Source: Xanthomonas indica | GTDB taxonomy: Bacteria; Pseudomonadota; Gammaproteobacteria; Xanthomonadales; Xanthomonadaceae | NCBI RefSeq assembly: GCF_040529045.1 | Contig: NZ_CP131914.1 | Location: 2,960,501-3,024,500 of the forward strand | DNA: 64,000 nt | Reading direction: 5' to 3' | In this document: in pieces, positions 1 to 64,000 of the stretch | How the letters are laid out: each line of letters starts with the position of its first letter | How positions within the stretch are numbered: the stretch's first letter is position 1 | Notes under the pieces: generated by a model | What the model was told of the DNA's origin: nothing | What the model saw: the letters and a program-made list of their open reading frames with translations, nothing else | The model's database searches: none | Program-made: the position numbers and the translations under genes

Positions 1-653
1 ACGATCGCGTCCAGGCGCTTGGTGTCCACGCGCACGGTGTGTTCGGGCTCGGCGGCCTTGGCCGGGGCGGCCGCGGCCTTGGGCGCGGGGCTGGGTGCGC
101 GCGGCGCCGGCTGCAGCGCCTGCGGCGTGGCCGCCGGCGGCGCATCGCCGTGCAACTGGTCCAGCAGCGCCTCGAATTCGTCGTCGCTGATCAGGTCCGC
201 ATCGCCGGCTGCGGCGGCCTTGGGCGCGGGCGCCGGCGCGGCGCTCTTGGCCGGTGCCGGCGCCGGGGCGGCGTCGCCGTGCGCATCGAACTGCGCGATC
301 AGCTCAGGCGGCGCGCGCGGCGGCTCCTGGCCGCTGCCGAAGGCGTCGAGCATCGACTGCAGATAGTCCAGCGACTGCTGCGCGGCGTCGAAGTGCCGCG
401 CCTGCAAGGTGGCCTGGCCGGCACGGGCCATGCCCAGGGTTTCCTCCGCGGCGTGGCACAGCTCGACCATGGCGTTGATCGCCAGAAAGCCGGCGCCGCC
501 CTTGAGCGTATGGAAGCCGCGGAACACGGCGTTGAGCTGGCCGCTGTCCTCTGGCGCCTGCTCCAGCGACACCAACTGCTCGCCGAGCCGGTCCAGGATC
601 TCCTGGGCCTCGATGATGAAATCGGCAGCGATGTCGTCGGGTACGGCGCTCAT
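1..653 (-). CDS. cheA: CheA chemotaxis histidine kinase, N-terminal part (runs off the left edge)
   Basis: Partial gene: the reading frame starts with ATG at 651-653 and is open to base 1, giving about 217 residues. Residues 1-110 are the P1 histidine phosphotransfer domain; the phospho-accepting histidine is His48 in the motif FHTLKGGAGF. This is followed by an Ala/Pro-rich linker (about residues 120-210), as is common before the P2/P3 domains of CheA. CheA autophosphorylates in response to chemoreceptor signals and passes phosphate to CheY. It starts 4 bp after the cheZ stop codon and is the third gene of cheY-cheZ-cheA, downstream of fliA. The kinase and CheW-like domains lie outside the window. 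Confidence 0.95.
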   Translation of the reverse strand, partial: MSAVPDDIAADFIIEAQEILDRLGEQLVSLEQAPEDSGQLNAVFRGFHTLKGGAGFLAINAMVELCHAAEETLGMARAGQATLQARHFDAAQQSLDYLQSMLDAFGSGQEPPRAPPELIAQFDAHGDAAPAPAPAKSAAPAPAPKAAAAGDADLISDDEFEALLDQLHGDAPPAATPQALQPAPRAPSPAPKAAAAPAKAAEPEHTVRVDTKRLDAI

Positions 654-657
654 AGAT

Positions 658-1266
658 TTACAGTCCCAGGCCCGAGAGCAGGTCGTCGGCGTCGTTCTGC
701 GACACGCCGTGGCGGTCCAGGCCGGGCAGGGCCGGGCCGGCCAGGCTGCCGTCGGCCTTGCGTTCTTCCTTCGGCGGCAGACCCAGCGCGCCGAAGCCTT
801 CGTGTACGCGGCGCACGATGCCGGCGACGCGGCGGATGATCTGCCCGGTCAGGTCCTGGAAGCTCTGCGCCAGGGCCATTTCGGTGAGGTTGTGGCGGAT
901 CTTGTCGAGGATCTCGCTCTGGTCGCCGCTGAGGCCGCCGGCCGCCAGCTGGTTGGCCAGCGCACGGCATTCCTCGGCCAGGTCCAGGGTGCGGTGGCTG
1001 GCCTGTTCGGTCATCTCCACCACGTGGTCCAGGCGCGAGCAGGCATCGTCCAGCTCGCCGGCCTCGCTGGGCACCATCGGCAGTTCGCCGAGCGCCTGGC
1101 CCAGATCGCGCGCGAGCCGGCTCAGGCCCTGCATCATCGGCCGCGTGCGCCAGGCGGCGAGGGTGTCGATCTCCCTGCGCCAGCCGGCCTCGTCGCCGTT
1201 TTCCAGCGCGTCCAGCGCGCCTTGCAGGCGTTCGATCAGGGCAGTACGTTCGGCGGTGGCTTCCAT
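658..1266 (-). CDS. cheZ: CheZ, CheY-phosphate phosphatase
   Basis: A 202-residue protein that dephosphorylates CheY-P and so resets the flagellar motor. The diagnostic catalytic segment SFQDLTGQII (about residues 137-146) carries the glutamine that acts on CheY-P, within a long helical hairpin region. The C-terminus, NDADDLLSGLGL, is the tethering peptide that binds CheY. Its length is close to the usual 200-215. The ATG is immediately adjacent to the cheY stop codon, so the two are translationally linked. Phosphatase and substrate being made from neighbouring cistrons is typical of gammaproteobacterial flagellar che operons. Confidence 0.96.
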   Translation of the reverse strand: MEATAERTALIERLQGALDALENGDEAGWRREIDTLAAWRTRPMMQGLSRLARDLGQALGELPMVPSEAGELDDACSRLDHVVEMTEQASHRTLDLAEECRALANQLAAGGLSGDQSEILDKIRHNLTEMALAQSFQDLTGQIIRRVAGIVRRVHEGFGALGLPPKEERKADGSLAGPALPGLDRHGVSQNDADDLLSGLGL

Positions 1267-1662
1267 TTAGGCAGTCGCCCCCAGGCGCTCGAAGATCTTG
1301 CCCAGCTTCTCCTGCAGCGTCTGCGCGGTGAACGGCTTGATGATGTAGCCGTTCACGCCGCACTGCGCGGCCTCGATGATCTGCTCGCGCTTGGCCTCGG
1401 CGGTGACCATCAGCACCGGCAGGTGCTTGAGCTTGTCGTCGGCGCGGATGTTGCGCAGCAGATCGATGCCGGTCATGCCCGGCATGTTCCAGTCGGTGAC
1501 CACGAACTCGAACGGCGCCGAGCGCAGCGCGGCCAGGGCGCTGTTGCCGTCTTCGGCCTCGGCGGTATTGGTGAAGCCCAGATCGCCGAGCAGATTCTTG
1601 ACGATGCGTCGCATCGTCGAGAAATCGTCCACGATCAAAATCCGCATGTTCTTGTTCACCAC
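1267..1662 (-). CDS. cheY: CheY chemotaxis response regulator
   Basis: A 131-residue single-domain receiver. All signature residues keep E. coli CheY numbering: acidic pocket Asp12-Asp13, phospho-acceptor Asp57 in VVTDWNMPG, switch residues Thr87 and Tyr106, and Lys109 in IIKPF. CheY-P binds FliM to change motor rotation. It lies 16 bp after the fliA stop and directly abuts cheZ, so it is probably cotranscribed from the flhF-flhG-fliA transcript. The start codon is ATG, with MVNKNMR preceding the first beta strand. Confidence 0.97.
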
Positions 1663-1678
1663 TGACTCCTAAGGGTTC

Positions 1679-2428
1679 CTATTCTTCGTCTTCCAGACCG
1701 GCATCGGCGACCTCGAACGCCTTCAGGCGTCCGCGCAACCGTACCGTGGCCTGGCCATGGATCTGACACACGCGCGACTCGCTGACCCCGAGCACCGCGC
1801 CGATTTCCTTGAGGTTCAATTCCTGCTCGTAGTACAGCGACAGCACCAACTGCTCGCGTTCGGGCAATTGCGCGATGGCCTTGCCCAGCTCGCGGCCGAA
1901 TTCGCTGCGCTCGAGCATCTGCTGCGGATTGGGTCCGCCCTTGGCGATGGTATCCAGCTCGCCATGGTCCTCGATGCGCGACTCCAGGCTCAGCACCTGG
2001 CCGCGGGCGGCATCTTCCATCAAACGCAGGTATTCGGGAAGCGGCATCTCCATCGCCGCGGCCACTTCGTTGGCGGCGGCGGCGCGGCCGGTGCTCTGCT
2101 CGATCTTGCGGATCGCCGAGGCGGCATCGCGGGCGCGGCGGTGCACCGAGCGCGGCACCCAGTCGCCGCGGCGGATCTCGTCGATCATCGCGCCGCGGAT
2201 GCGGATCGAGGCGTAGGTCTCGAACGAGGCGCCCTGTTCGGCGTCGTAGCTGCGCGAGGCCTCGATCAGGCCGATCATGCCGGCCTGGATCAGGTCGTCG
2301 ATCTCCACGCTGGCCGGCAGCCGCGCCGCCAGGTGGTGGGCGATGCGCCGGACCAGGTCCGAGTGCTGGGCGATGTAGTCGTTGGCGCTGTTGCGCTGGA
2401 CGGCGCGGTAGTGGGCGGCGGCGTTCAT
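1679..2428 (-). CDS. fliA: FliA, flagellar sigma-28 factor
   Basis: A 249-residue alternative sigma factor of the sigma-28 class, the normal length. Region 2 is visible as the run from LVRRIAHHLAARL to FETYASIRIRGAMIDEIR (about residues 23-83), followed by WVPRS, typical of FliA region 3. The region 4 helix-turn-helix is around EIGAVLGVSESRVCQIHG near residues 205-225. It directs transcription of late flagellar genes; candidate target promoters occur in this window upstream of both flagellins, flgM, fliS, cheV and the diguanylate cyclase. The start ATG overlaps the flhG stop by 4 bp (ATGA). FlgM, its anti-sigma factor, is encoded at 58921-59238. Confidence 0.97.
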   Translation of the reverse strand: MNAAAHYRAVQRNSANDYIAQHSDLVRRIAHHLAARLPASVEIDDLIQAGMIGLIEASRSYDAEQGASFETYASIRIRGAMIDEIRRGDWVPRSVHRRARDAASAIRKIEQSTGRAAAANEVAAAMEMPLPEYLRLMEDAARGQVLSLESRIEDHGELDTIAKGGPNPQQMLERSEFGRELGKAIAQLPEREQLVLSLYYEQELNLKEIGAVLGVSESRVCQIHGQATVRLRGRLKAFEVADAGLEDEE

Positions 2429-3309
2429 GCGGCCACCCCGCGCTGGATGATGCGTTCGACGAAGAACTCGACGTTGCCGCGCGGGGCGGTCGGCGCCTGC
2501 CAGCGCGCGGTGCGCCGGGCGATCTCCGAGATCGCCTGCGCCGACGGGCTGGACGGGTAGGCCTTGACCACCGGCTGCTGGCGCTGCACCGACAGGCGCA
2601 GCCAGTCGTCCTGCGGCACGCAGCCCAGGTAGTTCAGCGACACGTCGCCGAGGAACTTCTCGCAGACCCGGCTGAGCTTGTCGTACAGCAGGCGGCCCTC
2701 GTTGAGGTCGCGGACCATGTTGGCGACGATCTGCACCCGGTCCACGCCGCGCTCGCGCGAGAGGACCTTGATCAGGGCGTAGGCGTCGGTGATGGAGGCC
2801 GGCTCGTCGCAGACCACCACCACCGCGTCCTGCGCGGCCTGGCAGAAGGTCAGCACGCTGTCGGTGATGCCGGCGGCGGTGTCGACGATCATCACGTCCA
2901 GCTCGCGCTGCAGTTCGGAGAACACGTTGACCAGGCCCACGTGCTGGGCCGGCGGCAGCTCGGCCATGTAGCGGCGGCCGGAGGCGGCGGGCACCACCAT
3001 CAGCCCGTTGGGCATGTCGATCAGCACCTCTTCCAGGGTGCAGCGCCCGGCGACCAGGTCGGCCACGGTGAACTTGGGGGTCAGCCCCAGCAGCACGTCG
3101 ACGTTGGCCAGGCCGAGGTCGGCGTCCAGCAGCAGGGTGCGCTTGCCCATGTCGGCCAGCGCCATGGACAGGTTGACCGAGATGTTGGTCTTGCCCACGC
3201 CGCCCTTGCCGCCGGTCACGGCGATGGTGCGCACCGGACCCAGCGGTTCGCTGCGCGTCGCCGACAGGGGGAAGGCATTGGTCAGATTGACGTAGTCACG
3301 CGACGGCAT
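2425..3309 (-). CDS. flhG: FlhG (FleN/MinD-like), flagellar number regulator ATPase
   Basis: A 294-residue MinD/ParA-family ATPase that restricts flagellar number and, in polar flagellates, antagonises FleQ. The deviant Walker A motif VTGGKGGVGKT (residues 31-41) has the signature lysine before the GxGKT. LLLDADLGLANVDVLLGL and IVDTAAGI are the following MinD-type motifs. I chose ATG 3309 (MPSRDYVNLTN) rather than an upstream in-frame start at 3420. The extra 37 residues lie inside flhF and look non-conserved, whereas 3309 gives a 14-bp overlap with the flhF end. The C-terminus overlaps fliA by 4 bp. Confidence 0.95.
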   Translation of the reverse strand: MPSRDYVNLTNAFPLSATRSEPLGPVRTIAVTGGKGGVGKTNISVNLSMALADMGKRTLLLDADLGLANVDVLLGLTPKFTVADLVAGRCTLEEVLIDMPNGLMVVPAASGRRYMAELPPAQHVGLVNVFSELQRELDVMIVDTAAGITDSVLTFCQAAQDAVVVVCDEPASITDAYALIKVLSRERGVDRVQIVANMVRDLNEGRLLYDKLSRVCEKFLGDVSLNYLGCVPQDDWLRLSVQRQQPVVKAYPSSPSAQAISEIARRTARWQAPTAPRGNVEFFVERIIQRGVAA

Positions 3310-4912
3310 GGGTCTGCTCCGGAGTACAGGGCTTATCGGCAGCGCGCCGCAAATCTTCAAGGCGCAATACCAGGCTGGCGGCGTTGGCGCGGTGCAGGTC
3401 GTCCGGCACACGCTGTCCATCGGTCACCCAGGTGATGGGGAGGCGGTGGTCCACGACCACCGACAAGGCACTGCCGAACCGCCCGGTCTCGTCCAACTTG
3501 GTCATGATGACCCCCTGTGGGTCGGCGCCGGCGAACCGGCGCACCACCTCGTCCAGGTCGGAGAAATGGGCGTTGGCAGGGAGGACCAGCAAGGATCGGA
3601 CCACGCGCGAGGCGCGCAGCCAGTGCAACTGGGCGGCCAGGGCGCGGTCGCGCTGGCCCATGCCGGCGGTGTCGATCAGCACCAGCTTGTAGTCGGCCAG
3701 GCGTTCCAGCAGCTGCTGCAGCGCGGCATCGCTGTCGGCCTCGTGCACGGCGATGCCGAGCTGGCGGCCGTAGCTGTGCAGCTGTTCGCGGCCGCCGACG
3801 CGGACGGTGTCGGTGGTGACCAGGGCCACGTCGCGGGCGGCATGGCGCTCCAGGAAGCGCGAGGCCAGCTTGGCGATGGTGGTGGTCTTGCCGGCGCCGG
3901 TGGGGCCGATCAGGGCGATCACGCCGCCTTCCTCGAGGGGATCCAGCGCGGCGATCGGCAGGCGCTTGGACAGCAGGCCCAGCATCAGCCCGCGGCCGCG
4001 GTGCAGCTCCAGGTCGGCGGGGATCTGCATGACCACGTCGCGAGTGATGCCGCTGTCGAAGCCGTAGTCGTCCATCAGCTCCAGCGCCTGGGCGCGGACC
4101 GGCGAGCCGCGCAGACGCTCGTCGGTGAGGCGGTTCATCTCGCGCTCGATCATCTGCCGCATCAGCGCCAGTTCGTCGCGCAGCTGCGTCAATTGTTCGT
4201 CGTTCTGCGGGGCGGGGAAGGTCGGCACCGCCGCCAGCGCCGCCGCCGCCGGGATTCCGGCAGTGGCCGGCGCGTCGGCCTTGGCCACGCTGGGCGCGGC
4301 CGGGGCCGGGCTCGCCACCGGGGTCAGCGCCACCGCGGCGACGTCGTCGCGCCAGGCCGGCGCGGCGTCGACGGCCGGCGCCGCGGTGGCGGCGGCGAAC
4401 GGGCTGGGCATCGGCACGCTGATCGGGGCGTTGCGGAACACGTCCTCGGGGATGCTGAAGTCGGCGCGGGCCGGGGCCTTGGCCGCTGCGGCCGGACGCG
4501 CTGCGGCGGCCGGCGCCGCCGCGGCGGGCATGGCCGAGGCGGCCAGCGCCGCCGGCTGGGTCAGCGGCCGGGCCGCGGGCGCGGCCGGGGCGGCCGGCGC
4601 GGCACCGCCGCGGCGTTCGCTGATCGCGGCCATCATCGCCATCGCCGGGTTGGCCGCGGCGCTCTCACCACGCGCGGCGCGCGGGGCGGGAGCGGCCGGT
4701 GCCTGCGCCGCGGCGGCGCGCGGCGCCTCGTCCGGGCGCACCGCATCCAGCGCCCGCTGCACCAGGGCTTCGTCGTAATTGCTGGCGGCGACGATCTCGA
4801 TGCCCTCGTCGGTACGCCGGTTGGACAGGATCACCGCATCCGGGCCGTGCTCGTCGCGCACCATCCGGAAGGCGGTGCGCATGTCGGGGGCGACAAAGCG
4901 TTTGATCTTCAT
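3296..4912 (-). CDS. flhF: FlhF, SRP-like GTPase for flagellar placement
   Basis: A 538-residue SRP-family GTPase that places the flagellum at the pole. The N-terminal B domain (residues 1-60, MKIKRFVAPDMRTAFRMV, ILSNRR) is followed by a very long Ala/Pro-rich linker to about residue 230. The N domain comes next, then the G domain with P-loop GPTGAGKTTT (about residues 335-344), DTVRVGGREQL, DTAGMGQRD and TKLDETGRFG. The linker makes it longer than many FlhF proteins. flhA lies 170 bp upstream. The intervening DNA carries an inverted GGGAAT-type repeat and no recognisable sigma-54 or sigma-28 promoter, so it may be read through from flhA. Confidence 0.96.
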   Translation of the reverse strand: MKIKRFVAPDMRTAFRMVRDEHGPDAVILSNRRTDEGIEIVAASNYDEALVQRALDAVRPDEAPRAAAAQAPAAPAPRAARGESAAANPAMAMMAAISERRGGAAPAAPAAPAARPLTQPAALAASAMPAAAAPAAAARPAAAAKAPARADFSIPEDVFRNAPISVPMPSPFAAATAAPAVDAAPAWRDDVAAVALTPVASPAPAAPSVAKADAPATAGIPAAAALAAVPTFPAPQNDEQLTQLRDELALMRQMIEREMNRLTDERLRGSPVRAQALELMDDYGFDSGITRDVVMQIPADLELHRGRGLMLGLLSKRLPIAALDPLEEGGVIALIGPTGAGKTTTIAKLASRFLERHAARDVALVTTDTVRVGGREQLHSYGRQLGIAVHEADSDAALQQLLERLADYKLVLIDTAGMGQRDRALAAQLHWLRASRVVRSLLVLPANAHFSDLDEVVRRFAGADPQGVIMTKLDETGRFGSALSVVVDHRLPITWVTDGQRVPDDLHRANAASLVLRLEDLRRAADKPCTPEQTHAVA

Positions 4913-4932
4913 GGGTGGGAGCCGGAAATGGT

Positions 4933-5077
4933 GAATGGGGAATTGGGAATGGATGCGGGATCGGTGCCGGTACGTGGCGGGCCGCGGTGTCGTGTCTGGT
5001 TTTTCGTGATCGTGTTCATTGCTCTCTCCGCTGCCGGGGCAAGGGTGCGATTCCCCATTCCCTATTCCCGATTCCCG
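4933..5077. repeat. Inverted GGAATCGGGAAT-type intergenic repeat, copy 1
   Basis: The 170-bp flhA-flhF spacer holds a G-rich arm at 4933-4952 (GAATGGGGAATTGGGAATGG) and an inverted arm at 5050-5077 built from ATTCCC/ATTCCCC units. The arms are about 97 nt apart, and the inverted arm ends 5 bp from the flhA stop codon. The same repeat unit occurs at two other intergenic places in this window. It resembles REP-like palindromic elements of xanthomonads; any role (mRNA end protection, transposase-dependent spread) is inference. Confidence 0.75.
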
Positions 5078-5082
5078 TCATC

Positions 5083-7164
5083 TCAACTGATCGTGCCCAC
5101 CAGCTTCAGCCGCTTGTCCTCCGGCACTTCGCTGTAGGACAGGACCGACAGCGCGGGGACGCTGTGGCGGACCAGGCGGGCGAGGGCGGCGCGGACCTGC
5201 GCCGGGACCAGCACCACTGCCGGTTCGTTGCGCGCCTCCTGCTTGCTCACGCAGTCCGCCAGACTTTGGTGCAAGCGTTCGGCCAGTCCGGGTTCCAGCG
5301 CCGCGCCGTTGCCCTGGGTAGAGTCCTGCAAGACACGTTCCAATTGCGGGGCCAGGGTGAACACCGGCAGTTCCGGGGCCATGCCGGCGATCTCCTGGAC
5401 GATGAAACGGCCCAGGGCGTTGCGCACGGCGGCGGTCAGCGCGCCGGGTTCCTGACTCTGCGGGGCATGCTCGACCAGGGCCTCGACGATCTTGCGCAGC
5501 TGCCGCACCGGGATCTTCTCGATCAGCAGGTTCTGCAGCACCCGCACCACCACCGACAGCGGCAGCGCCTTGGGGGTGAGATCCTCGACCAGCTTGGGCG
5601 CGCTCTTGGCCAGGGTCGCCAGCAGCTGCTGCACTTCCTCGTGGCCGAGCAGTTCCGGGGCGTGCTCACGGATCAGGTGCGAGAGGTGGGTGGCGATCAC
5701 CGTGGCCGGGTCGACCACGGTGTAGCCCATGGTCTCGGCCTGGGCGCGCAGGTGCGGCTGGATCCAGATCGCATCCAGGCCGAACGCCGGGTCCTTGCCG
5801 GGAATGCCGTCGATCTTGCCGAGCGCGCCGCCCGGGTCCAGCGCCAGTTCGCGGTCCGGGTGGATGTCAGCGGTGGCCACCGGCACGCCGTGCACCAGCA
5901 GGCGGTAGGCATTGGCCGGCAATTCCAGGTTGTCGCGGATATGCACCGGCGGCACCAGGAAGCCGATGTCCTGGGTCAGCTTGCGGCGCACGCCCTTGAT
6001 GCGGGCCATCAGTTCGCCGCCCTGGGCCTTGTCCACCAGCGGGATCAGCCGGTAGCCGACCTCCAGGCCCAGCGGGTCGATCGGGCGCAGTTCGTCCCAG
6101 CCCAGTTCGGCATTGGCCTGGGCCGCAGCCGCGGCCTGCGGCGCCGCCTCGGCGGCGGCCGGCGGCGGCAGCAGGCTGCGCTTCCACATCTTCCAGGCCA
6201 GCAGGCCCAGGATCAGCGCCAGCGTCAAGAAAGCGACATTGGGCATGCCCGGGATCAGGCCGACCAGGCCCAGGATCGCGGCGGCCACCGCCAGCGCCTT
6301 ATGCTGGCCGAACACCTGGCCCATCATCGAGGCGCCCATGTCCTGCGAACGCGAGGCGCGGGTGACCAGCATCGCCACCGCCGAGGACACCAGCAGCGCC
6401 GGCAACTGCGCGACCAGGCCGTCGCCGATCGACAGCAGGGTATAGGTGGAGGCCGCCTGCGCGAACGGCATGCCATGCTGCAGCACGCCGACCGCCATGC
6501 CGCCGATCAGGTTGATGAACAGGATCAGGATGCCGGCGATGGCGTCGCCGCGGATGAACTTGCTGGCGCCGTCCATCGAGCCGTAGAAGTCGGCTTCCTC
6601 GCGCACTTCCTCGCGGCGGGCCTTGGCTTCCTCGCGGGTCAGCAGGCCGGCGTTGAGGTCGGCGTCGATCGCCATCTGCTTGCCGGGCATGGCGTCGAGG
6701 ATGAAGCGCGCGGTCACTTCCGACACGCGCCCGGCGCCCTTGGTGATGACCACGAAGTTGATGATGGTCAGGATCGCGAACACCACGATGCCGACCGCAT
6801 AGTTGCCGCCGATCACGAATTCGCCGAAGGCCTCGATCACCTTGCCGGCGGCGCCGTGGCCGTTCTGGCCGTTGATCAGGATCACGCGGGTGGAGGCCAC
6901 GTTCAGCGCCAGGCGCAGCATCGTGGTCATCAGCAGCACGATCGGGAAGATGCTGAACTCCAGCGGCCGCTTCACGTACACCACCGCCAGCAGCACCATC
7001 AGCGAGATGGCGATGTTGAAGGTGAACAGGGCGTCCAGCACCGGGGCGGCCAGCGGCACCACCACCATCGCCAGCATCAGCAACACGATCACCGGGGCGC
7101 CGAGCCCGTGCTTGATCATGTCCATGACTTTGCGCGTATTCATCTGCGCGGCGGGCTGACTCAT
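5083..7164 (-). CDS. flhA: FlhA, flagellar export gate protein
   Basis: A 693-residue membrane protein of the flagellar type III export gate, the usual length. The N-terminal half has about eight membrane segments, beginning APVIVLLMLAMVVVPL. The FHIPEP-family cytoplasmic loop around GRVSEVTARFILDAMPGKQMAID is present, with PGKQMAID as the family signature. The C-terminal half (about residues 360-693) is the cytoplasmic ring domain that docks chaperone-substrate complexes. A second possible start, MNTRKVM, is 7 residues inside. The ATG overlaps the flhB stop (ATGA), so translation is coupled. The likely promoter is the sigma-54 site before flhB. Confidence 0.97.
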   Translation of the reverse strand: MSQPAAQMNTRKVMDMIKHGLGAPVIVLLMLAMVVVPLAAPVLDALFTFNIAISLMVLLAVVYVKRPLEFSIFPIVLLMTTMLRLALNVASTRVILINGQNGHGAAGKVIEAFGEFVIGGNYAVGIVVFAILTIINFVVITKGAGRVSEVTARFILDAMPGKQMAIDADLNAGLLTREEAKARREEVREEADFYGSMDGASKFIRGDAIAGILILFINLIGGMAVGVLQHGMPFAQAASTYTLLSIGDGLVAQLPALLVSSAVAMLVTRASRSQDMGASMMGQVFGQHKALAVAAAILGLVGLIPGMPNVAFLTLALILGLLAWKMWKRSLLPPPAAAEAAPQAAAAAQANAELGWDELRPIDPLGLEVGYRLIPLVDKAQGGELMARIKGVRRKLTQDIGFLVPPVHIRDNLELPANAYRLLVHGVPVATADIHPDRELALDPGGALGKIDGIPGKDPAFGLDAIWIQPHLRAQAETMGYTVVDPATVIATHLSHLIREHAPELLGHEEVQQLLATLAKSAPKLVEDLTPKALPLSVVVRVLQNLLIEKIPVRQLRKIVEALVEHAPQSQEPGALTAAVRNALGRFIVQEIAGMAPELPVFTLAPQLERVLQDSTQGNGAALEPGLAERLHQSLADCVSKQEARNEPAVVLVPAQVRAALARLVRHSVPALSVLSYSEVPEDKRLKLVGTIS

Positions 7165-8291
7165 GGCTGGCTCCCCGGGGCGAATTCATCGACTTCCAGC
7201 GGCGGCAACGGCGGCATCGGCCCGCTGCGCCAGGCGCGCAGCTGGTAGACGTACGAGAGGACCTGCGCCACCGCGGAATACAGTCTCACGGGAATTTCCT
7301 TGCCGAGTTGGCCTTCCCTATACAAGGCGCGTGCCAAAGGCGGGGCCGAGATCACCGCCACCCGGTGCTGCTCGCCCACCTCGCGGATGCGGAAGGCGAT
7401 CTCGTCCACGCCCTTGGCCACCACGGTGGGGGCGCGCATGCGCCCGCTCTCGTACTTCAGCGCCACCGCGTAGTGGGTGGGGTTGACCACCACCACGTCG
7501 GCCTTGGGGACCGCTTCCATCATCCGCCGCTGCGACATCTGCATCTGCATCTGGCGGATGCGGCCCTTGACCTCGGGGCTGCCGTCGCTTTCCTTCATTT
7601 CCCGGCGCACTTCCTCCCGGGTCATCTTCAATTTGCGGATGTAATTCCACTTCTGATAGGGCGCGTCGATCGCGGCCAGCAGCGCCAGCGCGCCGGCGGT
7701 GTACAGCAGCAGCCGCAGGGTGAACCCCAGGCCGTGGCCGATGGCCTGCTCCAGCGGCTGCAGCAGCAGCCCGCGCAGGAAGTCGACGCTGCCCCACAGG
7801 CACAGCAGCGCGGCACCGCCGACGAAGCCCATGCGCAGGATCGATTTCAGCAGTTCGGCGATGGTCTCGGCGCCGTACATGCGGCTCAGCCCGGCCATCG
7901 GGTTGAGCCGGTCGAACTTGGGGATCAGCGCCTGGCCGGAGAAGCGCAGGGTGCCCATCAGCACCGGCGCGGCGAAGCTGGCGGCAAAGCAGATGCCGAC
8001 CAGCGGCAGCACCACCCAGAGCAGGTTCAGCAGCAGCTCGCCGAAATGGCCGAACATGGCCTCCGGATGCTGGCGCAGCGACAGGTCCGGGCGCAGCGCC
8101 TGTTTCAGCCAGGCCACCGCGCCGGCGGTCATGGAGGTGGACAGCCCCATCAGGGCGAAGACGCCGGCGCTGAACACCGCGGCCGTCGCCAGTTCGCGCG
8201 AATGCGGGATGTTGCCCTGTTCGCGGGCTTCGCGCAGACGTTTGTCTGTTGGCTGTTCTGTGCGCTCTGCGCCTTCTTCGCTCTCGGACAT
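7161..8291 (-). CDS. flhB: FlhB, export apparatus specificity switch
   Basis: A 376-residue export-gate protein with an N-terminal hydrophilic stretch (SEEGAERTEQPTDKRLREAREQG, split here as SEEGAERTEQPTDKRL and REAREQG), four membrane segments, and a C-terminal cytoplasmic domain. The NPTH autocleavage motif is at about residues 268-271 (VVVNPTHYAVAL). Cleavage after the Asn switches export from hook to filament substrates. I chose the ATG at 8291 (MSESEEG) over an upstream one at 8327, because the family begins with this acidic stretch and the sigma-54 site at 8328-8343 leaves a short 27-nt leader. It overlaps flhA by 4 bp. Confidence 0.96.
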   Translation of the reverse strand: MSESEEGAERTEQPTDKRLREAREQGNIPHSRELATAAVFSAGVFALMGLSTSMTAGAVAWLKQALRPDLSLRQHPEAMFGHFGELLLNLLWVVLPLVGICFAASFAAPVLMGTLRFSGQALIPKFDRLNPMAGLSRMYGAETIAELLKSILRMGFVGGAALLCLWGSVDFLRGLLLQPLEQAIGHGLGFTLRLLLYTAGALALLAAIDAPYQKWNYIRKLKMTREEVRREMKESDGSPEVKGRIRQMQMQMSQRRMMEAVPKADVVVVNPTHYAVALKYESGRMRAPTVVAKGVDEIAFRIREVGEQHRVAVISAPPLARALYREGQLGKEIPVRLYSAVAQVLSYVYQLRAWRSGPMPPLPPLEVDEFAPGSQP

Positions 8292-8327
8292 CGGGGGATG
8301 CGCTCGGCCAGGATCGACCCTGCGCAC

Positions 8328-8343
8328 TGCAAGGACCGTGCCG
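8328..8343 (-). promoter_or_regulatory. Sigma-54 promoter of flhB-flhA
   Basis: On the minus strand the site reads CGGCACGGTCCTTGCA, with GG and GC separated by exactly 10 bases (-24/-12). Predicted transcription starts near 8317, about 27 nt before the flhB ATG. It is one of nine such sites in the window, all placed ahead of flagellar operons. FleQ is the probable activator. Confidence 0.85.
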
Positions 8344-8391
8344 GTCCTTGGTCGGGCACCTACCGCCGCCGCGACGCGCCTTCAGGCCCGG

Positions 8392-11298
<2,907 letters not shown>

Positions 11299-11481
11299 AT
11301 GACGCTCAGCCGCCGCTGTGCCGCCGTGGGACACGGCGATGGCTGGCACGAGCGAGCGCTGGCGGGTGGTGGAGCATGGCGTGCGCGGGCGGCGGAGGAG
11401 GGGCGGAGCGGCGATCGGCAGTGTAAGGACAGCCGGCCTTGCCGCCGCTCATCCTGGCGTCACACTGCTCGCCTTCTGCCG

Positions 11482-11509
11482 GTATCGGCCGGGTCGCGGC
11501 GCAGCTTGA
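11482..11509 (-). promoter_or_regulatory. Sigma-28-type promoter ahead of the diguanylate cyclase gene
   Basis: On the minus strand TCAAGC is followed by 14 bases and GCCGATAC, matching the TCAAG(T/C)-N14-GCCGATA form seen also before fliS and cheV in this window. The predicted start is near 11475, leaving a leader of about 177 nt before the ATG at 11298. This would place the c-di-GMP synthase in the late flagellar class. Confidence 0.7.
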
Positions 11510-11567
11510 GTACCAGGGCGTGCCATCCTTTCCCCGGCGCGGCATGCCCGGGGATGGACCACACGCC

Positions 11568-12359
11568 CTAGGCGGTGAGCGCGCGCGCCGCGTCGAAGGC
11601 GCTGTCGAACAGGCGCTGCACCGGCGGCCCCATCTCGCCGACCAGCAACGCCAGCAGCGCCAGGCCCAGCACCACCGCCACCGGCAGGCCGAGCTGGATC
11701 GGGTTCAGCGACGGCGCCGCCTTGGCCAGCGCACCGAAGGCCAGGTTCACCGCCATCATCGCCACCATCACCGGCAGTGCCAGCGTCACCGCACCGCGCA
11801 TCATGCTCATGAAGAAGTTCGGCGCCACCGAGGCCATCGCCTGCGCATCCGGCAGCGCGGTGCCGATCGGCAGCGCCTTGTAGCTGTCCACCAGCAGCGA
11901 GACCACCGCCAGATGCCCGTTGGCGGTGAAGAACATCAGCCCGAAGGCCAGGTAGAACCACTGGCCGAGCACCCCGGAATTGACCCCGCGCAGCGGATCG
12001 GCCATCTGCGCGAAGCCCAGGCCGGTACTCTGCGAGACCAGTTCCCCGGCCATCGCCCCGGCCTCGAAGATCAAGCGCAGCATGAAGCCCATGCTGGCCC
12101 CCACCGCCAGCTCCCGGGCCACGCTCAGCACCACCGCCGCATTGAACCCATCCCAGTCCGGCACCGGCGGCAGGATCGGCGCCAGCGCGATGGCCAGCGT
12201 CCCCGACAGGATCACCCGCACCCGTCCCGGCACCGCCTTGGTCCCGACCAGCGGCATCACCGTGAACATCGCCCCGATCCGCAGCATCGTCCACAGCACC
12301 GCCCCGATCATCGCGAACGCCCGCGACCCATCGACCACCATTTGCGTGGCGGCATCCAT
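11568..12359 (-). CDS. fliR: FliR, export gate membrane protein
   Basis: A 263-residue integral membrane protein of the FliP-FliQ-FliR gate, with six hydrophobic segments. The conserved stretch GAMAGELVSQSTGLGFAQM (about residues 95-115) is characteristic of FliR. I chose ATG 12359 (MDAATQM); an upstream in-frame ATG at 12422 adds a Cys/Arg-rich 21-residue tail unlike the family. Unusually, it is separated from fliQ by 646 bp of structured non-coding DNA, although the rest of the fliLMNOPQ block overlaps or nearly abuts. I see no sigma-54 or sigma-28 promoter in front of it, so it probably depends on read-through. Confidence 0.95.
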   Translation of the reverse strand: MDAATQMVVDGSRAFAMIGAVLWTMLRIGAMFTVMPLVGTKAVPGRVRVILSGTLAIALAPILPPVPDWDGFNAAVVLSVARELAVGASMGFMLRLIFEAGAMAGELVSQSTGLGFAQMADPLRGVNSGVLGQWFYLAFGLMFFTANGHLAVVSLLVDSYKALPIGTALPDAQAMASVAPNFFMSMMRGAVTLALPVMVAMMAVNLAFGALAKAAPSLNPIQLGLPVAVVLGLALLALLVGEMGPPVQRLFDSAFDAARALTA

Positions 12360-13005
12360 CAGCCCGAGACCCCGGCAACCACAACAAAAGAACGCCCGGC
12401 GGCGGCACCTCGAAGCCAACACTTGGTTACCAACGTCACTCCGGCCAACCCCCTACCAACCACGGACACCGCACGACCGACAACGACGCCAAAGCCAAAG
12501 CCGCAATAGCTGCAGCTGCCGCTTTTGCGGCTGCGGTTGCCGTCGCTTTTGCTGTTGTTTCGCTCTTGATCCACCGGGTCCCCTCCGCAGCGGCGGAGCT
12601 GGCGGGTCAACCCCCCCGCAGGGGGGCGGCGCACAGGGATGTGCGCCGTTTTCGGCCGGGGCAGGGCTCGCCGGGAAAAGGCGAAGCACTGCTTCGCCCC
12701 GGCGGGCGGGCAGGCGCCGCGAGGCGACTGCCCCGGACTTGGCTGCGAAGCAGACAAGCCCCGTCCGAAAATCCCGTCAGCGGAGCGAACCCGCGCAGCG
12801 GGCGCTGCGGCGGGGTGTGCTTGATCAGCCACTCGGCTGCTGTAAAGCGGCTTCTTTTGGTTACTTTTCTTTGCACAAGCAAAGAAAAGTGACTCGCCGG
12901 AAGGCGAAAGCTCTTGCTGTTGCTCTCCACATAAAGAAAAGCACGCAGAGGCATCCACCACAAAGGGAGATGGAGCAGTCAGGGAGGCAAACGCAGCCAT
13001 CCCAG
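12360..13005. repeat. 646-bp hairpin-rich non-coding insertion between fliQ and fliR
   Basis: No credible gene is present: short frames here are Arg/Pro-rich, have no family features and exist in several frames. The stretch is dense in inverted repeats: 12518-12531 (GCCGC-TTTT-GCGGC), 12628-12647 (GGCGCACA-GGGA-TGTGCGCC), 12680-12698 (GGCGAAGCA with its exact complement), and a 15-bp stem at 12860-12874/12879-12893 with loop ACAA (GTTACTTTTCTTTGC). I recall sequences with this last hairpin as widespread intergenic repeats in xanthomonads, often mis-annotated as small proteins; that is memory, not a search. The block interrupts an otherwise compact operon. Confidence 0.7.
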
Positions 13006-13275
13006 CTACCCAATCAAATGCGGAATACGCTGAAACAGCATCGTCGTGTACTCCACCAGATGCGCCAGCAACATACTCCCCGTCGCGAACAACATCGCCG
13101 TCAACGCCACCACCTTCGCGATGAACGCGATCGTCGGCTCATTGAGCTGCGTGGCCGCCTGGAACACACCGATCACCACACCCACCGCCAACATCGCCAG
13201 CAACAACGGCCCGGCCACCCACAACACCGTGATCAGCCCACCGCGCAACTCCGTCAACGCTAGTTCCGGACTCAT
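13006..13275 (-). CDS. fliQ: FliQ, export gate membrane protein
   Basis: An 89-residue protein of exactly the family length. Two hydrophobic helices are visible, LITVLWVAGPLLLAMLAVGV and FIAKVVALTAMLFATGSMLL, joined by the conserved QAATQLNEPTI loop. FliQ assembles with FliP and FliR into the helical export gate in the inner membrane. It begins 4 bp after the fliP stop codon. Downstream, the operon is broken by a 646-bp structured segment before fliR. Confidence 0.97.
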   Translation of the reverse strand: MSPELALTELRGGLITVLWVAGPLLLAMLAVGVVIGVFQAATQLNEPTIAFIAKVVALTAMLFATGSMLLAHLVEYTTMLFQRIPHLIG

Positions 13276-13279
13276 CGCC

Positions 13280-14116
13280 TCAGACCCCGTTGAAACTGGC
13301 GGCCAACGTGCCGACCGTCAGCACCCAGCCATCGACCAGCACGAACAGCAGGATCTTGAACGGCGCCGAGATCAGCATCGGCGACATCATCATCATGCCC
13401 ATCGACATCAGCACGCTGGCCACCACCAGATCGATGATCACGAACGGAATGAAGATCAAAAAGCCGATCTCGAACGCCGTCTTCAGCTCGCTGGTGACGA
13501 ACGAGGCCACCAGCACCTGGAACGGCACCGCGTCCGGGCTGCTGTAGGTGCCGTTGCCGGCCATGCCGGCGAAGGTCATCAGGTCGGTCTCGCGCACCTG
13601 CGCCAGCATGAAGGCGCGCAGCGGCTGCGTGGTCAGCGTCCACGCCGTCTGGAAATCGATCTGGCCGTTGAGATACGGGCTCATGCCCTGGCCCCAGGCC
13701 TTTTCCCACACCGGCATCATCACCAGCGCGGTCAGGAACAGCGCCAGGCCCATCAGCACCTGGTTGGACGGGGTCTGGCCGGTCCCCAGCGCCTGCCGCA
13801 GCAGGCCCAGCACGATGGTGATGCGGGTGAAGGCGGTCAGCACCAGCAGCATCGACGGCAGCAGGGTGATGGCCGTCATCAGCAGCAGGGTCTGCAGCGG
13901 CAGGCTCACCGGCTGCGCGCCGATCTTGCCGACGTTGACCTCGGGCAGCGAGGGCAGGGTGGGCGCGGCGTTCTGCGGGTTCTGCGCGGTCGGGGTGGCG
14001 GCCGGCGCCGTGTTGGCCTGCGCCCAGGCGAACGCGGGCAGCAGGCTCAGCGTCAGCAGGATCAGCAGCAGGCGCAGGCGGCGGGCGTTGCGGTTCCAGA
14101 AAAACGGCATGGTCAT
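13280..14116 (-). CDS. fliP: FliP, export gate membrane protein
   Basis: A 278-residue protein with a cleavable N-terminal signal peptide (LLLILLTLSLLPAFAWA), as FliP is known to have. A variable segment follows, then conserved membrane helices with TAFTRITIVLGLLRQALGTG, PLRAFMLAQVRETDL and FVTSELKTAFEIGFLIFIPF. It forms the core of the export channel with FliQ and FliR. The ATG overlaps the fliO stop by 4 bp; a second ATG (MPFFW) lies two codons inside. The Ala/Pro/Asn-rich stretch after the signal makes it somewhat longer than E. coli FliP (245 residues). Confidence 0.97.
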   Translation of the reverse strand: MTMPFFWNRNARRLRLLLILLTLSLLPAFAWAQANTAPAATPTAQNPQNAAPTLPSLPEVNVGKIGAQPVSLPLQTLLLMTAITLLPSMLLVLTAFTRITIVLGLLRQALGTGQTPSNQVLMGLALFLTALVMMPVWEKAWGQGMSPYLNGQIDFQTAWTLTTQPLRAFMLAQVRETDLMTFAGMAGNGTYSSPDAVPFQVLVASFVTSELKTAFEIGFLIFIPFVIIDLVVASVLMSMGMMMMSPMLISAPFKILLFVLVDGWVLTVGTLAASFNGV

Positions 14117-14541
14117 TTGTCCTTGCGCAGCTTCTGCGCCAGAAGCTGGGCGAAATCGGGAAGCTGCTTGAACTGCTTGATCGAGGGCAGGGTCGGCGCG
14201 GGCGCCTGCGGCAGCGGCTCGGGCAACTGATGCAAGGTGCGTACCCCGCCGGGCGACACGCCCAGCAGCAGCTGTTCGCCGTTGACCTCGACCACCACCA
14301 CCCGCTCCTTGGCGCCGACCGCCAGGCTGGCGACCACGCGCAGGCCCTGGGCCGGGCGGAAGCCGCTGCCGGGCAGGCGCTTGAGCACCCAGGCCATGGC
14401 CAGGATCAGCCCCAGCACCAGCAGCAGCGCGAACACCGCGCCGAGCAGGCTGGGCGCCGACGGCGCCGCGTTGCCGACGCTCGCGCCGTGCTTGGCGGTC
14501 TGCGTTGCGGTCTGCGCGGCGACGGCCAGCAGCAGGTTCAC
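14113..14541 (-). CDS. fliO: FliO, export gate assembly protein
   Basis: A 142-residue bitopic membrane protein that stabilises FliP during gate assembly. It has one hydrophobic helix (LLGAVFALLLVLGLILAMAWVL, described here only by its position near residues 33-52). A cytoplasmic domain follows with VASLAVGAKERVVVVEVNGEQ and LLLGVSPGGVRTLHQL, matching FliO. The start codon is GTG at 14539-14541, overlapping the fliN stop (GTGA); the C-terminus overlaps fliP (ATGA). Confidence 0.93.
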   Translation of the reverse strand: MNLLLAVAAQTATQTAKHGASVGNAAPSAPSLLGAVFALLLVLGLILAMAWVLKRLPGSGFRPAQGLRVVASLAVGAKERVVVVEVNGEQLLLGVSPGGVRTLHQLPEPLPQAPAPTLPSIKQFKQLPDFAQLLAQKLRKDK

Positions 14542-14876
14542 CGCAGTCTCCGGATGCGCTCGCTGGGGCTGACCACGTCGGTCAGGCGCACGCCGAAGCG
14601 GTCGTTGATGGTCACCACCTCGCCATGCGCGATCAGGGTGCCGTTGACGTACACGTCCAGCGGCTCGCCGGCGCCGCGCTCCAGTTCCACCACCGAGCCC
14701 TGGTTGAGCTGCAGCAGGTTGCGGATCGGGATGCGGCTGCGGCCCACTTCCAGCGACAGCGTCACCGGCACGTCCAGGATCACGTCCAGGTTCAGGTCGT
14801 TGGACTCGGCCATGGCGTCCGGCTGCAGGCTGTCGAACTGGGCCGGCGCCGGCTGGGTGGGATCGGTCTGGGTCAT
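14538..14876 (-). CDS. fliN: FliN, motor switch/C-ring protein
   Basis: A 112-residue protein of the C-ring, with the SpoA domain filling residues 30-110 (LDVPVTLSLEVGRSRIPIRN, LLQLNQGSVVELERGAGEPL, and GVRLTDVV near the end). It forms the lower C-ring and docks FliH. I chose ATG 14876 (MTQTDPTQ), which overlaps the fliM stop by 4 bp; an upstream in-frame start at 15005 would read 43 His/Arg/Pro-rich residues inside fliM. Its end overlaps the fliO GTG. Confidence 0.96.
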   Translation of the reverse strand: MTQTDPTQPAPAQFDSLQPDAMAESNDLNLDVILDVPVTLSLEVGRSRIPIRNLLQLNQGSVVELERGAGEPLDVYVNGTLIAHGEVVTINDRFGVRLTDVVSPSERIRRLR

Positions 14877-15880
14877 GGCAGGTCTTCCTGGAGAGCGGGG
14901 CGGCGGCGCAGCGCGCCGGGGGGATGGGTGGCGGTGATCTTCACCGCGTTCTGGCCGTGCGAAATGCCGAACTCGCCGGTGAACACCGGGATGTTCTCCA
15001 CGCACAGCGGCACCTGCTTGGGCAGGTCGATCGGCAGCACGTCGCCGATCTTCAGCCGGGTCAACTCGCGCAGGCTCATCTGCTTCTGCGCCAGCACGCT
15101 GGAAATGGTGACCTCCGAGCCGAACAGCTGCTCGCGCAGCATGATGTTCCAGCTCTCGTCGCGGTCCACACGGTCGCTCTGGATGCCGGCGTCGAGCAGT
15201 TCGCGGATCGGCTCCAGCATCGAATACGGCAGGGTCACGTGGATCTCGCCGCCGCCGCCTTCCAGCTCCACGTGGAAGCGGCTGACCACCACGTACTCAC
15301 GCGGGGTGACGATGTTGGCGAAGTGCGGGTTGACCTCGGAGTTGAGGTATTCGAACTCCACTTCCATCACCGGCGCCCAGGCTTCGGCCAGGTCGGCGAA
15401 GGTCTGCTTGAGCATCAGCTGGATGACCCGCATCTCGGTCGGGGTGAACTCGCGGCCCTCGATGCGGGTGGGGTAGCGGCCGTCGCCGCCGAAGAAGTTG
15501 TCGACCACGGTGAACACCAGGGTCGGCTCGAACACGATCAGGCCGGTGCCGCGCAGCGGCTTGAACTTGATCAGGTTCAGGTTGCTCGGCACGTACAGCG
15601 AGTGCATGTAGTCGTTGAACTTGATCAGGTCGATGCCGCGCACCGACAGGTCGGCCGAGCGCCGGATCAGGTTGAACAGGCCGATCCGCCACAGGCGCGC
15701 GAAGCGCTCGTTGACCATCTCCAGGGTCGGCATGCGCCCGCGGATGATCCGGTCCTGGCTGGAGAAGTCGTAGTTGCGCGCTTCACCCGGCTCGGCGGGC
15801 GCCGGCTCGGTGTCCACCACGCCGGCGTCGACGCCATGTAATAGCGCATCGATCTCGTCTTGGGAGAGCAGGTCGGTCAT
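14873..15880 (-). CDS. fliM: FliM, motor switch protein
   Basis: A 335-residue C-ring protein. The extreme N-terminus LLSQDEIDALL is the canonical CheY-P binding peptide. It is followed by the middle domain (GMPTLEMVNERF-like stretch at RGRMPTLEMVNERFARLWR, about residues 48-66, and TRIEGREFTPTEMRVI) and a C-terminal SpoA domain ending IPVFTGEFGISHGQNAVKI. CheY-P binding here flips motor direction. It starts 12 bp after fliL and overlaps fliN by 4 bp. Confidence 0.97.
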   Translation of the reverse strand: MTDLLSQDEIDALLHGVDAGVVDTEPAPAEPGEARNYDFSSQDRIIRGRMPTLEMVNERFARLWRIGLFNLIRRSADLSVRGIDLIKFNDYMHSLYVPSNLNLIKFKPLRGTGLIVFEPTLVFTVVDNFFGGDGRYPTRIEGREFTPTEMRVIQLMLKQTFADLAEAWAPVMEVEFEYLNSEVNPHFANIVTPREYVVVSRFHVELEGGGGEIHVTLPYSMLEPIRELLDAGIQSDRVDRDESWNIMLREQLFGSEVTISSVLAQKQMSLRELTRLKIGDVLPIDLPKQVPLCVENIPVFTGEFGISHGQNAVKITATHPPGALRRRPALQEDLP

Positions 15881-15892
15881 CGCGGCAGCGCC

Positions 15893-16411
15893 TTACTGGG
15901 TAACGAAGCTGGTGAACAGCAGTTCTTCCACGCACTTCTTGCCGGTCTCGGCGGTCATCAGCTTCTGCGCGTCGGCCAGCGCCGCGGCCTGCAGCTTCTT
16001 GCGCCCGTCGATGTTGGCGATGTCGGCCGCCTGCACCTGCGAGAACAGCATCAGCAGGTGCGCGCGGATCGCTGGGGCGTTCTCGGTGATCAGCTTCAGC
16101 TCTTCCGGGTCGCGGGTCATCAGCTGCACTTCCAGCTGCAGGTAGTGCGGGCCGTCTTCGGCGCCGCCATTGAGGTTGACCACGAACGCCGGGTCCATCG
16201 CGAAGTACTGCGCCGGCTTGGGGATCTCGGCGGTCTTCTCCTCGGCCTTGGCGTGGCCGCCGCCTTCGGGCTTCTTCAGGAAGAAGAACGCGCCGGCGCC
16301 GCCGCCGCCCAGGACCAGCACGGCCGCGACGACGATGATCAGCATCTTTTTCGACTTGCCGCCTTCCGGGGCGTCCTTGGCGTCTTTCTTGGATTTGTCG
16401 GCGGCTGACAC
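15893..16411 (-). CDS. fliL: FliL, basal-body associated stator helper
   Basis: A 172-residue single-pass membrane protein. A short Lys/Asp-rich cytoplasmic tail is followed by one helix (MLIIVVAAVLVLGGGGAG, residues about 23-40) and a periplasmic domain with VVNLN, HYLQLEVQL and the C-terminal CVEELLFTSFVTQ signature. FliL forms rings round the stators and supports torque. It is the first gene of fliLMNOPQ(R), 26 nt downstream of the predicted sigma-54 transcription start. Confidence 0.95.
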   Translation of the reverse strand: MSAADKSKKDAKDAPEGGKSKKMLIIVVAAVLVLGGGGAGAFFFLKKPEGGGHAKAEEKTAEIPKPAQYFAMDPAFVVNLNGGAEDGPHYLQLEVQLMTRDPEELKLITENAPAIRAHLLMLFSQVQAADIANIDGRKKLQAAALADAQKLMTAETGKKCVEELLFTSFVTQ

Positions 16412-16446
16412 AGTACGGGCTCCTGAAGGGGGTCTGCCCCTGAGGA

Positions 16447-16462
16447 TGCAATCGCCGTGCCG
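16447..16462 (-). promoter_or_regulatory. Sigma-54 promoter of the fliLMNOPQ operon
   Basis: On the minus strand it reads CGGCACGGCGATTGCA: GG, 10 bases, GC. The predicted start is near 16436, about 25 nt before the fliL ATG at 16411. Confidence 0.85.
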
Positions 16463-16566
16463 AAACCGGGCGCCTGGCGCGCCGGGTGTTTGACGGTGTC
16501 GCCGCGCGCGCTGCGGGCGATGGCCGAGACCGTTGCGGGAGAAGGGATCGGGGCAGGGAGGGCTGC

Positions 16567-16602
16567 AGCCCCGACGCGTTTTGCAAGCAGCGCGTCGGGG
16601 CT
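16567..16602 (-). terminator. Perfect 12-bp hairpin downstream of fliK
   Basis: AGCCCCGACGCG at 16567-16578 pairs perfectly with 16591-16602 across a 12-nt loop. It lies 59 bp beyond the fliK stop and before the fliL promoter, where the fliE-fliK transcript would be expected to end. There is no U-tract, so an intrinsic terminator is plausible but not certain. Confidence 0.5.
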
Positions 16603-16660
16603 GGAAGCGGGTCCCGAAGCGGACATCACGCCGCCCGGGAAGGCGGCAGTGCCGCCAGGA

Positions 16661-17965
16661 TCAGGCGTAGGCGTCGAGCAGGCCGCGCTGGCGCAGCACC
16701 ATCGCCGGAATCCCGACGCTGCCGGAGAGGTCGTCGGCGAGCTCGCCGCCGCTGCGGCTGCCGCCCTGCGGCGTGCCCTGCGCATTGGCCTGCTGTTGCT
16801 GCGGCTGCTGCTGGCCGACGTCGGCCTGGCCGAGCTGGAAGCCGTGCTGGCCGAGCATGTCGCGCAGGCGCGGCAAGCTGTTCTCCAGGGCCTGGCGCAC
16901 GTCGGCCTGGTTGCTGCTGAAGCTGGCGTTGACCTGGTCGCCGGTCATGTGCAGGCGCACCTCGACCGGGCCGAGCTCGGCCGGATTGAGCTTGATGTGG
17001 GCGTGGCCGATCTTCTGGTCGGCCAGCCAGCTGATGCGCGCGCCCAGTTCCTCGTCGAACTGGTTGCCGTACAGGTTCGGGGTCGGCGTCGGCGAGCCGC
17101 TGAACGGCTGCGGATCGGCCAGCCGCGTCGCGGCGTGCAGCGGGGTCGCCGCCGCGGTCGGCGCGATCGCGCTGGGATCGGCGGCGGGCGCGGCGTCGCC
17201 CCCGTCGCCGCTCTTGCCGCCGGCCGCCGCGGCGATGGCGGCCAGTGCCGCCAGCGGAGCCGCGGTCTCGGCGCCGCCGGCCTTGTCGCCCGCGCCGGCC
17301 TGCGCCAGCAGCATCGCGCCGAAGCCGCCGGCGGTGGACGCCGGGGCGGTCCCGGCGGTGCCGGCCGTGGCCGCGTTCGGATCGGTGGCGCCGGCCGCGG
17401 TCTGCGGCAGGGCATCGCCGCCGCCGAGCAGGGCGGCCGCGCCGCTGGCCACGGCACCGGCAATGCCGACGGCCAGCCCGGCCGCCGCGCCCAGCGGGGT
17501 CGCCGTGGCCGCCGGCAGCACCGCCGCGCCGATCGCCGGCAGCAGGCCCAGGCCGATCCCGGCCAGCCCGGCCGGCGGCCAGGCGCTCTCGTCCGGCTTG
17601 GCGTCGTCGCGCTTGTCCTCGGTCTTGCCCTTGTCCTTGCCCGAGGCCTTGGTCTCGGTGCTGCTCTTCTCGGTGTCCTGGGCGACCTTGTCGCTGGCCT
17701 GCGCGGTGCGCGCGGGATCGCTGGCGGCGTCATCGGCCGCGGCCGGGCGTTTGTCCGCCTGGTCCTTGTCGGCGGGCTGCGCCGGCTTGGCCGTCTCGCG
17801 GGCCGCCGGCTTGGGCGCGGTGGTGCGCGCCGAGCCGCCGCCGCCGAGCAGCTTGGCGAAGTCCTTGTCCTTGCCGCCGCTGCGGTCAAGGCCCTGGGTG
17901 TCGTGACCGCCGCCGATCTGGCTGGCGCGGCCGCTGCCGCCCAGCGCGGAAAGCGCGTTGTTCAT
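16661..17965 (-). CDS. fliK: FliK, hook-length control protein
   Basis: A 434-residue secreted ruler protein. The N-terminal two-thirds is low-complexity, Ala/Asp/Lys-rich, as usual for FliK. Residues about 305-390 form the conserved Flg_hook domain with ADQKIGHAHIKLNPAELG, VEVRLHMTGDQVNASFSS and ALENSLPRLRDMLGQ. A Gln-rich tail follows. It measures hook length and triggers the FlhB switch. The frame remains open far upstream to 19027, but the ATG at 17965 (MNNALSALG) overlaps the fliJ stop (ATGA) and is the natural start. Confidence 0.93.
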   Translation of the reverse strand: MNNALSALGGSGRASQIGGGHDTQGLDRSGGKDKDFAKLLGGGGSARTTAPKPAARETAKPAQPADKDQADKRPAAADDAASDPARTAQASDKVAQDTEKSSTETKASGKDKGKTEDKRDDAKPDESAWPPAGLAGIGLGLLPAIGAAVLPAATATPLGAAAGLAVGIAGAVASGAAALLGGGDALPQTAAGATDPNAATAGTAGTAPASTAGGFGAMLLAQAGAGDKAGGAETAAPLAALAAIAAAAGGKSGDGGDAAPAADPSAIAPTAAATPLHAATRLADPQPFSGSPTPTPNLYGNQFDEELGARISWLADQKIGHAHIKLNPAELGPVEVRLHMTGDQVNASFSSNQADVRQALENSLPRLRDMLGQHGFQLGQADVGQQQPQQQQANAQGTPQGGSRSGGELADDLSGSVGIPAMVLRQRGLLDAYA

Positions 17966-18423
17966 CGTCCGTCTCCGTTCTCGTGTTCGTCGGCGGTGGC
18001 GGCCAGGCGCGCGCGGCGCGCGCCGAGGTCGTCCATCTCGCGCTGGCTGCGGCGGTCGTCGACCTTGCGTTCCTGCGCGCGGTAGCTGGCCGCGAGCTGT
18101 TCCAGCACCTGCTTGTCGCGGCTGGCCAGCAGCAGCCGGCTGCGCTCCATCTCCACCTTCTCGCGGTTGCGGTCCACGGTCTGGCACTGCTGCTGCACCG
18201 CGCTCTCCAGCCGGTCCAGGAAGGCGCGGCGGTTGGCCAGCTGCGCCAGGCTGGTCGCGGCCATCTGGCTGTTGGCGTACTCCTCGGCGTAGCGGCGCAG
18301 TTCCTCCAGCCGCGACTCGTGGGTGGCCAGGGCGCGTTGGCGCTCGGCGAGATCGCGGGCGACCTCGTCTTCGTGCTGCTGGGCGCGGCGGAGCAGGGGA
18401 TCGAGACGTTGCGATTGCATCAT
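17962..18423 (-). CDS. fliJ: FliJ, export ATPase stalk/chaperone escort
   Basis: A 153-residue, highly charged, almost wholly alpha-helical coiled-coil protein, as FliJ is. Recurrent heptads run from EVARDLAERQRALATHE to the C-terminus, rich in Arg/Glu/Gln. FliJ sits in the FliI hexamer and links it to FlhA. Sequence conservation in this family is low, so position between fliI (3 bp gap) and fliK (4-bp overlap) adds strongly to the call. Confidence 0.9.
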   Translation of the reverse strand: MMQSQRLDPLLRRAQQHEDEVARDLAERQRALATHESRLEELRRYAEEYANSQMAATSLAQLANRRAFLDRLESAVQQQCQTVDRNREKVEMERSRLLLASRDKQVLEQLAASYRAQERKVDDRRSQREMDDLGARRARLAATADEHENGDGR

Positions 18424-18426
18424 GGC

Positions 18427-19803
18427 TTAGTTCTCGCGGTCGACCAGCCGCTTCAGGGCGGCCTGGCTGTGGGGCAGATCTGCGGCTTTGGCGACGTCCT
18501 GTCCGAGGAATTCCATGATCTCCGGCCAGCGCTCCAGCGCTTCGTCCACGGCCGGATCGTTGCCGCGCTGGTAGGCGCCGATGGTGATCAAGTCGCGGTT
18601 GGCCGAGTACGCCGCCACCAGCCGCTTCAGCGAACGGATGCGCAGGCGCCACGGCTCGTCGGCGATGTCCTGGACCACGCGGCTGACCGAGGACTCGACG
18701 TCGATGGCCGGGTACAGCCCGCTGTCGGCGACGCGCCGCGACAGCAGGATGTGGCCGTCGAGGATGGCGCGGGCGGCGTCGGCGATCGGGTCCTGCGGGT
18801 CGTCGCCTTCGGTGAGCACGGTGTAGAAGGCGGTGATCGAGCCGCGGCCCTTGGCGCCGTTGCCGGCGCGTTCGACCAGCGCCGGCAGCTTGGCGAACAC
18901 CGACGGAGGATAGCCGCGGGTGGTCGGCGGCTCGCCCACCGACAGGCCGATCTCGCGCTGGGCCTGGGCGAAGCGGGTCAGCGAGTCCATCAGCAGCAGC
19001 ACGTTCAGGCCCTGGTCGCGGAACCACTCGGCGATGGCGGTGGCGCGGTAGGCGCCGTGCAGGCGCGCCAGCGGCGGACGGTCGGCCGGGGCGGCGACCA
19101 CCACGGCGCGGCGCAGGCCTTCCTCGCCCAGGGTGGTCTCGACGAAGTCGCGCACTTCGCGGCCGCGTTCCCCGATCAGCCCGACCACGATCACGTCGGC
19201 GGCGGTGTAGCGGGTCATCATGCCCAGCAGGGTGGACTTGCCGACGCCGGAGCCGGCGAACAGGCCCACGCGCTGGCCGCGGCCGATCGGCAGCAGCGCG
19301 TTGATCGCGCGCACGCCCACGTCCAGCGGGGTGGTGATCGGTTCGCGCGCCAGCGGGTTGATCGACACGCCGGCCATGCCCACCGAGCCTTCGGCGCGGA
19401 TCGGGCCCTTGCCGTCCAGCGGCACGCCGTCCGAATCGATGACCCGGCCGAGCAGGCCTTCGCCCACTTCCACGCCGCCGCGGCGGTGCAGCGGCACCAC
19501 CCGCGCGTTGGGCAGCAGGCCGTGGGTTTCGGCGCTGGGCATCAGCGAGGTGCGGTCGCCGGAGAAGCCGACCACTTCGGCATCGACCCAGCCGCCGTCG
19601 ACCTCGACCTTGCAGGTGGCGCCCATCGGCGCCTCGCAGCCGACCGCTTCCAGGGTCAGGCCGACCGCGCGGCGCAGGATGCCTTCGCGGATCAGCCCGC
19701 GGCCGGCGGCCGCGTCCAGGTCGAGCCGGCCCAGGCGGCCGGCCAGGCGCAGGTTGCGCGCATCCAGCCAGTCGCCGGGATGGGTGCCGGACAGGGCGCT
19801 CAC
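18427..19803 (-). CDS. fliI: FliI, flagellar export ATPase
   Basis: A 458-residue F1-beta-like ATPase energising type III export. The Walker A FAGSGVGKSTLLGM lies at about residues 181-194, followed by VVGLIGERGREVRDF, Walker B LLLMDSLTRFAQAQRE and the YPPSVFAKLPALVERAG stretch typical of FliI/YscN proteins. The start is the GTG at 19801-19803, overlapping the fliH stop (GTGA) and giving the normal length. The frame continues open upstream to 20439, but that part is shadow inside fliH. Confidence 0.96.
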   Translation of the reverse strand: MSALSGTHPGDWLDARNLRLAGRLGRLDLDAAAGRGLIREGILRRAVGLTLEAVGCEAPMGATCKVEVDGGWVDAEVVGFSGDRTSLMPSAETHGLLPNARVVPLHRRGGVEVGEGLLGRVIDSDGVPLDGKGPIRAEGSVGMAGVSINPLAREPITTPLDVGVRAINALLPIGRGQRVGLFAGSGVGKSTLLGMMTRYTAADVIVVGLIGERGREVRDFVETTLGEEGLRRAVVVAAPADRPPLARLHGAYRATAIAEWFRDQGLNVLLLMDSLTRFAQAQREIGLSVGEPPTTRGYPPSVFAKLPALVERAGNGAKGRGSITAFYTVLTEGDDPQDPIADAARAILDGHILLSRRVADSGLYPAIDVESSVSRVVQDIADEPWRLRIRSLKRLVAAYSANRDLITIGAYQRGNDPAVDEALERWPEIMEFLGQDVAKAADLPHSQAALKRLVDREN

Positions 19804-20423
19804 AGGCCTGCTCCGGACTTGCGCATCACCGTTTCCAGGGCCGCGCGCAGGCGCGCCTCGAGGGTGCCGTCGATGCGCACCGATTCGGCGTGCACGCGCA
19901 GGTCGCCGCGGCTCAGGCTCAGGTCCGGCACCAGCCGGATGCCCTGGTCCATCATCGTCAGCAGCGGGGTCAGCGCGGCGATGTCGTCCGGGTGCAGGCG
20001 CACCTCGACGTCGCGGCGCGCGCCGCCGACCGCGTCCAGCGCCTCGGCGACCAGTTCCGACAGCAGCACGGGGTCGGCCTGGTAGGCGCGGCCGACCAGG
20101 CTGCCGGCGATGCGCACGGCCAGTTCGCCGAGCGCGCCGACCACTTCGTTCTCCAGCCGCGCCAGCGGCCGCGAGAAGTTGTCCAGGATGCCTTCGATCT
20201 GCGCGGTCAGGCGGCGGATCTCGGCCTGGCCCTGGGCCAGGCCCTCGGCATGGCCGCGCTCGAAGCCTTCGTGCTGGGCCGCGGCCTCGATCGCCTGGAT
20301 CTCCTCCAGGCTCGGCGGACGCAGCACCGGCTCGTCCGGCAGGGCGTCCTCGTACGACTGCGCCGCCTGCGGGAGCGGGGCATCGAGTTCCGGCGCCAGC
20401 CAGCGCACCACGTTGCCGTTCAT
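19800..20423 (-). CDS. fliH: FliH, export ATPase regulator
   Basis: A 207-residue cytoplasmic protein. The central helix shows the GxxxG-like repeats characteristic of FliH (GFERGHAEGLAQGQAE, about residues 53-68). The C-terminal half (VGRAYQADPVLLSELVAEAL, RLHPDDIAAL, RVHAESVRIDGTLEARL) matches the FliH/V-type ATPase E-subunit-like domain. It restrains FliI and links it to FliN. It overlaps fliG at its start (4 bp) and fliI at its end. Confidence 0.94.
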   Translation of the reverse strand: MNGNVVRWLAPELDAPLPQAAQSYEDALPDEPVLRPPSLEEIQAIEAAAQHEGFERGHAEGLAQGQAEIRRLTAQIEGILDNFSRPLARLENEVVGALGELAVRIAGSLVGRAYQADPVLLSELVAEALDAVGGARRDVEVRLHPDDIAALTPLLTMMDQGIRLVPDLSLSRGDLRVHAESVRIDGTLEARLRAALETVMRKSGAGL

Positions 20424-21430
20424 ACCATGGCCTCCGCACCGCTGCCGCCCAGGGTGATCACGCCTTCATCGGCCAGGCGCCGCACGATCGCCAGGATCTC
20501 CTTCTGCGCCGCTTCCACGTCGGACAGGCGCACCGGACCGCGCGCTTCCATGTCTTCGAGCAGGATCTCGGCGGCGCGCTGGGACATGTTCTTGGTGATC
20601 TTGTCGCGCACCTTGATGTCGGCGCCGCGCAGGGCCAGGCCGAGGCGGTCGCCGCTGACTTCGCGCAGCATGGTCTGCAGGGCGCGGTCGTCCAGTTCCA
20701 CCAGGTTGTCGAACACGAACATCAGGTCCTGGATGCGGCTGCCCAGGTCGGCGTCGATCTTGCTGATCGCCGACAGCACGCCCTGGTCCGAGCCGCTGTC
20801 GAGGAAGTTGAGGATGTTGGCCGCGACCTTGACCCCGCCGACGTTGGACGACTTCAGGTTCTGGTTGCCGGAGAACTGCCGCTCCATGATCTCGTTGAGC
20901 TCGTTGAGCGCGTGCGGCGGGATGCCGTCGAGGGTGGCGATGCGCATCAGCACGTCGGCGCGGGTGCGTTCGGGCAGCAGCTTCAGCGCCTCGGCGGCCT
21001 GGTCGCTGTCCAGGTGCGCCATCACGATGGCGATGATCTGCGGATGCTCGTTGCGCACCAGGTCGGCGATGGAGCGCGGGTCCATCCACTTCAGGGTGTC
21101 CAGGCCGGTGGTGTTGCGGCCCAGCAGGATGCGGTCGATCAGGCTGCCGGCCTTGTCGGCGCCCAGCGCCTGCACCAGCACGTTGCGGATGTAGTCGTCG
21201 GCGCCCACGCCCAGCGAGGTCTTGCTGCCCAGCTCGGCGTTGAACTCTTCCATGACCTTCTCGACTTGGTCGCGCGAGATGCCGCTCAGCGTCGCCATGG
21301 CGATGCCGATCTTCTGCACCTCCTTGGGGTCCATGTGCTTGAGCACCTCGGCCGCGTCGGCTTCGCCGAGCGACAGCAGCAGCACGGCGGCGCGCTGGGT
21401 GCCATTCATTGCGTTCGCATCAGGCTTCAC
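20420..21430 (-). CDS. fliG: FliG, motor switch protein
   Basis: A 336-residue C-ring protein with the usual N, middle and C armadillo-like domains. Recognisable stretches are RAAVLLLSLGEADAAEVLKH, EHPQIIAIVMAHLDSDQAAE (EHPQ motif, middle domain), and the torque helix region MFVFDNLVELDDRALQTML. The longest start is a GTG at 21430, overlapping fliF by 11 bp, with AAGGGATGG 7-10 nt upstream. An internal ATG at 21409 (MNGTQRA) is the alternative and matches where FliG conservation begins. Stator electrostatic contact is made through its C-terminal domain. Confidence 0.95.
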   Translation of the reverse strand: MKPDANAMNGTQRAAVLLLSLGEADAAEVLKHMDPKEVQKIGIAMATLSGISRDQVEKVMEEFNAELGSKTSLGVGADDYIRNVLVQALGADKAGSLIDRILLGRNTTGLDTLKWMDPRSIADLVRNEHPQIIAIVMAHLDSDQAAEALKLLPERTRADVLMRIATLDGIPPHALNELNEIMERQFSGNQNLKSSNVGGVKVAANILNFLDSGSDQGVLSAISKIDADLGSRIQDLMFVFDNLVELDDRALQTMLREVSGDRLGLALRGADIKVRDKITKNMSQRAAEILLEDMEARGPVRLSDVEAAQKEILAIVRRLADEGVITLGGSGAEAMV

Positions 21431-23141
21431 TGGCGACCCATCCCTTCACGACCTGCGCCACGCGCTTGGAATCCTGTTTGACCGCTTCGCGGGCCTGGCG
21501 CAACCGTTCCTCGTACGCGTCGGGCAGGGCGATGGCGGGGTTGCCGCCAGTGCCGCCGCTGAGGCTGGCGGTGTCCTCGCCCAGCGAAGGCAGCAGCGGG
21601 TTGTCGTCGTCGAGCATGGACAGCTTGGCATCGCGCGGCTCGCCGCCTTCGCGGTCGTGGCCCACGGCCGCGGCCGGCGCCGGACCGGCGATCTGGCGCA
21701 GCGCCGGGCGCAGCACGCCGAACAGCAGCGCCAGCACCACCGCCGCACCCAGCAGCAGGCGCGCGCCGTTCATCACCCGCGGATCTTCCCACCAACCGGG
21801 CTTGTCGGCCGCTTCCGGGGCCTGGCGGACGAACGGGGCGTTCATCACCGAGACGGTGTCGCCGCGTTCAGCGTTGAAGCCCACCGCCTGCTTGACCAGG
21901 CCTTCGATGCGGGTCAGCTCGGCGGCGCTGAGCGCCTGTTCGGTCATCTTGCCCTTGGCGCCCGGACGCATCACGTGGTCCACCAGCACCGCCACCGACA
22001 CGCGCTTGATGCGGCCGGCCGGCTGCCGGGTGTGCTGCAGGGTGCGGTCCAGCTCGTAGTTGCGGGTGGCGCTCTTGGAGCTCTCGGTCGGCGTCGCGGC
22101 GGCGGCCTGCTGGGTGCCGGCCGTGCCCGGGGCGGGCGGGGCGCCGGTCGCGCCCGGCTGGCCCGGCGCGCTGCCCGGCGAGTTGCTGGTCGCGCCGGGC
22201 GCGCCCTGCGGGCCGCCGGTGCTGGTGCTGCTGTCGCTGACCTGCTCGCTGCGCAGCTTCGGCGGGTCGCCGTTGTACAGCTCGCGCGCTTCCTCGACCA
22301 CCGAGAAGTCCATGTCCACGTTCACTTCCGGATTGACCCGGCCCGGGCCGGTCATCGGCTCCAGCAGCTCGCGGATGCGCTGGTTGTAGGCGCTTTCCTG
22401 GCGCCGCACCTGGTCGAACTGGGCGGCATTGAGCGCCGCGTCGCTGTTGGGGTCGGCGATGGTCAGCATGCGCCCGCTCTGGTCGACCACGGTGACGCGG
22501 TCCGGCGACAGGTCGGGGATGCTGGAGGCGACCATGTTGACGATCGCATCGACCTGGTTGCGTTCCAGGGTGGTGCCGCCGCGCAGTTCCAGCACCACCG
22601 AGGCGCTGGCGGCCTCGCGCTGGCGGGTGAACGCGCTCGGCTTGGGGATGGCCAGGTGCACCCGCGCCTCGCGCACCGGGCGCAGGCTGGCGATGGTGCG
22701 CGCCAGTTCGGTTTCCAGGGCGTGCTGGTAGCGCGCGTTCTCCACGAACTGGCTGACCCCGAAGCCGGGATCCTTCTCCATCACCTCGAAGCCCATGTTG
22801 CCGTTGTCGGTCAGGCCGGAACCGGCCAGCTTCAGCCGCGCGTCGTACAGCTTGTCCTCCGGCACGGTGATCGCGCCGGTGGCCGGGTCGAGCTTGAACG
22901 GGATCTGCGCGGTGCGCAGCAGGTCGGTGGCCTCGGCCGTGCCTTTCTCGTCCAGGCCTGTGTAGAGCGGGGTGTAGGCCGGCTTCTGCGACCAGAAGAA
23001 CACGAACAGGCCGGCCGCCACGGCCACCGCAATCATCGCCATCAGGCCGATGCGACGGGTGATCTGCAGGCTCTGCAGGCGGTCGAACCAGGCGCCTGCC
23101 TTTTCGCTGCTGAACGTCTCTTTACTGATCGCAAGCGCCAT
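21420..23141 (-). CDS. fliF: FliF, MS-ring protein
   Basis: A 573-residue inner-membrane ring protein. Two membrane helices bracket the periplasmic ring-building motifs: IGLMAMIAVAVAAGLFVFFW near residues 31-50 and ARLLLGAAVVLALLFGVL near residues 455-472. Conserved stretches include YTPLYTGL, KVPEDKLYDARLKLAG-like ITVPEDKLYDARLKLAGSG, and VVDQSGRMLT. The C-terminal tail (LPDAYEERLRQAREAVKQD...VVKGWVASE) binds FliG. A Gly/Pro/Ala-rich insert near residues 310-345 is variable. It is the second gene of fliE-fliK. Confidence 0.96.
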   Translation of the reverse strand: MALAISKETFSSEKAGAWFDRLQSLQITRRIGLMAMIAVAVAAGLFVFFWSQKPAYTPLYTGLDEKGTAEATDLLRTAQIPFKLDPATGAITVPEDKLYDARLKLAGSGLTDNGNMGFEVMEKDPGFGVSQFVENARYQHALETELARTIASLRPVREARVHLAIPKPSAFTRQREAASASVVLELRGGTTLERNQVDAIVNMVASSIPDLSPDRVTVVDQSGRMLTIADPNSDAALNAAQFDQVRRQESAYNQRIRELLEPMTGPGRVNPEVNVDMDFSVVEEARELYNGDPPKLRSEQVSDSSTSTGGPQGAPGATSNSPGSAPGQPGATGAPPAPGTAGTQQAAAATPTESSKSATRNYELDRTLQHTRQPAGRIKRVSVAVLVDHVMRPGAKGKMTEQALSAAELTRIEGLVKQAVGFNAERGDTVSVMNAPFVRQAPEAADKPGWWEDPRVMNGARLLLGAAVVLALLFGVLRPALRQIAGPAPAAAVGHDREGGEPRDAKLSMLDDDNPLLPSLGEDTASLSGGTGGNPAIALPDAYEERLRQAREAVKQDSKRVAQVVKGWVASEA

Positions 23142-23153
23142 CGTCTTCTACCC

Positions 23154-23516
23154 TTACAGCGGCATGTTCATCACGTCCTGGTACGCCTGGACGAGTCGGT
23201 TGCGGACTTCCACGGTAGCGCGAAACGCCACCTGGGACTGTTGCGCGGCCAGCATCACCTTGGCCAGATCCGCGCTGGGGTCGCCCAGTTCGAAGGCCTT
23301 GGCGAGGTTGCCGGACTTCTGCTGGGCTTCGTTCACGCCGCCGATCGCGTTGCGCAGGGTCTCGGTGAAGCTCGGACCCTGCACGCCCTGGTTGCCGGTC
23401 AGGCCTTCGATCGCATGGCTGCGGCCGACATCGCCCACCCGCGTCTGCGCCGCCTGGCCGACCTGGCCTTGGTAGCTGCGGATCTGCGAAAGAATGGAGC
23501 TGATGGAGTCGCTCAT
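23154..23516 (-). CDS. fliE: FliE, MS-ring to rod junction protein
   Basis: A 120-residue export substrate joining the MS ring to the rod. The conserved C-terminal half is evident: FTETLRNAIGGVNEAQQKSGNLA, split here at FTETLRNAIGGVNEAQ, then DLAKVMLAAQQSQVAFRATV and VRNRLVQAYQDVMNMPL. I chose ATG 23516 (MSDSISSIL); a longer frame to 23582 runs through the sigma-54 promoter and is excluded. It is first gene of fliEFGHIJK. Confidence 0.95.
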   Translation of the reverse strand: MSDSISSILSQIRSYQGQVGQAAQTRVGDVGRSHAIEGLTGNQGVQGPSFTETLRNAIGGVNEAQQKSGNLAKAFELGDPSADLAKVMLAAQQSQVAFRATVEVRNRLVQAYQDVMNMPL

Positions 23517-23557
23517 ACGGTGAAGTCCCTGCCGGGAGACGGCTTGCCCGTATGCAA

Positions 23558-23573
23558 TGCAAGCGGTGTGCCG
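23558..23573 (-). promoter_or_regulatory. Sigma-54 promoter of the fliEFGHIJK operon
   Basis: On the minus strand it reads CGGCACACCGCTTGCA: GG, 10 bases, GC. Predicted transcription starts near 23547, about 31 nt before the fliE ATG. Confidence 0.85.
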
Positions 23574-23648
23574 AAACTGCATTCACCTGTGGCGGCGCTC
23601 ACCAGCGCGGTGCGGGCGGGGAGGCTGGGCGGCGGTGACGGGTTCCCG

Positions 23649-23670
23649 GCGCCGGCAGCGTGGCCGGCGC
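23649..23670 (-). terminator. GC-rich hairpin downstream of the glycosyltransferase gene
   Basis: GCGCCGGC at 23649-23656 pairs with 23663-23670 across a 6-nt loop, about 100 bp beyond the glycosyltransferase stop and before the fliE promoter. No U-tract follows on the minus strand, so terminator function is tentative. Confidence 0.35.
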
Positions 23671-23770
23671 AACGTGGGGGTCGGCGAGGTGTCGGCGGGT
23701 TGACGCTGTGCGCCGCGTCACGGTCGGGTGCCAGCGGTGCGGCGATCCTGGGTCGGCGCGGGCGGCTGTC

Positions 23771-26700
23771 TCAGTCCGGCAGCCAGGCCGCGCGCCACTC
23801 CTCCAGGTTGTCGCCCTGCAGTAGCCAGTCGCGCTGCACCGCTGTGCGCAGGGCGGTGCCGGCCGCCATCCGCGCGTCGGCGTCGGCCAGGTGCGCGCGG
23901 ATCGCGTTCACCCAGTCGCGGAAGCGGTTCTTGACCAGGGTGACGGGCAGTCCGCCGTCGCGGTAGGGCGGCAGGTCGCTGGCCACCACCGGATAGCCGC
24001 AGGCGCCGTACTCGAGCAGGCGCAGGTTGCTCTTGCAGCGGTTGAACAGGTTGTCTTCCAGCGGCGCCAGCGCCAGGTCCAGCCTCAGCGCGGCCAGCGC
24101 CTGCGGATAGCGGGCGAAATCCACGCCGTCGTGCACCTCATGCACATGCCGGCGCAGCCGCGCCGGGCACAGGCCCATGAACACCCAGTGCACCTCGCCG
24201 GCCAGCGCCTGCACCACGTCGGCGATCAGCTCGAGATCGCCGGTGTGGCTGAGCCCGCCGGCCCAGCCGACCCGCGGCTTGGTCGCGGCGGACGCCGCCG
24301 GTGCCGGCAGTGCGCCCCACAGCTGCGGCTCCAGCCGGTTGCGCACCACGCGGATGTCGCCGTGCAGGCCGGCCAGCGCCTCGGCCAGGTCCGGGGTGGA
24401 GACGGTGACCCGGTCCACCAGCGTGGCGGCGCGCCTCAGCGAGCGCAGCACGTCCTTGGGCATCTGCTCGCGGTGCGCGCTCTTGAGCGGCAGATTGGGC
24501 AGGTAATCGTCCAGTTCGTAGACCATGAAGGCATTGCCGAACCGGCGCATGCGCTCCATCCGCGCCAGTTCCGCATCGCCGACCCGGCGCTGCAGTACCA
24601 CCACGTCGGCGCCGATGCGCTGCAGTTCCACCGGGTCGAGCAGGCGCGCGTAATACAGGCCGTCGATCTGCGCGGCCGCGGCCAGCGCCTGGAACGGCTG
24701 GATCACCCGGTACTGGCCGCTGCCGAAGGTGTCGCCCGGATGCGCCAGGACCCTGGGCAGCGGCTTCCACGCCAGCGGCTGCCAGGAGAACTCGGACTCG
24801 GTCAGCTGGAAGCCGCCGGGCTGGTCCAGGCCCAGGCTGGGCGAGTAGGCCGGGTCGTGCGCCAGCGCCGGCAGCCAGCGCTGCAGCAGGGCCTCGTCGG
24901 CCGCCTCGCTGCGCGTGGCCGGGGCCGGCTGCAGCAGCAGCGCCTGCGGCGTCCATACGGTCCAGGCGCCGGCCGCCGCGGCGCGCAGGCACAGATCCAC
25001 GTCGGCGCCGCCGGCGGCGAAGCCGGCCGCGTCGAAGCCGGACAGGTGCTCGAACAGCGCTCGCCGCACCAGCAGGCACTGCGCCGACACCGCGCTGTAG
25101 CGGTGCGCCACCTGCAGCCGGCCCATGTAGCCGGGCTGGGCCATCGCTTCCCCGGCGAAGGCGTGGCCGGCGCCAGCCAGCAGCCCCGGCAGCAGGCCGG
25201 CATGGGTGATGCGGCCATCGGCGGACACACCCTTGGCGCCGACGATGCCGACCTCCGGCCGCTGCGCGTGGTTCATCAGCGCGTGCAGCCAGCCGTCCTG
25301 CACCGCGGCGCTGTCGGCATCCAGGAACAGCAGGTACTCGCCCTGCGCCTGGGTGGCGGCGAGGTTGTGCGCCTCGGCTTGCGAGACCCGCTGTTCCAGG
25401 GCGAACACGCGGATGCGGCCATTGCCCAGCTCGGCCACCGCCTGCATCCACGCGGTGATCTCCGGCGCCTGGCTAGCGTTGTCCACCAGCAGCAGTTCGT
25501 AGGCCGGGTAGGCGGTCTGTTCGAGCAGGCTGACCACCGCGCGCTGCAGCGCCGGCAGGTTGTCCTGCGCCAGCAGCACGATCGAGACCGGCGGCTGCCC
25601 GGGATGGCCGTAGTCGATGCGGAACAGGCCGCCCGCCAGCGGCTCGACCATGGCCTGCGGATAGCCGCGGGCCTGCAGGTGCGCGGCGATCGCGCGCTGA
25701 CGCGCCTGTCCGCCGGCCTCGGCGCTGGCCGGCGCGGCGAGCAGCAGCGGCTCGGGCAGGTGCACGATGCCGTCGCCGCCGTCGCGCAGGAACAGACGCA
25801 GGATCAGCTCGAGTTCGCTGGCACCGTCGTAGGCCGGATCGAAGCCGCCGAGCGCCTGCACCGCGGTGCGGCGGAACACCCAATGGCCGGCCGTGGCCAG
25901 CGGATTGCCCAGCAGCAGGTCCAGGTCCGGATCGGGCCGTAGCAGCGGCGCCAGGGTGTCTGCGTCCACGGCCAGCCATTCGTCCGCATACAGCGCGTTG
26001 CATTGCGGCTGCTGCGCCAGTTCCAGCAGCAGCCGCAGCAGGCCGCCGGCGTAGAACCGGTTGCCGGCCGCCACGCGCAGGCACCAGTCGCTGGCCCGCG
26101 CGGTGTCCAGGGCGGCATGCAGGGCCGCCGCATCGGCCTCGAGCGCCAGCGGCGGCAGGATCCGGACTCGCGGGTCCGGCCACGCGGCGAGGGGCGCATC
26201 GCCCAGCACCAGCGCCTGCACCTGCGCGAACGGCGCGCCCTCCAGCAGCAGGCTGTCCAGGGTCGCCGCCAGCGCGGTGCGGTCGGCGCCACGCGCGTCG
26301 ATCAGCACGGCCAGCCGCGGTGCGCCACCGAGTGTGGCCAGGCGCGCATCGAGCAGGGCGCGTTGCGCCGGCGTCAGCGTCCGCCGCGCCTGCCAGTCGC
26401 GCAGGGCGGCTTGCACGCAGACGCGCGCGTAGGCGTCCTGGATCGCCTGCAGCAGGTCGACCGGCGCGCCAGCGCCGCCGCCCAGCGGCGTCGCCGTGAC
26501 CTGGCGCACGTCGCCATCGCCGCGGTACCAGCCCATCGCGCGCACGCCCTGGCGGAAGTTGGCGTGGCCCTGGTCGCCGATGCCGGGCTGGTCGCGGCCG
26601 ACCTGGCTGTATTGCTCCTCCGACACCCGGAAGCGGGTCAGCGGTCGCGCCAGCAGGGCCAGATGGCCGCGGTGCAGCAGCTTGGCGTACAGCGCCAGGT

Positions 26701-27295
26701 CGCCGACCCAGTTGATCACCTTGCCGGCCAGCGTCATCAGCTCGTCGCCGATCTCCAGCAGGTCGCTGCGCCGGCACAGCACGCAACTGGGCTCGCCGAC
26801 GAAATTGATGGTGTGGTCGGCCAGGAACGACAGCAGTTCCGGCCCGTCCAGCAGCACGTCGCCGGCGAACGGGAAGGCGGTGGCCGGGATGTCCTCCAGC
26901 GGCGCGCCGTGGCTGTCGATGCGCTGCCGCCGCGAGGAGGCCAGCAGCACGTCCGGCGCCGACTGCATCGCTGCGACCAGCGCGGCCACGCAGTCCGGCG
27001 CCAGCACATCGTCGTCGTGCAGGAATTTCACGTACTCGCCCTGGGCCAGGGCGATGCCGCGCGCAGTGCTGCCGAGTTCGCCCAGCTGGCTGGGATTGCG
27101 GTGGTAGCGGATCGGGAACGGGGCGCCGGCGGCGCGGCGTTCCACCACCTCGGCGATCGCCTCGGTGGGGTTGTCGTCGCAGATGACCAGTTCCAGTGCC
27201 GGATAGGTCTGGGCCAGCACGCTGTCGAGCGCCTGCTCGAAGTAGCGCAGCTTGTAGGCCGGCATGACCACGCTGACCAGGGGCGGGTGGGGCAT
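23771..27295 (-). CDS. Three-module flagellar glycosyltransferase
   Basis: A 1174-residue cytoplasmic glycosyltransferase. Module 1 (residues about 5-230) is GT2-type: VSVVMPAYKLRYFEQALDSV, VICDDNPTE and a DDD metal/sugar-nucleotide site in KFLHDDDVLAP (about residue 93). A degenerate GT2-like stretch follows (about 370-560). A further GT2 module at about 567-820 has SIVLLAQDNLPALQ, LLLVDNASQ and LFLDADSAAV. The C-terminus (about 845-1174) resembles GT4/GT1 enzymes (TKPRVGWAGGLSHTGDLE, RLLEYGACGYPVVASD). I chose ATG 27295 (MPHPPLVSVV). Its place between the fli and glycan genes indicates it glycosylates flagellin; the large multi-module architecture recalls Fgt1-type enzymes of Pseudomonas syringae. 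The sugar is not deducible. Confidence 0.88.
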   Translation of the reverse strand: MPHPPLVSVVMPAYKLRYFEQALDSVLAQTYPALELVICDDNPTEAIAEVVERRAAGAPFPIRYHRNPSQLGELGSTARGIALAQGEYVKFLHDDDVLAPDCVAALVAAMQSAPDVLLASSRRQRIDSHGAPLEDIPATAFPFAGDVLLDGPELLSFLADHTINFVGEPSCVLCRRSDLLEIGDELMTLAGKVINWVGDLALYAKLLHRGHLALLARPLTRFRVSEEQYSQVGRDQPGIGDQGHANFRQGVRAMGWYRGDGDVRQVTATPLGGGAGAPVDLLQAIQDAYARVCVQAALRDWQARRTLTPAQRALLDARLATLGGAPRLAVLIDARGADRTALAATLDSLLLEGAPFAQVQALVLGDAPLAAWPDPRVRILPPLALEADAAALHAALDTARASDWCLRVAAGNRFYAGGLLRLLLELAQQPQCNALYADEWLAVDADTLAPLLRPDPDLDLLLGNPLATAGHWVFRRTAVQALGGFDPAYDGASELELILRLFLRDGGDGIVHLPEPLLLAAPASAEAGGQARQRAIAAHLQARGYPQAMVEPLAGGLFRIDYGHPGQPPVSIVLLAQDNLPALQRAVVSLLEQTAYPAYELLLVDNASQAPEITAWMQAVAELGNGRIRVFALEQRVSQAEAHNLAATQAQGEYLLFLDADSAAVQDGWLHALMNHAQRPEVGIVGAKGVSADGRITHAGLLPGLLAGAGHAFAGEAMAQPGYMGRLQVAHRYSAVSAQCLLVRRALFEHLSGFDAAGFAAGGADVDLCLRAAAAGAWTVWTPQALLLQPAPATRSEAADEALLQRWLPALAHDPAYSPSLGLDQPGGFQLTESEFSWQPLAWKPLPRVLAHPGDTFGSGQYRVIQPFQALAAAAQIDGLYYARLLDPVELQRIGADVVVLQRRVGDAELARMERMRRFGNAFMVYELDDYLPNLPLKSAHREQMPKDVLRSLRRAATLVDRVTVSTPDLAEALAGLHGDIRVVRNRLEPQLWGALPAPAASAATKPRVGWAGGLSHTGDLELIADVVQALAGEVHWVFMGLCPARLRRHVHEVHDGVDFARYPQALAALRLDLALAPLEDNLFNRCKSNLRLLEYGACGYPVVASDLPPYRDGGLPVTLVKNRFRDWVNAIRAHLADADARMAAGTALRTAVQRDWLLQGDNLEEWRAAWLPD

Positions 27296-27568
27296 GAACG
27301 ATGGACCGTGTCGGAAAAGGAGCGGGGCGCACACTGCGCCTGATCCATCGCTTATGCAACAACCATGCCGCGCGTCGCGGACCTGCCGCGGCGATGTCGT
27401 GGGCTCGGCAGCAGAGCGGTCAGCAGATCGCCGTGCAGCGGGGACAGATCCACCGGGCCGGTCACCATGCCGTGTCATGCCGCGTGCGGCGGGACGTGCC
27501 GGCCTGGCATGCCTATCGCGGCGTAAGTGCTGGCCCCAAAAAGCGCGACACAGCGGAACGTTCCGCCA

Positions 27569-28708
27569 TCAATCCCATTCCACGTAAAGCACGGTGTCGT
27601 AGAAGTACAGCGAGTACTTGCGCAGGCGCAGCCTGGCGCCCGGCAGGATCCGGTCCAGCTCGGCGACGATGTCCAGCAGGTCGAGCGCGTGGTGATAGCA
27701 GGTGATGGCCAAGCGCGGGCGGCAGCGCCGGATCAGTTCGGTGGCCCCGCGCAATACCAGCGGCTCGGCGCCTTCCACGTCCATCTTCAGCAAGGTGGCG
27801 CGCTCGACGACATCGTCCAGGCGCAGGCAGTCCACATGCGCCGCGCCGTTGCCGTCGAGACGGCTGCCCATGGTGCCCTGTGCGTCGAATGCCAAAGTGC
27901 CGGCGCTGTCGGCGACCGCCGCGTTGTACAGCGTGGTGCGGCCACCATCCTCCGCCAATCCCTGCTGCAGGACGGCATAGTTGGTCGGGTCCGGTTCGAA
28001 TGCATGGATGGCCGCATAGCGGTTGCGGGCGGCGATGCGGAACTTGCGCACGGTATCGCCGTCGTAGGCGCCGATGTCCACATAGTGCTCGTCCGCGCCG
28101 ATCCGGATCGGATGCGGATTGCCTGCGAACATGGAGAAATATTCCTGTTCGCCCGGGCACAGCACCTCCAGCAAGGGCTGCCGATCGCCGTTCAGCGCCA
28201 TCTGCAGGACCGCATCGAGCGTGCCTACGCTCAGGGCATCGGCGAGGCGAGCGCGCACGGCGTCGAAGCGTTGGGCATGTGCCAGTGTCTGCGCGCGGGT
28301 CGTCGGTCCGGTCTGGTAGATCAGGGTCATGTCCAGCGCGTACATCAACTCCGGCAGATCGACGTGGCGGCCGCCGACCTGTTGCACCAGTTGCGCAAAG
28401 TGCAGCCACGTCGGGATCGAATAGCCGCAATTGATTGCAGGGAGCTTCGCCAGTTGCGAATCCCGCCGCAGCGCCGCCGTCGGCAGTACGGTATCGAAAC
28501 CGGCGACCGGCGTGCCTTGCGCATCCAGCACGTCGTCCACTGCGACGATCTGGATGCCGGGAGCCCTGGCACGTAGTGCAGCGGCCGCAGCGGCGGCGAA
28601 GACGTTCCCCAGGTAGGAACTGGGGGCGAGGAACATCGCGCCGCCAGCGCGCATGCAAGCATCGATCAGGTCCGCTTCGCGCTGAAGCGCGGCCAGAGGG
28701 TCGGTCAT
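27569..28708 (-). CDS. FkbM-family methyltransferase
   Basis: A 379-residue protein. Residues 1-180 are a domain I do not recognise, containing AMFLAPSSYLGNVFAAA and IVAVDDVLD, which looks Rossmann-like. The C-terminal half is an FkbM-type SAM-dependent O-methyltransferase: YVDIGAYDGDTVRKF (near residue 212, SAM-binding loop), IHAFEPDPTNYA, DDVVERATLLKMDVEGAEP with DVEGAE as the family signature, and RPRLAITCYH. It probably methylates a sugar of the flagellin glycan; the position beside the glycosyltransferase supports this. ATG 28708 (MTDPLAAL) is preferred over 28813. It stands alone with gaps of 273 and 286 bp on either side and no identified sigma-54 site. Confidence 0.82.
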   Translation of the reverse strand: MTDPLAALQREADLIDACMRAGGAMFLAPSSYLGNVFAAAAAAALRARAPGIQIVAVDDVLDAQGTPVAGFDTVLPTAALRRDSQLAKLPAINCGYSIPTWLHFAQLVQQVGGRHVDLPELMYALDMTLIYQTGPTTRAQTLAHAQRFDAVRARLADALSVGTLDAVLQMALNGDRQPLLEVLCPGEQEYFSMFAGNPHPIRIGADEHYVDIGAYDGDTVRKFRIAARNRYAAIHAFEPDPTNYAVLQQGLAEDGGRTTLYNAAVADSAGTLAFDAQGTMGSRLDGNGAAHVDCLRLDDVVERATLLKMDVEGAEPLVLRGATELIRRCRPRLAITCYHHALDLLDIVAELDRILPGARLRLRKYSLYFYDTVLYVEWD

Positions 28709-28842
28709 GGGTCCACTCGAAAGGGCGCGCCATAGGAGGCGTGCGGATGCTGGAAAGACGGATACGAGGGGCATGTCGCGTGGTAGCGCGATCAGGCCGC
28801 AGGGGATCGTCACCCGCGAGCGATCCTAGCGAAGCCTGTCGC

Positions 28843-28867
28843 GCTGGGATCGTGCATGCATCCCAGC
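28843..28867. repeat. Inverted repeat upstream of the FkbM gene
   Basis: GCTGGGAT at 28843-28850 and its complement at 28860-28867 flank a 9-nt spacer, in the 286-bp region between the hexapeptide gene and the FkbM methyltransferase. It could end the upstream operon transcript or be an operator; no U-tract is present. Nothing else recognisable is in this spacer. Confidence 0.35.
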
Positions 28868-28994
28868 CCGGCGCGATGTCGCACGTGACGCCTGTTTTGG
28901 CAAAGTGAACGGGGGACGTCGGCACAGCGACGCCATCACTGGCGGAACGTATAGTGAAACGGCACCGCGACTCGGGCGTTCGCGCGCGCCTACG

Positions 28995-29612
28995 TCAACG
29001 CAGGATGCGGGCGCCGCCAGGCATCAGCGCATCGTAGAAACACCGGTCCGGCAACACGTCCGGCACGGTGCCGGGCAGCAACCATTCGCAGTGCCTGCCG
29101 ATCTTGGCGCCGCTGCGGGTCATGCTGCCGCCGCCCAAGGTGCTGCCCTGGCCAATCTGGGTGCCGCGGCCGAGGTGCACGCCGGCATGCAGGGTGACGC
29201 AGGCGCCTACGCGCACATCCTGTTCGACGATTACCTGCCGTTCCAGCCAACTGCCGGCGCCGATGCTGCTGCCGGCCGCCAAGTTGCAGCCCGGGCCGAC
29301 ATGCACGTTGCCGAGCAGGCGCACGCCGGCGTCGACATGCGCCTGCGGCCAGATCAGGTCGATACTGCCGTAGCCGGCCAGGCGCACGTCGGCGAGCAGC
29401 TTGTGCCGCGACTGGTTGACCGCGCGTTCGTCCATGGCGACGAACACGTCGGTCGTGGCAGGCACATGGCTGGCATGCAGGGCGCCCAGGTCGAAGTTGT
29501 AGCGGTCCTGCGCGTCCAGGACGATGTCCACGTGCGCCAGGCCACATGCCTGCACGGTGCGCTGCGCCTGTTCCAGCGCATGGCCCTGGCCGATCAACAC
29601 CAGCGCGTTCAT
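28995..29612 (-). CDS. Left-handed beta-helix (hexapeptide) acyltransferase-like protein
   Basis: A 205-residue protein. The N-terminal 90 residues begin like PglD/NeuD-type nucleotide-sugar N-acyltransferases (NALVLIGQGHALEQAQ), and residues 90-180 form hexapeptide repeats ([LIV]-G-x4 turns: VGPGCNLAAGSSIGAGSWLE, VRVGACVTLHAGVHLGRGTQ). It is the last gene of the glycan operon, with its ATG overlapping the Rieske gene stop. It is a second member of this fold in the same operon (see 30775-31416), though its N-terminus is more divergent. Acyl donor and acceptor are unknown; transfer of the ACP-borne acyl group to an amino sugar is one inference. Confidence 0.75.
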   Translation of the reverse strand: MNALVLIGQGHALEQAQRTVQACGLAHVDIVLDAQDRYNFDLGALHASHVPATTDVFVAMDERAVNQSRHKLLADVRLAGYGSIDLIWPQAHVDAGVRLLGNVHVGPGCNLAAGSSIGAGSWLERQVIVEQDVRVGACVTLHAGVHLGRGTQIGQGSTLGGGSMTRSGAKIGRHCEWLLPGTVPDVLPDRCFYDALMPGGARILR

Positions 29613-30748
29613 GCCGGTTGCTCCAGCACATTGGCGCGGTACCACAGGTGCTGGCGCACCAGTTCGGTCTCGTAGTCGCCATGCATGAAGGGGCGCGAAT
29701 GCGCGCCTAGGCCCGCCTGGAGGCGTTCCAGCACCGCCGTGTCCTCGGCGATCACCTGGTGCTCGATGCGCATCAGCGTGCTCAGCAGCGCAGTGAAATC
29801 GGTGCGTTCGCTCTTGCGTTGCGCAGTCGCCACCCACAGGTGGTAGTCGGTCTCGTGCGGCGAGACCGGATCGTACTGCTGCAGCACGAAGGAGTCGCCG
29901 CGCACGCTGTAGAAGTTCACGTTCGGATACAGGAACCAGTTGTAGAACGCCGAGTCCTCGCCGTAGCGCTCGCATAGCGGCCGGTACCACTGGTCCTGTG
30001 CCGCGATCTCGGCCTTGGCCGGAAAGCTCAGCGCATGCAGCGGAGGGCACTCGGCCTCCTGCAGCAGTTGCTCCACTACCGAGGGGACGTCCGCCGGCCG
30101 CTCGACATGCGCCGAGGGCTTGGGCGCCGCGGTCATCAGCGGATTGAAGGTCTTGGGATGGATGAACGGGACATGGTTGTAATCCTTCACGTTCTCCATG
30201 TTGAGTTTCCAGTTGTAGCGCACTCGGTGGCAGCTGTAGATCAGTTGGGAGTCCACGTGCGATGCCGCCGCGCGCAACGTCTCCAGGAACGCCGGCGCGA
30301 ACTGTGCCTCCAGCGGCAGCGGCTGCGCGGCCATGTTCACGAACAACAGTTCGCCGACCTGCTGCACATGCAGTTTGGTCAGGCAGATCCCGGCCTTCTC
30401 TTCGGCGGTGAACTGGTACAGGCCGGAATTGGGCAGCCCGCGCAGTTCGCCCTCGGCGCCGAAGGACCAGGCGTGGTACGGGCACACCAGCGGACGCTTG
30501 CCGTGCGACTCGATCTGGATCGCCGACTGCCGGTGCGGGCACTGGTTGAGGAAGGCGCGGATGCCGGCCTCGGTGCGCTGCACCAGCACCGGCACCCCGG
30601 CCACCTGGCGCGCGAAGAACTGGTTGCGCTCGCGCACCATGGAGGCGAAGCCGGCGAAGATCCACAGCTTGCCGAACAGCCGCTGCTGTTCCAGGCGCAG
30701 GCTCTGCGGGCTGATGTAGTGCTCGGCGTCGAGGGCGTGGCGGGTCAT
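29609..30748 (-). CDS. Rieske-type ring-hydroxylating oxygenase alpha-subunit homologue
   Basis: A 379-residue non-heme iron oxygenase. The Rieske [2Fe-2S] site is complete: Cys70-x-His72 and Cys89-x2-His92. The mononuclear iron site is also complete: E185-x3-D189-x2-H192-x4-H197, with a C-terminal EDTAVLERLQAG segment carrying the usual aspartate ligand. It should therefore be active with a reductase partner, which is not encoded nearby. ATG 30748 has AGGAA about 10 nt upstream; a TTG at 30778 overlapping the previous stop is possible. Sitting within the glycan operon, it may hydroxylate or oxidise the acyl chain or sugar. Such a gene in a flagellar locus is unusual. Confidence 0.88.
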   Translation of the reverse strand: MTRHALDAEHYISPQSLRLEQQRLFGKLWIFAGFASMVRERNQFFARQVAGVPVLVQRTEAGIRAFLNQCPHRQSAIQIESHGKRPLVCPYHAWSFGAEGELRGLPNSGLYQFTAEEKAGICLTKLHVQQVGELLFVNMAAQPLPLEAQFAPAFLETLRAAASHVDSQLIYSCHRVRYNWKLNMENVKDYNHVPFIHPKTFNPLMTAAPKPSAHVERPADVPSVVEQLLQEAECPPLHALSFPAKAEIAAQDQWYRPLCERYGEDSAFYNWFLYPNVNFYSVRGDSFVLQQYDPVSPHETDYHLWVATAQRKSERTDFTALLSTLMRIEHQVIAEDTAVLERLQAGLGAHSRPFMHGDYETELVRQHLWYRANVLEQPA

Positions 30749-30774
30749 GCGGAAGGGCGTTCCTGCGTGCGGGG

Positions 30775-31416
30775 TCAACGGCTGAAGATGGTCCGCGCCG
30801 GATTCCCGGCGACGGTGACGTTGGGCGGGACGTCCTTGACCACCACGCTGCCGGCGCCGATCACTGCGCCGTCGCCGATCGCGATGCCGGGCAGCACGGT
30901 GGCGTGGGGGTGGATGACCACGTCGTTGCCGATGCGCGCGCCGCCGCCGACGAACACGAAGTTGCCGATCTGCACGTAGTCGCCGACCACCACATCGTGG
31001 CCGACGATGGTGGTGGCGAGGATGGTGACGAACTCGCCGATGCGGCTGTCGGCGCCGATCGATACGCCGACCTCGAACAGGCTGCCGCGCCCGATCGGCG
31101 TCTCCGAGGCTTCACGCAGGCGCGGGCGCAGCACCATGAAGTCGGCGCCGCGTTCCAGCAGCGGCTGGCTGTAGCGGCGGCGCGCGGCCGGATCGCCGAG
31201 CGCACAGACGAACAGGTCGCCGGGCAGCGGCTGGTAGGTGTCCGGGTCGCCGAGCAGCGGCCAGCGCAAGCCGGGCGCCAATGCGCTGCGGCTGTCCAGG
31301 AAGCCCTTGATGTCCCAGGCCTGGCCGTAGCCGGGATCGTCGGCGCATGCCATCGCCGCCACGCCGCGGCCGAAGCCGCCAGCGCCGACGATCAGGACAT
31401 GTTGCGGCACGGTCAT
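30775..31416 (-). CDS. NeuD/PglD-like sugar acyltransferase
   Basis: A 213-residue protein with the two-part architecture of the NeuD/PglD family. A Rossmann-like N-terminus starts HVLIVGAGGFGRGVA (GAGGFGRG, residues 11-18), and a left-handed beta-helix runs over residues about 105-213 with SIGADSRIGEFVTI, GDYVQIGNFVFVGGG, VVIHPHATVLPGIAIGDGA and the NPAR terminus. Members transfer acetyl or acyl groups to the 4-amino group of UDP- or dTDP-linked amino sugars, which fits the aminotransferase in the same operon. The ATG overlaps the preceding stop by 4 bp. Confidence 0.85.
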   Translation of the reverse strand: MTVPQHVLIVGAGGFGRGVAAMACADDPGYGQAWDIKGFLDSRSALAPGLRWPLLGDPDTYQPLPGDLFVCALGDPAARRRYSQPLLERGADFMVLRPRLREASETPIGRGSLFEVGVSIGADSRIGEFVTILATTIVGHDVVVGDYVQIGNFVFVGGGARIGNDVVIHPHATVLPGIAIGDGAVIGAGSVVVKDVPPNVTVAGNPARTIFSR

Positions 31417-32192
31417 ACGTACTCCACGCCGCCATCCATGCTGAAGGCCTGGCCGGTCACCTTGCTGCTCGCCTGCGACAGGAAATACAGGCATGCCAGG
31501 GCGACGTCCTGGGGCGTGCCGATGCCCAGCGGATAACGCGCGCGGTTCTCCTCGAGCCAGGCCTTGTCCTCGCTGGTCAGCGGCGTTTCGACCAGACTCG
31601 GGCACAGTGCGTTGGCGCGGATGTTACGCCGCACCAATTCCAGTGCCAGCGGGCGCAAGGTGCCGATCAAGGCGGCCTTGGAGCCAGCATAGGGGCCCAC
31701 GCCGACGGTGCCGGTGAGCGCGGCGATGGACGACAGGAACACGATCGAACTGCCGGGGCGCAGCGACTGCCGCGCCAGCAGATGCCGGGTGAGCATCGTC
31801 GGCGCGATGTAGTTGATCGCCATCACTTCGTTGAGAAACGGTTCGCTGACCAGCTTCATCGGCGACAGGCCACGGATGCCGGCGCTGTGCACGACGCCAT
31901 CGAGCGGACCGCACTCGGCGGCGAGCCGTTGCACGGTGGCTGCCTCGCTCAGGTCGCCGGCGAACAGGCGATGGCCGTCGCCAGGCAAGGCGTCCAGCAC
32001 GGCCTGCAGACGTGCCTGATCGCGTCCAGCCACGATCAGTTGCGCACCCGCGCCGGCGCAGGTCTTCGCGACCGCCTCGCCGATCCCCTTCGAGGCGCCG
32101 GTCACCAGCACGGCCTTGCCGTCCAGTCCATACAACCCGCGCAACAGCGCGGAAGGCTCGTCCAACAGGGACATCGGGGTTTCCATGTTCAT
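31413..32192 (-). CDS. Short-chain dehydrogenase/reductase (second of pair)
   Basis: A 259-residue classical SDR. The cofactor motif TGASKGIG is at residues 31-38, the catalytic Ser at 154/155, and Tyr168-x3-Lys172 in PYAGSKAAL. The usual NNAG is HSAG here. It resembles FabG-type 3-ketoacyl-ACP reductases, in keeping with the ACP and ketoacyl synthase upstream; acting on a keto-sugar is the alternative. The ATG at 32192 overlaps the stop of the first SDR (ATGA), and its end overlaps the NeuD-like gene. Confidence 0.86.
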   Translation of the reverse strand: MNMETPMSLLDEPSALLRGLYGLDGKAVLVTGASKGIGEAVAKTCAGAGAQLIVAGRDQARLQAVLDALPGDGHRLFAGDLSEAATVQRLAAECGPLDGVVHSAGIRGLSPMKLVSEPFLNEVMAINYIAPTMLTRHLLARQSLRPGSSIVFLSSIAALTGTVGVGPYAGSKAALIGTLRPLALELVRRNIRANALCPSLVETPLTSEDKAWLEENRARYPLGIGTPQDVALACLYFLSQASSKVTGQAFSMDGGVEYV

Positions 32193-32950
32193 AGGCGCAT
32201 CGGCAGGGAGAGGCCGCCATCGATGGTGAGGGTGCTGCGGGTGATCCAGCGGCTGGCGGCGGACAACAGATAGACCGCGCCCTTGGCGACATCGTCGGCA
32301 TCGATGCGCCCGAGCGGCGTCAGGCTGATCTTGTTTTCCATTTTCGCCGTGGCGCCGAGGGCGTCGAGCATTGGCGTATGCACATAGCCAGGCGCGATGC
32401 AGTTGGCGCGGATGCCACGCTTGGCCTGTTCCAGCGCCAGCGTGCGTACCGCGGCCTCCAGGGCGGCCTTGGATCCGGCGTAACCGGCGCTGGCCTGCGG
32501 TGCTGCCCGTGCGGTCAGGGCGGATACGTAGACCAGCGAGGCACCCGAGGCCAGGCGACGTTTGGCCAGCAACTGTTGGGTAAGTGCGACCGGCGCCAGA
32601 TAGTTCACCGCCAGCATCTGTTGCAAGTGCTGTTCGGCGGCCATGTGGAACGGCACCAGGGTCGCGATCCCGGCGCACGACGCCAGCCCGTGGTAGTGCT
32701 CCGCGGCTTCCAGCAGGCGCGTGCGGGTGGCTGGTTCGGTCAGGTCGCCATCGATGGTCCGATGCCCGGCGCCGTGCAGCGCGTCGGCGACCGCCTGCAG
32801 CCGCACGCGATCGCGTCCGTTGAGCACCAGGGTGGCGCCGAAGCGCGCGCACAGCGTCGCGACAGCGGCGCCGATGCCCGAGGAAGCACCGGTCACCAGG
32901 ATGGTCTTGCCCTGCAGCCCGAAGGCATCGGTGGGTGCGGCAGGCGCCAT
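32189..32950 (-). CDS. Short-chain dehydrogenase/reductase (first of pair)
   Basis: A 253-residue classical SDR with TGASSGIG at residues 20-27, Ser143, and Tyr157-x3-Lys161 (GYAGSKAAL). The NNAG position reads SCAG. It starts 2 bp after the ketoacyl-ACP synthase stop, with ATG at 32950; the frame is open much further upstream but that part is shadow. It is clearly paralogous in overall pattern to the next SDR. Two reductases next to an ACP and a KAS III suggest two reductive steps on a short acyl chain, or one on acyl and one on sugar. Confidence 0.86.
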   Translation of the reverse strand: MAPAAPTDAFGLQGKTILVTGASSGIGAAVATLCARFGATLVLNGRDRVRLQAVADALHGAGHRTIDGDLTEPATRTRLLEAAEHYHGLASCAGIATLVPFHMAAEQHLQQMLAVNYLAPVALTQQLLAKRRLASGASLVYVSALTARAAPQASAGYAGSKAALEAAVRTLALEQAKRGIRANCIAPGYVHTPMLDALGATAKMENKISLTPLGRIDADDVAKGAVYLLSAASRWITRSTLTIDGGLSLPMRL

Positions 32951-32952
32951 CG

Positions 32953-33993
32953 TCAGGACTCGATCAGGTCGGGGAACACCGCGCCGTCGATATCGACCAG
33001 GCAGGTGCCCCAGGACAGGCCGATGCCGAAGCCGCACAACAGCACCCGCTTGCGACCTTCTTCCAGCTCCTTGTTGATCCGCGCGGTCATGGTCACCGGC
33101 AGCGAGGCGCCGCTGGTGTTGCCAAAATCGTGCAGGGTGGAGGGCACCTTTTCCGGGGGCAGGCCGAGCTTCTTGCGGATGGTCTCGTTGATCATCCGGT
33201 TGGCCTGGTGGAACACGAAGTAATCGATCTCGTCCTTGGACACGCCGCTGTAGTCGAGCAGCTTCTGCACCGCCGGCGGTACCCGCTGGGTGGAGAAGCT
33301 CAGCACTGCCACGCCGTCCAGTTGCAGGTCCACGCCGCGGTGCCAACGGTCGTGCTCGTCGGCGCGGTACGGGATCAGGTGTTGCACCCCAACCGGTTCG
33401 CGATGGCCGCCGACGGGCAGGATGATCGCGCGGTAACCGCTGCCGTCGCTGTTGAGGTCGAAATGCATCGGCGCGGCATCGGCGCTGAATTCCAGCGCGG
33501 TGGCGGTGCCGGAGTCGGAAAAGATCGGATCCTCCAGGTTGGCGCTGCGGTCGCCGACCAGCAGCAAACCCTTCTTGACCCCGCCGGCGGCGATCATCGA
33601 GCCGAGCAGGTTGATGCCGAACGGGTAGGCCGAACAGCCCAGGTTGACGTCGAAGGCCACGGTGGCATGCGACAGACCCAGGCGATCCTGCAGGATGATC
33701 GCCGTGGCCGGGATCGGATAATCCGGCGACTGCGTGACCACGATCAGCGCATCGACCTCCTCGCGCTGCCATTGCAGGCGCTCCAGCAGCACCTGCGCCG
33801 CGTCGAAGGCCAGGTCGGAAAAGCACTGCCATTCCGCGGCCATGCGCCGGGTCTCGATGCCGATGTTGCGCACCAGCCGCTCGCGCTCGGAGCGGATCTG
33901 CGGCCGGCAATCGGTCAGGTTGGAGACAACGCGCCTGGGTACGCAGGTCGCCATGCCGGCGAAGCGTACGTTGTGCAGCGTGGAGGTCGGCAT
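32953..33993 (-). CDS. FabH-like 3-oxoacyl-ACP synthase III
   Basis: A 346-residue thiolase-fold condensing enzyme with the complete KAS III triad: Cys120 (NLGCSAYP), His262 (FHQANRMI) and Asn292 (GNTSGASLP). The family condenses an acyl-CoA with malonyl-ACP to make a beta-ketoacyl-ACP. Its gene follows the small ACP gene by one base and precedes two SDRs, so it likely elongates or starts an acyl chain on that dedicated ACP. The housekeeping fabH would sit in a fatty-acid cluster, so this is a specialised copy. The product may be a short hydroxyacyl group for the flagellin sugar. Confidence 0.9.
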   Translation of the reverse strand: MPTSTLHNVRFAGMATCVPRRVVSNLTDCRPQIRSERERLVRNIGIETRRMAAEWQCFSDLAFDAAQVLLERLQWQREEVDALIVVTQSPDYPIPATAIILQDRLGLSHATVAFDVNLGCSAYPFGINLLGSMIAAGGVKKGLLLVGDRSANLEDPIFSDSGTATALEFSADAAPMHFDLNSDGSGYRAIILPVGGHREPVGVQHLIPYRADEHDRWHRGVDLQLDGVAVLSFSTQRVPPAVQKLLDYSGVSKDEIDYFVFHQANRMINETIRKKLGLPPEKVPSTLHDFGNTSGASLPVTMTARINKELEEGRKRVLLCGFGIGLSWGTCLVDIDGAVFPDLIES

Positions 33994-33994
33994 G

Positions 33995-34219
33995 CTAGGC
34001 CTCGGTCAGCTTGTAGAGGTCGCCGAGGGTGACCACGGCGGCCAGATGCTCGCCGGTGATGGTCTTGCCGTACTCCGAGTCGAACATCACGATCACGCCC
34101 AGCGCGGCCAGCGAATCCCACTCGGGCAGGTCGCGCAACACCGTGTCCATGGTCACCTCGACCGGATTCTGGAAGTCGGTCGCGGACAGGAAATTCTCGA
34201 TAAACGTTTCTTGGCTCAT
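33995..34219 (-). CDS. Small acyl carrier protein
   Basis: A 74-residue acidic protein of ACP size. The phosphopantetheine attachment serine is Ser36 in EWDSLAAL (DSL motif), followed by the typical hydrophobic/acidic helix IVMFDSEYG. It diverges from fatty-acid AcpP, which agrees with a dedicated role. It overlaps the aminotransferase stop by 4 bp and is one base from the KAS III gene, so these three are translationally coupled. Confidence 0.9.
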   Translation of the reverse strand: MSQETFIENFLSATDFQNPVEVTMDTVLRDLPEWDSLAALGVIVMFDSEYGKTITGEHLAAVVTLGDLYKLTEA

Positions 34220-35394
34220 GCTGCGGGTTCCACGGGTTGGGCGAAGGAGGAAGGGGCGGTGATGCTAGCGGAATCGGACGCGGGCAGGACGCCGCCCGCC
34301 GCGGCGATCAGGTCGACGATGGCGTCCACCTGCTGGGCCGCCAGTCCGGGAAAGATCGGCAGGCACAGCACGCGTTCGGCCATCTGCCGCGCCACCGGCA
34401 GGCCGGCCGGCGCGGAGGAGGGCAGGCCGCGATACATCGGGAAATCGCTGATCAGCGGGTAGAAATAGCGGCGTACCAGGATGTCGTGGCTGCGCAGCAG
34501 CCGGTGCAGTTCGTCGCGCGCCAGCGGGAAGGCATCCTCGACCAGGATCGGGAACGAGGCGTAATTGGACAGTGCCGGTTCCCGCGGTGCCAGGCAGCGG
34601 ATCCCCGGCACCTGCGCCAGGCGCCGCCGGTACTGCGCATCGATCGCCCCGCGCTGCGCCAGCGCGTCGTCGATGTGCTGCAGTTGCAGCAGCCCGAAGG
34701 CGGCGTTGATCTCGCTCATCTTGCCGTTGATGCCGGTCGCCACCACGGTGGTCTCGTCGACGAAGCCGAAGTTCTTCAGCCGGCTGATACGCTGGTAGGT
34801 CTTGGCGTCCGGGCAGACGATGGCGCCGCCTTCGAAGGTGTTGAACACCTTGGTGGCGTGGAAGCTGAGCACGCTGAGGTCGCCGTGGCGCAGGATCGAG
34901 CCGCCCTCGTCCTTGACCCCGAACGCATGGGCGGCATCGTAGATGACCTTGAGGTTGTAGGTGTCGGCGATGCGCTCGATCGCGGCGGTGTCGCAGGGCG
35001 TGCCGTAGCAGTGCACCGGCATGATCGCAGTGGTGTGCGGGGTGATCGCCGCCTCGATCTTGAGCGGATCCAGGTTCATGGTCTGCGGATCGATGTCCAC
35101 GAACACCGGCTTGATGCCGCGCCACAGCAGCGAATGCGCGGTGGCGACGAAGGAATACGGCGTGGTGATGACCTCGCCGGTGATGCGCAGCGCCTGCAGC
35201 GCAGTCAGCAGTGCCAGGGTGCCGTTGGTCAGCAGCGCCAGGTGGTTCACCCCCAGGTACTCGGCCAGGGCCTTCTCCAGCGCCCGGTGCATGTCGCCGC
35301 CGTTGGTCAGGATGCGGCTGCGCCAGATCTGCTCCAGGTACGGAACGAACGCCTCCAGGGGCGGCAGCAGCGGACTGGTGACGGGGATGGACAT
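34216..35394 (-). CDS. DegT/DnrJ-family sugar aminotransferase, VioA-like
   Basis: A 392-residue PLP-dependent aminotransferase. The PLP lysine is Lys182 in SFHATKVFNTFEGGA and the pyridine-nitrogen aspartate is Asp153 in IYDAAHAFG. The N-terminus VTSPLLPPLEAFVPYLEQIW and RILTNGG are strongly reminiscent of VioA, which makes dTDP-4-amino-4,6-dideoxyglucose (viosamine) from dTDP-4-keto-6-deoxyglucose. The keto-sugar supply (rmlA/rmlB) is not in the window. It is first gene of the glycan operon, 58 nt downstream of a predicted sigma-54 start. ATG 35394 is chosen; the frame further upstream includes the promoter and is excluded. Confidence 0.9.
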   Translation of the reverse strand: MSIPVTSPLLPPLEAFVPYLEQIWRSRILTNGGDMHRALEKALAEYLGVNHLALLTNGTLALLTALQALRITGEVITTPYSFVATAHSLLWRGIKPVFVDIDPQTMNLDPLKIEAAITPHTTAIMPVHCYGTPCDTAAIERIADTYNLKVIYDAAHAFGVKDEGGSILRHGDLSVLSFHATKVFNTFEGGAIVCPDAKTYQRISRLKNFGFVDETTVVATGINGKMSEINAAFGLLQLQHIDDALAQRGAIDAQYRRRLAQVPGIRCLAPREPALSNYASFPILVEDAFPLARDELHRLLRSHDILVRRYFYPLISDFPMYRGLPSSAPAGLPVARQMAERVLCLPIFPGLAAQQVDAIVDLIAAAGGVLPASDSASITAPSSFAQPVEPAA

Positions 35395-35462
35395 GGGACC
35401 TGCCTGGCGACGGGTGGAAGTCCCCGGTGCGGAACACGCCGCCCGGTGCTGTGGAAACGTGA

Positions 35463-35478
35463 AGCAAGCCACATGCCA
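35463..35478 (-). promoter_or_regulatory. Sigma-54 promoter of the glycan/acyl operon
   Basis: On the minus strand it reads TGGCATGTGGCTTGCT: GG, 10 bases, GC, preceded by TT as at other flagellar sites. Predicted start near 35452, 58 nt before the aminotransferase ATG. It separates this operon from fleQ and ties it to RpoN control. Confidence 0.82.
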
Positions 35479-35630
35479 AAGGCGCTGTCCACTGTCGGCG
35501 TGGCCGACCGGGATGCGCTGCCGGCGAAACGCCGCGTGGCCGTCGCGCACGCACGCCGCCTGCGCGCGCCCGCGCGTGTGGAGGGGGAAGGGAGGGAAGG
35601 TAAGGGAAAGGAGCCCGCTGCCAGGCGGGC

Positions 35631-35656
35631 GCGCCGGGTGCGGCCGCACCCGGCGC
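35631..35656 (-). terminator. Hairpin terminator candidate after fleQ
   Basis: GCGCCGGGTGC at 35631-35641 pairs perfectly with 35646-35656 across a 4-nt loop, 12 bp beyond the fleQ stop. On the minus strand it is followed by a pyrimidine-rich run (35583-35612, seen as AGGGAGGGAAGG-type purines on the plus strand). It would insulate fleQ from the glycan operon. Confidence 0.6.
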
Positions 35657-35667
35657 CGTGCGCCGAC

Positions 35668-37151
<1,484 letters not shown>

Positions 37152-37155
<4 letters not shown>

Positions 37156-37535
37156 GCCGGTACTCCTTCGGTCCGAAGCCCCTCCAGGATCGGCATCACT
37201 TCCTGGATGTAGGACAGCTTGCTGACGAAGTTGTCGGCGCCGGCGCGCATGGCATGCTCGCGGTGCTCGGCGTCGTCGAAATGGCTGGCGATCACGATGT
37301 ACGGCGCCTGGTCCTGGGTCTTGATCAGGCGCGTGGCCTGCAGGCCGCCCATTTCGGGCATGGCCAGGTCCATCAGCACCACCTGCGGACGCAACGACTC
37401 GGACCGCTCGATGGCTTCCAGGCCATTGGCGGCGCTACCGATCACTTCCATCCAGTCGAGCTTGCGGAAGTGGCGCATGGCGGCGTTGATGAAACCTTCG
37501 TGGTCGTCGACCAGAAGCACGGACAATTTGTTCAT
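37152..37535 (-). CDS. Orphan single-domain response regulator between rpoN and fleQ
   Basis: A 127-residue receiver domain without output domain. Acidic residues Asp10-Asp11, phospho-acceptor Asp56 (VVLMDLAMP) and Lys107 (FVSKLSY) are all present, so it should be phosphorylatable. The closest pattern is the receiver of NarL-type regulators (LLVDDHEGF) rather than CheY. It overlaps fleQ by 4 bp and follows rpoN by 15 bp, so it is cotranscribed with the two master regulators. A role in modulating FleQ or RpoN is inference from context. Confidence 0.88.
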
Positions 37536-37550
37536 ATGCGTCGTTTTTCC

Positions 37551-38954
37551 TTAGCCCACACGGGCCAGCAGCGGTTTGCTGCCGCGGCGGCGTTCGCGTG
37601 CGGGAGCGATGTCCAATTGTTCACGATACTTGGCGACTGTGCGCCTTGCCACGTTCACGCCCTGTCGCGACAGCAGTCCGGCGATGGCCTCGTCGGCCAG
37701 CGGCCGCCCGGCCGGCTCGGATTCGATCAGGCGCCGGACCATGGCCCGCACCGCCTGCCCGGACACCGCGGCGCCTTCCAGGCGCACGGCGAAGAAGTGC
37801 TTCAGCTCGAACGTGCCGCGCGGGGTCTGCAGGTACTTGCCGGTGGTGATGCGCGAGATGGTCGACTCGTGCATGCCGATCGCCTCGGCCACCTCTTTCA
37901 GGGTCAGCGGCGCCATCGCTTCCTCGCCCTTGACCAGGAACGCCGACTGGCGCTCGACGATGGCGCGGGTGGTGCGCAACAGGGTCTCGTAGCGCATTGA
38001 CAGGCCGCGGGTCAGCCAGCGCGCTTCCTGCAGCATCTCGCGCAGCGGCTGCGCGGCGTCGCCGGCCTCGGCCAGGGCGCGCTCGTGCATCGGGTTGACG
38101 GTGACGCGGTGGGTGGTGGCCGGGTTCAGCGCCACCCGCCAGGTGCCGTCGGCATGCCAGGCGACCACGTCCGGCAGCACATGGCCGGCGTCCTGCGGCT
38201 GCAGGCTGTCGCCGGGCCGCGGCTGCAGCGACAGGATCAGCCGCACCGCCTCGCGCACGTCGTCGGTCTCGGCATCGAGCTGGCGCCCGAGCAGCGCGTA
38301 ATCGTGGCTGGCGAGCAGATTGAGATCGCCGGCGAGGATGCGCGCGGCCAGGTGGCGGCCCGGCACGCGGCCGGGCAGGTCGCTCAACTGCGCCTGCAGG
38401 CATTCGCGCAGGTCGCAGGCGGCCAGGCCGGCCGGGTCGCCGTGCAGCAGGCGCTGGCGCACCGCTTCGGCCTGCGCCAGCGGCAGGCCCAGGCGTGCGC
38501 TGGCCAACTGCTGCAAGGTGTCGAGCGGGCCGTCCAGGTAGCCGGCATCGTCGCAGTGTTCCAGCCAGAACGCAGCCGCTTCCAGTTCCAGCGCCGGCAG
38601 TTCCAGGGCCAGCCGCTGCAGCACGCGCAGGTGCGGGTCGGTGGATTCGCCGGCGGCGATGCGCTGCATGCGATCGTCTTCGCCGTCGTTCCAGCCGGCG
38701 GCCGGGATGTCCCACATCGAGGATTCGGGCAGTTCGTCGAACGCCGCGGTTTCCAGCGCCGCATCCTCGTGCTTGACCACCGGCTCGATCACGCCCTCGG
38801 GCTCTTCCAGTTCGAGCAGCGGATTGGTTTCCAGCGCGCGGCGGATTTCCAGTTCCAGTTGCATGCCGTCGAGTTGCAGCAGCCGGATCGACTGCAGCAG
38901 TTGCGGGGTCAGATGCAGTTGCTGGCCCAGTTGGGCGGAAACGGTCGGCTTCAT
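37551..38954 (-). CDS. rpoN: RpoN, sigma-54 factor (flagellar-locus copy)
   Basis: A 467-residue sigma-54. Region I is the Gln/Leu-rich LGQQLHLTPQLLQSIRLLQLDG-type N-terminus (residues about 8-29). Region II is acidic, followed by the core-binding domain and the RpoN box ARRTVAKYRE at about residues 435-444. Xanthomonas genomes typically carry two rpoN genes, one of which (rpoN2) sits among flagellar genes; this is probably that copy. ATG 38954 (MKPTVSAQ) is chosen; an upstream frame to 39125 runs across a 12-bp palindrome. A sigma-54-like site stands about 220 bp upstream, suggesting self-regulation. Confidence 0.94.
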   Translation of the reverse strand: MKPTVSAQLGQQLHLTPQLLQSIRLLQLDGMQLELEIRRALETNPLLELEEPEGVIEPVVKHEDAALETAAFDELPESSMWDIPAAGWNDGEDDRMQRIAAGESTDPHLRVLQRLALELPALELEAAAFWLEHCDDAGYLDGPLDTLQQLASARLGLPLAQAEAVRQRLLHGDPAGLAACDLRECLQAQLSDLPGRVPGRHLAARILAGDLNLLASHDYALLGRQLDAETDDVREAVRLILSLQPRPGDSLQPQDAGHVLPDVVAWHADGTWRVALNPATTHRVTVNPMHERALAEAGDAAQPLREMLQEARWLTRGLSMRYETLLRTTRAIVERQSAFLVKGEEAMAPLTLKEVAEAIGMHESTISRITTGKYLQTPRGTFELKHFFAVRLEGAAVSGQAVRAMVRRLIESEPAGRPLADEAIAGLLSRQGVNVARRTVAKYREQLDIAPARERRRGSKPLLARVG

Positions 38955-39056
38955 GCGGACTCCCTCGGTTCGGCGCCAATACGCTGGCGCCCGTGGAACG
39001 CATACTGCTTGTCGCCCGACGGTAACAGAATCGGGGTGTTCCTGAGTAGGGTAGTC

Positions 39057-39083
39057 AAATTCCTGACAGACTGTCAGGAATTT
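39057..39083. promoter_or_regulatory. Perfect 12-bp palindrome upstream of rpoN
   Basis: AAATTCCTGACA at 39057-39068 and its exact complement at 39072-39083 flank GAC. AT-rich compared with its surroundings, and about 105 bp ahead of rpoN. It fits a dimeric repressor/activator operator, or, as RNA, a stable hairpin in the rpoN leader. Confidence 0.6.
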
Positions 39084-39176
39084 CCCGACATGCGGGTCGT
39101 GGACGCCGGACAGTCGACGGCGCAATGCCTGATGTGGCGGGCTTCGGCGGGAATGTCACGCCTGCTGACCGGTTAA

Positions 39177-39192
39177 GGCAAACCCCATGCCA
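39177..39192 (-). promoter_or_regulatory. Sigma-54-like promoter upstream of rpoN
   Basis: On the minus strand GGCATGGGGTTTGC has GG and GC exactly 10 bases apart, with TTT before the GG. It lies between the LuxR-type regulator stop (39222) and rpoN, giving a leader of about 210 nt that contains the palindrome at 39057-39083. Confidence 0.7.
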
Positions 39193-39221
39193 AAGGTGCG
39201 TGTCGGGATGCCGTCCCCAGT

Positions 39222-39854
39222 TCAGCTCAACTCGCCCTGATGGCGCGCGGCCAGCAGGACCAGATCGTTGGCGCGGCGGCAGCCCAGCGATTCCATCATC
39301 CGCGCGCGGTGGGTCTCCACGGTCTTGACGCTGATGCCCAGGTCCGAGGCGATTTCCTTGTTGCTCTGGCCGCGGCCGATCTGGCGCAGGATCTCGCGCT
39401 GTCGCGGCGACAGCGCGGCAATGCCCACCGGGCGCTCGCGGCCGAGCATCGGCGCGATCATCTTGGAGGAGATCTGCGGGCTCAGGAACACCTGGTTGGC
39501 GCTGGCCGCGCGCAGCGCCAGTTCCAGTTCCAGCGGAGCGGCGTCCTTGACCACGAAGCCGGTGGCGCCGCGGTCCAGCGCATCGCGCACGTGCACCGGA
39601 TCGTCGTGCATCGACATCATCACCACCCGGGTCTTGGGCGAGCTGTGCAGTACGTCCGTGAGCGCGTCCAGGCCGCTGCGTCCCGGCAGGGACAGGTCCA
39701 TCAGGACCAGGTCGGGGCGGTGCAGGGTGGCCAGGTCCACTGCCTGCTGCGCGTTGCTGGCCTCGGCGACCACGTCGACGTCCGCAAACGTCTGCAGCAG
39801 CCGGCTCAAGCCGGCGCGTACCAGGGTGTGATCGTCGACGATGATGACTCGCAC
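39222..39854 (-). CDS. NarL/FixJ-type response regulator
   Basis: A 210-residue two-domain regulator. The receiver has Asp7-Asp8, phospho-acceptor Asp53 (LVLMDLSLPG), the MSMHDD switch region and Lys at FVVKDAAP. The LuxR-type helix-turn-helix (residues about 148-205) reads LSPRQREILRQIGRGQSNKE followed by IASDLGISVKTVETHRARMM. The start is GTG at 39852-39854. It sits between the fliS-PilZ genes and rpoN. Its kinase is not obvious; the NarL-family kinase at the right end of the window is one candidate but is 24 kb away. Targets could include rpoN or the palindrome in front of it. Confidence 0.9.
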   Translation of the reverse strand: MRVIIVDDHTLVRAGLSRLLQTFADVDVVAEASNAQQAVDLATLHRPDLVLMDLSLPGRSGLDALTDVLHSSPKTRVVMMSMHDDPVHVRDALDRGATGFVVKDAAPLELELALRAASANQVFLSPQISSKMIAPMLGRERPVGIAALSPRQREILRQIGRGQSNKEIASDLGISVKTVETHRARMMESLGCRRANDLVLLAARHQGELS

Positions 39855-39944
39855 GGTGCAGGTCCTTCTATTCAGATCCGCACCTTAGCCGAGCCGCTCG
39901 CCGCCGCCAACCTCGGCGGGCGGCCGGGCGCGGCGGGAGCCGGC

Positions 39945-40523
39945 TCAGCGCGCCCGCCGGCTGTCGGCGATCTGCCGGCGGTGCAGCCGGAACAGGTGGC
40001 GTTCCAGGGCCTCTTCCAGGCCCGGCGGCTGTGTCTCGAACCGTAGCCAAAGTTGGACGACCCCGGCAGTGGTGGCCTCGGCCAGCACCCGTACCGGCAG
40101 TTCCAGGTGGTCCGGCAGCCAGTCCGAGGGTTGCAGGCGTAGCAGACCGGCGGCCCCGGGCGCTGCGCCCGAGCGCGCGCCCAGGTCCAGCCGGACGCCC
40201 CGGCGCGACCAGCACAGCGGCCGCAACGGCAGGGCATCCTCGTGCTGGCGGGCCAGCCGGCCCAGCAGGACCAGCATCAGGTCGAGCTTGGCCTCCATCC
40301 GCTGCGTCTGCGCGCTGGCGTCGCTGCGCTCGTCGCTGCCGTCCTCGCCGCGCAGATCCTCGATCTGCGCCAGGCTGCGCAGCAGCGCCTCGCCGGCGGC
40401 AAGGCGGCCGGCGCCGTTGCCCAGGCGGAAATCCGCCGGCAGCGCCAGTTCGCAACTGAGCGTGTCGTGGAACAGTTCGGCGTCGGCCGGATGTTGCGCG
40501 ACGCCGTCCGGGCCGGCGTTCAT
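39945..40523 (-). CDS. Atypical PilZ-like protein
   Basis: A 192-residue protein. The central part contains a long predicted helix with heptad spacing (AQTQRMEAKLDLMLVLLGRL, about residues 70-90), followed by LCWSRRGVRLDLGARSG, LELPVRVLAEA and VQLWLRFETQPPGLEEALER, which fits the beta-barrel and C-terminal helix of PilZ folds. The canonical c-di-GMP motif (RxxxR with D/NxSxxG) is missing. I recall a tetrameric non-canonical PilZ protein of Xanthomonas with such a helix, and this probably belongs to that family. It overlaps the FliT-like gene by 4 bp, so it is cotranscribed with fliS. Confidence 0.68.
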   Translation of the reverse strand: MNAGPDGVAQHPADAELFHDTLSCELALPADFRLGNGAGRLAAGEALLRSLAQIEDLRGEDGSDERSDASAQTQRMEAKLDLMLVLLGRLARQHEDALPLRPLCWSRRGVRLDLGARSGAAPGAAGLLRLQPSDWLPDHLELPVRVLAEATTAGVVQLWLRFETQPPGLEEALERHLFRLHRRQIADSRRAR

Positions 40524-40819
40524 CCCAGCAGTCCGGCCTGCGAATAGAGCCGCGCGGCGTGGCTGGACTGGCGGCTGCTGCGCAGCCAGGCCGCGGCATG
40601 GTCGCGCTCCATGCGCATCTGCGCGGTCACCGCCTGCTGCAGGGCGAGCAGTGGCTTGAGCGCCTCGCGCGAGCGGTCGGCATCGTCCTGCTGCAGATAC
40701 GCCTGCAGGCGTCGCGCATGGTCGGTGACCATCGCCTGGGCCAGGGCATAGTCGTCGCCGCGCAGGATCTCGCGCAGTTCGTGCAGGTCGTTGTGCAGGT
40801 CGGCGAGCTGGATGCTCAC
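40520..40819 (-). CDS. FliT-like small helical protein
   Basis: A 99-residue, all-helical, charged protein (LADLHNDLHELREILRG, RRLQAYLQQDDADRSREAL, LALQQAVTAQMRMERDHAAA). Size and position immediately after fliS suggest the FliD chaperone FliT, a poorly conserved family, so the assignment is mainly contextual. The GTG start at 40817-40819 overlaps the fliS stop, and its end overlaps the PilZ-like gene. Confidence 0.6.
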   Translation of the reverse strand: MSIQLADLHNDLHELREILRGDDYALAQAMVTDHARRLQAYLQQDDADRSREALKPLLALQQAVTAQMRMERDHAAAWLRSSRQSSHAARLYSQAGLLG

Positions 40820-41235
40820 GATGCGTTCGCCGTGGCTAGTTCGCGCTGCTGCGCCGGAATGGCGGCCCAGGCCGCGTCGATCTCGCTGAGCAGTTCCAGC
40901 GCTTCGGTCAGCGCGGCGTCGTCGTTGTGCAGGTTGGCTTCGGTGAGCCGGTGCATCACGTAGTCGTAGAGCGCGGACAGATTGCCGGCGATCTCGCCGC
41001 CGGCCTCGTGGTCGAGCGAGCCGTTGAGATGGCCGACGATGGCGCAGGCCTCGCCGATCGCCTTGCCCTTGCGTGCCTGGTCACCCTGCGCGAGGCAGGC
41101 CTGCGCCTGGCGGATGCGCTGGCAGGCACCGGCGAACAGCATGGCGACCAGCTTGTGCGGATCGGCATCCGTGACGCTGGTGGAAATGCCCATCTTGCGA
41201 TATTGCTCAGCGTACTGGCGGCTGGAACCGTACAT
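40816..41235 (-). CDS. fliS: FliS, flagellin export chaperone
   Basis: A 139-residue helical chaperone that keeps flagellin monomeric before export. Family features are the N-terminus with YAEQYRKMGISTSVTDADPHK and the helix LVAMLFAGACQRIRQAQACL (about residues 29-48), then LNGSLDHEAGGEIAGNL and LYDYVMHRLTEANLHND. It follows fliD by 149 bp; a sigma-28-type promoter lies in that gap, so fliS, the FliT-like and the PilZ-like genes may be a separate late operon. Confidence 0.95.
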   Translation of the reverse strand: MYGSSRQYAEQYRKMGISTSVTDADPHKLVAMLFAGACQRIRQAQACLAQGDQARKGKAIGEACAIVGHLNGSLDHEAGGEIAGNLSALYDYVMHRLTEANLHNDDAALTEALELLSEIDAAWAAIPAQQRELATANAS

Positions 41236-41338
41236 GGAAAACTCCCTCGGGTGGACTGGCGGGGCCTGGCGCTATGCCGGTTGGCGGCGACGCCGGGCGG
41301 TTGTTGCCGCAGATCCACAATGACTGTCGATACTCTTC

Positions 41339-41366
41339 ATATCGGCCGCGACGCGCTTCGACTTGA
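41339..41366 (-). promoter_or_regulatory. Sigma-28-type promoter of fliS operon
   Basis: On the minus strand TCAAGT is followed by 14 bases and GCCGATAT. The predicted start near 41332 gives a leader of about 97 nt before fliS. The same TCAAGT-N14-GCCGATAT arrangement is found before cheV. Confidence 0.8.
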
Positions 41367-41384
41367 GCCGCGGCCACACGCGCG

Positions 41385-42707
41385 TCAGCTGAATTGCTTG
41401 GTCAGGTTGTCGCTGGTGGTCTGCATCTGGGTCACCAGCGTCTCCATCGCCGTGAAGCGCGCGGTGTACTGATCGGTCAGTGTCTGCATGCGCGCGTCCA
41501 GATCGCTGAGCTGATCGGTCAGGTCGGAGATGTGCTTGTTGAGCGCGTCGGTCCGCTGGGTCAGCGTGCCGCTGGTGGTGTCCAGGTTGCTCTTGAGCAG
41601 CGTGCTCATCCCGGCGCCAAAGCTGCCGGCGCTGCCGAGCATGGTCTTGGCCGCCGACGGATCGGTGGCCACGGCCGTGTCGAACTTGCTGCTGTCCAGG
41701 CTCATCACGCCATCCTTGTCGATGGTGACGCCCAGCGCCATCAGCCCGCTCACGTTGTCGCTGACCAGCCGGCGCAGCGACTGCTGCAGGCCGCGCACCA
41801 TGGCATCGCCGGTCATCGGCGAGGCCTTCTTGTTGGTGGCGTCGTAGGCGCTGGACGACTTGAGCACGCTGTTGGCGGAGTTGTAGGCGCTGACCAGGGC
41901 GGTCAGGTTGGCCTTCAGCGGGCTGTTGTCGGCGGTGATGTTGAGATTGAAGGTGGTGCCGGCAACGGCCTTGGTGAGATTGATGGCCACGCCGGGCACC
42001 AGGTCGGCGATGGTGTTGCTGCTGGAGGTGCGCTGGAAGCCATCCACCTTCACCACCGCGTCGGCGGCGGCGATCGTCTGGGTCAGGCCGCCGCTGCTGC
42101 CGGGCGGGTAGGTGAGGTTGGCCAGGCCGCCGTCGCCACCGGAGGTGGTGATGGTCAGGGCGCCCTTGGTGCCGGTGTCGACCGCGTTGAGCACCAGGTG
42201 GTCGCCGTCGTCGGCGGTGACCACGCTGGCGGTCACGCCGGCACCGTTGGCGGCCTTGTTGATGAAGGCGGCGACGTCGCTGAGCTTGCTGCCGGCATCG
42301 ACGTTGATATTGAGCGTGGTGTCGCCATAGGCGATGGTCAGGGTGCCGCCACCGACCACGGCGCCGCTGGCGTAGGCCGAGGAGGTCAGTTTCTGCGACT
42401 GCGCCAGCTTCACCACCTCGATGCCGTACCTGCCGGCGTTGGCGCTGGAGGTGACCGAGGCGGTATAGCCCGCGCCGTCGTCGATGGTGGCCTTGTAGGC
42501 GCCCTTGTCGGCGCTGTCGGACACCGTGTTCATCGCCGTCTGCAGGTTGGACAGCGCGCTCTTGATCGTGCTCAAGGACGACAGCTGCGCACTGGAGGCG
42601 GTGCCGTCACGGTTGATCCGGTCTTCCTGCGGCTGGCGTTCCTTCGACACCAGTTTGGCGACGAAGGTCGGAATGTCCAGGCCTGAGCCGATTCCAGTGG
42701 TGGACAT
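41385..42707 (-). CDS. fliD: FliD, flagellar cap protein
   Basis: A 440-residue filament cap. The N-terminal STTGIGSGLDIPTFVAKLV is the hallmark FliD start. Middle parts are Ala/Thr/Asp-rich filament-like domains, and the C-terminal coiled coil (ISDLTDQLSDLDARMQTLTD, YTARFTAMETLVTQMQTT) is typical. I chose ATG 42707, which has AAGGA 8 nt upstream; a GTG at 42734 is the alternative. It has its own sigma-54 promoter, separate from the sigma-28 flagellins upstream. Confidence 0.96.
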   Translation of the reverse strand: MSTTGIGSGLDIPTFVAKLVSKERQPQEDRINRDGTASSAQLSSLSTIKSALSNLQTAMNTVSDSADKGAYKATIDDGAGYTASVTSSANAGRYGIEVVKLAQSQKLTSSAYASGAVVGGGTLTIAYGDTTLNINVDAGSKLSDVAAFINKAANGAGVTASVVTADDGDHLVLNAVDTGTKGALTITTSGGDGGLANLTYPPGSSGGLTQTIAAADAVVKVDGFQRTSSSNTIADLVPGVAINLTKAVAGTTFNLNITADNSPLKANLTALVSAYNSANSVLKSSSAYDATNKKASPMTGDAMVRGLQQSLRRLVSDNVSGLMALGVTIDKDGVMSLDSSKFDTAVATDPSAAKTMLGSAGSFGAGMSTLLKSNLDTTSGTLTQRTDALNKHISDLTDQLSDLDARMQTLTDQYTARFTAMETLVTQMQTTSDNLTKQFS

Positions 42708-42821
42708 GTTGGCGGTCCTTGAGATGGCCGGCACGCGGTGCGCCAGCGGCTGAGGGGAGTATCGGCGCGCGAGGCCGCTTCTTGAGCGCCGCCCGCGCGT
42801 CGTCGCGGCTCCCGGTTGCGA

Positions 42822-42837
42822 TGCAAATCCTGTGCCG
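42822..42837 (-). promoter_or_regulatory. Sigma-54 promoter of fliD
   Basis: On the minus strand it reads CGGCACAGGATTTGCA: GG, 10 bases, GC. Predicted start near 42811, about 104 nt before fliD. It lies just beyond the flagellin terminator at 42851-42880. Confidence 0.84.
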
Positions 42838-42850
42838 CGTCGGCAGCGTC

Positions 42851-42880
42851 AAAAAAAAGACCCCTCCTTGCGGAGGGGTC
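42851..42880 (-). terminator. Rho-independent terminator of the downstream flagellin gene
   Basis: GACCCCTCC at the 42872-42880 side (minus strand) pairs perfectly with GGAGGGGTC across loop GCAA, followed by eight T residues (42851-42858). It is 28 bp beyond the stop codon. A near-identical terminator ends the other flagellin. Confidence 0.95.
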
Positions 42881-42908
42881 CGGTCGTGCGGTGCGGCTCT
42901 GGCTGGGC

Positions 42909-44096
42909 TTAGCCCTGGAGCAGACTCAGCACGCTCTGCGGCGCCTGCTTGGCCTGGGCCAGCATCGCGGTGCCGGCCTGCTGCAGGATCTGCGTACGGG
43001 TCAGCTCGGCGGTTTCCTTGGCGTAATCGGTATCGCGGATGCGGCTGCGCGAGGCCGACAGGTTCTCCGAGGTGGAGCTCAGGTTGGCGATGGTGGAGGT
43101 GAAGCGGTTCTGGATCGCACCCATGTCGGCACGCGAGGAGTTCACCGAGGTCAGCGCGTTGTCGATGATGCTCATCGCCTTCTGCGCGCCCTGGAAGGTG
43201 GAGATATCCACGTCCGCCAGGTAGTTGGTGGTGCCGGCGGTGGCAGCGGCGCTGGCGGCGATGCCGGCGTTGCTGAAGGTGATGCCGGAGGCACCGGTGG
43301 CCGAGCCTGCGGTGAACGAGAAGTCCTGGCCGCCCTTGACCGATTCCAGCTTCAGCGCATTGGTGGACGAATCGATCGAGGCGTACACGCCGGTCTGGGC
43401 CAGCTTGTCGTTGATCGCCGAGACGATCTTCTTGGCCACGTCGGCACCGGCGTCGCCGTTGGCCACCGAGACCGAGGCGATGTTGACGCCGTTGACGACC
43501 ATGCCGGAGAAGCTGCCGCTGGCGGTCGCGGTACCGGAGGCCAGGGCGGCCGAGCCGGTCTGGGTAGCGGCGAAGCCGGCCTTGCCCAGCGCGGCGGCGC
43601 TGGCATTGACGATGCTGTTGATGCCGATGGTCTGGCCCGCGTCGGCGCCGACCTGGAACAGCGCGCCGGAGAACGAACCGTCCAGCAGCTTGGTGCCGTT
43701 GAAGTTGGTCTGGCTGGAGACGCGGTCGATTTCCGCGGCCAGCTGCTTGACTTCCGAGTTCAGCGCACCGCGGTCGGTGGTGGAGTTGGTGGCGTTGGCC
43801 GACTGCACCGCCAGTTCGCGGATACGCTGCAGGTTGTTGCCGATTTCGACCATCGCGCCTTCGGCGGTCTGCGCCAGCGAGATGCCGTCGTTGGCGTTGC
43901 GCGAGGCCACGTCCAGGCCACGGATCTGGGTGGTGAAGCGCTCGGAGATCGCCAGACCGGCCGCATCGTCCTTGGCGCTGTTGATGCGCAGGCCCGAGGA
44001 CAGGCGCTGGATCGTCGTCGCCAGGCTGGTGCTGGTGGTGTTGAGGTTCCGCTGAGCGTTCAGCGACATTACGTTGGTATTGATGACCTGTGCCAT
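42909..44096 (-). CDS. fliC: Flagellin, downstream copy of a tandem pair
   Basis: A 395-residue flagellin. The conserved N-domain is [18 protein letters not shown] followed by the flg22-equivalent region at residues 30-51, with [11 protein letters not shown]. The C-domain ends [20 protein letters not shown]. The central D2/D3 part (residues about 165-300) is Ala/Ser/Thr-rich, suitable for O-glycosylation. It differs from the upstream copy by one residue (Ala169 here, Ser169 there). I chose ATG 44096, with AGGAG about 8 nt upstream, over an upstream start at 44129 in the leader. Two sigma-28-type promoters and its own terminator make it a single-gene unit. Confidence 0.97.
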
Positions 44097-44157
44097 TTCG
44101 ATATCTCCTCTAAGCGATTTATCCGGCAACCCTTGGGTGCCTGGAGCCTCCGCAGGG

Positions 44158-44172
44158 GGCCATCAATTGGCC
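44158..44172 (-). promoter_or_regulatory. Conserved leader hairpin upstream of flagellin (downstream copy)
   Basis: GGCCA at 44158-44162 pairs with TGGCC at 44168-44172 in the 5' leader. The same hairpin and its surroundings are kept in the leader of the other flagellin (about 46037-46051), where sequence further upstream has diverged, suggesting a role in mRNA stability or translation. Confidence 0.45.
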
Positions 44173-44191
44173 AGTGCCGCTGCTGGTATAA

Positions 44192-44218
44192 GTAACGGCA
44201 GTCGGTGCGCAACCTTTA
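44192..44218 (-). promoter_or_regulatory. Sigma-28 promoter, proximal, of downstream flagellin
   Basis: On the minus strand TAAA is followed by exactly 15 bases and GCCGTTAC. Predicted start near 44185, about 90 nt before the ATG. Confidence 0.85.
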
Positions 44219-44286
44219 GCGATTCGCTGGGAAAAAACAAAGCAATTCGCTGAGTTGCAACGCGTCCGGCATGCGGCGAAAAGCTT

Positions 44287-44313
44287 GTTTCGGCCGCGCT
44301 TTGACAAACTTTA
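44287..44313 (-). promoter_or_regulatory. Sigma-28-like promoter, distal, of downstream flagellin
   Basis: TAAA, 15 bases, GCCGAAAC on the minus strand, 95 bp upstream of the proximal site. The other flagellin has the same two-site layout. Confidence 0.65.
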
Positions 44314-44730
44314 GGTTCCATCGTGCACGTGCTGTGGAAGTCGGCACGTAGCGTGAGAAACACGTCGGTGTGATCGCCGTCGCCGGGGCGGTGCGCTCGA
44401 TCAGTTCGATCGTGGCGTCGCCACATCTGCACGAATGCAGGACATCCCGGCCGCGCGGGTGTGGTGATGCAGTTGCTTGGCCGTCTTCCCCGCACCTGGT
44501 CGACCGTCCCCCTGCTGTCCTTGGCGACCACGGACGGGGTGCAGATCATCGCGCTGTTGCACGTGCCGCGCTGCCACACATGCGGTCGAGAAGGTTCTGC
44601 CGCGCATCCGGCGCCGCAGTGCGGACACGCGACCCGGAGGCGGCATGTGTGGTTCTGCCGGCGCGTTGAATGCCGGTGCCTGGTGAAGACGCCGCGTTGT
44701 TCGAGACGCGCGCCCCGTGCTGGAAAACGG
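44314..44730. other. Non-coding spacer between the two flagellin units
   Basis: This 417-bp stretch lies between the terminator of the upstream flagellin and the distal promoter of the downstream one. Small frames exist on both strands but lack ribosome binding sites and family features. I see no further promoter or repeat. It has no counterpart in front of the upstream flagellin. Confidence 0.6.
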
Positions 44731-44761
44731 AATAAAAAAGGCCCCTCCTTGCGGAGGGGCC
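44731..44761 (-). terminator. Rho-independent terminator of the upstream flagellin gene
   Basis: On the minus strand GGCCCCTCC pairs perfectly with GGAGGGGCC across loop GCAA and runs into TTTTTTATT. It lies 27 bp beyond the stop and matches the other flagellin terminator except for compensated end base pairs (G-C in place of A-T). Confidence 0.95.
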
Positions 44762-44787
44762 CGGTGGCGCGGTGTGGCTGGCTGGGC

Positions 44788-45975
44788 TTAGCCCTGGAGC
44801 AGGCTCAGCACGCTCTGCGGCGCCTGCTTGGCCTGGGCCAGCATCGCGGTGCCGGCCTGCTGCAGGATCTGCGTACGGGTCAGCTCGGCGGTTTCCTTGG
44901 CGTAGTCGGTATCGCGGATGCGGCTGCGCGAGGCCGACAGGTTCTCCGAGGTGGAGCTCAGGTTGGCGATGGTGGAGGTGAAGCGGTTCTGGATCGCACC
45001 CATGTCGGCACGCGAGGAGTTCACCGAGGTCAGCGCGTTGTCGATGATGCTCATCGCCTTCTGCGCGCCCTGGAAGGTGGAGATGTCCACGTCCGCCAGG
45101 TAGTTGGTGGTGCCGGCGGTGGCAGCGGCGCTGGCGGCGATGCCGGCGTTGCTGAAGGTGATGCCGGAGGCACCGGTGGCCGAGCCTGCGGTGAACGAGA
45201 AGTCCTGGCCGCCCTTGACCGATTCCAGCTTCAGCGCATTGGTGGAGGAATCGATCGAGGCGTACACGCCGGTCTGGGCCAGCTTGTCGTTGATCGCCGA
45301 GACGATCTTCTTGGCCACGTCGGCACCGGCGTCGCCGTTGGCCACCGAGACCGAGGCGATGTTGACGCCGTTGACGACCATGCCGGAGAAGCTGCCGCTG
45401 GCGGTCGCGGTGCCGGAGGCCAGGGCGGCCGAGCCGGTCTGGGTGGCGGCGAAGCCGGCCTTGCCCAGCGAGGCGGCGCTGGCATTGACGATGCTGTTGA
45501 TGCCGATGGTCTGGCCGGCGTCGGCGCCGACCTGGAACAGCGCGCCGGAGAACGAACCGTCCAGCAGCTTGGTGCCGTTGAAGTTGGTCTGGCTGGAGAC
45601 GCGGTCGATTTCCGCGGCCAGCTGCTTGACTTCCGAGTTCAGCGCACCGCGGTCGGTGGTGGAGTTGGTGGCGTTGGCCGACTGCACCGCCAGTTCGCGG
45701 ATACGCTGCAGGTTGTTGCCGATTTCGACCATTGCGCCTTCGGCGGTCTGCGCCAGCGAAATGCCGTCGTTGGCGTTGCGCGAGGCCACGTCCAGGCCGC
45801 GGATCTGGGTGGTGAAGCGCTCGGAGATCGCCAGGCCGGCGGCGTCGTCCTTGGCGCTGTTGATGCGCAGGCCCGAGGACAGGCGCTGGATCGTCGTCGC
45901 CAGGCTGGTGCTGGTGGTGTTGAGGTTCCGCTGAGCGTTCAGCGACATTACGTTGGTATTGATGACCTGTGCCAT
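44788..45975 (-). CDS. fliC: Flagellin, upstream copy of a tandem pair
   Basis: A 395-residue flagellin with Ser169, otherwise identical in sequence to the copy at 42909-44096. N- and C-terminal D0/D1 domains are conserved and the central part is Ala/Ser/Thr-rich. The nucleotide sequences differ at only about a dozen positions, nearly all silent, so the pair is either a recent duplication or kept alike by gene conversion. ATG 45975 has AGGAG upstream in the leader. It has two sigma-28-type promoters and a strong terminator, and so is transcribed separately from the downstream copy and from flgL. Confidence 0.97.
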
Positions 45976-46070
45976 TTTGATATCTCCTCTTAGCGATTTG
46001 TCCGGCAACCGGTCGGTGCCTGGAGTCTCCGCAGGGGGCCATCAATTGGCCAGTGCGGCTGGTGATACAA

Positions 46071-46097
46071 GTAACGGCGACAGGCTCGCAACCTTTA
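46071..46097 (-). promoter_or_regulatory. Sigma-28 promoter, proximal, of upstream flagellin
   Basis: On the minus strand TAAA, exactly 15 bases, GCCGTTAC. Its position relative to the gene is the same as for the other flagellin. Confidence 0.85.
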
Positions 46098-46164
46098 GCG
46101 ATTCACTGCAGAAAATTTGCTGTTCCGGCGATGCGCAAAACACCTGGAACACCGCGGAGAGCCT

Positions 46165-46191
46165 TTCTCGGCCGGATTCCGGCAAACTTTA
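46165..46191 (-). promoter_or_regulatory. Sigma-28-like promoter, distal, of upstream flagellin
   Basis: TAAA, 15 bases, GCCGAGAA on the minus strand, one mismatch from the consensus GCCGATAA, and 94 bp upstream of the proximal site. It is conserved in place though the sequence between the two sites has diverged from the other copy. Confidence 0.75.
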
Positions 46192-46248
46192 GGGCCGCAT
46201 GCGCGTTGTCTACTGATCCAGCGGCGAGGGCGATCTTTGTATAACGCG

Positions 46249-46284
46249 AAAGGCCCGGAGGCGTCGCCGCGCTCCGGGCCTTTT
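46249..46284 (-). terminator. Terminator of the flg operon after flgL
   Basis: AAAGGCCCGGAG at 46249-46260 pairs with CTCCGGGCCTTT at 46272-46283 across an 11-nt loop, 27 bp beyond the flgL stop, with short T runs on both sides. It separates flgL from the flagellin promoters; the remaining 45976-46310 spacer holds only the two promoters and the leader. Confidence 0.85.
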
Positions 46285-46310
46285 GGTATATCGGGTTTAT
46301 TGCGTGATGA

Positions 46311-47513
46311 TCAGAGCCGGTCGAACAGCGACATCTTCTGCATCTGGGTAAAGATGGTTTGTGCCGCTTTCAGCGCCGACTGTTCCAACTGGTACTGGGA
46401 AATCGCCTGCGCGTAATCCAGGTCGCGCAGCGAGGACAGGGTGGTCTTCAGGGTCACGTTGTTGGCTTCGCGCAGATCGGTGGCGTTGTCGATGGCCGCC
46501 AGCTGGGCGCCGCCGGCAGCGCGGGCGTCGATCATCTTCGACGAGGCCTGGGTGATGTCGCGCATCGACGATTGCAGGCTGTTCTGCAGCGCGGCCTTGG
46601 CGGTGGGCGTGATGGGATCGGTGTTGAGCAGGTCGACCAGGTTGCTGATCGTGGAGAACACGTCCTTGGTGGTCGACGGTCCGATCTGGAAGCTGTCGCC
46701 GGCGGCGGGGGCGCCGTCCACGCGCATCTTCAGGCCGGGCAGGCCGATGCTCTCGCCGGCGGCATAGGTGCCGGTGTTGACCACGGTGCCGCTGCTGTCG
46801 CGGACCTCGTAGGTGGTGGCGGCGGTGAACACCACGCTGTAGCTGCCGCCGTTCCAGGCGCTGCCGGAGCCATCCCGGCTGAAGTCGAGCAGCAGGCCGG
46901 TGCCGGTGTTGCCGGCGGCCGCATGCGCGTCCACGGTACCGTCGCCGGTGGGCACGCGCATGAAGATCTCGCTGCCGGGAAGGGTATCGGAGACCTTGGT
47001 GTCCGGCGCGATCTCCACGCTGCGCTGGGTCTGGTTGCCGCTGTAGACCACATTGCCGGAGACCACGGCGAACGGCGCGGCGTCGTCGGCGGTGCCGCCG
47101 AACAGGTAGCGGCCGGAGCCGTCGGTGCTGTTGGACAGGCTCAGCAGGCTGTCGTGCAGGGTCTTCAGTTCCGCGGCAATGGCCTTGCGGTCGGGGGTGG
47201 TCAGCGCCGAACTATTGGCTTCGACCGTCAGATCCTTGACCCGGGCCATCAGGTCGCCGGCCTGCGACAGCGAGTTCTCCTGCAGGTTGAGCCGGTTCTG
47301 CACGTTGGTGGCGTTGTCGCCGAAGCGCGCCAGGGCGGCCACCGTGCGATCCAGGCTGACCGCGGTGCCGGCGGCGACCGGGTCGTCGGCCGCGCTGACA
47401 ATGCGCTGGCCGGTGGAGAGCTGCTGCTGCAGGTGCGAGATCGTCGCCTGCTTGCCGAGCATGGTGTTGAGCGACTGATTGAAGATCATGCCGCTGGAGA
47501 TGCGATTGCTCAT
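46311..47513 (-). CDS. flgL: FlgL (HAP3), hook-filament junction protein
   Basis: A 400-residue flagellin-like junction protein. The N-terminus NRISSGMIFNQSLNTMLGKQ, with LQQQLSTGQRIVSAADDPVA, and the C-terminus DLDYAQAISQYQLEQSALKA, AAQTIFTQMQKMSLFDRL are characteristic. The start is ATG 47513, overlapping the flgK stop (ATGA); the frame stays open to 49532 but that part is shadow of flgK. It is the last gene of the flg operon and followed by a terminator. Confidence 0.96.
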   Translation of the reverse strand: MSNRISSGMIFNQSLNTMLGKQATISHLQQQLSTGQRIVSAADDPVAAGTAVSLDRTVAALARFGDNATNVQNRLNLQENSLSQAGDLMARVKDLTVEANSSALTTPDRKAIAAELKTLHDSLLSLSNSTDGSGRYLFGGTADDAAPFAVVSGNVVYSGNQTQRSVEIAPDTKVSDTLPGSEIFMRVPTGDGTVDAHAAAGNTGTGLLLDFSRDGSGSAWNGGSYSVVFTAATTYEVRDSSGTVVNTGTYAAGESIGLPGLKMRVDGAPAAGDSFQIGPSTTKDVFSTISNLVDLLNTDPITPTAKAALQNSLQSSMRDITQASSKMIDARAAGGAQLAAIDNATDLREANNVTLKTTLSSLRDLDYAQAISQYQLEQSALKAAQTIFTQMQKMSLFDRL

Positions 47514-49384
47514 CGGACCGCGCTCAGGATGGACTGGAACAGGGTGTCGGCGGTGGAGATCAGGCGCGAGGCCGCCTGGTAGGCCTGCTGCAGCCGCAGC
47601 ATGTCCGCCGCTTCCTCGTCGAGGTTGACGCCGGACAGCGAGTCGCGCGCGTCCTGGGCGCTGCTCTGGATCACGTCCTGCGCGTCGGCCGCGTACTTGG
47701 CCTGGCGCGCCGACGAGCCGACCGTGGTGGTCAGGCCGGCCACCGCGCCGTTGAGGGTGATGGTGCCGCCGTTGAAGGCCTTGGAATCGTCCAGGTTGGA
47801 CAGCAGCAGCGCGTTGCCGTTGTTGCTCGAGCCGACCCCGGTCGGGCCCACCGCGAAGCTGTCGCCGGCGGACGGCACGCCGTCCATGGTCAGGCTCCAG
47901 CCGTTGGCGCTGATGGTCTGCCCGGCGGTGTAGGTCTGCGGGGCGCCGCCGTTGATCGAGTAATGGGTGGAATCGATGAAGGCGATGTTCGCCGGCGTCA
48001 GCAGGTTGGCGTTGCTGGCGTCGGTTGCGGTGACATTGCTGACTTTGCCGGTCCCCAGGTTGCTCAGCGTGGCGCTGGCCTGGATCGGCGTCGCCGCGGC
48101 GATGCGCGAGGGGTCGGTGATGGCCACGGACAGCTTGCTGATGGCGTTGGCGGTGGGCTGCAGCAGGAACTTGTCGCCGCTGGCGGCGGTGCCGGACACC
48201 TGCAGGGTCACGCCGTTGACCACGAACGGATCGGCGCTGGTGCCGGAACCGGTCATCGGAATGCTGGCGCCGGTGTCGGCGCGGCTGGCGTTCCAGCTCG
48301 TGCCGTTGTAGGTCAGCAGCAGGTTCTGCCCGTCGAGCTTGCTCAGGTCGCTGACGCTGGCGGTGAACGCGGCCGTGCCGGTGTTGGCGCTGTTGCCGTC
48401 CACGCTCGGCGGCGGCAGATTGAAGAAATCGCCGCCCATCTGCCCGTACAGGTCCATGCCGGCATGGTGCTGCTGGTTGTAGCTGCTGGCCAGGCCGGTG
48501 GCGATGCGGCCGAGCTCGGCCTTGGTCGGATCCAGGACGGTGCTGCGGAACTCCAGGAAGCCGCCGATCTGCCCGCCCAGCGCCTTTTCGCTCAGCGGGG
48601 TGGTGCCGCCCTGGGTCTTCACCGCGATCTGCAGCCGCTCCGGCTGGTAGGGATCGGGACTGGCGACCAGCGTCGAGGCGTTGGTCCCGACCACCATTGC
48701 CTGGCCGCCGGAGGTGTAGACGTTCATCATCCCGCCATCCTGCTGGATGACGCTGCCGCCGGTGTAGCCGATGAGCTGGCTGATCATCTGGTCGCGGCGG
48801 TCGAGCAGGTCCGGCGCGGCGGCATTGGCGTTGGAGCCGATCTGGCCGTTGAGCTTGGCGATCTCGGTGGCCAGGCGGTTGGCTTCGGCGGTGCCGGCCA
48901 GCAGGCCGTTGTTGACCTCGCTGCCGAGCGAGTCGAGCTGGCCGTTGAGCTGCTTGAAGCGGGTCACCAGCGAATTGCCGGCGTCCAGCAGGTTCTGCCG
49001 GTTGGCGCTGGCCGAGGCATTGGAGGACAGGCCGCTGGTGGCGTCGAAGAAGTTCGACCACTGCCCGGCGATGCTGGTGGCCTTGTCCGAGAACAGGCCG
49101 TCGACGCGGCTGGACAGGCTGGACAACTGCTTCAGTCGCGCGACTTCGCCGGTGCTGTCGAACAGGCGCGAGATCGCCAACTGGTCGGCGACACGGGAGA
49201 CGTCGGTGATCTGGGTGCCGTTGCCGACGAACTCGCTGCCGTACTGGCTGGGGACCGTGGTCGCGAACGTCGTCCGCTGCCGGCTGTAGCCGTCGGTGTT
49301 GATGTTGGCGACGTTGTGGCTGACCGTGGACAGGGCCCGCTGGAAGGCGAGCAGGGCGCCGGTACCGGTAGAGAGAATGGACAT
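47510..49384 (-). CDS. flgK: FlgK (HAP1), hook-filament junction protein
   Basis: A 624-residue junction protein. The N-terminal SILSTGTGALLAFQRALSTV with SHNVANINTDGYSRQ is the FlgK/rod-hook signature. The C-terminus (GVNLDEEAADMLRLQQAYQA, ASRLISTADTLFQSIL) is also typical. The large middle, rich in Asn/Ser/Thr, is surface-exposed and variable. It overlaps flgL by 4 bp and lies 11 bp after flgJ. Confidence 0.97.
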   Translation of the reverse strand: MSILSTGTGALLAFQRALSTVSHNVANINTDGYSRQRTTFATTVPSQYGSEFVGNGTQITDVSRVADQLAISRLFDSTGEVARLKQLSSLSSRVDGLFSDKATSIAGQWSNFFDATSGLSSNASASANRQNLLDAGNSLVTRFKQLNGQLDSLGSEVNNGLLAGTAEANRLATEIAKLNGQIGSNANAAAPDLLDRRDQMISQLIGYTGGSVIQQDGGMMNVYTSGGQAMVVGTNASTLVASPDPYQPERLQIAVKTQGGTTPLSEKALGGQIGGFLEFRSTVLDPTKAELGRIATGLASSYNQQHHAGMDLYGQMGGDFFNLPPPSVDGNSANTGTAAFTASVSDLSKLDGQNLLLTYNGTSWNASRADTGASIPMTGSGTSADPFVVNGVTLQVSGTAASGDKFLLQPTANAISKLSVAITDPSRIAAATPIQASATLSNLGTGKVSNVTATDASNANLLTPANIAFIDSTHYSINGGAPQTYTAGQTISANGWSLTMDGVPSAGDSFAVGPTGVGSSNNGNALLLSNLDDSKAFNGGTITLNGAVAGLTTTVGSSARQAKYAADAQDVIQSSAQDARDSLSGVNLDEEAADMLRLQQAYQAASRLISTADTLFQSILSAVR

Positions 49385-49395
49385 GGGCGGCTACC

Positions 49396-50604
49396 TCAGC
49401 GGCGCACGAGGCCGGACGAATCGACGGTGCTGGCCAGCACGCGCTCGATGCCGCCGGCGGCGGCGCTGCCGATCGCGGCGACCGCGCGACCGATGGTCGG
49501 GCCGCCAGCGATGGCGGCGATCTTGGCCGCATAGGCCGGGTCGGTGGCGTAGCCGGCGCGCTGCAGGCCCTGGGCGAAGCCGCGGATGTCGGTGCCGGCC
49601 TTCAGCGCCTGCTGGTAGCGCGGATTGGTCTTCAGCAGGCGCACGTAGTCGGCGAAGCTTTCCGCCGGCGAGGAATAGGCGCGGAAATCGGCGGTCTGCG
49701 ACTGCTTGACGCCGTCCACGTATTCGTGGGTGCCGGTGGTCACGCGATCGCCGTCCCAGCCGGTGGCCTTGATCCCGAACAGGTTGTTGGAACTGGCGCC
49801 GTCGCCGCGGGAAATGCCGCGGCGGCCCCAGCCGGTTTCCAGCGCGGCCTGCGCGACCAGGGCGCGGGCGTCCACGCCCAGTTCCTGCGCGGCCTTCTGC
49901 GCATGGTTCCAGATCTTGGCGACGAAGCCTTCCGGGGTGCGCTCGCCGAGACTGGCCGCCGCGGCGTTGGCGGCCGCGGCGGCGCTGGGATCGATGGCGT
50001 TGCTGCTGTCGGCGGCCGCCTGCACGTTCGACCAGCGGTCGTCGGCGCCGGCCCAGGACAGGCCGGCGCTGCCGTCGGCCGGGCTGCTGCCGATGGCCTG
50101 ATGCATGGCGCTGCTCTCGCGGCCGGCGATCATGTCCAGCACCTGCTGCTGCGGCGAGGCGGCCGCATCGGCGCCGCTCCACGGGCCGACGCCGGCGCCG
50201 GCTGCGGCACCGGAGGCCAGCGCGGCCTCGCCCTGCAGCGGCATCGGCCCATTGCTGGTCTGGCCGGACACCAGCGAATAGGCCTTGGCTGCCTTGGCCG
50301 CATCCAGCGCGGTGTTCGGGGTGCCAGTCGCCGCCGGCTGCCCGCCGCCCAACTGCTTGGCGATCATCGCCGCCAGGCCCAGCCCCTTGCCGTCGGTCAG
50401 GCCTTTGGCCAACTGCTGGTCGTACATGTCGCGGAAGGTCTGGTTCTCGCCCGGGAACAGCGAATTGCCGAAGCTGGCCTGGCGCATGCTCTTGACCAGC
50501 ATGTTGGCGAACTGCCCTTCGAGCTGGCGCGAGACCTTGTCGATCTTGGCCGGATCGTTCTGGGTAGAGGCGTGCAGGTCGAAGGGAGCGGCCGAGATAC
50601 GCAT
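49396..50604 (-). CDS. flgJ: FlgJ, rod cap with peptidoglycan hydrolase domain
   Basis: A 402-residue two-domain protein. The N-terminal rod-cap domain (residues 1-100) has SRQLEGQFANMLVKSMRQAS and TFRDMYDQQLAKGLTDGKGLG. A variable Ala-rich linker follows. The C-terminal glucosaminidase-type muramidase (about residues 245-390) has AQAALETGWGRRGI with the catalytic Glu and NLFGIKATGWDGDRV. It drills through the cell wall for rod assembly. It starts 1 bp after flgI. The linker makes it longer than the 313-residue Salmonella protein. Confidence 0.95.
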   Translation of the reverse strand: MRISAAPFDLHASTQNDPAKIDKVSRQLEGQFANMLVKSMRQASFGNSLFPGENQTFRDMYDQQLAKGLTDGKGLGLAAMIAKQLGGGQPAATGTPNTALDAAKAAKAYSLVSGQTSNGPMPLQGEAALASGAAAGAGVGPWSGADAAASPQQQVLDMIAGRESSAMHQAIGSSPADGSAGLSWAGADDRWSNVQAAADSSNAIDPSAAAAANAAAASLGERTPEGFVAKIWNHAQKAAQELGVDARALVAQAALETGWGRRGISRGDGASSNNLFGIKATGWDGDRVTTGTHEYVDGVKQSQTADFRAYSSPAESFADYVRLLKTNPRYQQALKAGTDIRGFAQGLQRAGYATDPAYAAKIAAIAGGPTIGRAVAAIGSAAAGGIERVLASTVDSSGLVRR

Positions 50605-50605
50605 G

Positions 50606-51724
50606 TCAGATCACCTCCAGCTCCGCGCTCAGGGCACCCGCCTGCTTGAGCGCTTCCAGAATCGCGATCAGGTCGCCAGGCGCGGCGCCGACCTCGTTGA
50701 CCGCCCGAACGATCTGATCCAGCGAGGTGCCGCCCTCGAACTTGAACATGCGGCTGCCTTCGTTGGTGGCGGTGATGGTGGACTTGGGCGTGGCCACGGT
50801 CTGGCCGCCGCTCAGGGCATTCGGCTGGCTGACCTGGGTGCCTTCGCTGATGGTCACCGTCAGCGAGCCGTGCGAGATCGCCGCCGGGCTGACCCGGACC
50901 TGCGAGCCGATCACCACCGTGCCGGTGCGGGCATTGACCACCACCTTGGCCGGCGCCGCGCCCGGCGACAGCTCGACGTTCTCGATGCGTGCCAGCAGAC
51001 CGATGCGTGCGCTCTGGTCGGTGGGCGAACGCACCGCCACGGTGGAACCGTCCACCGCGTGCGCGCTGCCCGGGCCGAAGGTGCTTTCCAGCGCCGAGAC
51101 CATGCGCGAGACGGTGGTGAAATCGGGCTGGTGCAGGTTCAGGGTGATCTCGCCGGTATTGCCGAACACGTCCGGCAGCGCACGTTCCACCGTCGCACCG
51201 TTGGGGATCAGGCCGACGCTGGGCACGTTCACCGAGATCCGCGAACCGTCCTTGCCCTGCGCACCGAAGCCGCCGACCACCAGGTTGCCCTGGGCGACCG
51301 CATAGACCTGGCCGTCGGCGCCCTTCAGCGGCGCCATCAGCAGGGTGCCGCCGCGCAGCGAGATGGCGTTGCCGATCGAGGACACGGTGATGTCGATGGT
51401 CTGGCCCGGCTTGGCGAACGCCGGCAACTGCGCGCTGATCGCCACCGCCGCGACGTTCTTCAGCTGCGGATTGACATTGGACGGCACGTTGACGCCCAGC
51501 TCGCCGAGCATGTTCTTCAGGCTCTGCACGGTGAAGGGCGCCTGGCTGGTGCGGTCGCCGCTGCCGTCCAGGCCGACCACCAGGCCATAGCCGACCAGCG
51601 CGTTGTTGCGCACGCCGCCGACCTGGGCCAGGTCCTTGATGCGTTCGGCCGCGGCCGGCGCGGCCAGGCCCGCGCACAGGGCGACGGCGGCGAGCAGGCG
51701 GCAGGGCAGGGACAGGAGATTCAT
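50606..51724 (-). CDS. flgI: FlgI, P-ring protein
   Basis: A 372-residue periplasmic P-ring subunit with an N-terminal signal peptide ([20 protein letters not shown], cleaved about [10 protein letters not shown]). It continues with the highly conserved [20 protein letters not shown], then [20 protein letters not shown]-like and the C-terminal [20 protein letters not shown] followed by [10 protein letters not shown]. It forms the bushing in the peptidoglycan with FlgA help. ATG 51724 is chosen; the frame further up is flgH shadow. It ends 1 bp before flgJ. Confidence 0.97.
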
Positions 51725-51732
51725 GGCGGGCC

Positions 51733-52434
51733 TCAGTACGGCGAGATGCGCGAGTTGAAGAAACGGCTCAGCCAGCCCATCGCGTTGGACTGCGCGACCG
51801 CGCCGCGGCCGCCGTAGGCGATGCGCGCTTCGGCCACCTTGCTCGAGGGAATGGTGTTGTCCGGGGCGATGTCGGCGGCGCGGACCACGCCCTGCACCTG
51901 CACCAGTTCGTCGCCCTGGTTCAGCCGCAGGTTCTTCTGGCCCTGGATCACCAGGTTGCCGTTGGGCAGGCGCTGCATCACGGTCACGGTGATGCTGCCC
52001 TGCATGGTGTTGCTCTGCGCGGTGTTGCCCTTGCCGGCGAAGCTGCGGTCGCCGCTGGTGGCGTTGTTGAGGATGTTGGTACCGTTGACGGTCAGCGGCG
52101 CGCCGAGCAGGGTCGGCGTGGCCATGGTCACTGCATCCTTCTTGCTGATGCTGGTGTTGGCGGTGCTGCTGGCGTTGGTGCTTTCGACCAGGGTGATGGT
52201 CAGCAGGTCGCCGACGTCGCGGGCGCGACGGTCCGAATACAGCTGCAGGCCGGGGCCGGCGGCGTAGATCGCGCCGGCCGTGGGCTGTGCCTGCGGTGCC
52301 ATCACCGGCGTGATCGGCGCCATCGGCGCGTACGGACGCACGTCGCCAGCGGCCACGCCCAGACCGGCGCAACCGCCGAGCAGGACCGGCAGCAGCAGCG
52401 CGGCGGAGAAGGAGAGAGAGGACAGGCGCGACAT
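51733..52434 (-). CDS. flgH: FlgH, L-ring lipoprotein
   Basis: A 233-residue outer-membrane ring lipoprotein. The signal ends in the lipobox LGGC with lipidated Cys22. Family motifs follow: [73 protein letters not shown] and [17 protein letters not shown] 52434 (MSRLSSLSF) is chosen; the open frame continues to 54171 but is shadow of flgG and flgF. It starts 23 bp after flgG. Confidence 0.97.
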
Positions 52435-52457
52435 GGCGGATTCCGGAGTCGAGGGGA

Positions 52458-53243
52458 TCAGACGTTGTTGTTCAGATAGCCGAGCATGGAGTCGGTGGTG
52501 GAAATGGCCTTGGCGTTCATCTCGTAGGCGCGCTGGGTCTCGATCATGCTCACCAGCTCTTCCACCACGTTGACGTTGCTGCCTTCCAGCGCACCCTGCG
52601 CGATGTTGCCGAGGCCGTTGAGGCCGGGCGTGCCGTTCGTCGCCGGGCCGGAGGCGGCGGTTTCCACGTACAGGTTCTGGCCCTTGGCCTGCAGGCCGGA
52701 GGGATTGATGAAGTCGGTGAGGGTCAGCGAGCCGACCTGCAGCGCGGCGGCGGTGCCGGTGATCTGTACGCTGACCGTGCCGTCGTTGCCGATGGTCACC
52801 GATTGCGCGCCTTCGGGGATCTGGATGCCCGGCTGGATCGCGTAGCCGCTGTTGGTGACCAGTTGGCCCTGCGCATCGATCTGGAAGCTGCCGTCGCGGG
52901 TGTAGGCCGTGGTGCCGTCCGGCATCTGCACTTCGAAGAAGCCGCGGCCGTTGACCATCACGTCCAGGGCGCGGCCGGTCTGCTGCTGGCTGCCCTGCTC
53001 GAAATCCTTGGCGGTGGCGACCACGCGCACGCCGGTGCCGATCTGCAGGCCCGAGGGCAACTGCGTCTGCGAGGAGCTGGCGCCGCCGGGCTGTCGCACC
53101 TGCTGGTACAGCAGGTCCTCGAAGTTGGCGCGGTCGCGCTTGAAACCGGTGGTGTTGGTGTTGGCCAGGTTGTTGGAGACGACCGACATGCGCGTCTGCT
53201 GCGCATCCAGTCCGGTCTTGGCGACCCACAAAGCCTGATTCAT
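52458..53243 (-). CDS. flgG: FlgG, distal rod protein
   Basis: A 261-residue distal rod subunit. The N-terminus [20 protein letters not shown], then [20 protein letters not shown], and the C-terminus [20 protein letters not shown], with [14 protein letters not shown], are the canonical rod signature. It has its own sigma-54 promoter in the 102-bp gap after flgF, so flgG-H-I-J-K-L can be transcribed separately from flgB-F. Confidence 0.97.
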
Positions 53244-53300
53244 GACCCGAGTTCCTCTGATGGTGGCCCCGGCACGACGCGCCGGGGGCGCAGGGAGTGA

Positions 53301-53316
53301 TGCATGTGCCGTGCCA
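53301..53316 (-). promoter_or_regulatory. Sigma-54 promoter of flgGHIJKL
   Basis: On the minus strand it reads TGGCACGGCACATGCA: GG, 10 bases, GC, with TT before. Predicted start near 53290, 47 nt before flgG. Confidence 0.83.
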
Positions 53317-53345
53317 AACCGGCGCCGCTGGCGCCGAGGCTCGCC

Positions 53346-54101
53346 TTAGCCGTTCAGACGCAGCAGGGTGTTGGCCGACTGCGCGTTCTCGTCGCCGTTC
53401 TTGATGACCTTGACCTGCATTTCGAACTGGCGCTGCAACTGGATCATCTGCACCAGCGCGCCGGCGGCATCGACGTTGCTGCCTTCGAGCATGCCGGTGC
53501 GCAACGAGTTGCCGGTGGCCGGCGCGAAGGCCTTGGCCGGATCGTCGCTGACGTTGCGCATCAGGCCGTCGCGACGGCGGGTGAGTTGGTCCGCCGGCGC
53601 CTGCACCACCTTCAGGGTGGCGATGGTGCTCATCGCGGTGGGGGCTTCGCCCAGCGGCACGATCGACACGGTGCCGTCGTTGCCGATTTCCAGCGACTGG
53701 TGCGGCGGGATCGCCACCGGGTTGCCCTGGTCGTCGAGCACCGCATGGCCGCTGGCGGTGACCAGTTGGCCGTTGGGCGTCAGCGCCAATTCGCCGCCGC
53801 GCGTGTACGCCTCCTTGCCGTCGGAGGACTGCACCGCCAGCCAGCGATCGGCATCCAGCGACAGATTCAGCGGATTGCCGGTCATGTGCTGGGCGCCGAC
53901 ATCGCGATTGAAGCCCTGGTCGATGTGCAGCGCATCGATGCGCGACGGATAACCGGCGCCAGGAATCCGATACGCCTCGGTGTTGGCCAGCGCCGCCTTG
54001 AACCCGGAGGTCTCGACATTGGCCAGATTGTGCGACACGGTGGCCTGCGCCTGCAGCGAGGCGCGGGCGCCGGTCATGGCGACGTAGAGGGCTTTGTCCA
54101 T
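53346..54101 (-). CDS. flgF: FlgF, proximal rod protein
   Basis: A 251-residue rod protein. The N-terminus DKALYVAMTGARASLQAQAT, SHNLANVETSGFKAALANTE and the C-terminus GSNVDAAGALVQMIQLQRQF, EMQVKVIKNGDENAQS match FlgF. It lies 106 bp downstream of flgE, with an inverted repeat element occupying the gap, and 102 bp before flgG. Confidence 0.96.
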   Translation of the reverse strand: MDKALYVAMTGARASLQAQATVSHNLANVETSGFKAALANTEAYRIPGAGYPSRIDALHIDQGFNRDVGAQHMTGNPLNLSLDADRWLAVQSSDGKEAYTRGGELALTPNGQLVTASGHAVLDDQGNPVAIPPHQSLEIGNDGTVSIVPLGEAPTAMSTIATLKVVQAPADQLTRRRDGLMRNVSDDPAKAFAPATGNSLRTGMLEGSNVDAAGALVQMIQLQRQFEMQVKVIKNGDENAQSANTLLRLNG

Positions 54102-54110
54102 TGGAGGGAA

Positions 54111-54201
54111 CCGGGAATGGGGAATCGGGAATGGAGGGAAGCGGGAGGTCGGTGGCGGGAACCGCGTTCACGACTCCCGTTTCCCCATTCCCGATTCCCG
54201 G
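54111..54201. repeat. Inverted GGAATCGGGAAT-type intergenic repeat, copy 2
   Basis: Fills the flgE-flgF gap. The left arm 54111-54134 has GGGAATGGGGAATCGGGAAT and the right arm 54181-54201 has TTCCCCATTCCCGATTCCCG; they are inverted about 46 nt apart, so the transcript could fold into a long hairpin between two cistrons of one operon. Confidence 0.78.
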
Positions 54202-54207
54202 TGGTCG

Positions 54208-55431
54208 TCAACGCATATTGATGATCGTCTGCGTGACCTGATCCTGGGTCGAGATCACCTGCGAGTTGGCCTGGAAGTTGCGCTGGGCCACGATCATGTT
54301 GACCAACTGCTCGGTCAGGTCGACGGTGGAGGATTCCAGTGCGCCGGACTGCACGCTGCCGAAGTCCGAGGTCGCCGGCGAGCCGGTGCGGGCGATGCCC
54401 GAGGCCGAGCTTTCCGCCCAGGCGTTGTCGCCGAGCGAACTCAGGCCCTGCGGGTTGACGAAGTTGGTCACCGCGATCTGGCCCAGCGCCTTGTCGGCGT
54501 TGTTGGAGTAACGCGCGTAGACGATGCCTTTCTCGTCGATGCTGATCGAGTTGAGCTTGCCGCTGGCGTAGCCGTCCTGGGTCGCACCGCGCAGGGCGAA
54601 GGCCTCGCCGTACTGGGTCGACCCGAACATGTTCAGGGTCAGCGACAGGGTGCCGGCGCCGGTGGCGGGGGTGAAGGAGCCCAGCGCGATCTTGCCGTCG
54701 GCCGGGCTGACCAGCGCGCCGCTGCTGGAGAACTGCAGCGTGCTGGCGCCGCCGGCGGCCACGCCGTCCACGTAGTTGTAGACGGTCCACTGGTTGGGCG
54801 TGGAGGTCTTGACGAAGTACGAGGTCTGCACGTGGGCCACGCCCAGCGAATCGTAGACCGTGGTGCCGCCGCTGGAGTTGTTGTAGCTGTTGGCATCGTT
54901 CGGATCGAACGTGGTCACTGTCGGCGGCTGGGTGTTGCCGGGCAGGGTGAAGGTCAGGTTGACCGTGCTGGACTGCTTGGGCGGGCTGTCGGTGGTCAGC
55001 AGCTGCAGGTCGGTCAGGGTGCCGGCCGCGAAGCCGTTGCCGTTGCTCGCCGGCGGGAACACCTGCAGCCGCGCGCCCTGCGGATTGACCACATAGCCGT
55101 TGGCGTCGGTCTGGAAGTTGCCGGCGCGCGAGTACACGCGGGCGCCGTTGTTGGAGAGGGTGAAGAAGCCGGAACCGGAAATGGCCAGGTCCAGGCTGCG
55201 CCCGGTCGGATCGATGGTGCCCTGCGAGAACTGCTGGGCGACGTTGCTGACGCGCACGCCCGAACCCACCGCGTTGCGCGCCAGGCCGTAGCCGTTGAGC
55301 GTGAACTGGTCGGCGAACTCGGCGCGCGAGCCCTTGAAGCCGGTGGTGTTGGCGTTGGCGATGTTGTTGGCGGTGACGTTGAGGTCGGTATTGGCCGCCC
55401 TGAGGCCGGACAGCGATGTATTGAAACCCAT
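54208..55431 (-). CDS. flgE: FlgE, hook protein
   Basis: A 407-residue hook subunit of normal length. The N-terminal GFNTSLSGLRAANTDLNVTA with NNIANANTTGFKGSRAEFAD and the C-terminal STVDLTEQLVNMIVAQRNFQ, NSQVISTQDQVTQTIINMR are canonical. The middle part (about residues 140-320) is the variable Asn/Ser/Thr-rich D1/D2 region. It starts 30 bp after flgD. Confidence 0.97.
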   Translation of the reverse strand: MGFNTSLSGLRAANTDLNVTANNIANANTTGFKGSRAEFADQFTLNGYGLARNAVGSGVRVSNVAQQFSQGTIDPTGRSLDLAISGSGFFTLSNNGARVYSRAGNFQTDANGYVVNPQGARLQVFPPASNGNGFAAGTLTDLQLLTTDSPPKQSSTVNLTFTLPGNTQPPTVTTFDPNDANSYNNSSGGTTVYDSLGVAHVQTSYFVKTSTPNQWTVYNYVDGVAAGGASTLQFSSSGALVSPADGKIALGSFTPATGAGTLSLTLNMFGSTQYGEAFALRGATQDGYASGKLNSISIDEKGIVYARYSNNADKALGQIAVTNFVNPQGLSSLGDNAWAESSASGIARTGSPATSDFGSVQSGALESSTVDLTEQLVNMIVAQRNFQANSQVISTQDQVTQTIINMR

Positions 55432-55461
55432 GGTGGACTCCTGTGGATGGTCGGCGTGGCG

Positions 55462-56139
55462 TTAGCTGACGCGGAGAACGTTGGTCAGCGGCGTGGTGCC
55501 GAGCCCGGTCAGGTCGAGATAGATGCCGTCCGATCCGATGATGGCGCTCTCGACCGGCGCCTGGACGTACGTGGACAGGGACAACTGGTTGCCCTGGGCG
55601 TCGGTCTGCCCAGCGGTGATGCTGTAGCTGCCGGCCGGCATGCGCTTGCCGCTGGCATCGGTGCCGTCCCAGGCGAAATCGAGCTGGCCGGCCTTGTCGG
55701 CGGTCAGGCTGATCTTCTTGATCGGCTGGCCGTTGGCGTCACTGACGGTGACGTCGACCACGCCCGCGGCCTTGGCCGCGACCAGGCCGCCGGTGCTGCC
55801 CTCGGCGCCCAGCGGCAGCGTCGCCGACGGCACCAGCACCTTGTGGCCGATCAGGTTGGCGCCGCGCAGCACCTGGTCGGTGCTCATCGACGCGGACAGC
55901 GCGGTCACGGTCTTGTTGAGGTCGCCGATGCCCTGCACGGTGGACAGCTGCGCCATCTGCGCGACCATCTGGCTGTTGTCCATCGGCTTGAGCGGATCCT
56001 GGTGCTGCAGCTGCTCGGTCATCAGCTTCAGGAAGTCGGCCTGCTGCAGCGCCTTGCCACTGGTGGTGCTGGTGTTGCTCGAGGCGCTCAGGCCCAGGCT
56101 GGAATAGGTGGTGTCGGTGGAGCTGGTGACGCTGGTCAT
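55462..56139 (-). CDS. flgD: FlgD, hook cap protein
   Basis: A 225-residue hook scaffold protein. The conserved N-terminal segment is ADFLKLMTEQLQHQDPLKPM, then DNSQMVAQMAQLSTVQGIGD (about residues 33-75). The C-terminal FlgD Ig/tudor-like region includes VTVSDANGQPIKKISL and FAWDGTDASGKRMPAGSYSI. It is discarded when the hook is complete. It lies between flgC (41 bp) and flgE (30 bp). Confidence 0.96.
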   Translation of the reverse strand: MTSVTSSTDTTYSSLGLSASSNTSTTSGKALQQADFLKLMTEQLQHQDPLKPMDNSQMVAQMAQLSTVQGIGDLNKTVTALSASMSTDQVLRGANLIGHKVLVPSATLPLGAEGSTGGLVAAKAAGVVDVTVSDANGQPIKKISLTADKAGQLDFAWDGTDASGKRMPAGSYSITAGQTDAQGNQLSLSTYVQAPVESAIIGSDGIYLDLTGLGTTPLTNVLRVS

Positions 56140-56180
56140 GGAAGCGGTCCTGGGACGTGACGCGGCGGAGGGAGGGCGGA

Positions 56181-56588
56181 TCAGCGGCCCATGGTCAAGG
56201 TGGCCAGCGCCAGTTCCTTGGCGGTGTTGAGGACCTCCACGCCGGCCTGGTAATTGCGCGAGGCGGAGATCAGGTTGACCATCTGCGAGACCGGGTCCAC
56301 ATCGGGCGAATAGATGTAGCCGTCGGCGTCGGCGAGCGGATGGCCGGGTTCGTAGCGCTTGATCGGCGGTGCGTTGGTCGTGGCAATTTGCTTGACGTTG
56401 ACCGAGGTCAGGCTGCTGTCGTGCGGATTGCGCACCGCCTGGAAGATCGGCTCGATCGGCTTGTAGGCCGCCTCGGCCGAGCCGGCCACCGAATCGGCGT
56501 TGGACAGGTTGCTGGCGATGGTGCTCATGCGCACCGACTGCGCCTGCAGCGCGGAGCCGGCGACGTCGAAGATCGGCAGGTTGCTCAT
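56181..56588 (-). CDS. flgC: FlgC, proximal rod protein
   Basis: A 135-residue rod protein of usual length. The N-terminus FDVAGSALQAQSVRMSTIAS, NLSNADSVAGSAEAAYKP and the C-terminus DPVSQMVNLISASRNYQAGV, EVLNTAKELALATL are the FlgC signature. It starts 3 bp after flgB. Confidence 0.97.
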   Translation of the reverse strand: MSNLPIFDVAGSALQAQSVRMSTIASNLSNADSVAGSAEAAYKPIEPIFQAVRNPHDSSLTSVNVKQIATTNAPPIKRYEPGHPLADADGYIYSPDVDPVSQMVNLISASRNYQAGVEVLNTAKELALATLTMGR

Positions 56589-56591
56589 GGC

Positions 56592-56990
56592 TTATTGGCC
56601 CGTGATCGCGGTGAGCATGCTGCGCACCTTGGATTCGAGGAAGCTCAGCGAGGCGCGGTACTCCAGCGCGGCGCGGCCGTAGGCGGCGCGTTCGGCGTCC
56701 GGATCGACGGTGTTGCCGTCCAGGCTGGGCTGGCTGGCGACGCGGGTGACCTGGAACGGGTTCAGGCCATCGCCGCCGACCGCGATGTGGCGGCTGTCGT
56801 CGACCGCGAGCTGGGTCCCCTCGCGCTGTCCCTGCGCGGCACGCATCGCCGCGTCGAAATCCAGGTCCTGGGCCTTGTACCCGGGCGTGTCGACGTTGCT
56901 GAGGTTGCTGGCGATCAGCTTCATGCGCTGCTCGCGCAGCGGCAGGGCGTCGCCGTGGACGCCGAAGTAGGCTGTGATCGGATTGGACAT
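56592..56990 (-). CDS. flgB: FlgB, proximal rod protein
   Basis: A 132-residue rod protein. The N-terminal REQRMKLIASNLSNVDTPGY with KAQDLDFDAAM is canonical for FlgB, as is a C-terminal stretch of AALEYRASLSFLESKVRSML. It is the first gene of the flg operon, about 24 nt downstream of the predicted sigma-54 start. Confidence 0.97.
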   Translation of the reverse strand: MSNPITAYFGVHGDALPLREQRMKLIASNLSNVDTPGYKAQDLDFDAAMRAAQGQREGTQLAVDDSRHIAVGGDGLNPFQVTRVASQPSLDGNTVDPDAERAAYGRAALEYRASLSFLESKVRSMLTAITGQ

Positions 56991-57023
56991 GGCACGATCC
57001 CGCGGTTCGTTGCCGAAACCACA

Positions 57024-57039
57024 GGCAAGGCGCGTGCCA
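57024..57039 (-). promoter_or_regulatory. Sigma-54 promoter of the flgB operon
   Basis: On the minus strand TGGCACGCGCCTTGC has GG and GC 10 bases apart and the consensus TGGCAC..TTGC in full, the best match of the nine sites. Predicted start near 57014. Confidence 0.92.
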
Positions 57040-57145
57040 AAGTCGGGCGCAAGGCCCGTGAGATCAGGGGGTTGCCGCGGCAGGCGGGGAGCGCCCGCGC
57101 GTTATAAAAGGTCGGGCAGGCCGCGCGGCGGGCGCGGCGCCCGGG

Positions 57146-58105
57146 TCAGGCGGCTGCCTGCGCGGCCGCGGCCACGACCCGCAGCCGGGTCAGCACGTAC
57201 TCGGCCAGCTCGTTGGGGCTGTACTTGGCCACGAAGGCGTTGGCGCCCACGCGCTCGACCATCGCATTGTTGAACACGCCCGACAGCGAGGTGTGCAACA
57301 GCACGTACAGGCCGGACAGGCCGGCATGGCGGCGGATTTCCGTCGTCAGCGTGTAGCCGTCCATCGCCGGCATCTCGATGTCCGAGATCACCATGGCGTA
57401 GCGCTCGGCCGGATTCTCGCCCGCGGCGTGGATCTGCAAGAGATGGTCCAAGGCCTGGCGGCCGTCCGAGAGCAGGGTCGCGGCGACCCCGAGCTGGTCC
57501 AGCACGCTGCGGATCTGCTGCCGCGCCACGCGCGAGTCGTCGACCACCAGCACCTGCAACTGCGGGCCGGTGAGCGCCAGCGACGGGTCCAGGTTGGCCT
57601 CGACCCGGGTCTGGGCGATGTCGGCCAGCACGCTTTCCACGTCGATCACCTGGATCAGCTCGCCCTGGAAGCGAGTCACCGCGGTCAGGTAGCTGGATTC
57701 GGCACCCAGTTCCGGCGGCGGATGGATGTCCTCCACCGCGATGTTGACGATGCGCTCCACGCCGCTGACCAGGAAGCCCTGCACCGAGCGGTTGAACTCG
57801 GTCACCACCAGATAGCCTGGCGCGGTGTCCGCGTTCGGCTCGCGCTCCGGGTGGCCGATGGCCAGGCCCAGGTCGAGCACCGGCACCGAGCGCCCGCGCA
57901 CGTCGGCGACGCCGGAGAATTGCAGCGGCAGCCCCGGCACCTGGAACAGCTCCGGCCGGCGCAGCACTTCCTGCACCTTGAAGACGTTCACGCCAAAAAG
58001 CTGGCGACCACCCAGCCGGAACAGCAGCAGGGCAAGCCGGTTGTGCCCCGCCAAGCGGGTGCGCTGGTCGATTCGGTTGAGAAGGTCGTGACTCATGGCG
58101 TTCAT
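57146..58105 (-). CDS. cheV: CheV, CheW-receiver coupling protein
   Basis: A 319-residue chemotaxis adaptor. A CheW-like domain (residues about 22-165; GGRQLFGVNVFKVQEVLRRP, VLDLGLAIGHPE, GELIQVIDVESVLADI) is followed by a receiver domain (residues about 183-310) with Asp189-Asp190, phospho-acceptor Asp242 (MVISDIEMP) and Lys294 (FVAKYSPNE). It couples receptors to CheA and adapts through phosphorylation. The listed start is ATG 58105, but the -10 of a strong sigma-28 match overlaps that codon. If this is the only promoter, the true start is the fourth codon, ATG 58096 (MSHDLLNRID). It is divergent from flgA. Confidence 0.94.
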   Translation of the reverse strand: MNAMSHDLLNRIDQRTRLAGHNRLALLLFRLGGRQLFGVNVFKVQEVLRRPELFQVPGLPLQFSGVADVRGRSVPVLDLGLAIGHPEREPNADTAPGYLVVTEFNRSVQGFLVSGVERIVNIAVEDIHPPPELGAESSYLTAVTRFQGELIQVIDVESVLADIAQTRVEANLDPSLALTGPQLQVLVVDDSRVARQQIRSVLDQLGVAATLLSDGRQALDHLLQIHAAGENPAERYAMVISDIEMPAMDGYTLTTEIRRHAGLSGLYVLLHTSLSGVFNNAMVERVGANAFVAKYSPNELAEYVLTRLRVVAAAAQAAA

Positions 58106-58131
58106 ATCGGCGCTGTCGTGGCGGAACTTGA
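58104..58131 (-). promoter_or_regulatory. Sigma-28-type promoter of cheV
   Basis: On the minus strand TCAAGT, 14 bases, GCCGATAT. The final AT of the -10 is part of the first annotated ATG, so the predicted start (about 58096-58098) falls on or next to the fourth codon's ATG. Confidence 0.78.
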
Positions 58132-58161
58132 GGGCAGGGCGCAGATCGACCGTGCGGTTTC

Positions 58162-58177
58162 CGGCACGGTCTTTGCA
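58162..58177 (+). promoter_or_regulatory. Sigma-54 promoter of flgA
   Basis: Reads CGGCACGGTCTTTGCA on the plus strand: GG at 58163-58164, 10 bases, GC at 58175-58176. The predicted start near 58187 gives a 23-nt leader. It stands 31 bp from the divergent cheV promoter. Confidence 0.85.
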
Positions 58178-58209
58178 TCGTGTCGGCGACCTTTCCGAGA
58201 GAGACGGCG

Positions 58210-58854
58210 ATGCGCCCGATCCTATTGCTGGTCCTGCTGGCGGCCACGCCGGCCTGGGCCACGGACTTCCAGTCGGTGGACTCGATCCGTGCCGCGGCGC
58301 TGTCCCTGGCCGGCGCCGACGCCGATGCCGAGGCGACCCTGGACCCCTCGGTACGGGTGCCGCTGTGCCCGGTGCCGCTGCAGGCCCAGCCGACCGGTAC
58401 CACGACCGTGGAAGTGAGTTGCCCGCGCGATACCGGCTGGCGGCTGTTCGTGCCGGTCAAGGTGCGGCGCATGCAGCATGTCCTGGTGCTGGCGCGCGGC
58501 CTGTCCGCTGGAGAAACCATCGGCGCGGCCGATATCGTCCCCGAGAAGCGCGACGCGGCGCGCATCGTCGGCGCCGCGATGACCGAGCCGGAGGCGGCGA
58601 TCGGCAAGGTGGTACGGCGGACCCTGCCGGCCGGCACCTTGTTGTCCGCCACCGACCTGGTCGCGCCGCGGCTGGTCCGGCGCGGCGACAATGTGGCGCT
58701 GGTGGCCCGCAGCGGCGGCCTGGAAGTGCGCATGTCCGGGCGCGCACTGGGCGATGCGGGCGAAAACGAGCGGGTAACCGTCGAAAACCTGTCGTCCAAA
58801 CGCATCGTTCAGGGAACTGTGTCACAAAACGGCGACGTTTTAGTGACGCGATGA
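58210..58854 (+). CDS. flgA: FlgA, P-ring assembly chaperone
   Basis: A 214-residue periplasmic protein with a signal peptide (ILLLVLLAATPAWA-TDF) and the SAF domain in the C-terminal part (HVLVLARGLSAGETIGAADI, RTLPAGTLLSATDLVAPRLV, GDNVALVARSGGLEVRMSGR). It helps FlgI polymerise. ATG 58210 (MRPILLL) is chosen, because the frame's first ATG at 58180 lies next to the promoter -12. The family size is 219 in E. coli. flgM follows after 66 bp with its own promoter. Confidence 0.95.
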   Translation: MRPILLLVLLAATPAWATDFQSVDSIRAAALSLAGADADAEATLDPSVRVPLCPVPLQAQPTGTTTVEVSCPRDTGWRLFVPVKVRRMQHVLVLARGLSAGETIGAADIVPEKRDAARIVGAAMTEPEAAIGKVVRRTLPAGTLLSATDLVAPRLVRRGDNVALVARSGGLEVRMSGRALGDAGENERVTVENLSSKRIVQGTVSQNGDVLVTR

Positions 58855-58863
58855 GATCCCGGC

Positions 58864-58890
58864 TAAAGTTCTCCGACGCTGTGCCGTTAT
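58864..58890 (+). promoter_or_regulatory. Sigma-28 promoter of flgM-flgN
   Basis: TAAA at 58864-58867, exactly 15 bases, then GCCGTTAT at 58883-58890. The start near 58897 gives a 24-nt leader to the flgM ATG at 58921. Together with read-through from flgA this gives flgM both middle and late expression. Confidence 0.87.
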
Positions 58891-58920
58891 TTACACCGAA
58901 CCCGTAACAGGATGTCCGTC

Positions 58921-59238
58921 ATGAGCCAGAAAATTGAAGGGAGCTTGCCGAGCCCGGCCACCCTTCGCACGTCGTCCGTCTCGACCAAGGCCGCCTCCGG
59001 CGCGTCCGAGGAAGGCAAGGACCGTGCGGTCGGTGCGGCCGCTGCAACCGACAGCCTGCGCCTGACCGGCGAGGCCTCCGGTCTGCAGACCCTGCAACGC
59101 CAACTGTCGGCCGCTCCGGCGGTGGACAGCAGCCGCGTCGATGCGGTGCGCTCGGCGCTGCAGAACGGCAGCTACAAGATCAACCCCGACGCGATCGCCA
59201 GCCGCATGATCGACATGGATCGGCAACTCGGCGCATGA
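58921..59238 (+). CDS. flgM: FlgM, anti-sigma-28 factor
   Basis: A 105-residue protein, export substrate and inhibitor of FliA. The C-terminal FliA-binding part is recognisable: SSRVDAVRSALQNGSYKINP followed by DAIASRMIDMD. The N-terminal half is Ser/Ala-rich and presumably unfolded. I chose ATG 58921 since AGGA at 58909-58912 sits 8 nt upstream; an ATG at 58912 overlaps that ribosome binding site. It overlaps flgN by 4 bp. Confidence 0.93.
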   Translation: MSQKIEGSLPSPATLRTSSVSTKAASGASEEGKDRAVGAAAATDSLRLTGEASGLQTLQRQLSAAPAVDSSRVDAVRSALQNGSYKINPDAIASRMIDMDRQLGA

Positions 59239-59579
59239 ACACGTCCGTGACCAACCCCCTGCAGCAGCTCAGCGACGCGCTCGCCGGCGAGCGCCAGGCG
59301 TTGTTGGATCACAACGTGGAAGGCCTCATGCAGGCGACCAGCGCCAAGCTGGCGGCCCTGCGCGCACTGGAGGCCGACGTGCCCGCCGGCGCCGAGGCCG
59401 AACTGCGCCTGCGCGAACTCGCCGACGCCAACCGCGCCAACGGCGCGCTGCTGTCGCGGCGCCGGCGCGAGGTCAACTGGGCGCTGCGCCACCTCGGCCG
59501 CAGCGAGAGCGCGTCGTCCTACGACGCCAACGGCGAGTCAAGCACGCCGCTCTCCCAGCGTCCGCTGGCGGTCGCGTAA
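59235..59579 (+). CDS. flgN: FlgN, FlgK/FlgL export chaperone
   Basis: A 114-residue helical protein. LQQLSDALAGERQALLDHNV with EGLMQATSAKLAALRALEAD follows the FlgN pattern of hydrophobic heptads. It escorts FlgK and FlgL. Sequence similarity in this family is weak, but the ATGA overlap with flgM is the standard arrangement. It ends 84 bp before a histidine kinase. Confidence 0.88.
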   Translation: MNTSVTNPLQQLSDALAGERQALLDHNVEGLMQATSAKLAALRALEADVPAGAEAELRLRELADANRANGALLSRRRREVNWALRHLGRSESASSYDANGESSTPLSQRPLAVA

Positions 59580-59663
59580 GCCGCAGCGCGTCCCACGGCG
59601 GGGCGCGCATCCGCCGGCGACAACGGCGTATATTGGGCATCCATCGATCGCCCGCGGCCTGTC

Positions 59664-60884
59664 GTGAATTTCGCCGAAATCAATCCCACCGAACCGCTTG
59701 TCCTGCCTGCGCGCGAGCAACTGCGCGCCCTGAGCGAACTGTTGTACGAAGGCGTGGTGCTGTTCCGCGCCGACGGCCAGCTGCTGCTGGCCAACAGCGC
59801 GGCGCGCCGCCATCTTTCCGGCGCCGACGCCGGCGGCCTGGCCGCGCACCTGGCGCAGTGGCTGCCCAGCGATGCGTTGTCGCAGGCACGCAGCAGCGGC
59901 CGCTGGAGCGGCAGCCTCCCGACCGAGCAGCACGTGGTGCTGGCGCATCTGTACTTCCATGCCGACGCGGGCGGCGGCCATTACCTGATGCTGATCCAGG
60001 GCATCGAAGGCCAGCAGGACTACGAACAGGAGCTGCAGCAGCGCCACGCCGAACTGCGCCAGGCCTACCTGCGCCTCAACGGCGCCCAGGAAAAACTGCT
60101 GCAGTCGGAGAAGATGGCCTCGATCGGCCAGCTCGCCGCCGGCGTCGCCCACGAGATCAACAACCCGATCGGCTACGTCCACTCCAACCTGGGCAGCCTG
60201 CAGGAATACCTGCGCAGCCTGTTCACCCTGATCGAGGCCTACGAGCGCGCCCTGCGCGCGCCCGACCCGAAGGCGCTGATCCCGGAGATCGACGACATCC
60301 GCAACCGCTTCGATATCGACTTCATCAGCCGCGACCTGCCGCAACTGATGGCCGAGTCGCGCGAAGGCATCGAGCGGGTCACCCGCATCGTCCGCGACCT
60401 CAAGGACTTCTCGTATTCCGGCCGCGAAGAGTCGTGGAAGCTGGTGGACCTGCACTCGGGCCTGGAATCCACGATCAACATCATCTGGAACGAGCTCAAG
60501 TACAAGGTCACCCTGGAGCGCCACTACGGCAACCTGCCGCTGGTGGAGTGCCTGCCGTCCGAGCTCAACCAGGTGTACATGAACCTGCTGCTCAACGCCG
60601 GCCAGGCGATCGGCGAGCGCGGCACCATCGTGGTCAGCACCGGCCAGGACGGCGAAGAGGTGTGGATCGAGTTCAAGGACTCCGGCGCCGGCATTCCGGC
60701 GGACCTGCTGCAGCGCATCTTCGACCCGTTTTTCACCACCAAGCCGGTCGGCAGCGGCACCGGCCTGGGCCTGTCGATTTCCTACGGCATCATCAACAAG
60801 CACCACGGCCGCATCGACGTCAGCAGCACCGTCGGCGAAGGCTCCACGTTCCGGATCGTGATTCCGGTGAGGCAGCCGAAGTAG
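59664..60884 (+). CDS. Cytoplasmic PAS-containing sensor histidine kinase
   Basis: A 406-residue kinase without membrane segments. A PAS-like domain (residues about 15-115: LSELLYEGVVLFRADGQLLL) is followed by a coiled coil, then the H-box KMASIGQLAAGVAHEINNPI with His163, and an HATPase domain (VYMNLLLNAGQAI, DSGAGIPADLLQRIFDPFFT, GTGLGLSISYGII). GTG at 59664 is the start. There is no adjacent regulator in the same direction; the convergent GGDEF-EAL-receiver protein on the other side of a bidirectional terminator has a receiver of the type often served by such HEINNP kinases. Confidence 0.88.
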   Translation: MNFAEINPTEPLVLPAREQLRALSELLYEGVVLFRADGQLLLANSAARRHLSGADAGGLAAHLAQWLPSDALSQARSSGRWSGSLPTEQHVVLAHLYFHADAGGGHYLMLIQGIEGQQDYEQELQQRHAELRQAYLRLNGAQEKLLQSEKMASIGQLAAGVAHEINNPIGYVHSNLGSLQEYLRSLFTLIEAYERALRAPDPKALIPEIDDIRNRFDIDFISRDLPQLMAESREGIERVTRIVRDLKDFSYSGREESWKLVDLHSGLESTINIIWNELKYKVTLERHYGNLPLVECLPSELNQVYMNLLLNAGQAIGERGTIVVSTGQDGEEVWIEFKDSGAGIPADLLQRIFDPFFTTKPVGSGTGLGLSISYGIINKHHGRIDVSSTVGEGSTFRIVIPVRQPK

Positions 60885-61042
60885 CCGGGAATGGGGAATC
60901 GGGAATGGGGAATCGGAAAAGCGGGCAGCACGGCCGCTGTTCGATTTCCGCGTACCCGATGTCGCCTCAATGATTTGATATGAAAAACGAAAAGCCGCGA
61001 TGCGGCTTTTCCCATTCCCGATTCCCCATTCCCCGATCCCGG
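60885..61042. repeat. Inverted GGAATCGGGAAT-type intergenic repeat, copy 3
   Basis: Left arm 60885-60916 (units GGGAATGGGGAATC repeated) begins directly after the kinase stop codon. Right arm about 61010-61042 (CCCATTCCCGATTCCCCATT and more) ends 4 bp before the facing gene's stop. Between them is a bidirectional terminator. Confidence 0.78.
60990..61010. terminator. Bidirectional terminator between convergent genes
   Basis: AAAAGCCGC at 60990-60998 and its exact complement at 61002-61010 flank GAT; the hairpin has an A-run before and a T-run after it, so it serves both the kinase on the plus strand and the EAL-receiver gene on the minus strand. Confidence 0.88.
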
Positions 61043-61046
61043 CTTC

Positions 61047-62771
61047 TCAGGGCCCCGCATCCCTGCGCTGTTCGTCGTGCGTGCGGAATGCCTGGCGGAT
61101 GTGTTCGCGGAGTTCGTCGTCGTTCCAGGGCTTGGTCAGGAAGCGGTAGATCGCGCCGCGGTTGATCGCGTCGGTGACGGTGGCCAGGTCGGTGTAGCCG
61201 GACAGGACCAGGCGGATGGTGTCGGGGTAGAGCATCTTCACACGGCCCAGGAACTCGGTGCCGCTCATGTCGGACATGCGCTGGTCGGACAGGATCACCT
61301 GCACGTCGTTGGTGGCGAGCAGGTCGAAGGCGTCGCGGACGTTGCCGGCGGCGAGGATGCGGTAGCCGTCGCGGCGGAACAGGCGCACCAGCGAGCGCAG
61401 CACGTTCTCCTCGTCGTCGAGCAGCAGCAGGGTGCGGTCCGGGCGCGTCTCGGTGAACGATTCCGGGCGCAGGTAACGCCGGCGCAGGGCCATGCCGGCG
61501 GCTTCGGCCGACATCGGTTCGCCGAACAGGTAGCCCTGGAAGATGTCGCAGTCGTTGCGGCGCAGGAAGCCCAGTTGCGCCTGCGATTCGACGCCGTTGG
61601 CGATCACCACCATGCCCAGCTGGTGGCCCATGGCGATGATCGCGCGGGCGATCGCCGCCTCGCGGTTGCCGGCCGGCGCGCTCTTGATGAAGCTGCGGTC
61701 GATCTTGAGCTTGTCCACCGGGTAGCGCACCAGCGCGCTGAGGCTGGAATCGCCGGTGCCGAAGTTGTCCAGGCTCAGGCTGATGCCTTCGCGGCACAGG
61801 TTGGCCAGGGTCTCGTGGACGAAGTTGACGTTGTTGGTCAGCGCGCTCTCGTTGATCTCCAGCACCACCATCTGCGGCGGCACCCCGGCCACCTGCAGCG
61901 CCGACATCACTTCGTTGAAGAAGGTCGGGCGCAGCAGCTGCAGGGTGGAGACGTTGACCGCGATGGTGAAGTCGTCGAAGCCCTGGTCGCGCCATAGCCG
62001 CGCCTGGCGCAGCGCGCCTTCCATCACCCAGGTGCCGATCTGCACGATCACGCCCAGCCGCTCGGCGGTGCGCATGAAGCGCTCCGGCACCAGGATGCCC
62101 AGGGTCGGCGACTGCCAGCGCAGCAGCGATTCCATGCCGACCACGCGGCCGTCGCGGGCGCTGACCATCGGCTGGTAGCGCAGGCGCAGTTCGCCGTTGG
62201 GAATGGCGTCGACGATCTGCCGCGAGATGATGCTCTCGCTGTGCGCGCTCGGCGGGCCGTCGGCGGCGTACAGGCGCACCAGGTTGCCGCCTTCGCGCGC
62301 GGCCTGGTAGACCGCGTCCTCGGCGAAGTCGAGCAGGGTCGACAGCCGCGTGGAATGCTCCGGGCACAGGCTCACGCCGATCTTGCCGGTCATGAACAGG
62401 GTGTACGGCAGCACCGACAGCGGCAGCTCGATCTGTTGCCGGATCTCCTCGGCGAAGGCTTCCGGTGGCGGCACGTCGGCGGTGCGCGGCACCGCCATCA
62501 CCAGTTCGTCGCTGCCGTGGCGCCACAGCAGGCCGCGGCCGCGCAGGTGCGCCTGCAGCCGGTGCGCGAGCAGCGCCAGCGCCTGGTCGCCGACCTCCGG
62601 ACTCATGTTCTCGTTGATCGAGGCGAAGTGGTCGATGTCGATGTGCAGCAGCATCACTCCCGGCCCGCCGGCCAAGGCCTCGGCGATCATGCCGGTCAGG
62701 GCGGGGTGACCCGCACCCAGGCGCGACGGCAGTTCGTCGTCCACGGGTACGGCGCTGGCGGGATTCCACAT
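61047..62771 (-). CDS. Degenerate GGDEF-EAL protein with C-terminal receiver
   Basis: A 574-residue cytoplasmic protein. The GGDEF domain (residues about 25-170) has HGSDEL (85-90) in place of GGDEF, so is not a cyclase. The EAL domain (about 180-435) reads ESL (Glu214), keeps LEINES and KLKIDRS (Lys356, Asp358), but has Asp335-Asn336 instead of the DD pair, Asp341 for Tyr in GTGYSS, and Asn392 in VIANGVE instead of AEGVE. It is thus probably a c-di-GMP or protein binding module rather than a phosphodiesterase. The receiver (about 445-565) is intact: Asp452-Asp453, Asp496, Lys547 in FLTKPWNDDEL. It follows a kinase gene by 4 bp. Confidence 0.9.
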   Translation of the reverse strand: MWNPASAVPVDDELPSRLGAGHPALTGMIAEALAGGPGVMLLHIDIDHFASINENMSPEVGDQALALLAHRLQAHLRGRGLLWRHGSDELVMAVPRTADVPPPEAFAEEIRQQIELPLSVLPYTLFMTGKIGVSLCPEHSTRLSTLLDFAEDAVYQAAREGGNLVRLYAADGPPSAHSESIISRQIVDAIPNGELRLRYQPMVSARDGRVVGMESLLRWQSPTLGILVPERFMRTAERLGVIVQIGTWVMEGALRQARLWRDQGFDDFTIAVNVSTLQLLRPTFFNEVMSALQVAGVPPQMVVLEINESALTNNVNFVHETLANLCREGISLSLDNFGTGDSSLSALVRYPVDKLKIDRSFIKSAPAGNREAAIARAIIAMGHQLGMVVIANGVESQAQLGFLRRNDCDIFQGYLFGEPMSAEAAGMALRRRYLRPESFTETRPDRTLLLLDDEENVLRSLVRLFRRDGYRILAAGNVRDAFDLLATNDVQVILSDQRMSDMSGTEFLGRVKMLYPDTIRLVLSGYTDLATVTDAINRGAIYRFLTKPWNDDELREHIRQAFRTHDEQRRDAGP

Positions 62772-62775
62772 CGGC

Positions 62776-64000
62776 TCAGGTTCCAGGAGGGGGCGACGGC
62801 GGTGCCGCGGTGGTGTAGGGCAGGCACAGCGTCACCCGGGTGCCGGCGCCGGGCGCGGTGTCGATCTGCAGGGTACCGCCGGCGCTCTGTGCGCGCTCGC
62901 GCATCACGATCAGGCCCAGGCCGCGCGGCCCGGCCGGATCGAAGCCGTCGCCATCGTCGACCACTTCCAGGCGTAGGCGCTGGCGTTCCTCGTCGCCCAG
63001 GGTCATCCGCACCTCGCCGGCGCTGGCATGGCGCAGCACGTTGGTCAGGCTCTCCTGGGCGATGCGGAAACAGGCCTGTTCGACCTCGCCGCTGGGCCGC
63101 TCGGGCAGGGGCGCGATGTCCAGTTGCAGGCGCACCGGCGAGGCGCGGAACAGCATGCCGGCCTGCCAGCGCAGCGCCGCCTCCAGGCCGAGCGCGTCCA
63201 GTTGCGGCGGCCGCAGCAGGGTGGAGAGGTTGCGCAGCTTGGTGATGCTGCTGTCGGCCAGCTGCACGATCTCGCTCAGGTCCTCGCGGCGGCGCTCGGC
63301 GTCGGTCTCGTCCAGCGCCGCGTGCGCGGACAGCTTCATCGCGGTGATCGCCTGGCCGATGTCGTCGTGCAGGTCGCGCGAGATCGCGCGGCGCTCGTCT
63401 TCCTGCAGCGAGAACAGGCGCCGCGCCATCGCCTGCAACTCGCGGTTGCTCTGCGCCAGCGCATCGCGCATGCGTTCCGGTTCGCTGAGGTCGCGCACGA
63501 TCAGCAGCTTGCAGTCGCGCCCGCTGTAGCGGACGTTGCCGAACGACAGCCCGGCGTGGAACAGCGAACCGTCGCGGCGGCACATGCGCGCGGTGGCGCC
63601 GCGCTCGCCCTTGGCGCCGGCCGCGCCCATCCGCTGCCGCACCAGCGCCAGGTCGGCGCTGTCGACCAAGCCCTGCAGCGGCTCGCCGAGCAGGTTCTCC
63701 CCCTCGAAGCCGAACTGCCCGGCGCAGGCGGCGTTGGCGTACAGCACGTGTTCCTGGTGCAGGATCGCCACACCGTCCGGCAGCACCCGCACCAGCTCGC
63801 GGAACTGCTCCTCGCGCTCGTGCAGCAGGCGCCGCGAGCGCTCGTGCTCGGTCACGTCCTGCAGGGTGCCGTGCACGCAGGCGCCGCCCGCGTCGTCGTC
63901 GGCCGATTCGGCGCGCAGATGCAGCATGCGCGCCTGGCCGTCGGCGGCCAGCACCGGCAGCAGCATGTCCAGTTGCAGCGGCGCGCTGCCGCACAGATCC
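62776..64000 (-). CDS. PAS-containing NarL-family sensor histidine kinase (runs off the right edge)
   Basis: Partial gene, about 408 residues to the edge; an in-frame ATG at 63966 exists but the frame is open to 64000 (reading DLCGSAPLQLD) and that ATG falls inside a PAS domain, so the protein continues. At least two PAS domains are visible (one ending THERE at GTLQDVTEHERS, the next from LVRVLPDGVAILHQEHVLYA). A HisKA_3 dimerisation domain has the phospho-histidine in DLHDDIGQAI (codon near 63368), and the HATPase domain shows CFRIAQESLTNVLRHASAGE and GLGLIVMRERA. Such kinases usually pair with LuxR-type regulators; in this window 39222-39854 is one. Its neighbour's receiver is another possible partner. 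Confidence 0.88.
   Translation of the reverse strand, partial: DLCGSAPLQLDMLLPVLAADGQARMLHLRAESADDDAGGACVHGTLQDVTEHERSRRLLHEREEQFRELVRVLPDGVAILHQEHVLYANAACAGQFGFEGENLLGEPLQGLVDSADLALVRQRMGAAGAKGERGATARMCRRDGSLFHAGLSFGNVRYSGRDCKLLIVRDLSEPERMRDALAQSNRELQAMARRLFSLQEDERRAISRDLHDDIGQAITAMKLSAHAALDETDAERRREDLSEIVQLADSSITKLRNLSTLLRPPQLDALGLEAALRWQAGMLFRASPVRLQLDIAPLPERPSGEVEQACFRIAQESLTNVLRHASAGEVRMTLGDEERQRLRLEVVDDGDGFDPAGPRGLGLIVMRERAQSAGGTLQIDTAPGAGTRVTLCLPYTTAAPPSPPPGT

What the first reader, a model, noticed from the sequence alone, without database searches (positions are those of the whole stretch)
28995..35394. Eight-gene operon coupling a sugar aminotransferase to a carrier-protein acyl pathway and a Rieske oxygenase inside a flagellar locus
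Seen: aminotransferase, ACP, KAS III, two SDRs, NeuD-like acyltransferase, Rieske oxygenase and a hexapeptide protein follow each other with 4-bp overlaps or gaps of 1-27 bp; all catalytic residues checked are intact. Known: Pseudomonas syringae flagellin carries a 4-amino-4,6-dideoxyglucose with a modified acyl group made by a 'viosamine island' with VioA-type and acyl-chain enzymes. Inference: this operon builds an N-acylated 4-amino-4,6-dideoxyhexose whose acyl group is made on a dedicated ACP, reduced by one or both SDRs and oxidised by the Rieske enzyme, and puts it on flagellin. The exact enzyme set looks unusual and is the best candidate for an undescribed system here.
Basis: partly seen in the sequence, partly recalled or inferred. 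Interest (0 to 1): 0.82.

Follow-up and report, generated by a model that had tools for sequence, protein, structure and literature searches.

The report
Flagellin sugar operon with Rieske–hexapeptide pair
A Xanthomonas operon beside the flagellar genes very probably builds an acyl-decorated amino sugar for the flagellum; the operon is already known from relatives, but it carries an oxygenase that travels with a small acyltransferase-like partner that looks inactivated, and I found no report of what that pair does.

Summary
The eight genes are real and ordered as stated. Not every catalytic residue is intact: SDR 1 has Ala where the catalytic Ser is expected, and the hexapeptide protein lacks its relatives' catalytic His. 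The system is not undescribed. The same order (aminotransferase, ACP, KAS III, two SDRs, acetyltransferase, Rieske) is printed for the Xanthomonas euvesicatoria flagellar cluster (PMC3826837, Table 5), with counterparts in X. oryzae. Reviews credit a ten-gene, FleQ-dependent island (gigX) in X. oryzae with flagellin glycosylation. The window has ten genes counting its methyltransferase and 1174-residue glycosyltransferase, under a conserved sigma-54 promoter. The viosamine reading is largely supported; that this is gigX is inferred, since I could not see the gigX gene list.

The new part is the Rieske–hexapeptide pair. In 80 related loci, all 72 detected hexapeptide genes lie directly behind a Rieske gene. 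In 47 loci with NeuD equally close, Rieske and hexapeptide distances correlate at 0.955, Rieske and NeuD at 0.710. Hexapeptide-linked Rieskes form one clade. The hexapeptide protein has the His in 3 of 65 sequences, the operons' NeuD in 70 of 75. Best reading: an oxygenase plus a non-catalytic, sugar-nucleotide-binding partner that oxidises the acyl group. The chemistry is inferred; no structure could be predicted.

The parts
34216..35394 (-). VioA/DesI-like sugar aminotransferase (DegT family), 392 aa
   Evidence: PF01041 E=7.8e-100; best NCBIfam DesI 292 bits, under its cut-off of 650; solved relatives 2po3 and perosamine synthetases
33995..34219 (-). dedicated acyl carrier protein, 74 aa, DSL serine at position 36
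   Evidence: no Pfam/NCBIfam hit; best solved match E 0.0085; DSL kept in 80 of 80 rows
32953..33993 (-). KAS III (VioS-like), 346 aa, Cys-His-Asn triad intact
32189..32950 (-). SDR 1; Tyr and Lys kept, Ala144 at the place of the catalytic Ser
31413..32192 (-). SDR 2, 45% identical to SDR 1, Ser-Tyr-Lys intact; likelier ketoacyl reductase (VioR-like)
30775..31416 (-). NeuD/VioB-type N-acyltransferase with His140
   Evidence: TIGR03570 168.9 bits over its cut-off of 160.8; His kept in 70 of 75; VioB 7txp
29609..30748 (-). Rieske non-haem iron oxygenase, no beta-subunit gene beside it, metal ligands intact
   Evidence: PF00355, PF00848; ligands kept in 82 of 82 rows; solved relatives include carnitine monooxygenase and a monooxygenase/demethylase, 4qup
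28995..29612 (-). Hex: NeuD-like hexapeptide protein without the catalytic His, partner of the Rieske
   Evidence: TIGR03570 61.3 bits, under its cut-off; His in 3 of 65; N66 and R69 in 64 of 64; 72 of 72 directly behind a Rieske
27569..28708 (-). FkbM-type methyltransferase (start also possible at 28813); candidate for O-methylation of the sugar
   Evidence: TIGR01444 84.9 bits over cut-off 37.7
23771..27295 (-). large glycosyltransferase (VioT-like in size, 1174 aa)
   Evidence: VioT 1173 aa in PMC3927599 Table 1
35463..35478 (-). sigma-54 promoter TGGCATGTGGCTTGCT, beginning 84 nt before the aminotransferase start
   Evidence: only perfect match to the pattern in the window; match in 28 of 30 FleQ-linked loci, 27 of them at -84 to -97
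35668..37155 (-). FleQ, sigma-54 flagellar activator
   Evidence: PF06490, PF00158
37551..39125 (-). sigma-54 factor (RpoN2 by position)
   Evidence: PF04552, PF04963

Best explanation
This is the Xanthomonas flagellin glycosylation island, a variant of the Pseudomonas viosamine island. RmlA/RmlB make dTDP-4-keto-6-deoxyglucose and the aminotransferase turns it into dTDP-viosamine. KAS III builds a short 3-ketoacyl chain on the dedicated ACP, an SDR (SDR 2 rather than SDR 1) reduces it, and NeuD/VioB transfers it to the 4-amino group. The Rieske enzyme, with Hex as non-catalytic partner that binds the sugar nucleotide, then oxidises the N-acyl group. The methyltransferase may methylate the sugar and the large glycosyltransferase adds it to the flagellin glycan. 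FleQ and sigma-54 switch the operon on with the flagellum. Shown here: gene content, state of the active sites, promoter sequence, conservation, Rieske-Hex linkage and co-divergence, loss of the His in Hex. Inferred: every substrate, the order of steps, sugar-nucleotide binding by Hex, control by FleQ in this strain, and flagellin as target.
For: Families; VioB as nearest solved relative of NeuD; rmlB over its cut-off elsewhere in the genome (rmlA not searched); P. syringae vioA, vioB, vioT and vioR mutants lose the modified viosamine (PMC3927599); flagellar neighbours on both sides; conserved sigma-54 promoter; counterparts in X. oryzae PXO99A (PMC3826837 Table 5) and review passages on gigX. 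Pair: 72 of 72 Hex behind a Rieske; distance correlation Rieske-Hex 0.947 against 0.601 for Rieske-NeuD and 0.321 for Rieske-KAS III over 72 pairs, 0.955/0.710/0.204 in 47 single-pair loci with NeuD next door; one clade; His lost in Hex, kept in NeuD.
Against: No chemistry was measured. Loss of His does not prove Hex inactive: a relative (QdtC) is recalled to work without one. Linked genes can co-diverge by joint transfer alone. The Rieske could act on the ACP-bound chain or on the sugar. No reductase partner lies in the operon; five stretches with a plant-type ferredoxin domain exist elsewhere in the genome and none was tied to it. Of the 50 loci not linked to FleQ only 21 show a flagellar marker. 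12 of 80 loci have no Rieske on the operon's strand; five of them end soon after KAS III, the other seven do not, so the core pathway can do without it. Two Rieskes of the Hex-linked kind lack a Hex (L119, L144).
Confidence: 0.66

Rival explanations
1. Hex is an active acyltransferase without a catalytic His: the Rieske installs a hydroxyl and Hex caps it with an acyl group. Each Rieske-Hex pair would then add one decorated position.
For: Tight pairing and joint divergence; two pairs in tandem in 8 of 80 loci; hexapeptide repeats are kept; the second-best solved match of the Hex profile is QdtC, recalled to work without a His.
Against: No His column of the Hex alignment reaches half of 64 sequences; Hex lacks the C-terminal Gly-Asn-Pro-Ala that all 75 NeuD rows keep.
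Confidence: 0.25
2. The Rieske hydroxylates the ACP-bound acyl chain before NeuD transfers it, and Hex docks the ACP.
For: The pair follows a carrier-protein pathway in the operon (the loci were chosen by KAS III, so their number adds nothing); hexapeptide acyltransferases of the LpxA/LpxD type use acyl-ACP (recalled).
Against: The genome's second pair lies about 1 Mb away with no ACP or KAS III hit in the 20 kb around it; Hex keeps an N-x-x-R motif in its N-terminal part, which binds the sugar nucleotide in PglD-type enzymes (recalled).
Confidence: 0.2
3. The island decorates a surface polysaccharide rather than flagellin and sits in the flagellar cluster by chance.
For: 29 of 80 related loci show none of my five flagellar markers in the DNA held.
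Against: Flagellar genes on both sides, conserved sigma-54 promoter beside fleQ, position between flagellar genes also in Pseudomonas aeruginosa PA7 (L109), gigX mutants as reported by reviews.
Confidence: 0.07

Closest known systems
gigX island of Xanthomonas oryzae pv. oryzae (Yu et al. 2018, paper not held; seen only through passages of PMC8657755 and PMC6859632)
   Same: Ten genes, RpoN2/FleQ-dependent, tied to flagellin glycosylation; PXO99A has counterparts of the aminotransferase-to-Rieske genes in its flagellar cluster (PMC3826837 Table 5).
   Different: Gene list of gigX not seen by me; the tailoring genes exist in two forms 30-50% identical, and which form X. oryzae has was not tested.
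Viosamine island of Pseudomonas syringae pv. tabaci 6605 (PMC3927599, section 4 parts 1-2 read)
   Same: VioA, ACP, KAS III (VioS), ketoreductase (VioR), VioB, methyltransferase, very large glycosyltransferase VioT.
   Different: No Rieske and no Hex and a single reductase in its published seven-gene table.
Flagellar cluster of X. euvesicatoria 85-10, XCV2000-XCV2016 (PMC3826837 Table 5, read)
   Same: Glycosyltransferase, then (with others between) Rieske, acetyltransferase, two SDRs, KAS, ACP, aminotransferase, FleQ in this order.
   Different: Listed as annotations only; six genes called hypothetical or cytidylyltransferase lie between Rieske and glycosyltransferase; XCV2006 is in the place of Hex (inferred).
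CMP-Neu5Ac hydroxylase (CMAH; passages of PMC8227644)
   Same: An enzyme with a Rieske domain that hydroxylates the N-acetyl group of an amino sugar.
   Different: Different domain layout; not compared by sequence here; an analogy of function only.

Membership tests
Viosamine-type flagellin glycosylation island | Sugar aminotransferase, ACP, KAS III, ketoreductase, VioB acyltransferase and very large glycosyltransferase together | tested here: met
   (the reductase role falls to SDR 2; SDR 1 lacks the expected Ser)
Viosamine-type flagellin glycosylation island | Located among flagellar genes with a flagellar-type promoter | tested here: met
Viosamine-type flagellin glycosylation island | N-acyl-viosamine present on flagellin | not testable with these tools
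   Needs mass spectrometry
gigX island | Gene-by-gene orthology with gigX1-10 | tested here: inconclusive
   Paper not held; agreement in gene number, position and control only, and the PXO99A column of PMC3826837 Table 5
Rieske non-haem iron oxygenase (alpha subunit) | Rieske Cys/His pairs and 2-His-1-carboxylate iron site | tested here: met
   82 of 82 rows for the Cys and His ligands, 81 of 82 for Asp336
Rieske oxygenase with classical beta subunit | Adjacent beta subunit of the ring-hydroxylating type | tested here: not met
   None of the ten proteins matches such a Pfam family at E<=0.001
NeuD/PglD/VioB acyltransferase (for Hex) | Hexapeptide repeats | tested here: met
   PF00132 53.2 bits over cut-off 27
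NeuD/PglD/VioB acyltransferase (for Hex) | Catalytic His and family cut-off | tested here: not met
   3 of 65 Hex against 70 of 75 NeuD and 7 of 8 outside relatives; 61.3 bits under the cut-off of 160.8
NeuD/PglD/VioB acyltransferase (for NeuD) | Catalytic His and family cut-off | tested here: met
   168.9 over 160.8 bits; His140

The most novel reading that the evidence does not exclude
The Rieske oxygenase and Hex form one enzyme of a new kind: a trimeric oxygenase joined to a trimeric, catalytically dead acyltransferase that serves as a docking subunit for the dTDP-N-acyl sugar. The pair is an exchangeable cassette, sometimes doubled in tandem, that diversifies the acyl group of bacterial flagellin sugars.
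Probability: 0.27. Interest if true: 0.72.

Novelty: new variant of a known kind. Interest (0 to 1): 0.5.

Why it matters
The island shows how a surface protein that hosts and phages meet may be chemically varied: the chain-starting genes stay nearly constant while the genes that tailor the acyl group are swapped between species and families. If the Rieske–Hex pair works as proposed, it would be an oxygenase whose substrate-binding partner is a former acyltransferase, and a bacterial counterpart in logic to the animal sialic-acid hydroxylase. It gives a testable assignment to a gene pair found in many genera of proteobacteria.

Tried and rejected
Rejected: 'undescribed enzyme set'. Rejected: 'all catalytic residues intact' (SDR 1 and Hex). 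Rejected: Hex as an ordinary second NeuD acyltransferase, though an unusual active one is kept as a rival. Considered and not adopted: an SDR as partner of the Rieske; among 73 loci with at least 5.5 kb behind KAS III (7 of 80 dropped), a Rieske is present in 50 of 51 with two SDRs and in 16 of 22 with one (Fisher p=0.002), but relatedness is not corrected for.

Led nowhere: two literature searches for a Rieske in flagellin glycosylation. Of the 18 papers I opened two (passages or sections of PMC3826837 and PMC8227644) and judged the other 16 by title and start of abstract; so 'no report found' means these searches of open-access papers only. Search for Rieske and sugar nucleotides and for the P. 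aeruginosa PAK island gave nothing used beyond PMC3927599. Passages of PMC5550985, PMC7970052, PMC7280030 and PMC4875605 did not give the gigX gene list; PMC7280030 shows vioA beside fleQ and rpoN2 in X. campestris, and PMC4875605 reports ACP and fatty-acid genes in flagellin islands of Enterobacteriaceae. A search for a ferredoxin-type reductase gave candidates without a link. Loci L181 and L182 were fetched and not examined.

Faults of mine that were corrected: gene tables made from open reading frames hide genes overlapped by longer frames, so counts in the 80 loci use the tblastn table; the SDR count missed first SDRs that overlap KAS III and was redone; I had taken a conserved Ser138 of SDR 1 in the output for the catalytic one, set right; the orphan Hex row was translated in a wrong frame, redone. 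The careful tree did not finish; both trees are quick ones, the second with five long-branch rows dropped and near copies thinned, 72 rows.
Full report
Between 28995 and 35394, minus strand, lie an aminotransferase, an ACP, KAS III, two SDRs, a NeuD-type acyltransferase, a Rieske oxygenase and a hexapeptide protein, with gaps of -4, 1, 2, -4, -4, 26 and -4. The key residues of ACP, KAS III, SDR 2, NeuD and Rieske are intact. SDR 1 is not: it has Ala144 where the catalytic Ser is expected, 13 before the Tyr, with a Ser one residue earlier. In two-SDR loci that place is Ala in 33, Ser in 18 and Thr in 1 of 52 first SDRs, Ser in 49 of 52 second SDRs, and Ser in 22 of 22 SDRs that stand alone. The second SDR is thus the likelier reductase. 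The unit is larger than reported: an FkbM methyltransferase (27569-28708) and a 1174-residue glycosyltransferase (23771-27295) follow, before FliE, FliF and FliG; FleQ, a sigma-54 factor, FliD and two flagellin genes lie on the other side.

Control. A perfect sigma-54 promoter match begins 84 nt before the aminotransferase start; it is the only perfect match to the pattern in the window, and 12 sites with up to one mismatch stand against 2.03 expected. A match occurs in 28 of 30 FleQ-linked relatives, in 27 of them at -84 to -97. A control on one strand of the window found 0 matches in 2000 random 330-base segments.

Distribution. KAS III finds the island in 18 of 20 genomes of the window's genus and 31 of 35 of a sister genus. 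Of the 48 such loci read besides the window, 48 hold a Rieske and 47 a Hex; the one without Hex (L041) ends at a contig end. Two Rieske forms occur in the same place: form A (63-97% identical to the window's) in 20 loci, form B (about 30-34%) alone in 28; one of the 20 (L035) has A and B pairs in tandem. A scan of named genomes with KAS III found 83 relatives and kept 80 loci: Xanthomonas, Pseudomonas including P. aeruginosa PA7, Oxalicibacterium, Delftia, Acidovorax, Variovorax, Comamonas, Methylobacillus and others. Many Xanthomonas loci are in both sets. By tblastn, 51 of the 80 show at least one of five flagellar markers; without the 30 FleQ-linked loci this is 21 of 50. A Rieske of this kind is otherwise rare: 4 of 398 genomes of the phylum at E<=1e-45, the window's own among them. 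In two of the other three (G547, G558) it follows KAS III, two SDRs and a NeuD-like gene and is itself followed by a Hex-like gene, by reading of the open frames; the third (G405) was not examined.

What is known. PMC3826837 Table 5 (section 22 part 1 read) lists XCV2007 Rieske, XCV2008 acetyltransferase, XCV2009-2010 short-chain dehydrogenases, XCV2011 KAS, XCV2012 ACP, XCV2013 aminotransferase and XCV2014 FleQ, with counterparts in X. oryzae PXO99A and X. translucens D61454, and none of the ACP-to-Rieske genes in X. campestris ATCC 33913. Passages of two reviews state that ten gigX genes of X. oryzae are RpoN2/FleQ-dependent (PMC8657755) and that the cluster determines flagellin glycosylation by MALDI-TOF (PMC6859632). 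The primary paper is not held, so equating gigX with this island is my inference. The P. syringae viosamine island (PMC3927599, section 4 parts 1-2 read) has the same core, makes N-(3-hydroxybutyryl)-2-O-methyl-viosamine, and lists no Rieske.

The Rieske–Hex pair. By tblastn, 85 Rieske and 72 Hex genes were seen in the 80 loci; every Hex has a Rieske directly before it, and 72 of 85 Rieskes have a Hex behind. The 13 others are: L102, at a contig end; L154, seen as two pieces; L119 and L144, second copies of the Hex-linked kind at 37% and 51% identity (true exceptions); and eight remote Rieskes of 24-30% identity. By the starts that my script chose, Hex overlaps the Rieske gene by 11 nt in 38 and by 4 nt in 19 of 72 pairs, and two pairs stand in tandem in 8 loci. 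Distances between pairs correlate at 0.947 for Rieske and Hex, 0.601 for Rieske and NeuD and 0.321 for Rieske and KAS III; the partial correlation given NeuD and KAS III is 0.915, reached by 0 of 999 permutations. In the 47 single-pair loci in which NeuD is next to the Rieske the values are 0.955, 0.710 and 0.204, and in 36 dereplicated ones 0.951, 0.694 and 0.201. Closeness alone therefore does not explain it, though joint transfer might. Hex-linked Rieskes form one clade: 74 rows, 72 with Hex and two without (L102, L119), or 54 rows, 53 with Hex, after dropping long branches and thinning. Both are quick trees; the second copy of L144 was not among their rows.

Hex is NeuD-like but lacks the His that is catalytic in PglD-type relatives (recalled): in a joint alignment the column is His in 70 of 75 NeuD, 3 of 65 Hex and 7 of 8 outside relatives (63 of 72 Hex passed the length filter, plus the window's Hex and the genome's lone one). 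The eight outside relatives came from 6 of the 368 other class genomes at E<=1e-30. They score 111-123 bits against 129-319 for the 64 Hex rows, many of which trained the profile, and no such Rieske was found in the 3-8 kb around them. So no clear Hex without a Rieske was found in these samples. Hex keeps Asn66 and Arg69 in 64 of 64; that this part binds a sugar nucleotide is recalled from PglD-type enzymes. That Rieske oxygenases of this kind and hexapeptide proteins are both trimers is also recalled, and makes a joint complex plausible. CMAH, with a Rieske domain, hydroxylates an N-acetyl group on a sugar (PMC8227644, passages); this is an analogy, not a claim of homology.

Cassette exchange. 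In the 30 FleQ-linked loci KAS III is 89-100% identical to the window's in 26 and 72% in four, while SDRs, NeuD, Rieske and Hex come in two forms, with mixed loci (L096 and L145: window-like SDRs and NeuD with form-B Rieske), one with both forms (L090) and one with a single SDR (L094). Near relatives of each Rieske form occur in other families, so the tailoring genes have probably moved sideways.

Judgement. The open question is the Rieske–Hex pair, with SDR 1 as a lesser one. No structure could be predicted, because the queue was full at each of 14 attempts.

Noticed in passing
window 42909-44129 and 44788-46008: Two nearly identical flagellin genes in tandem: the translated open frames agree at 405 of 407 positions, stop included.
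   Followed up: partly
G000:C1:1966873-1968622 (L043): A second, lone Rieske-Hex pair about 1 Mb from the island; Rieskes of the second pairs in Variovorax and Acidovorax A1169 islands are 76-77% identical to it, so it may serve the same pathway.
   Followed up: partly
window 32189-32950: SDR 1 has Ala in place of the catalytic Ser, as do 33 of 52 first SDRs in two-SDR loci (the window's included); its role may not be reduction.
   Followed up: partly
window 27355-27370: A sigma-54-like site with one mismatch about 60 nt before the large glycosyltransferase start; it may have its own promoter.
   Followed up: no
L086: A contig labelled as an uncultured Massilia genome carries an island 98% identical in KAS III to the window's; probably a misbinned Xanthomonas contig.
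   Followed up: no
L081 (G163): Island whose KAS III match covers only residues 131-346, with no FleQ or aminotransferase found before it; probably a damaged copy.
   Followed up: no
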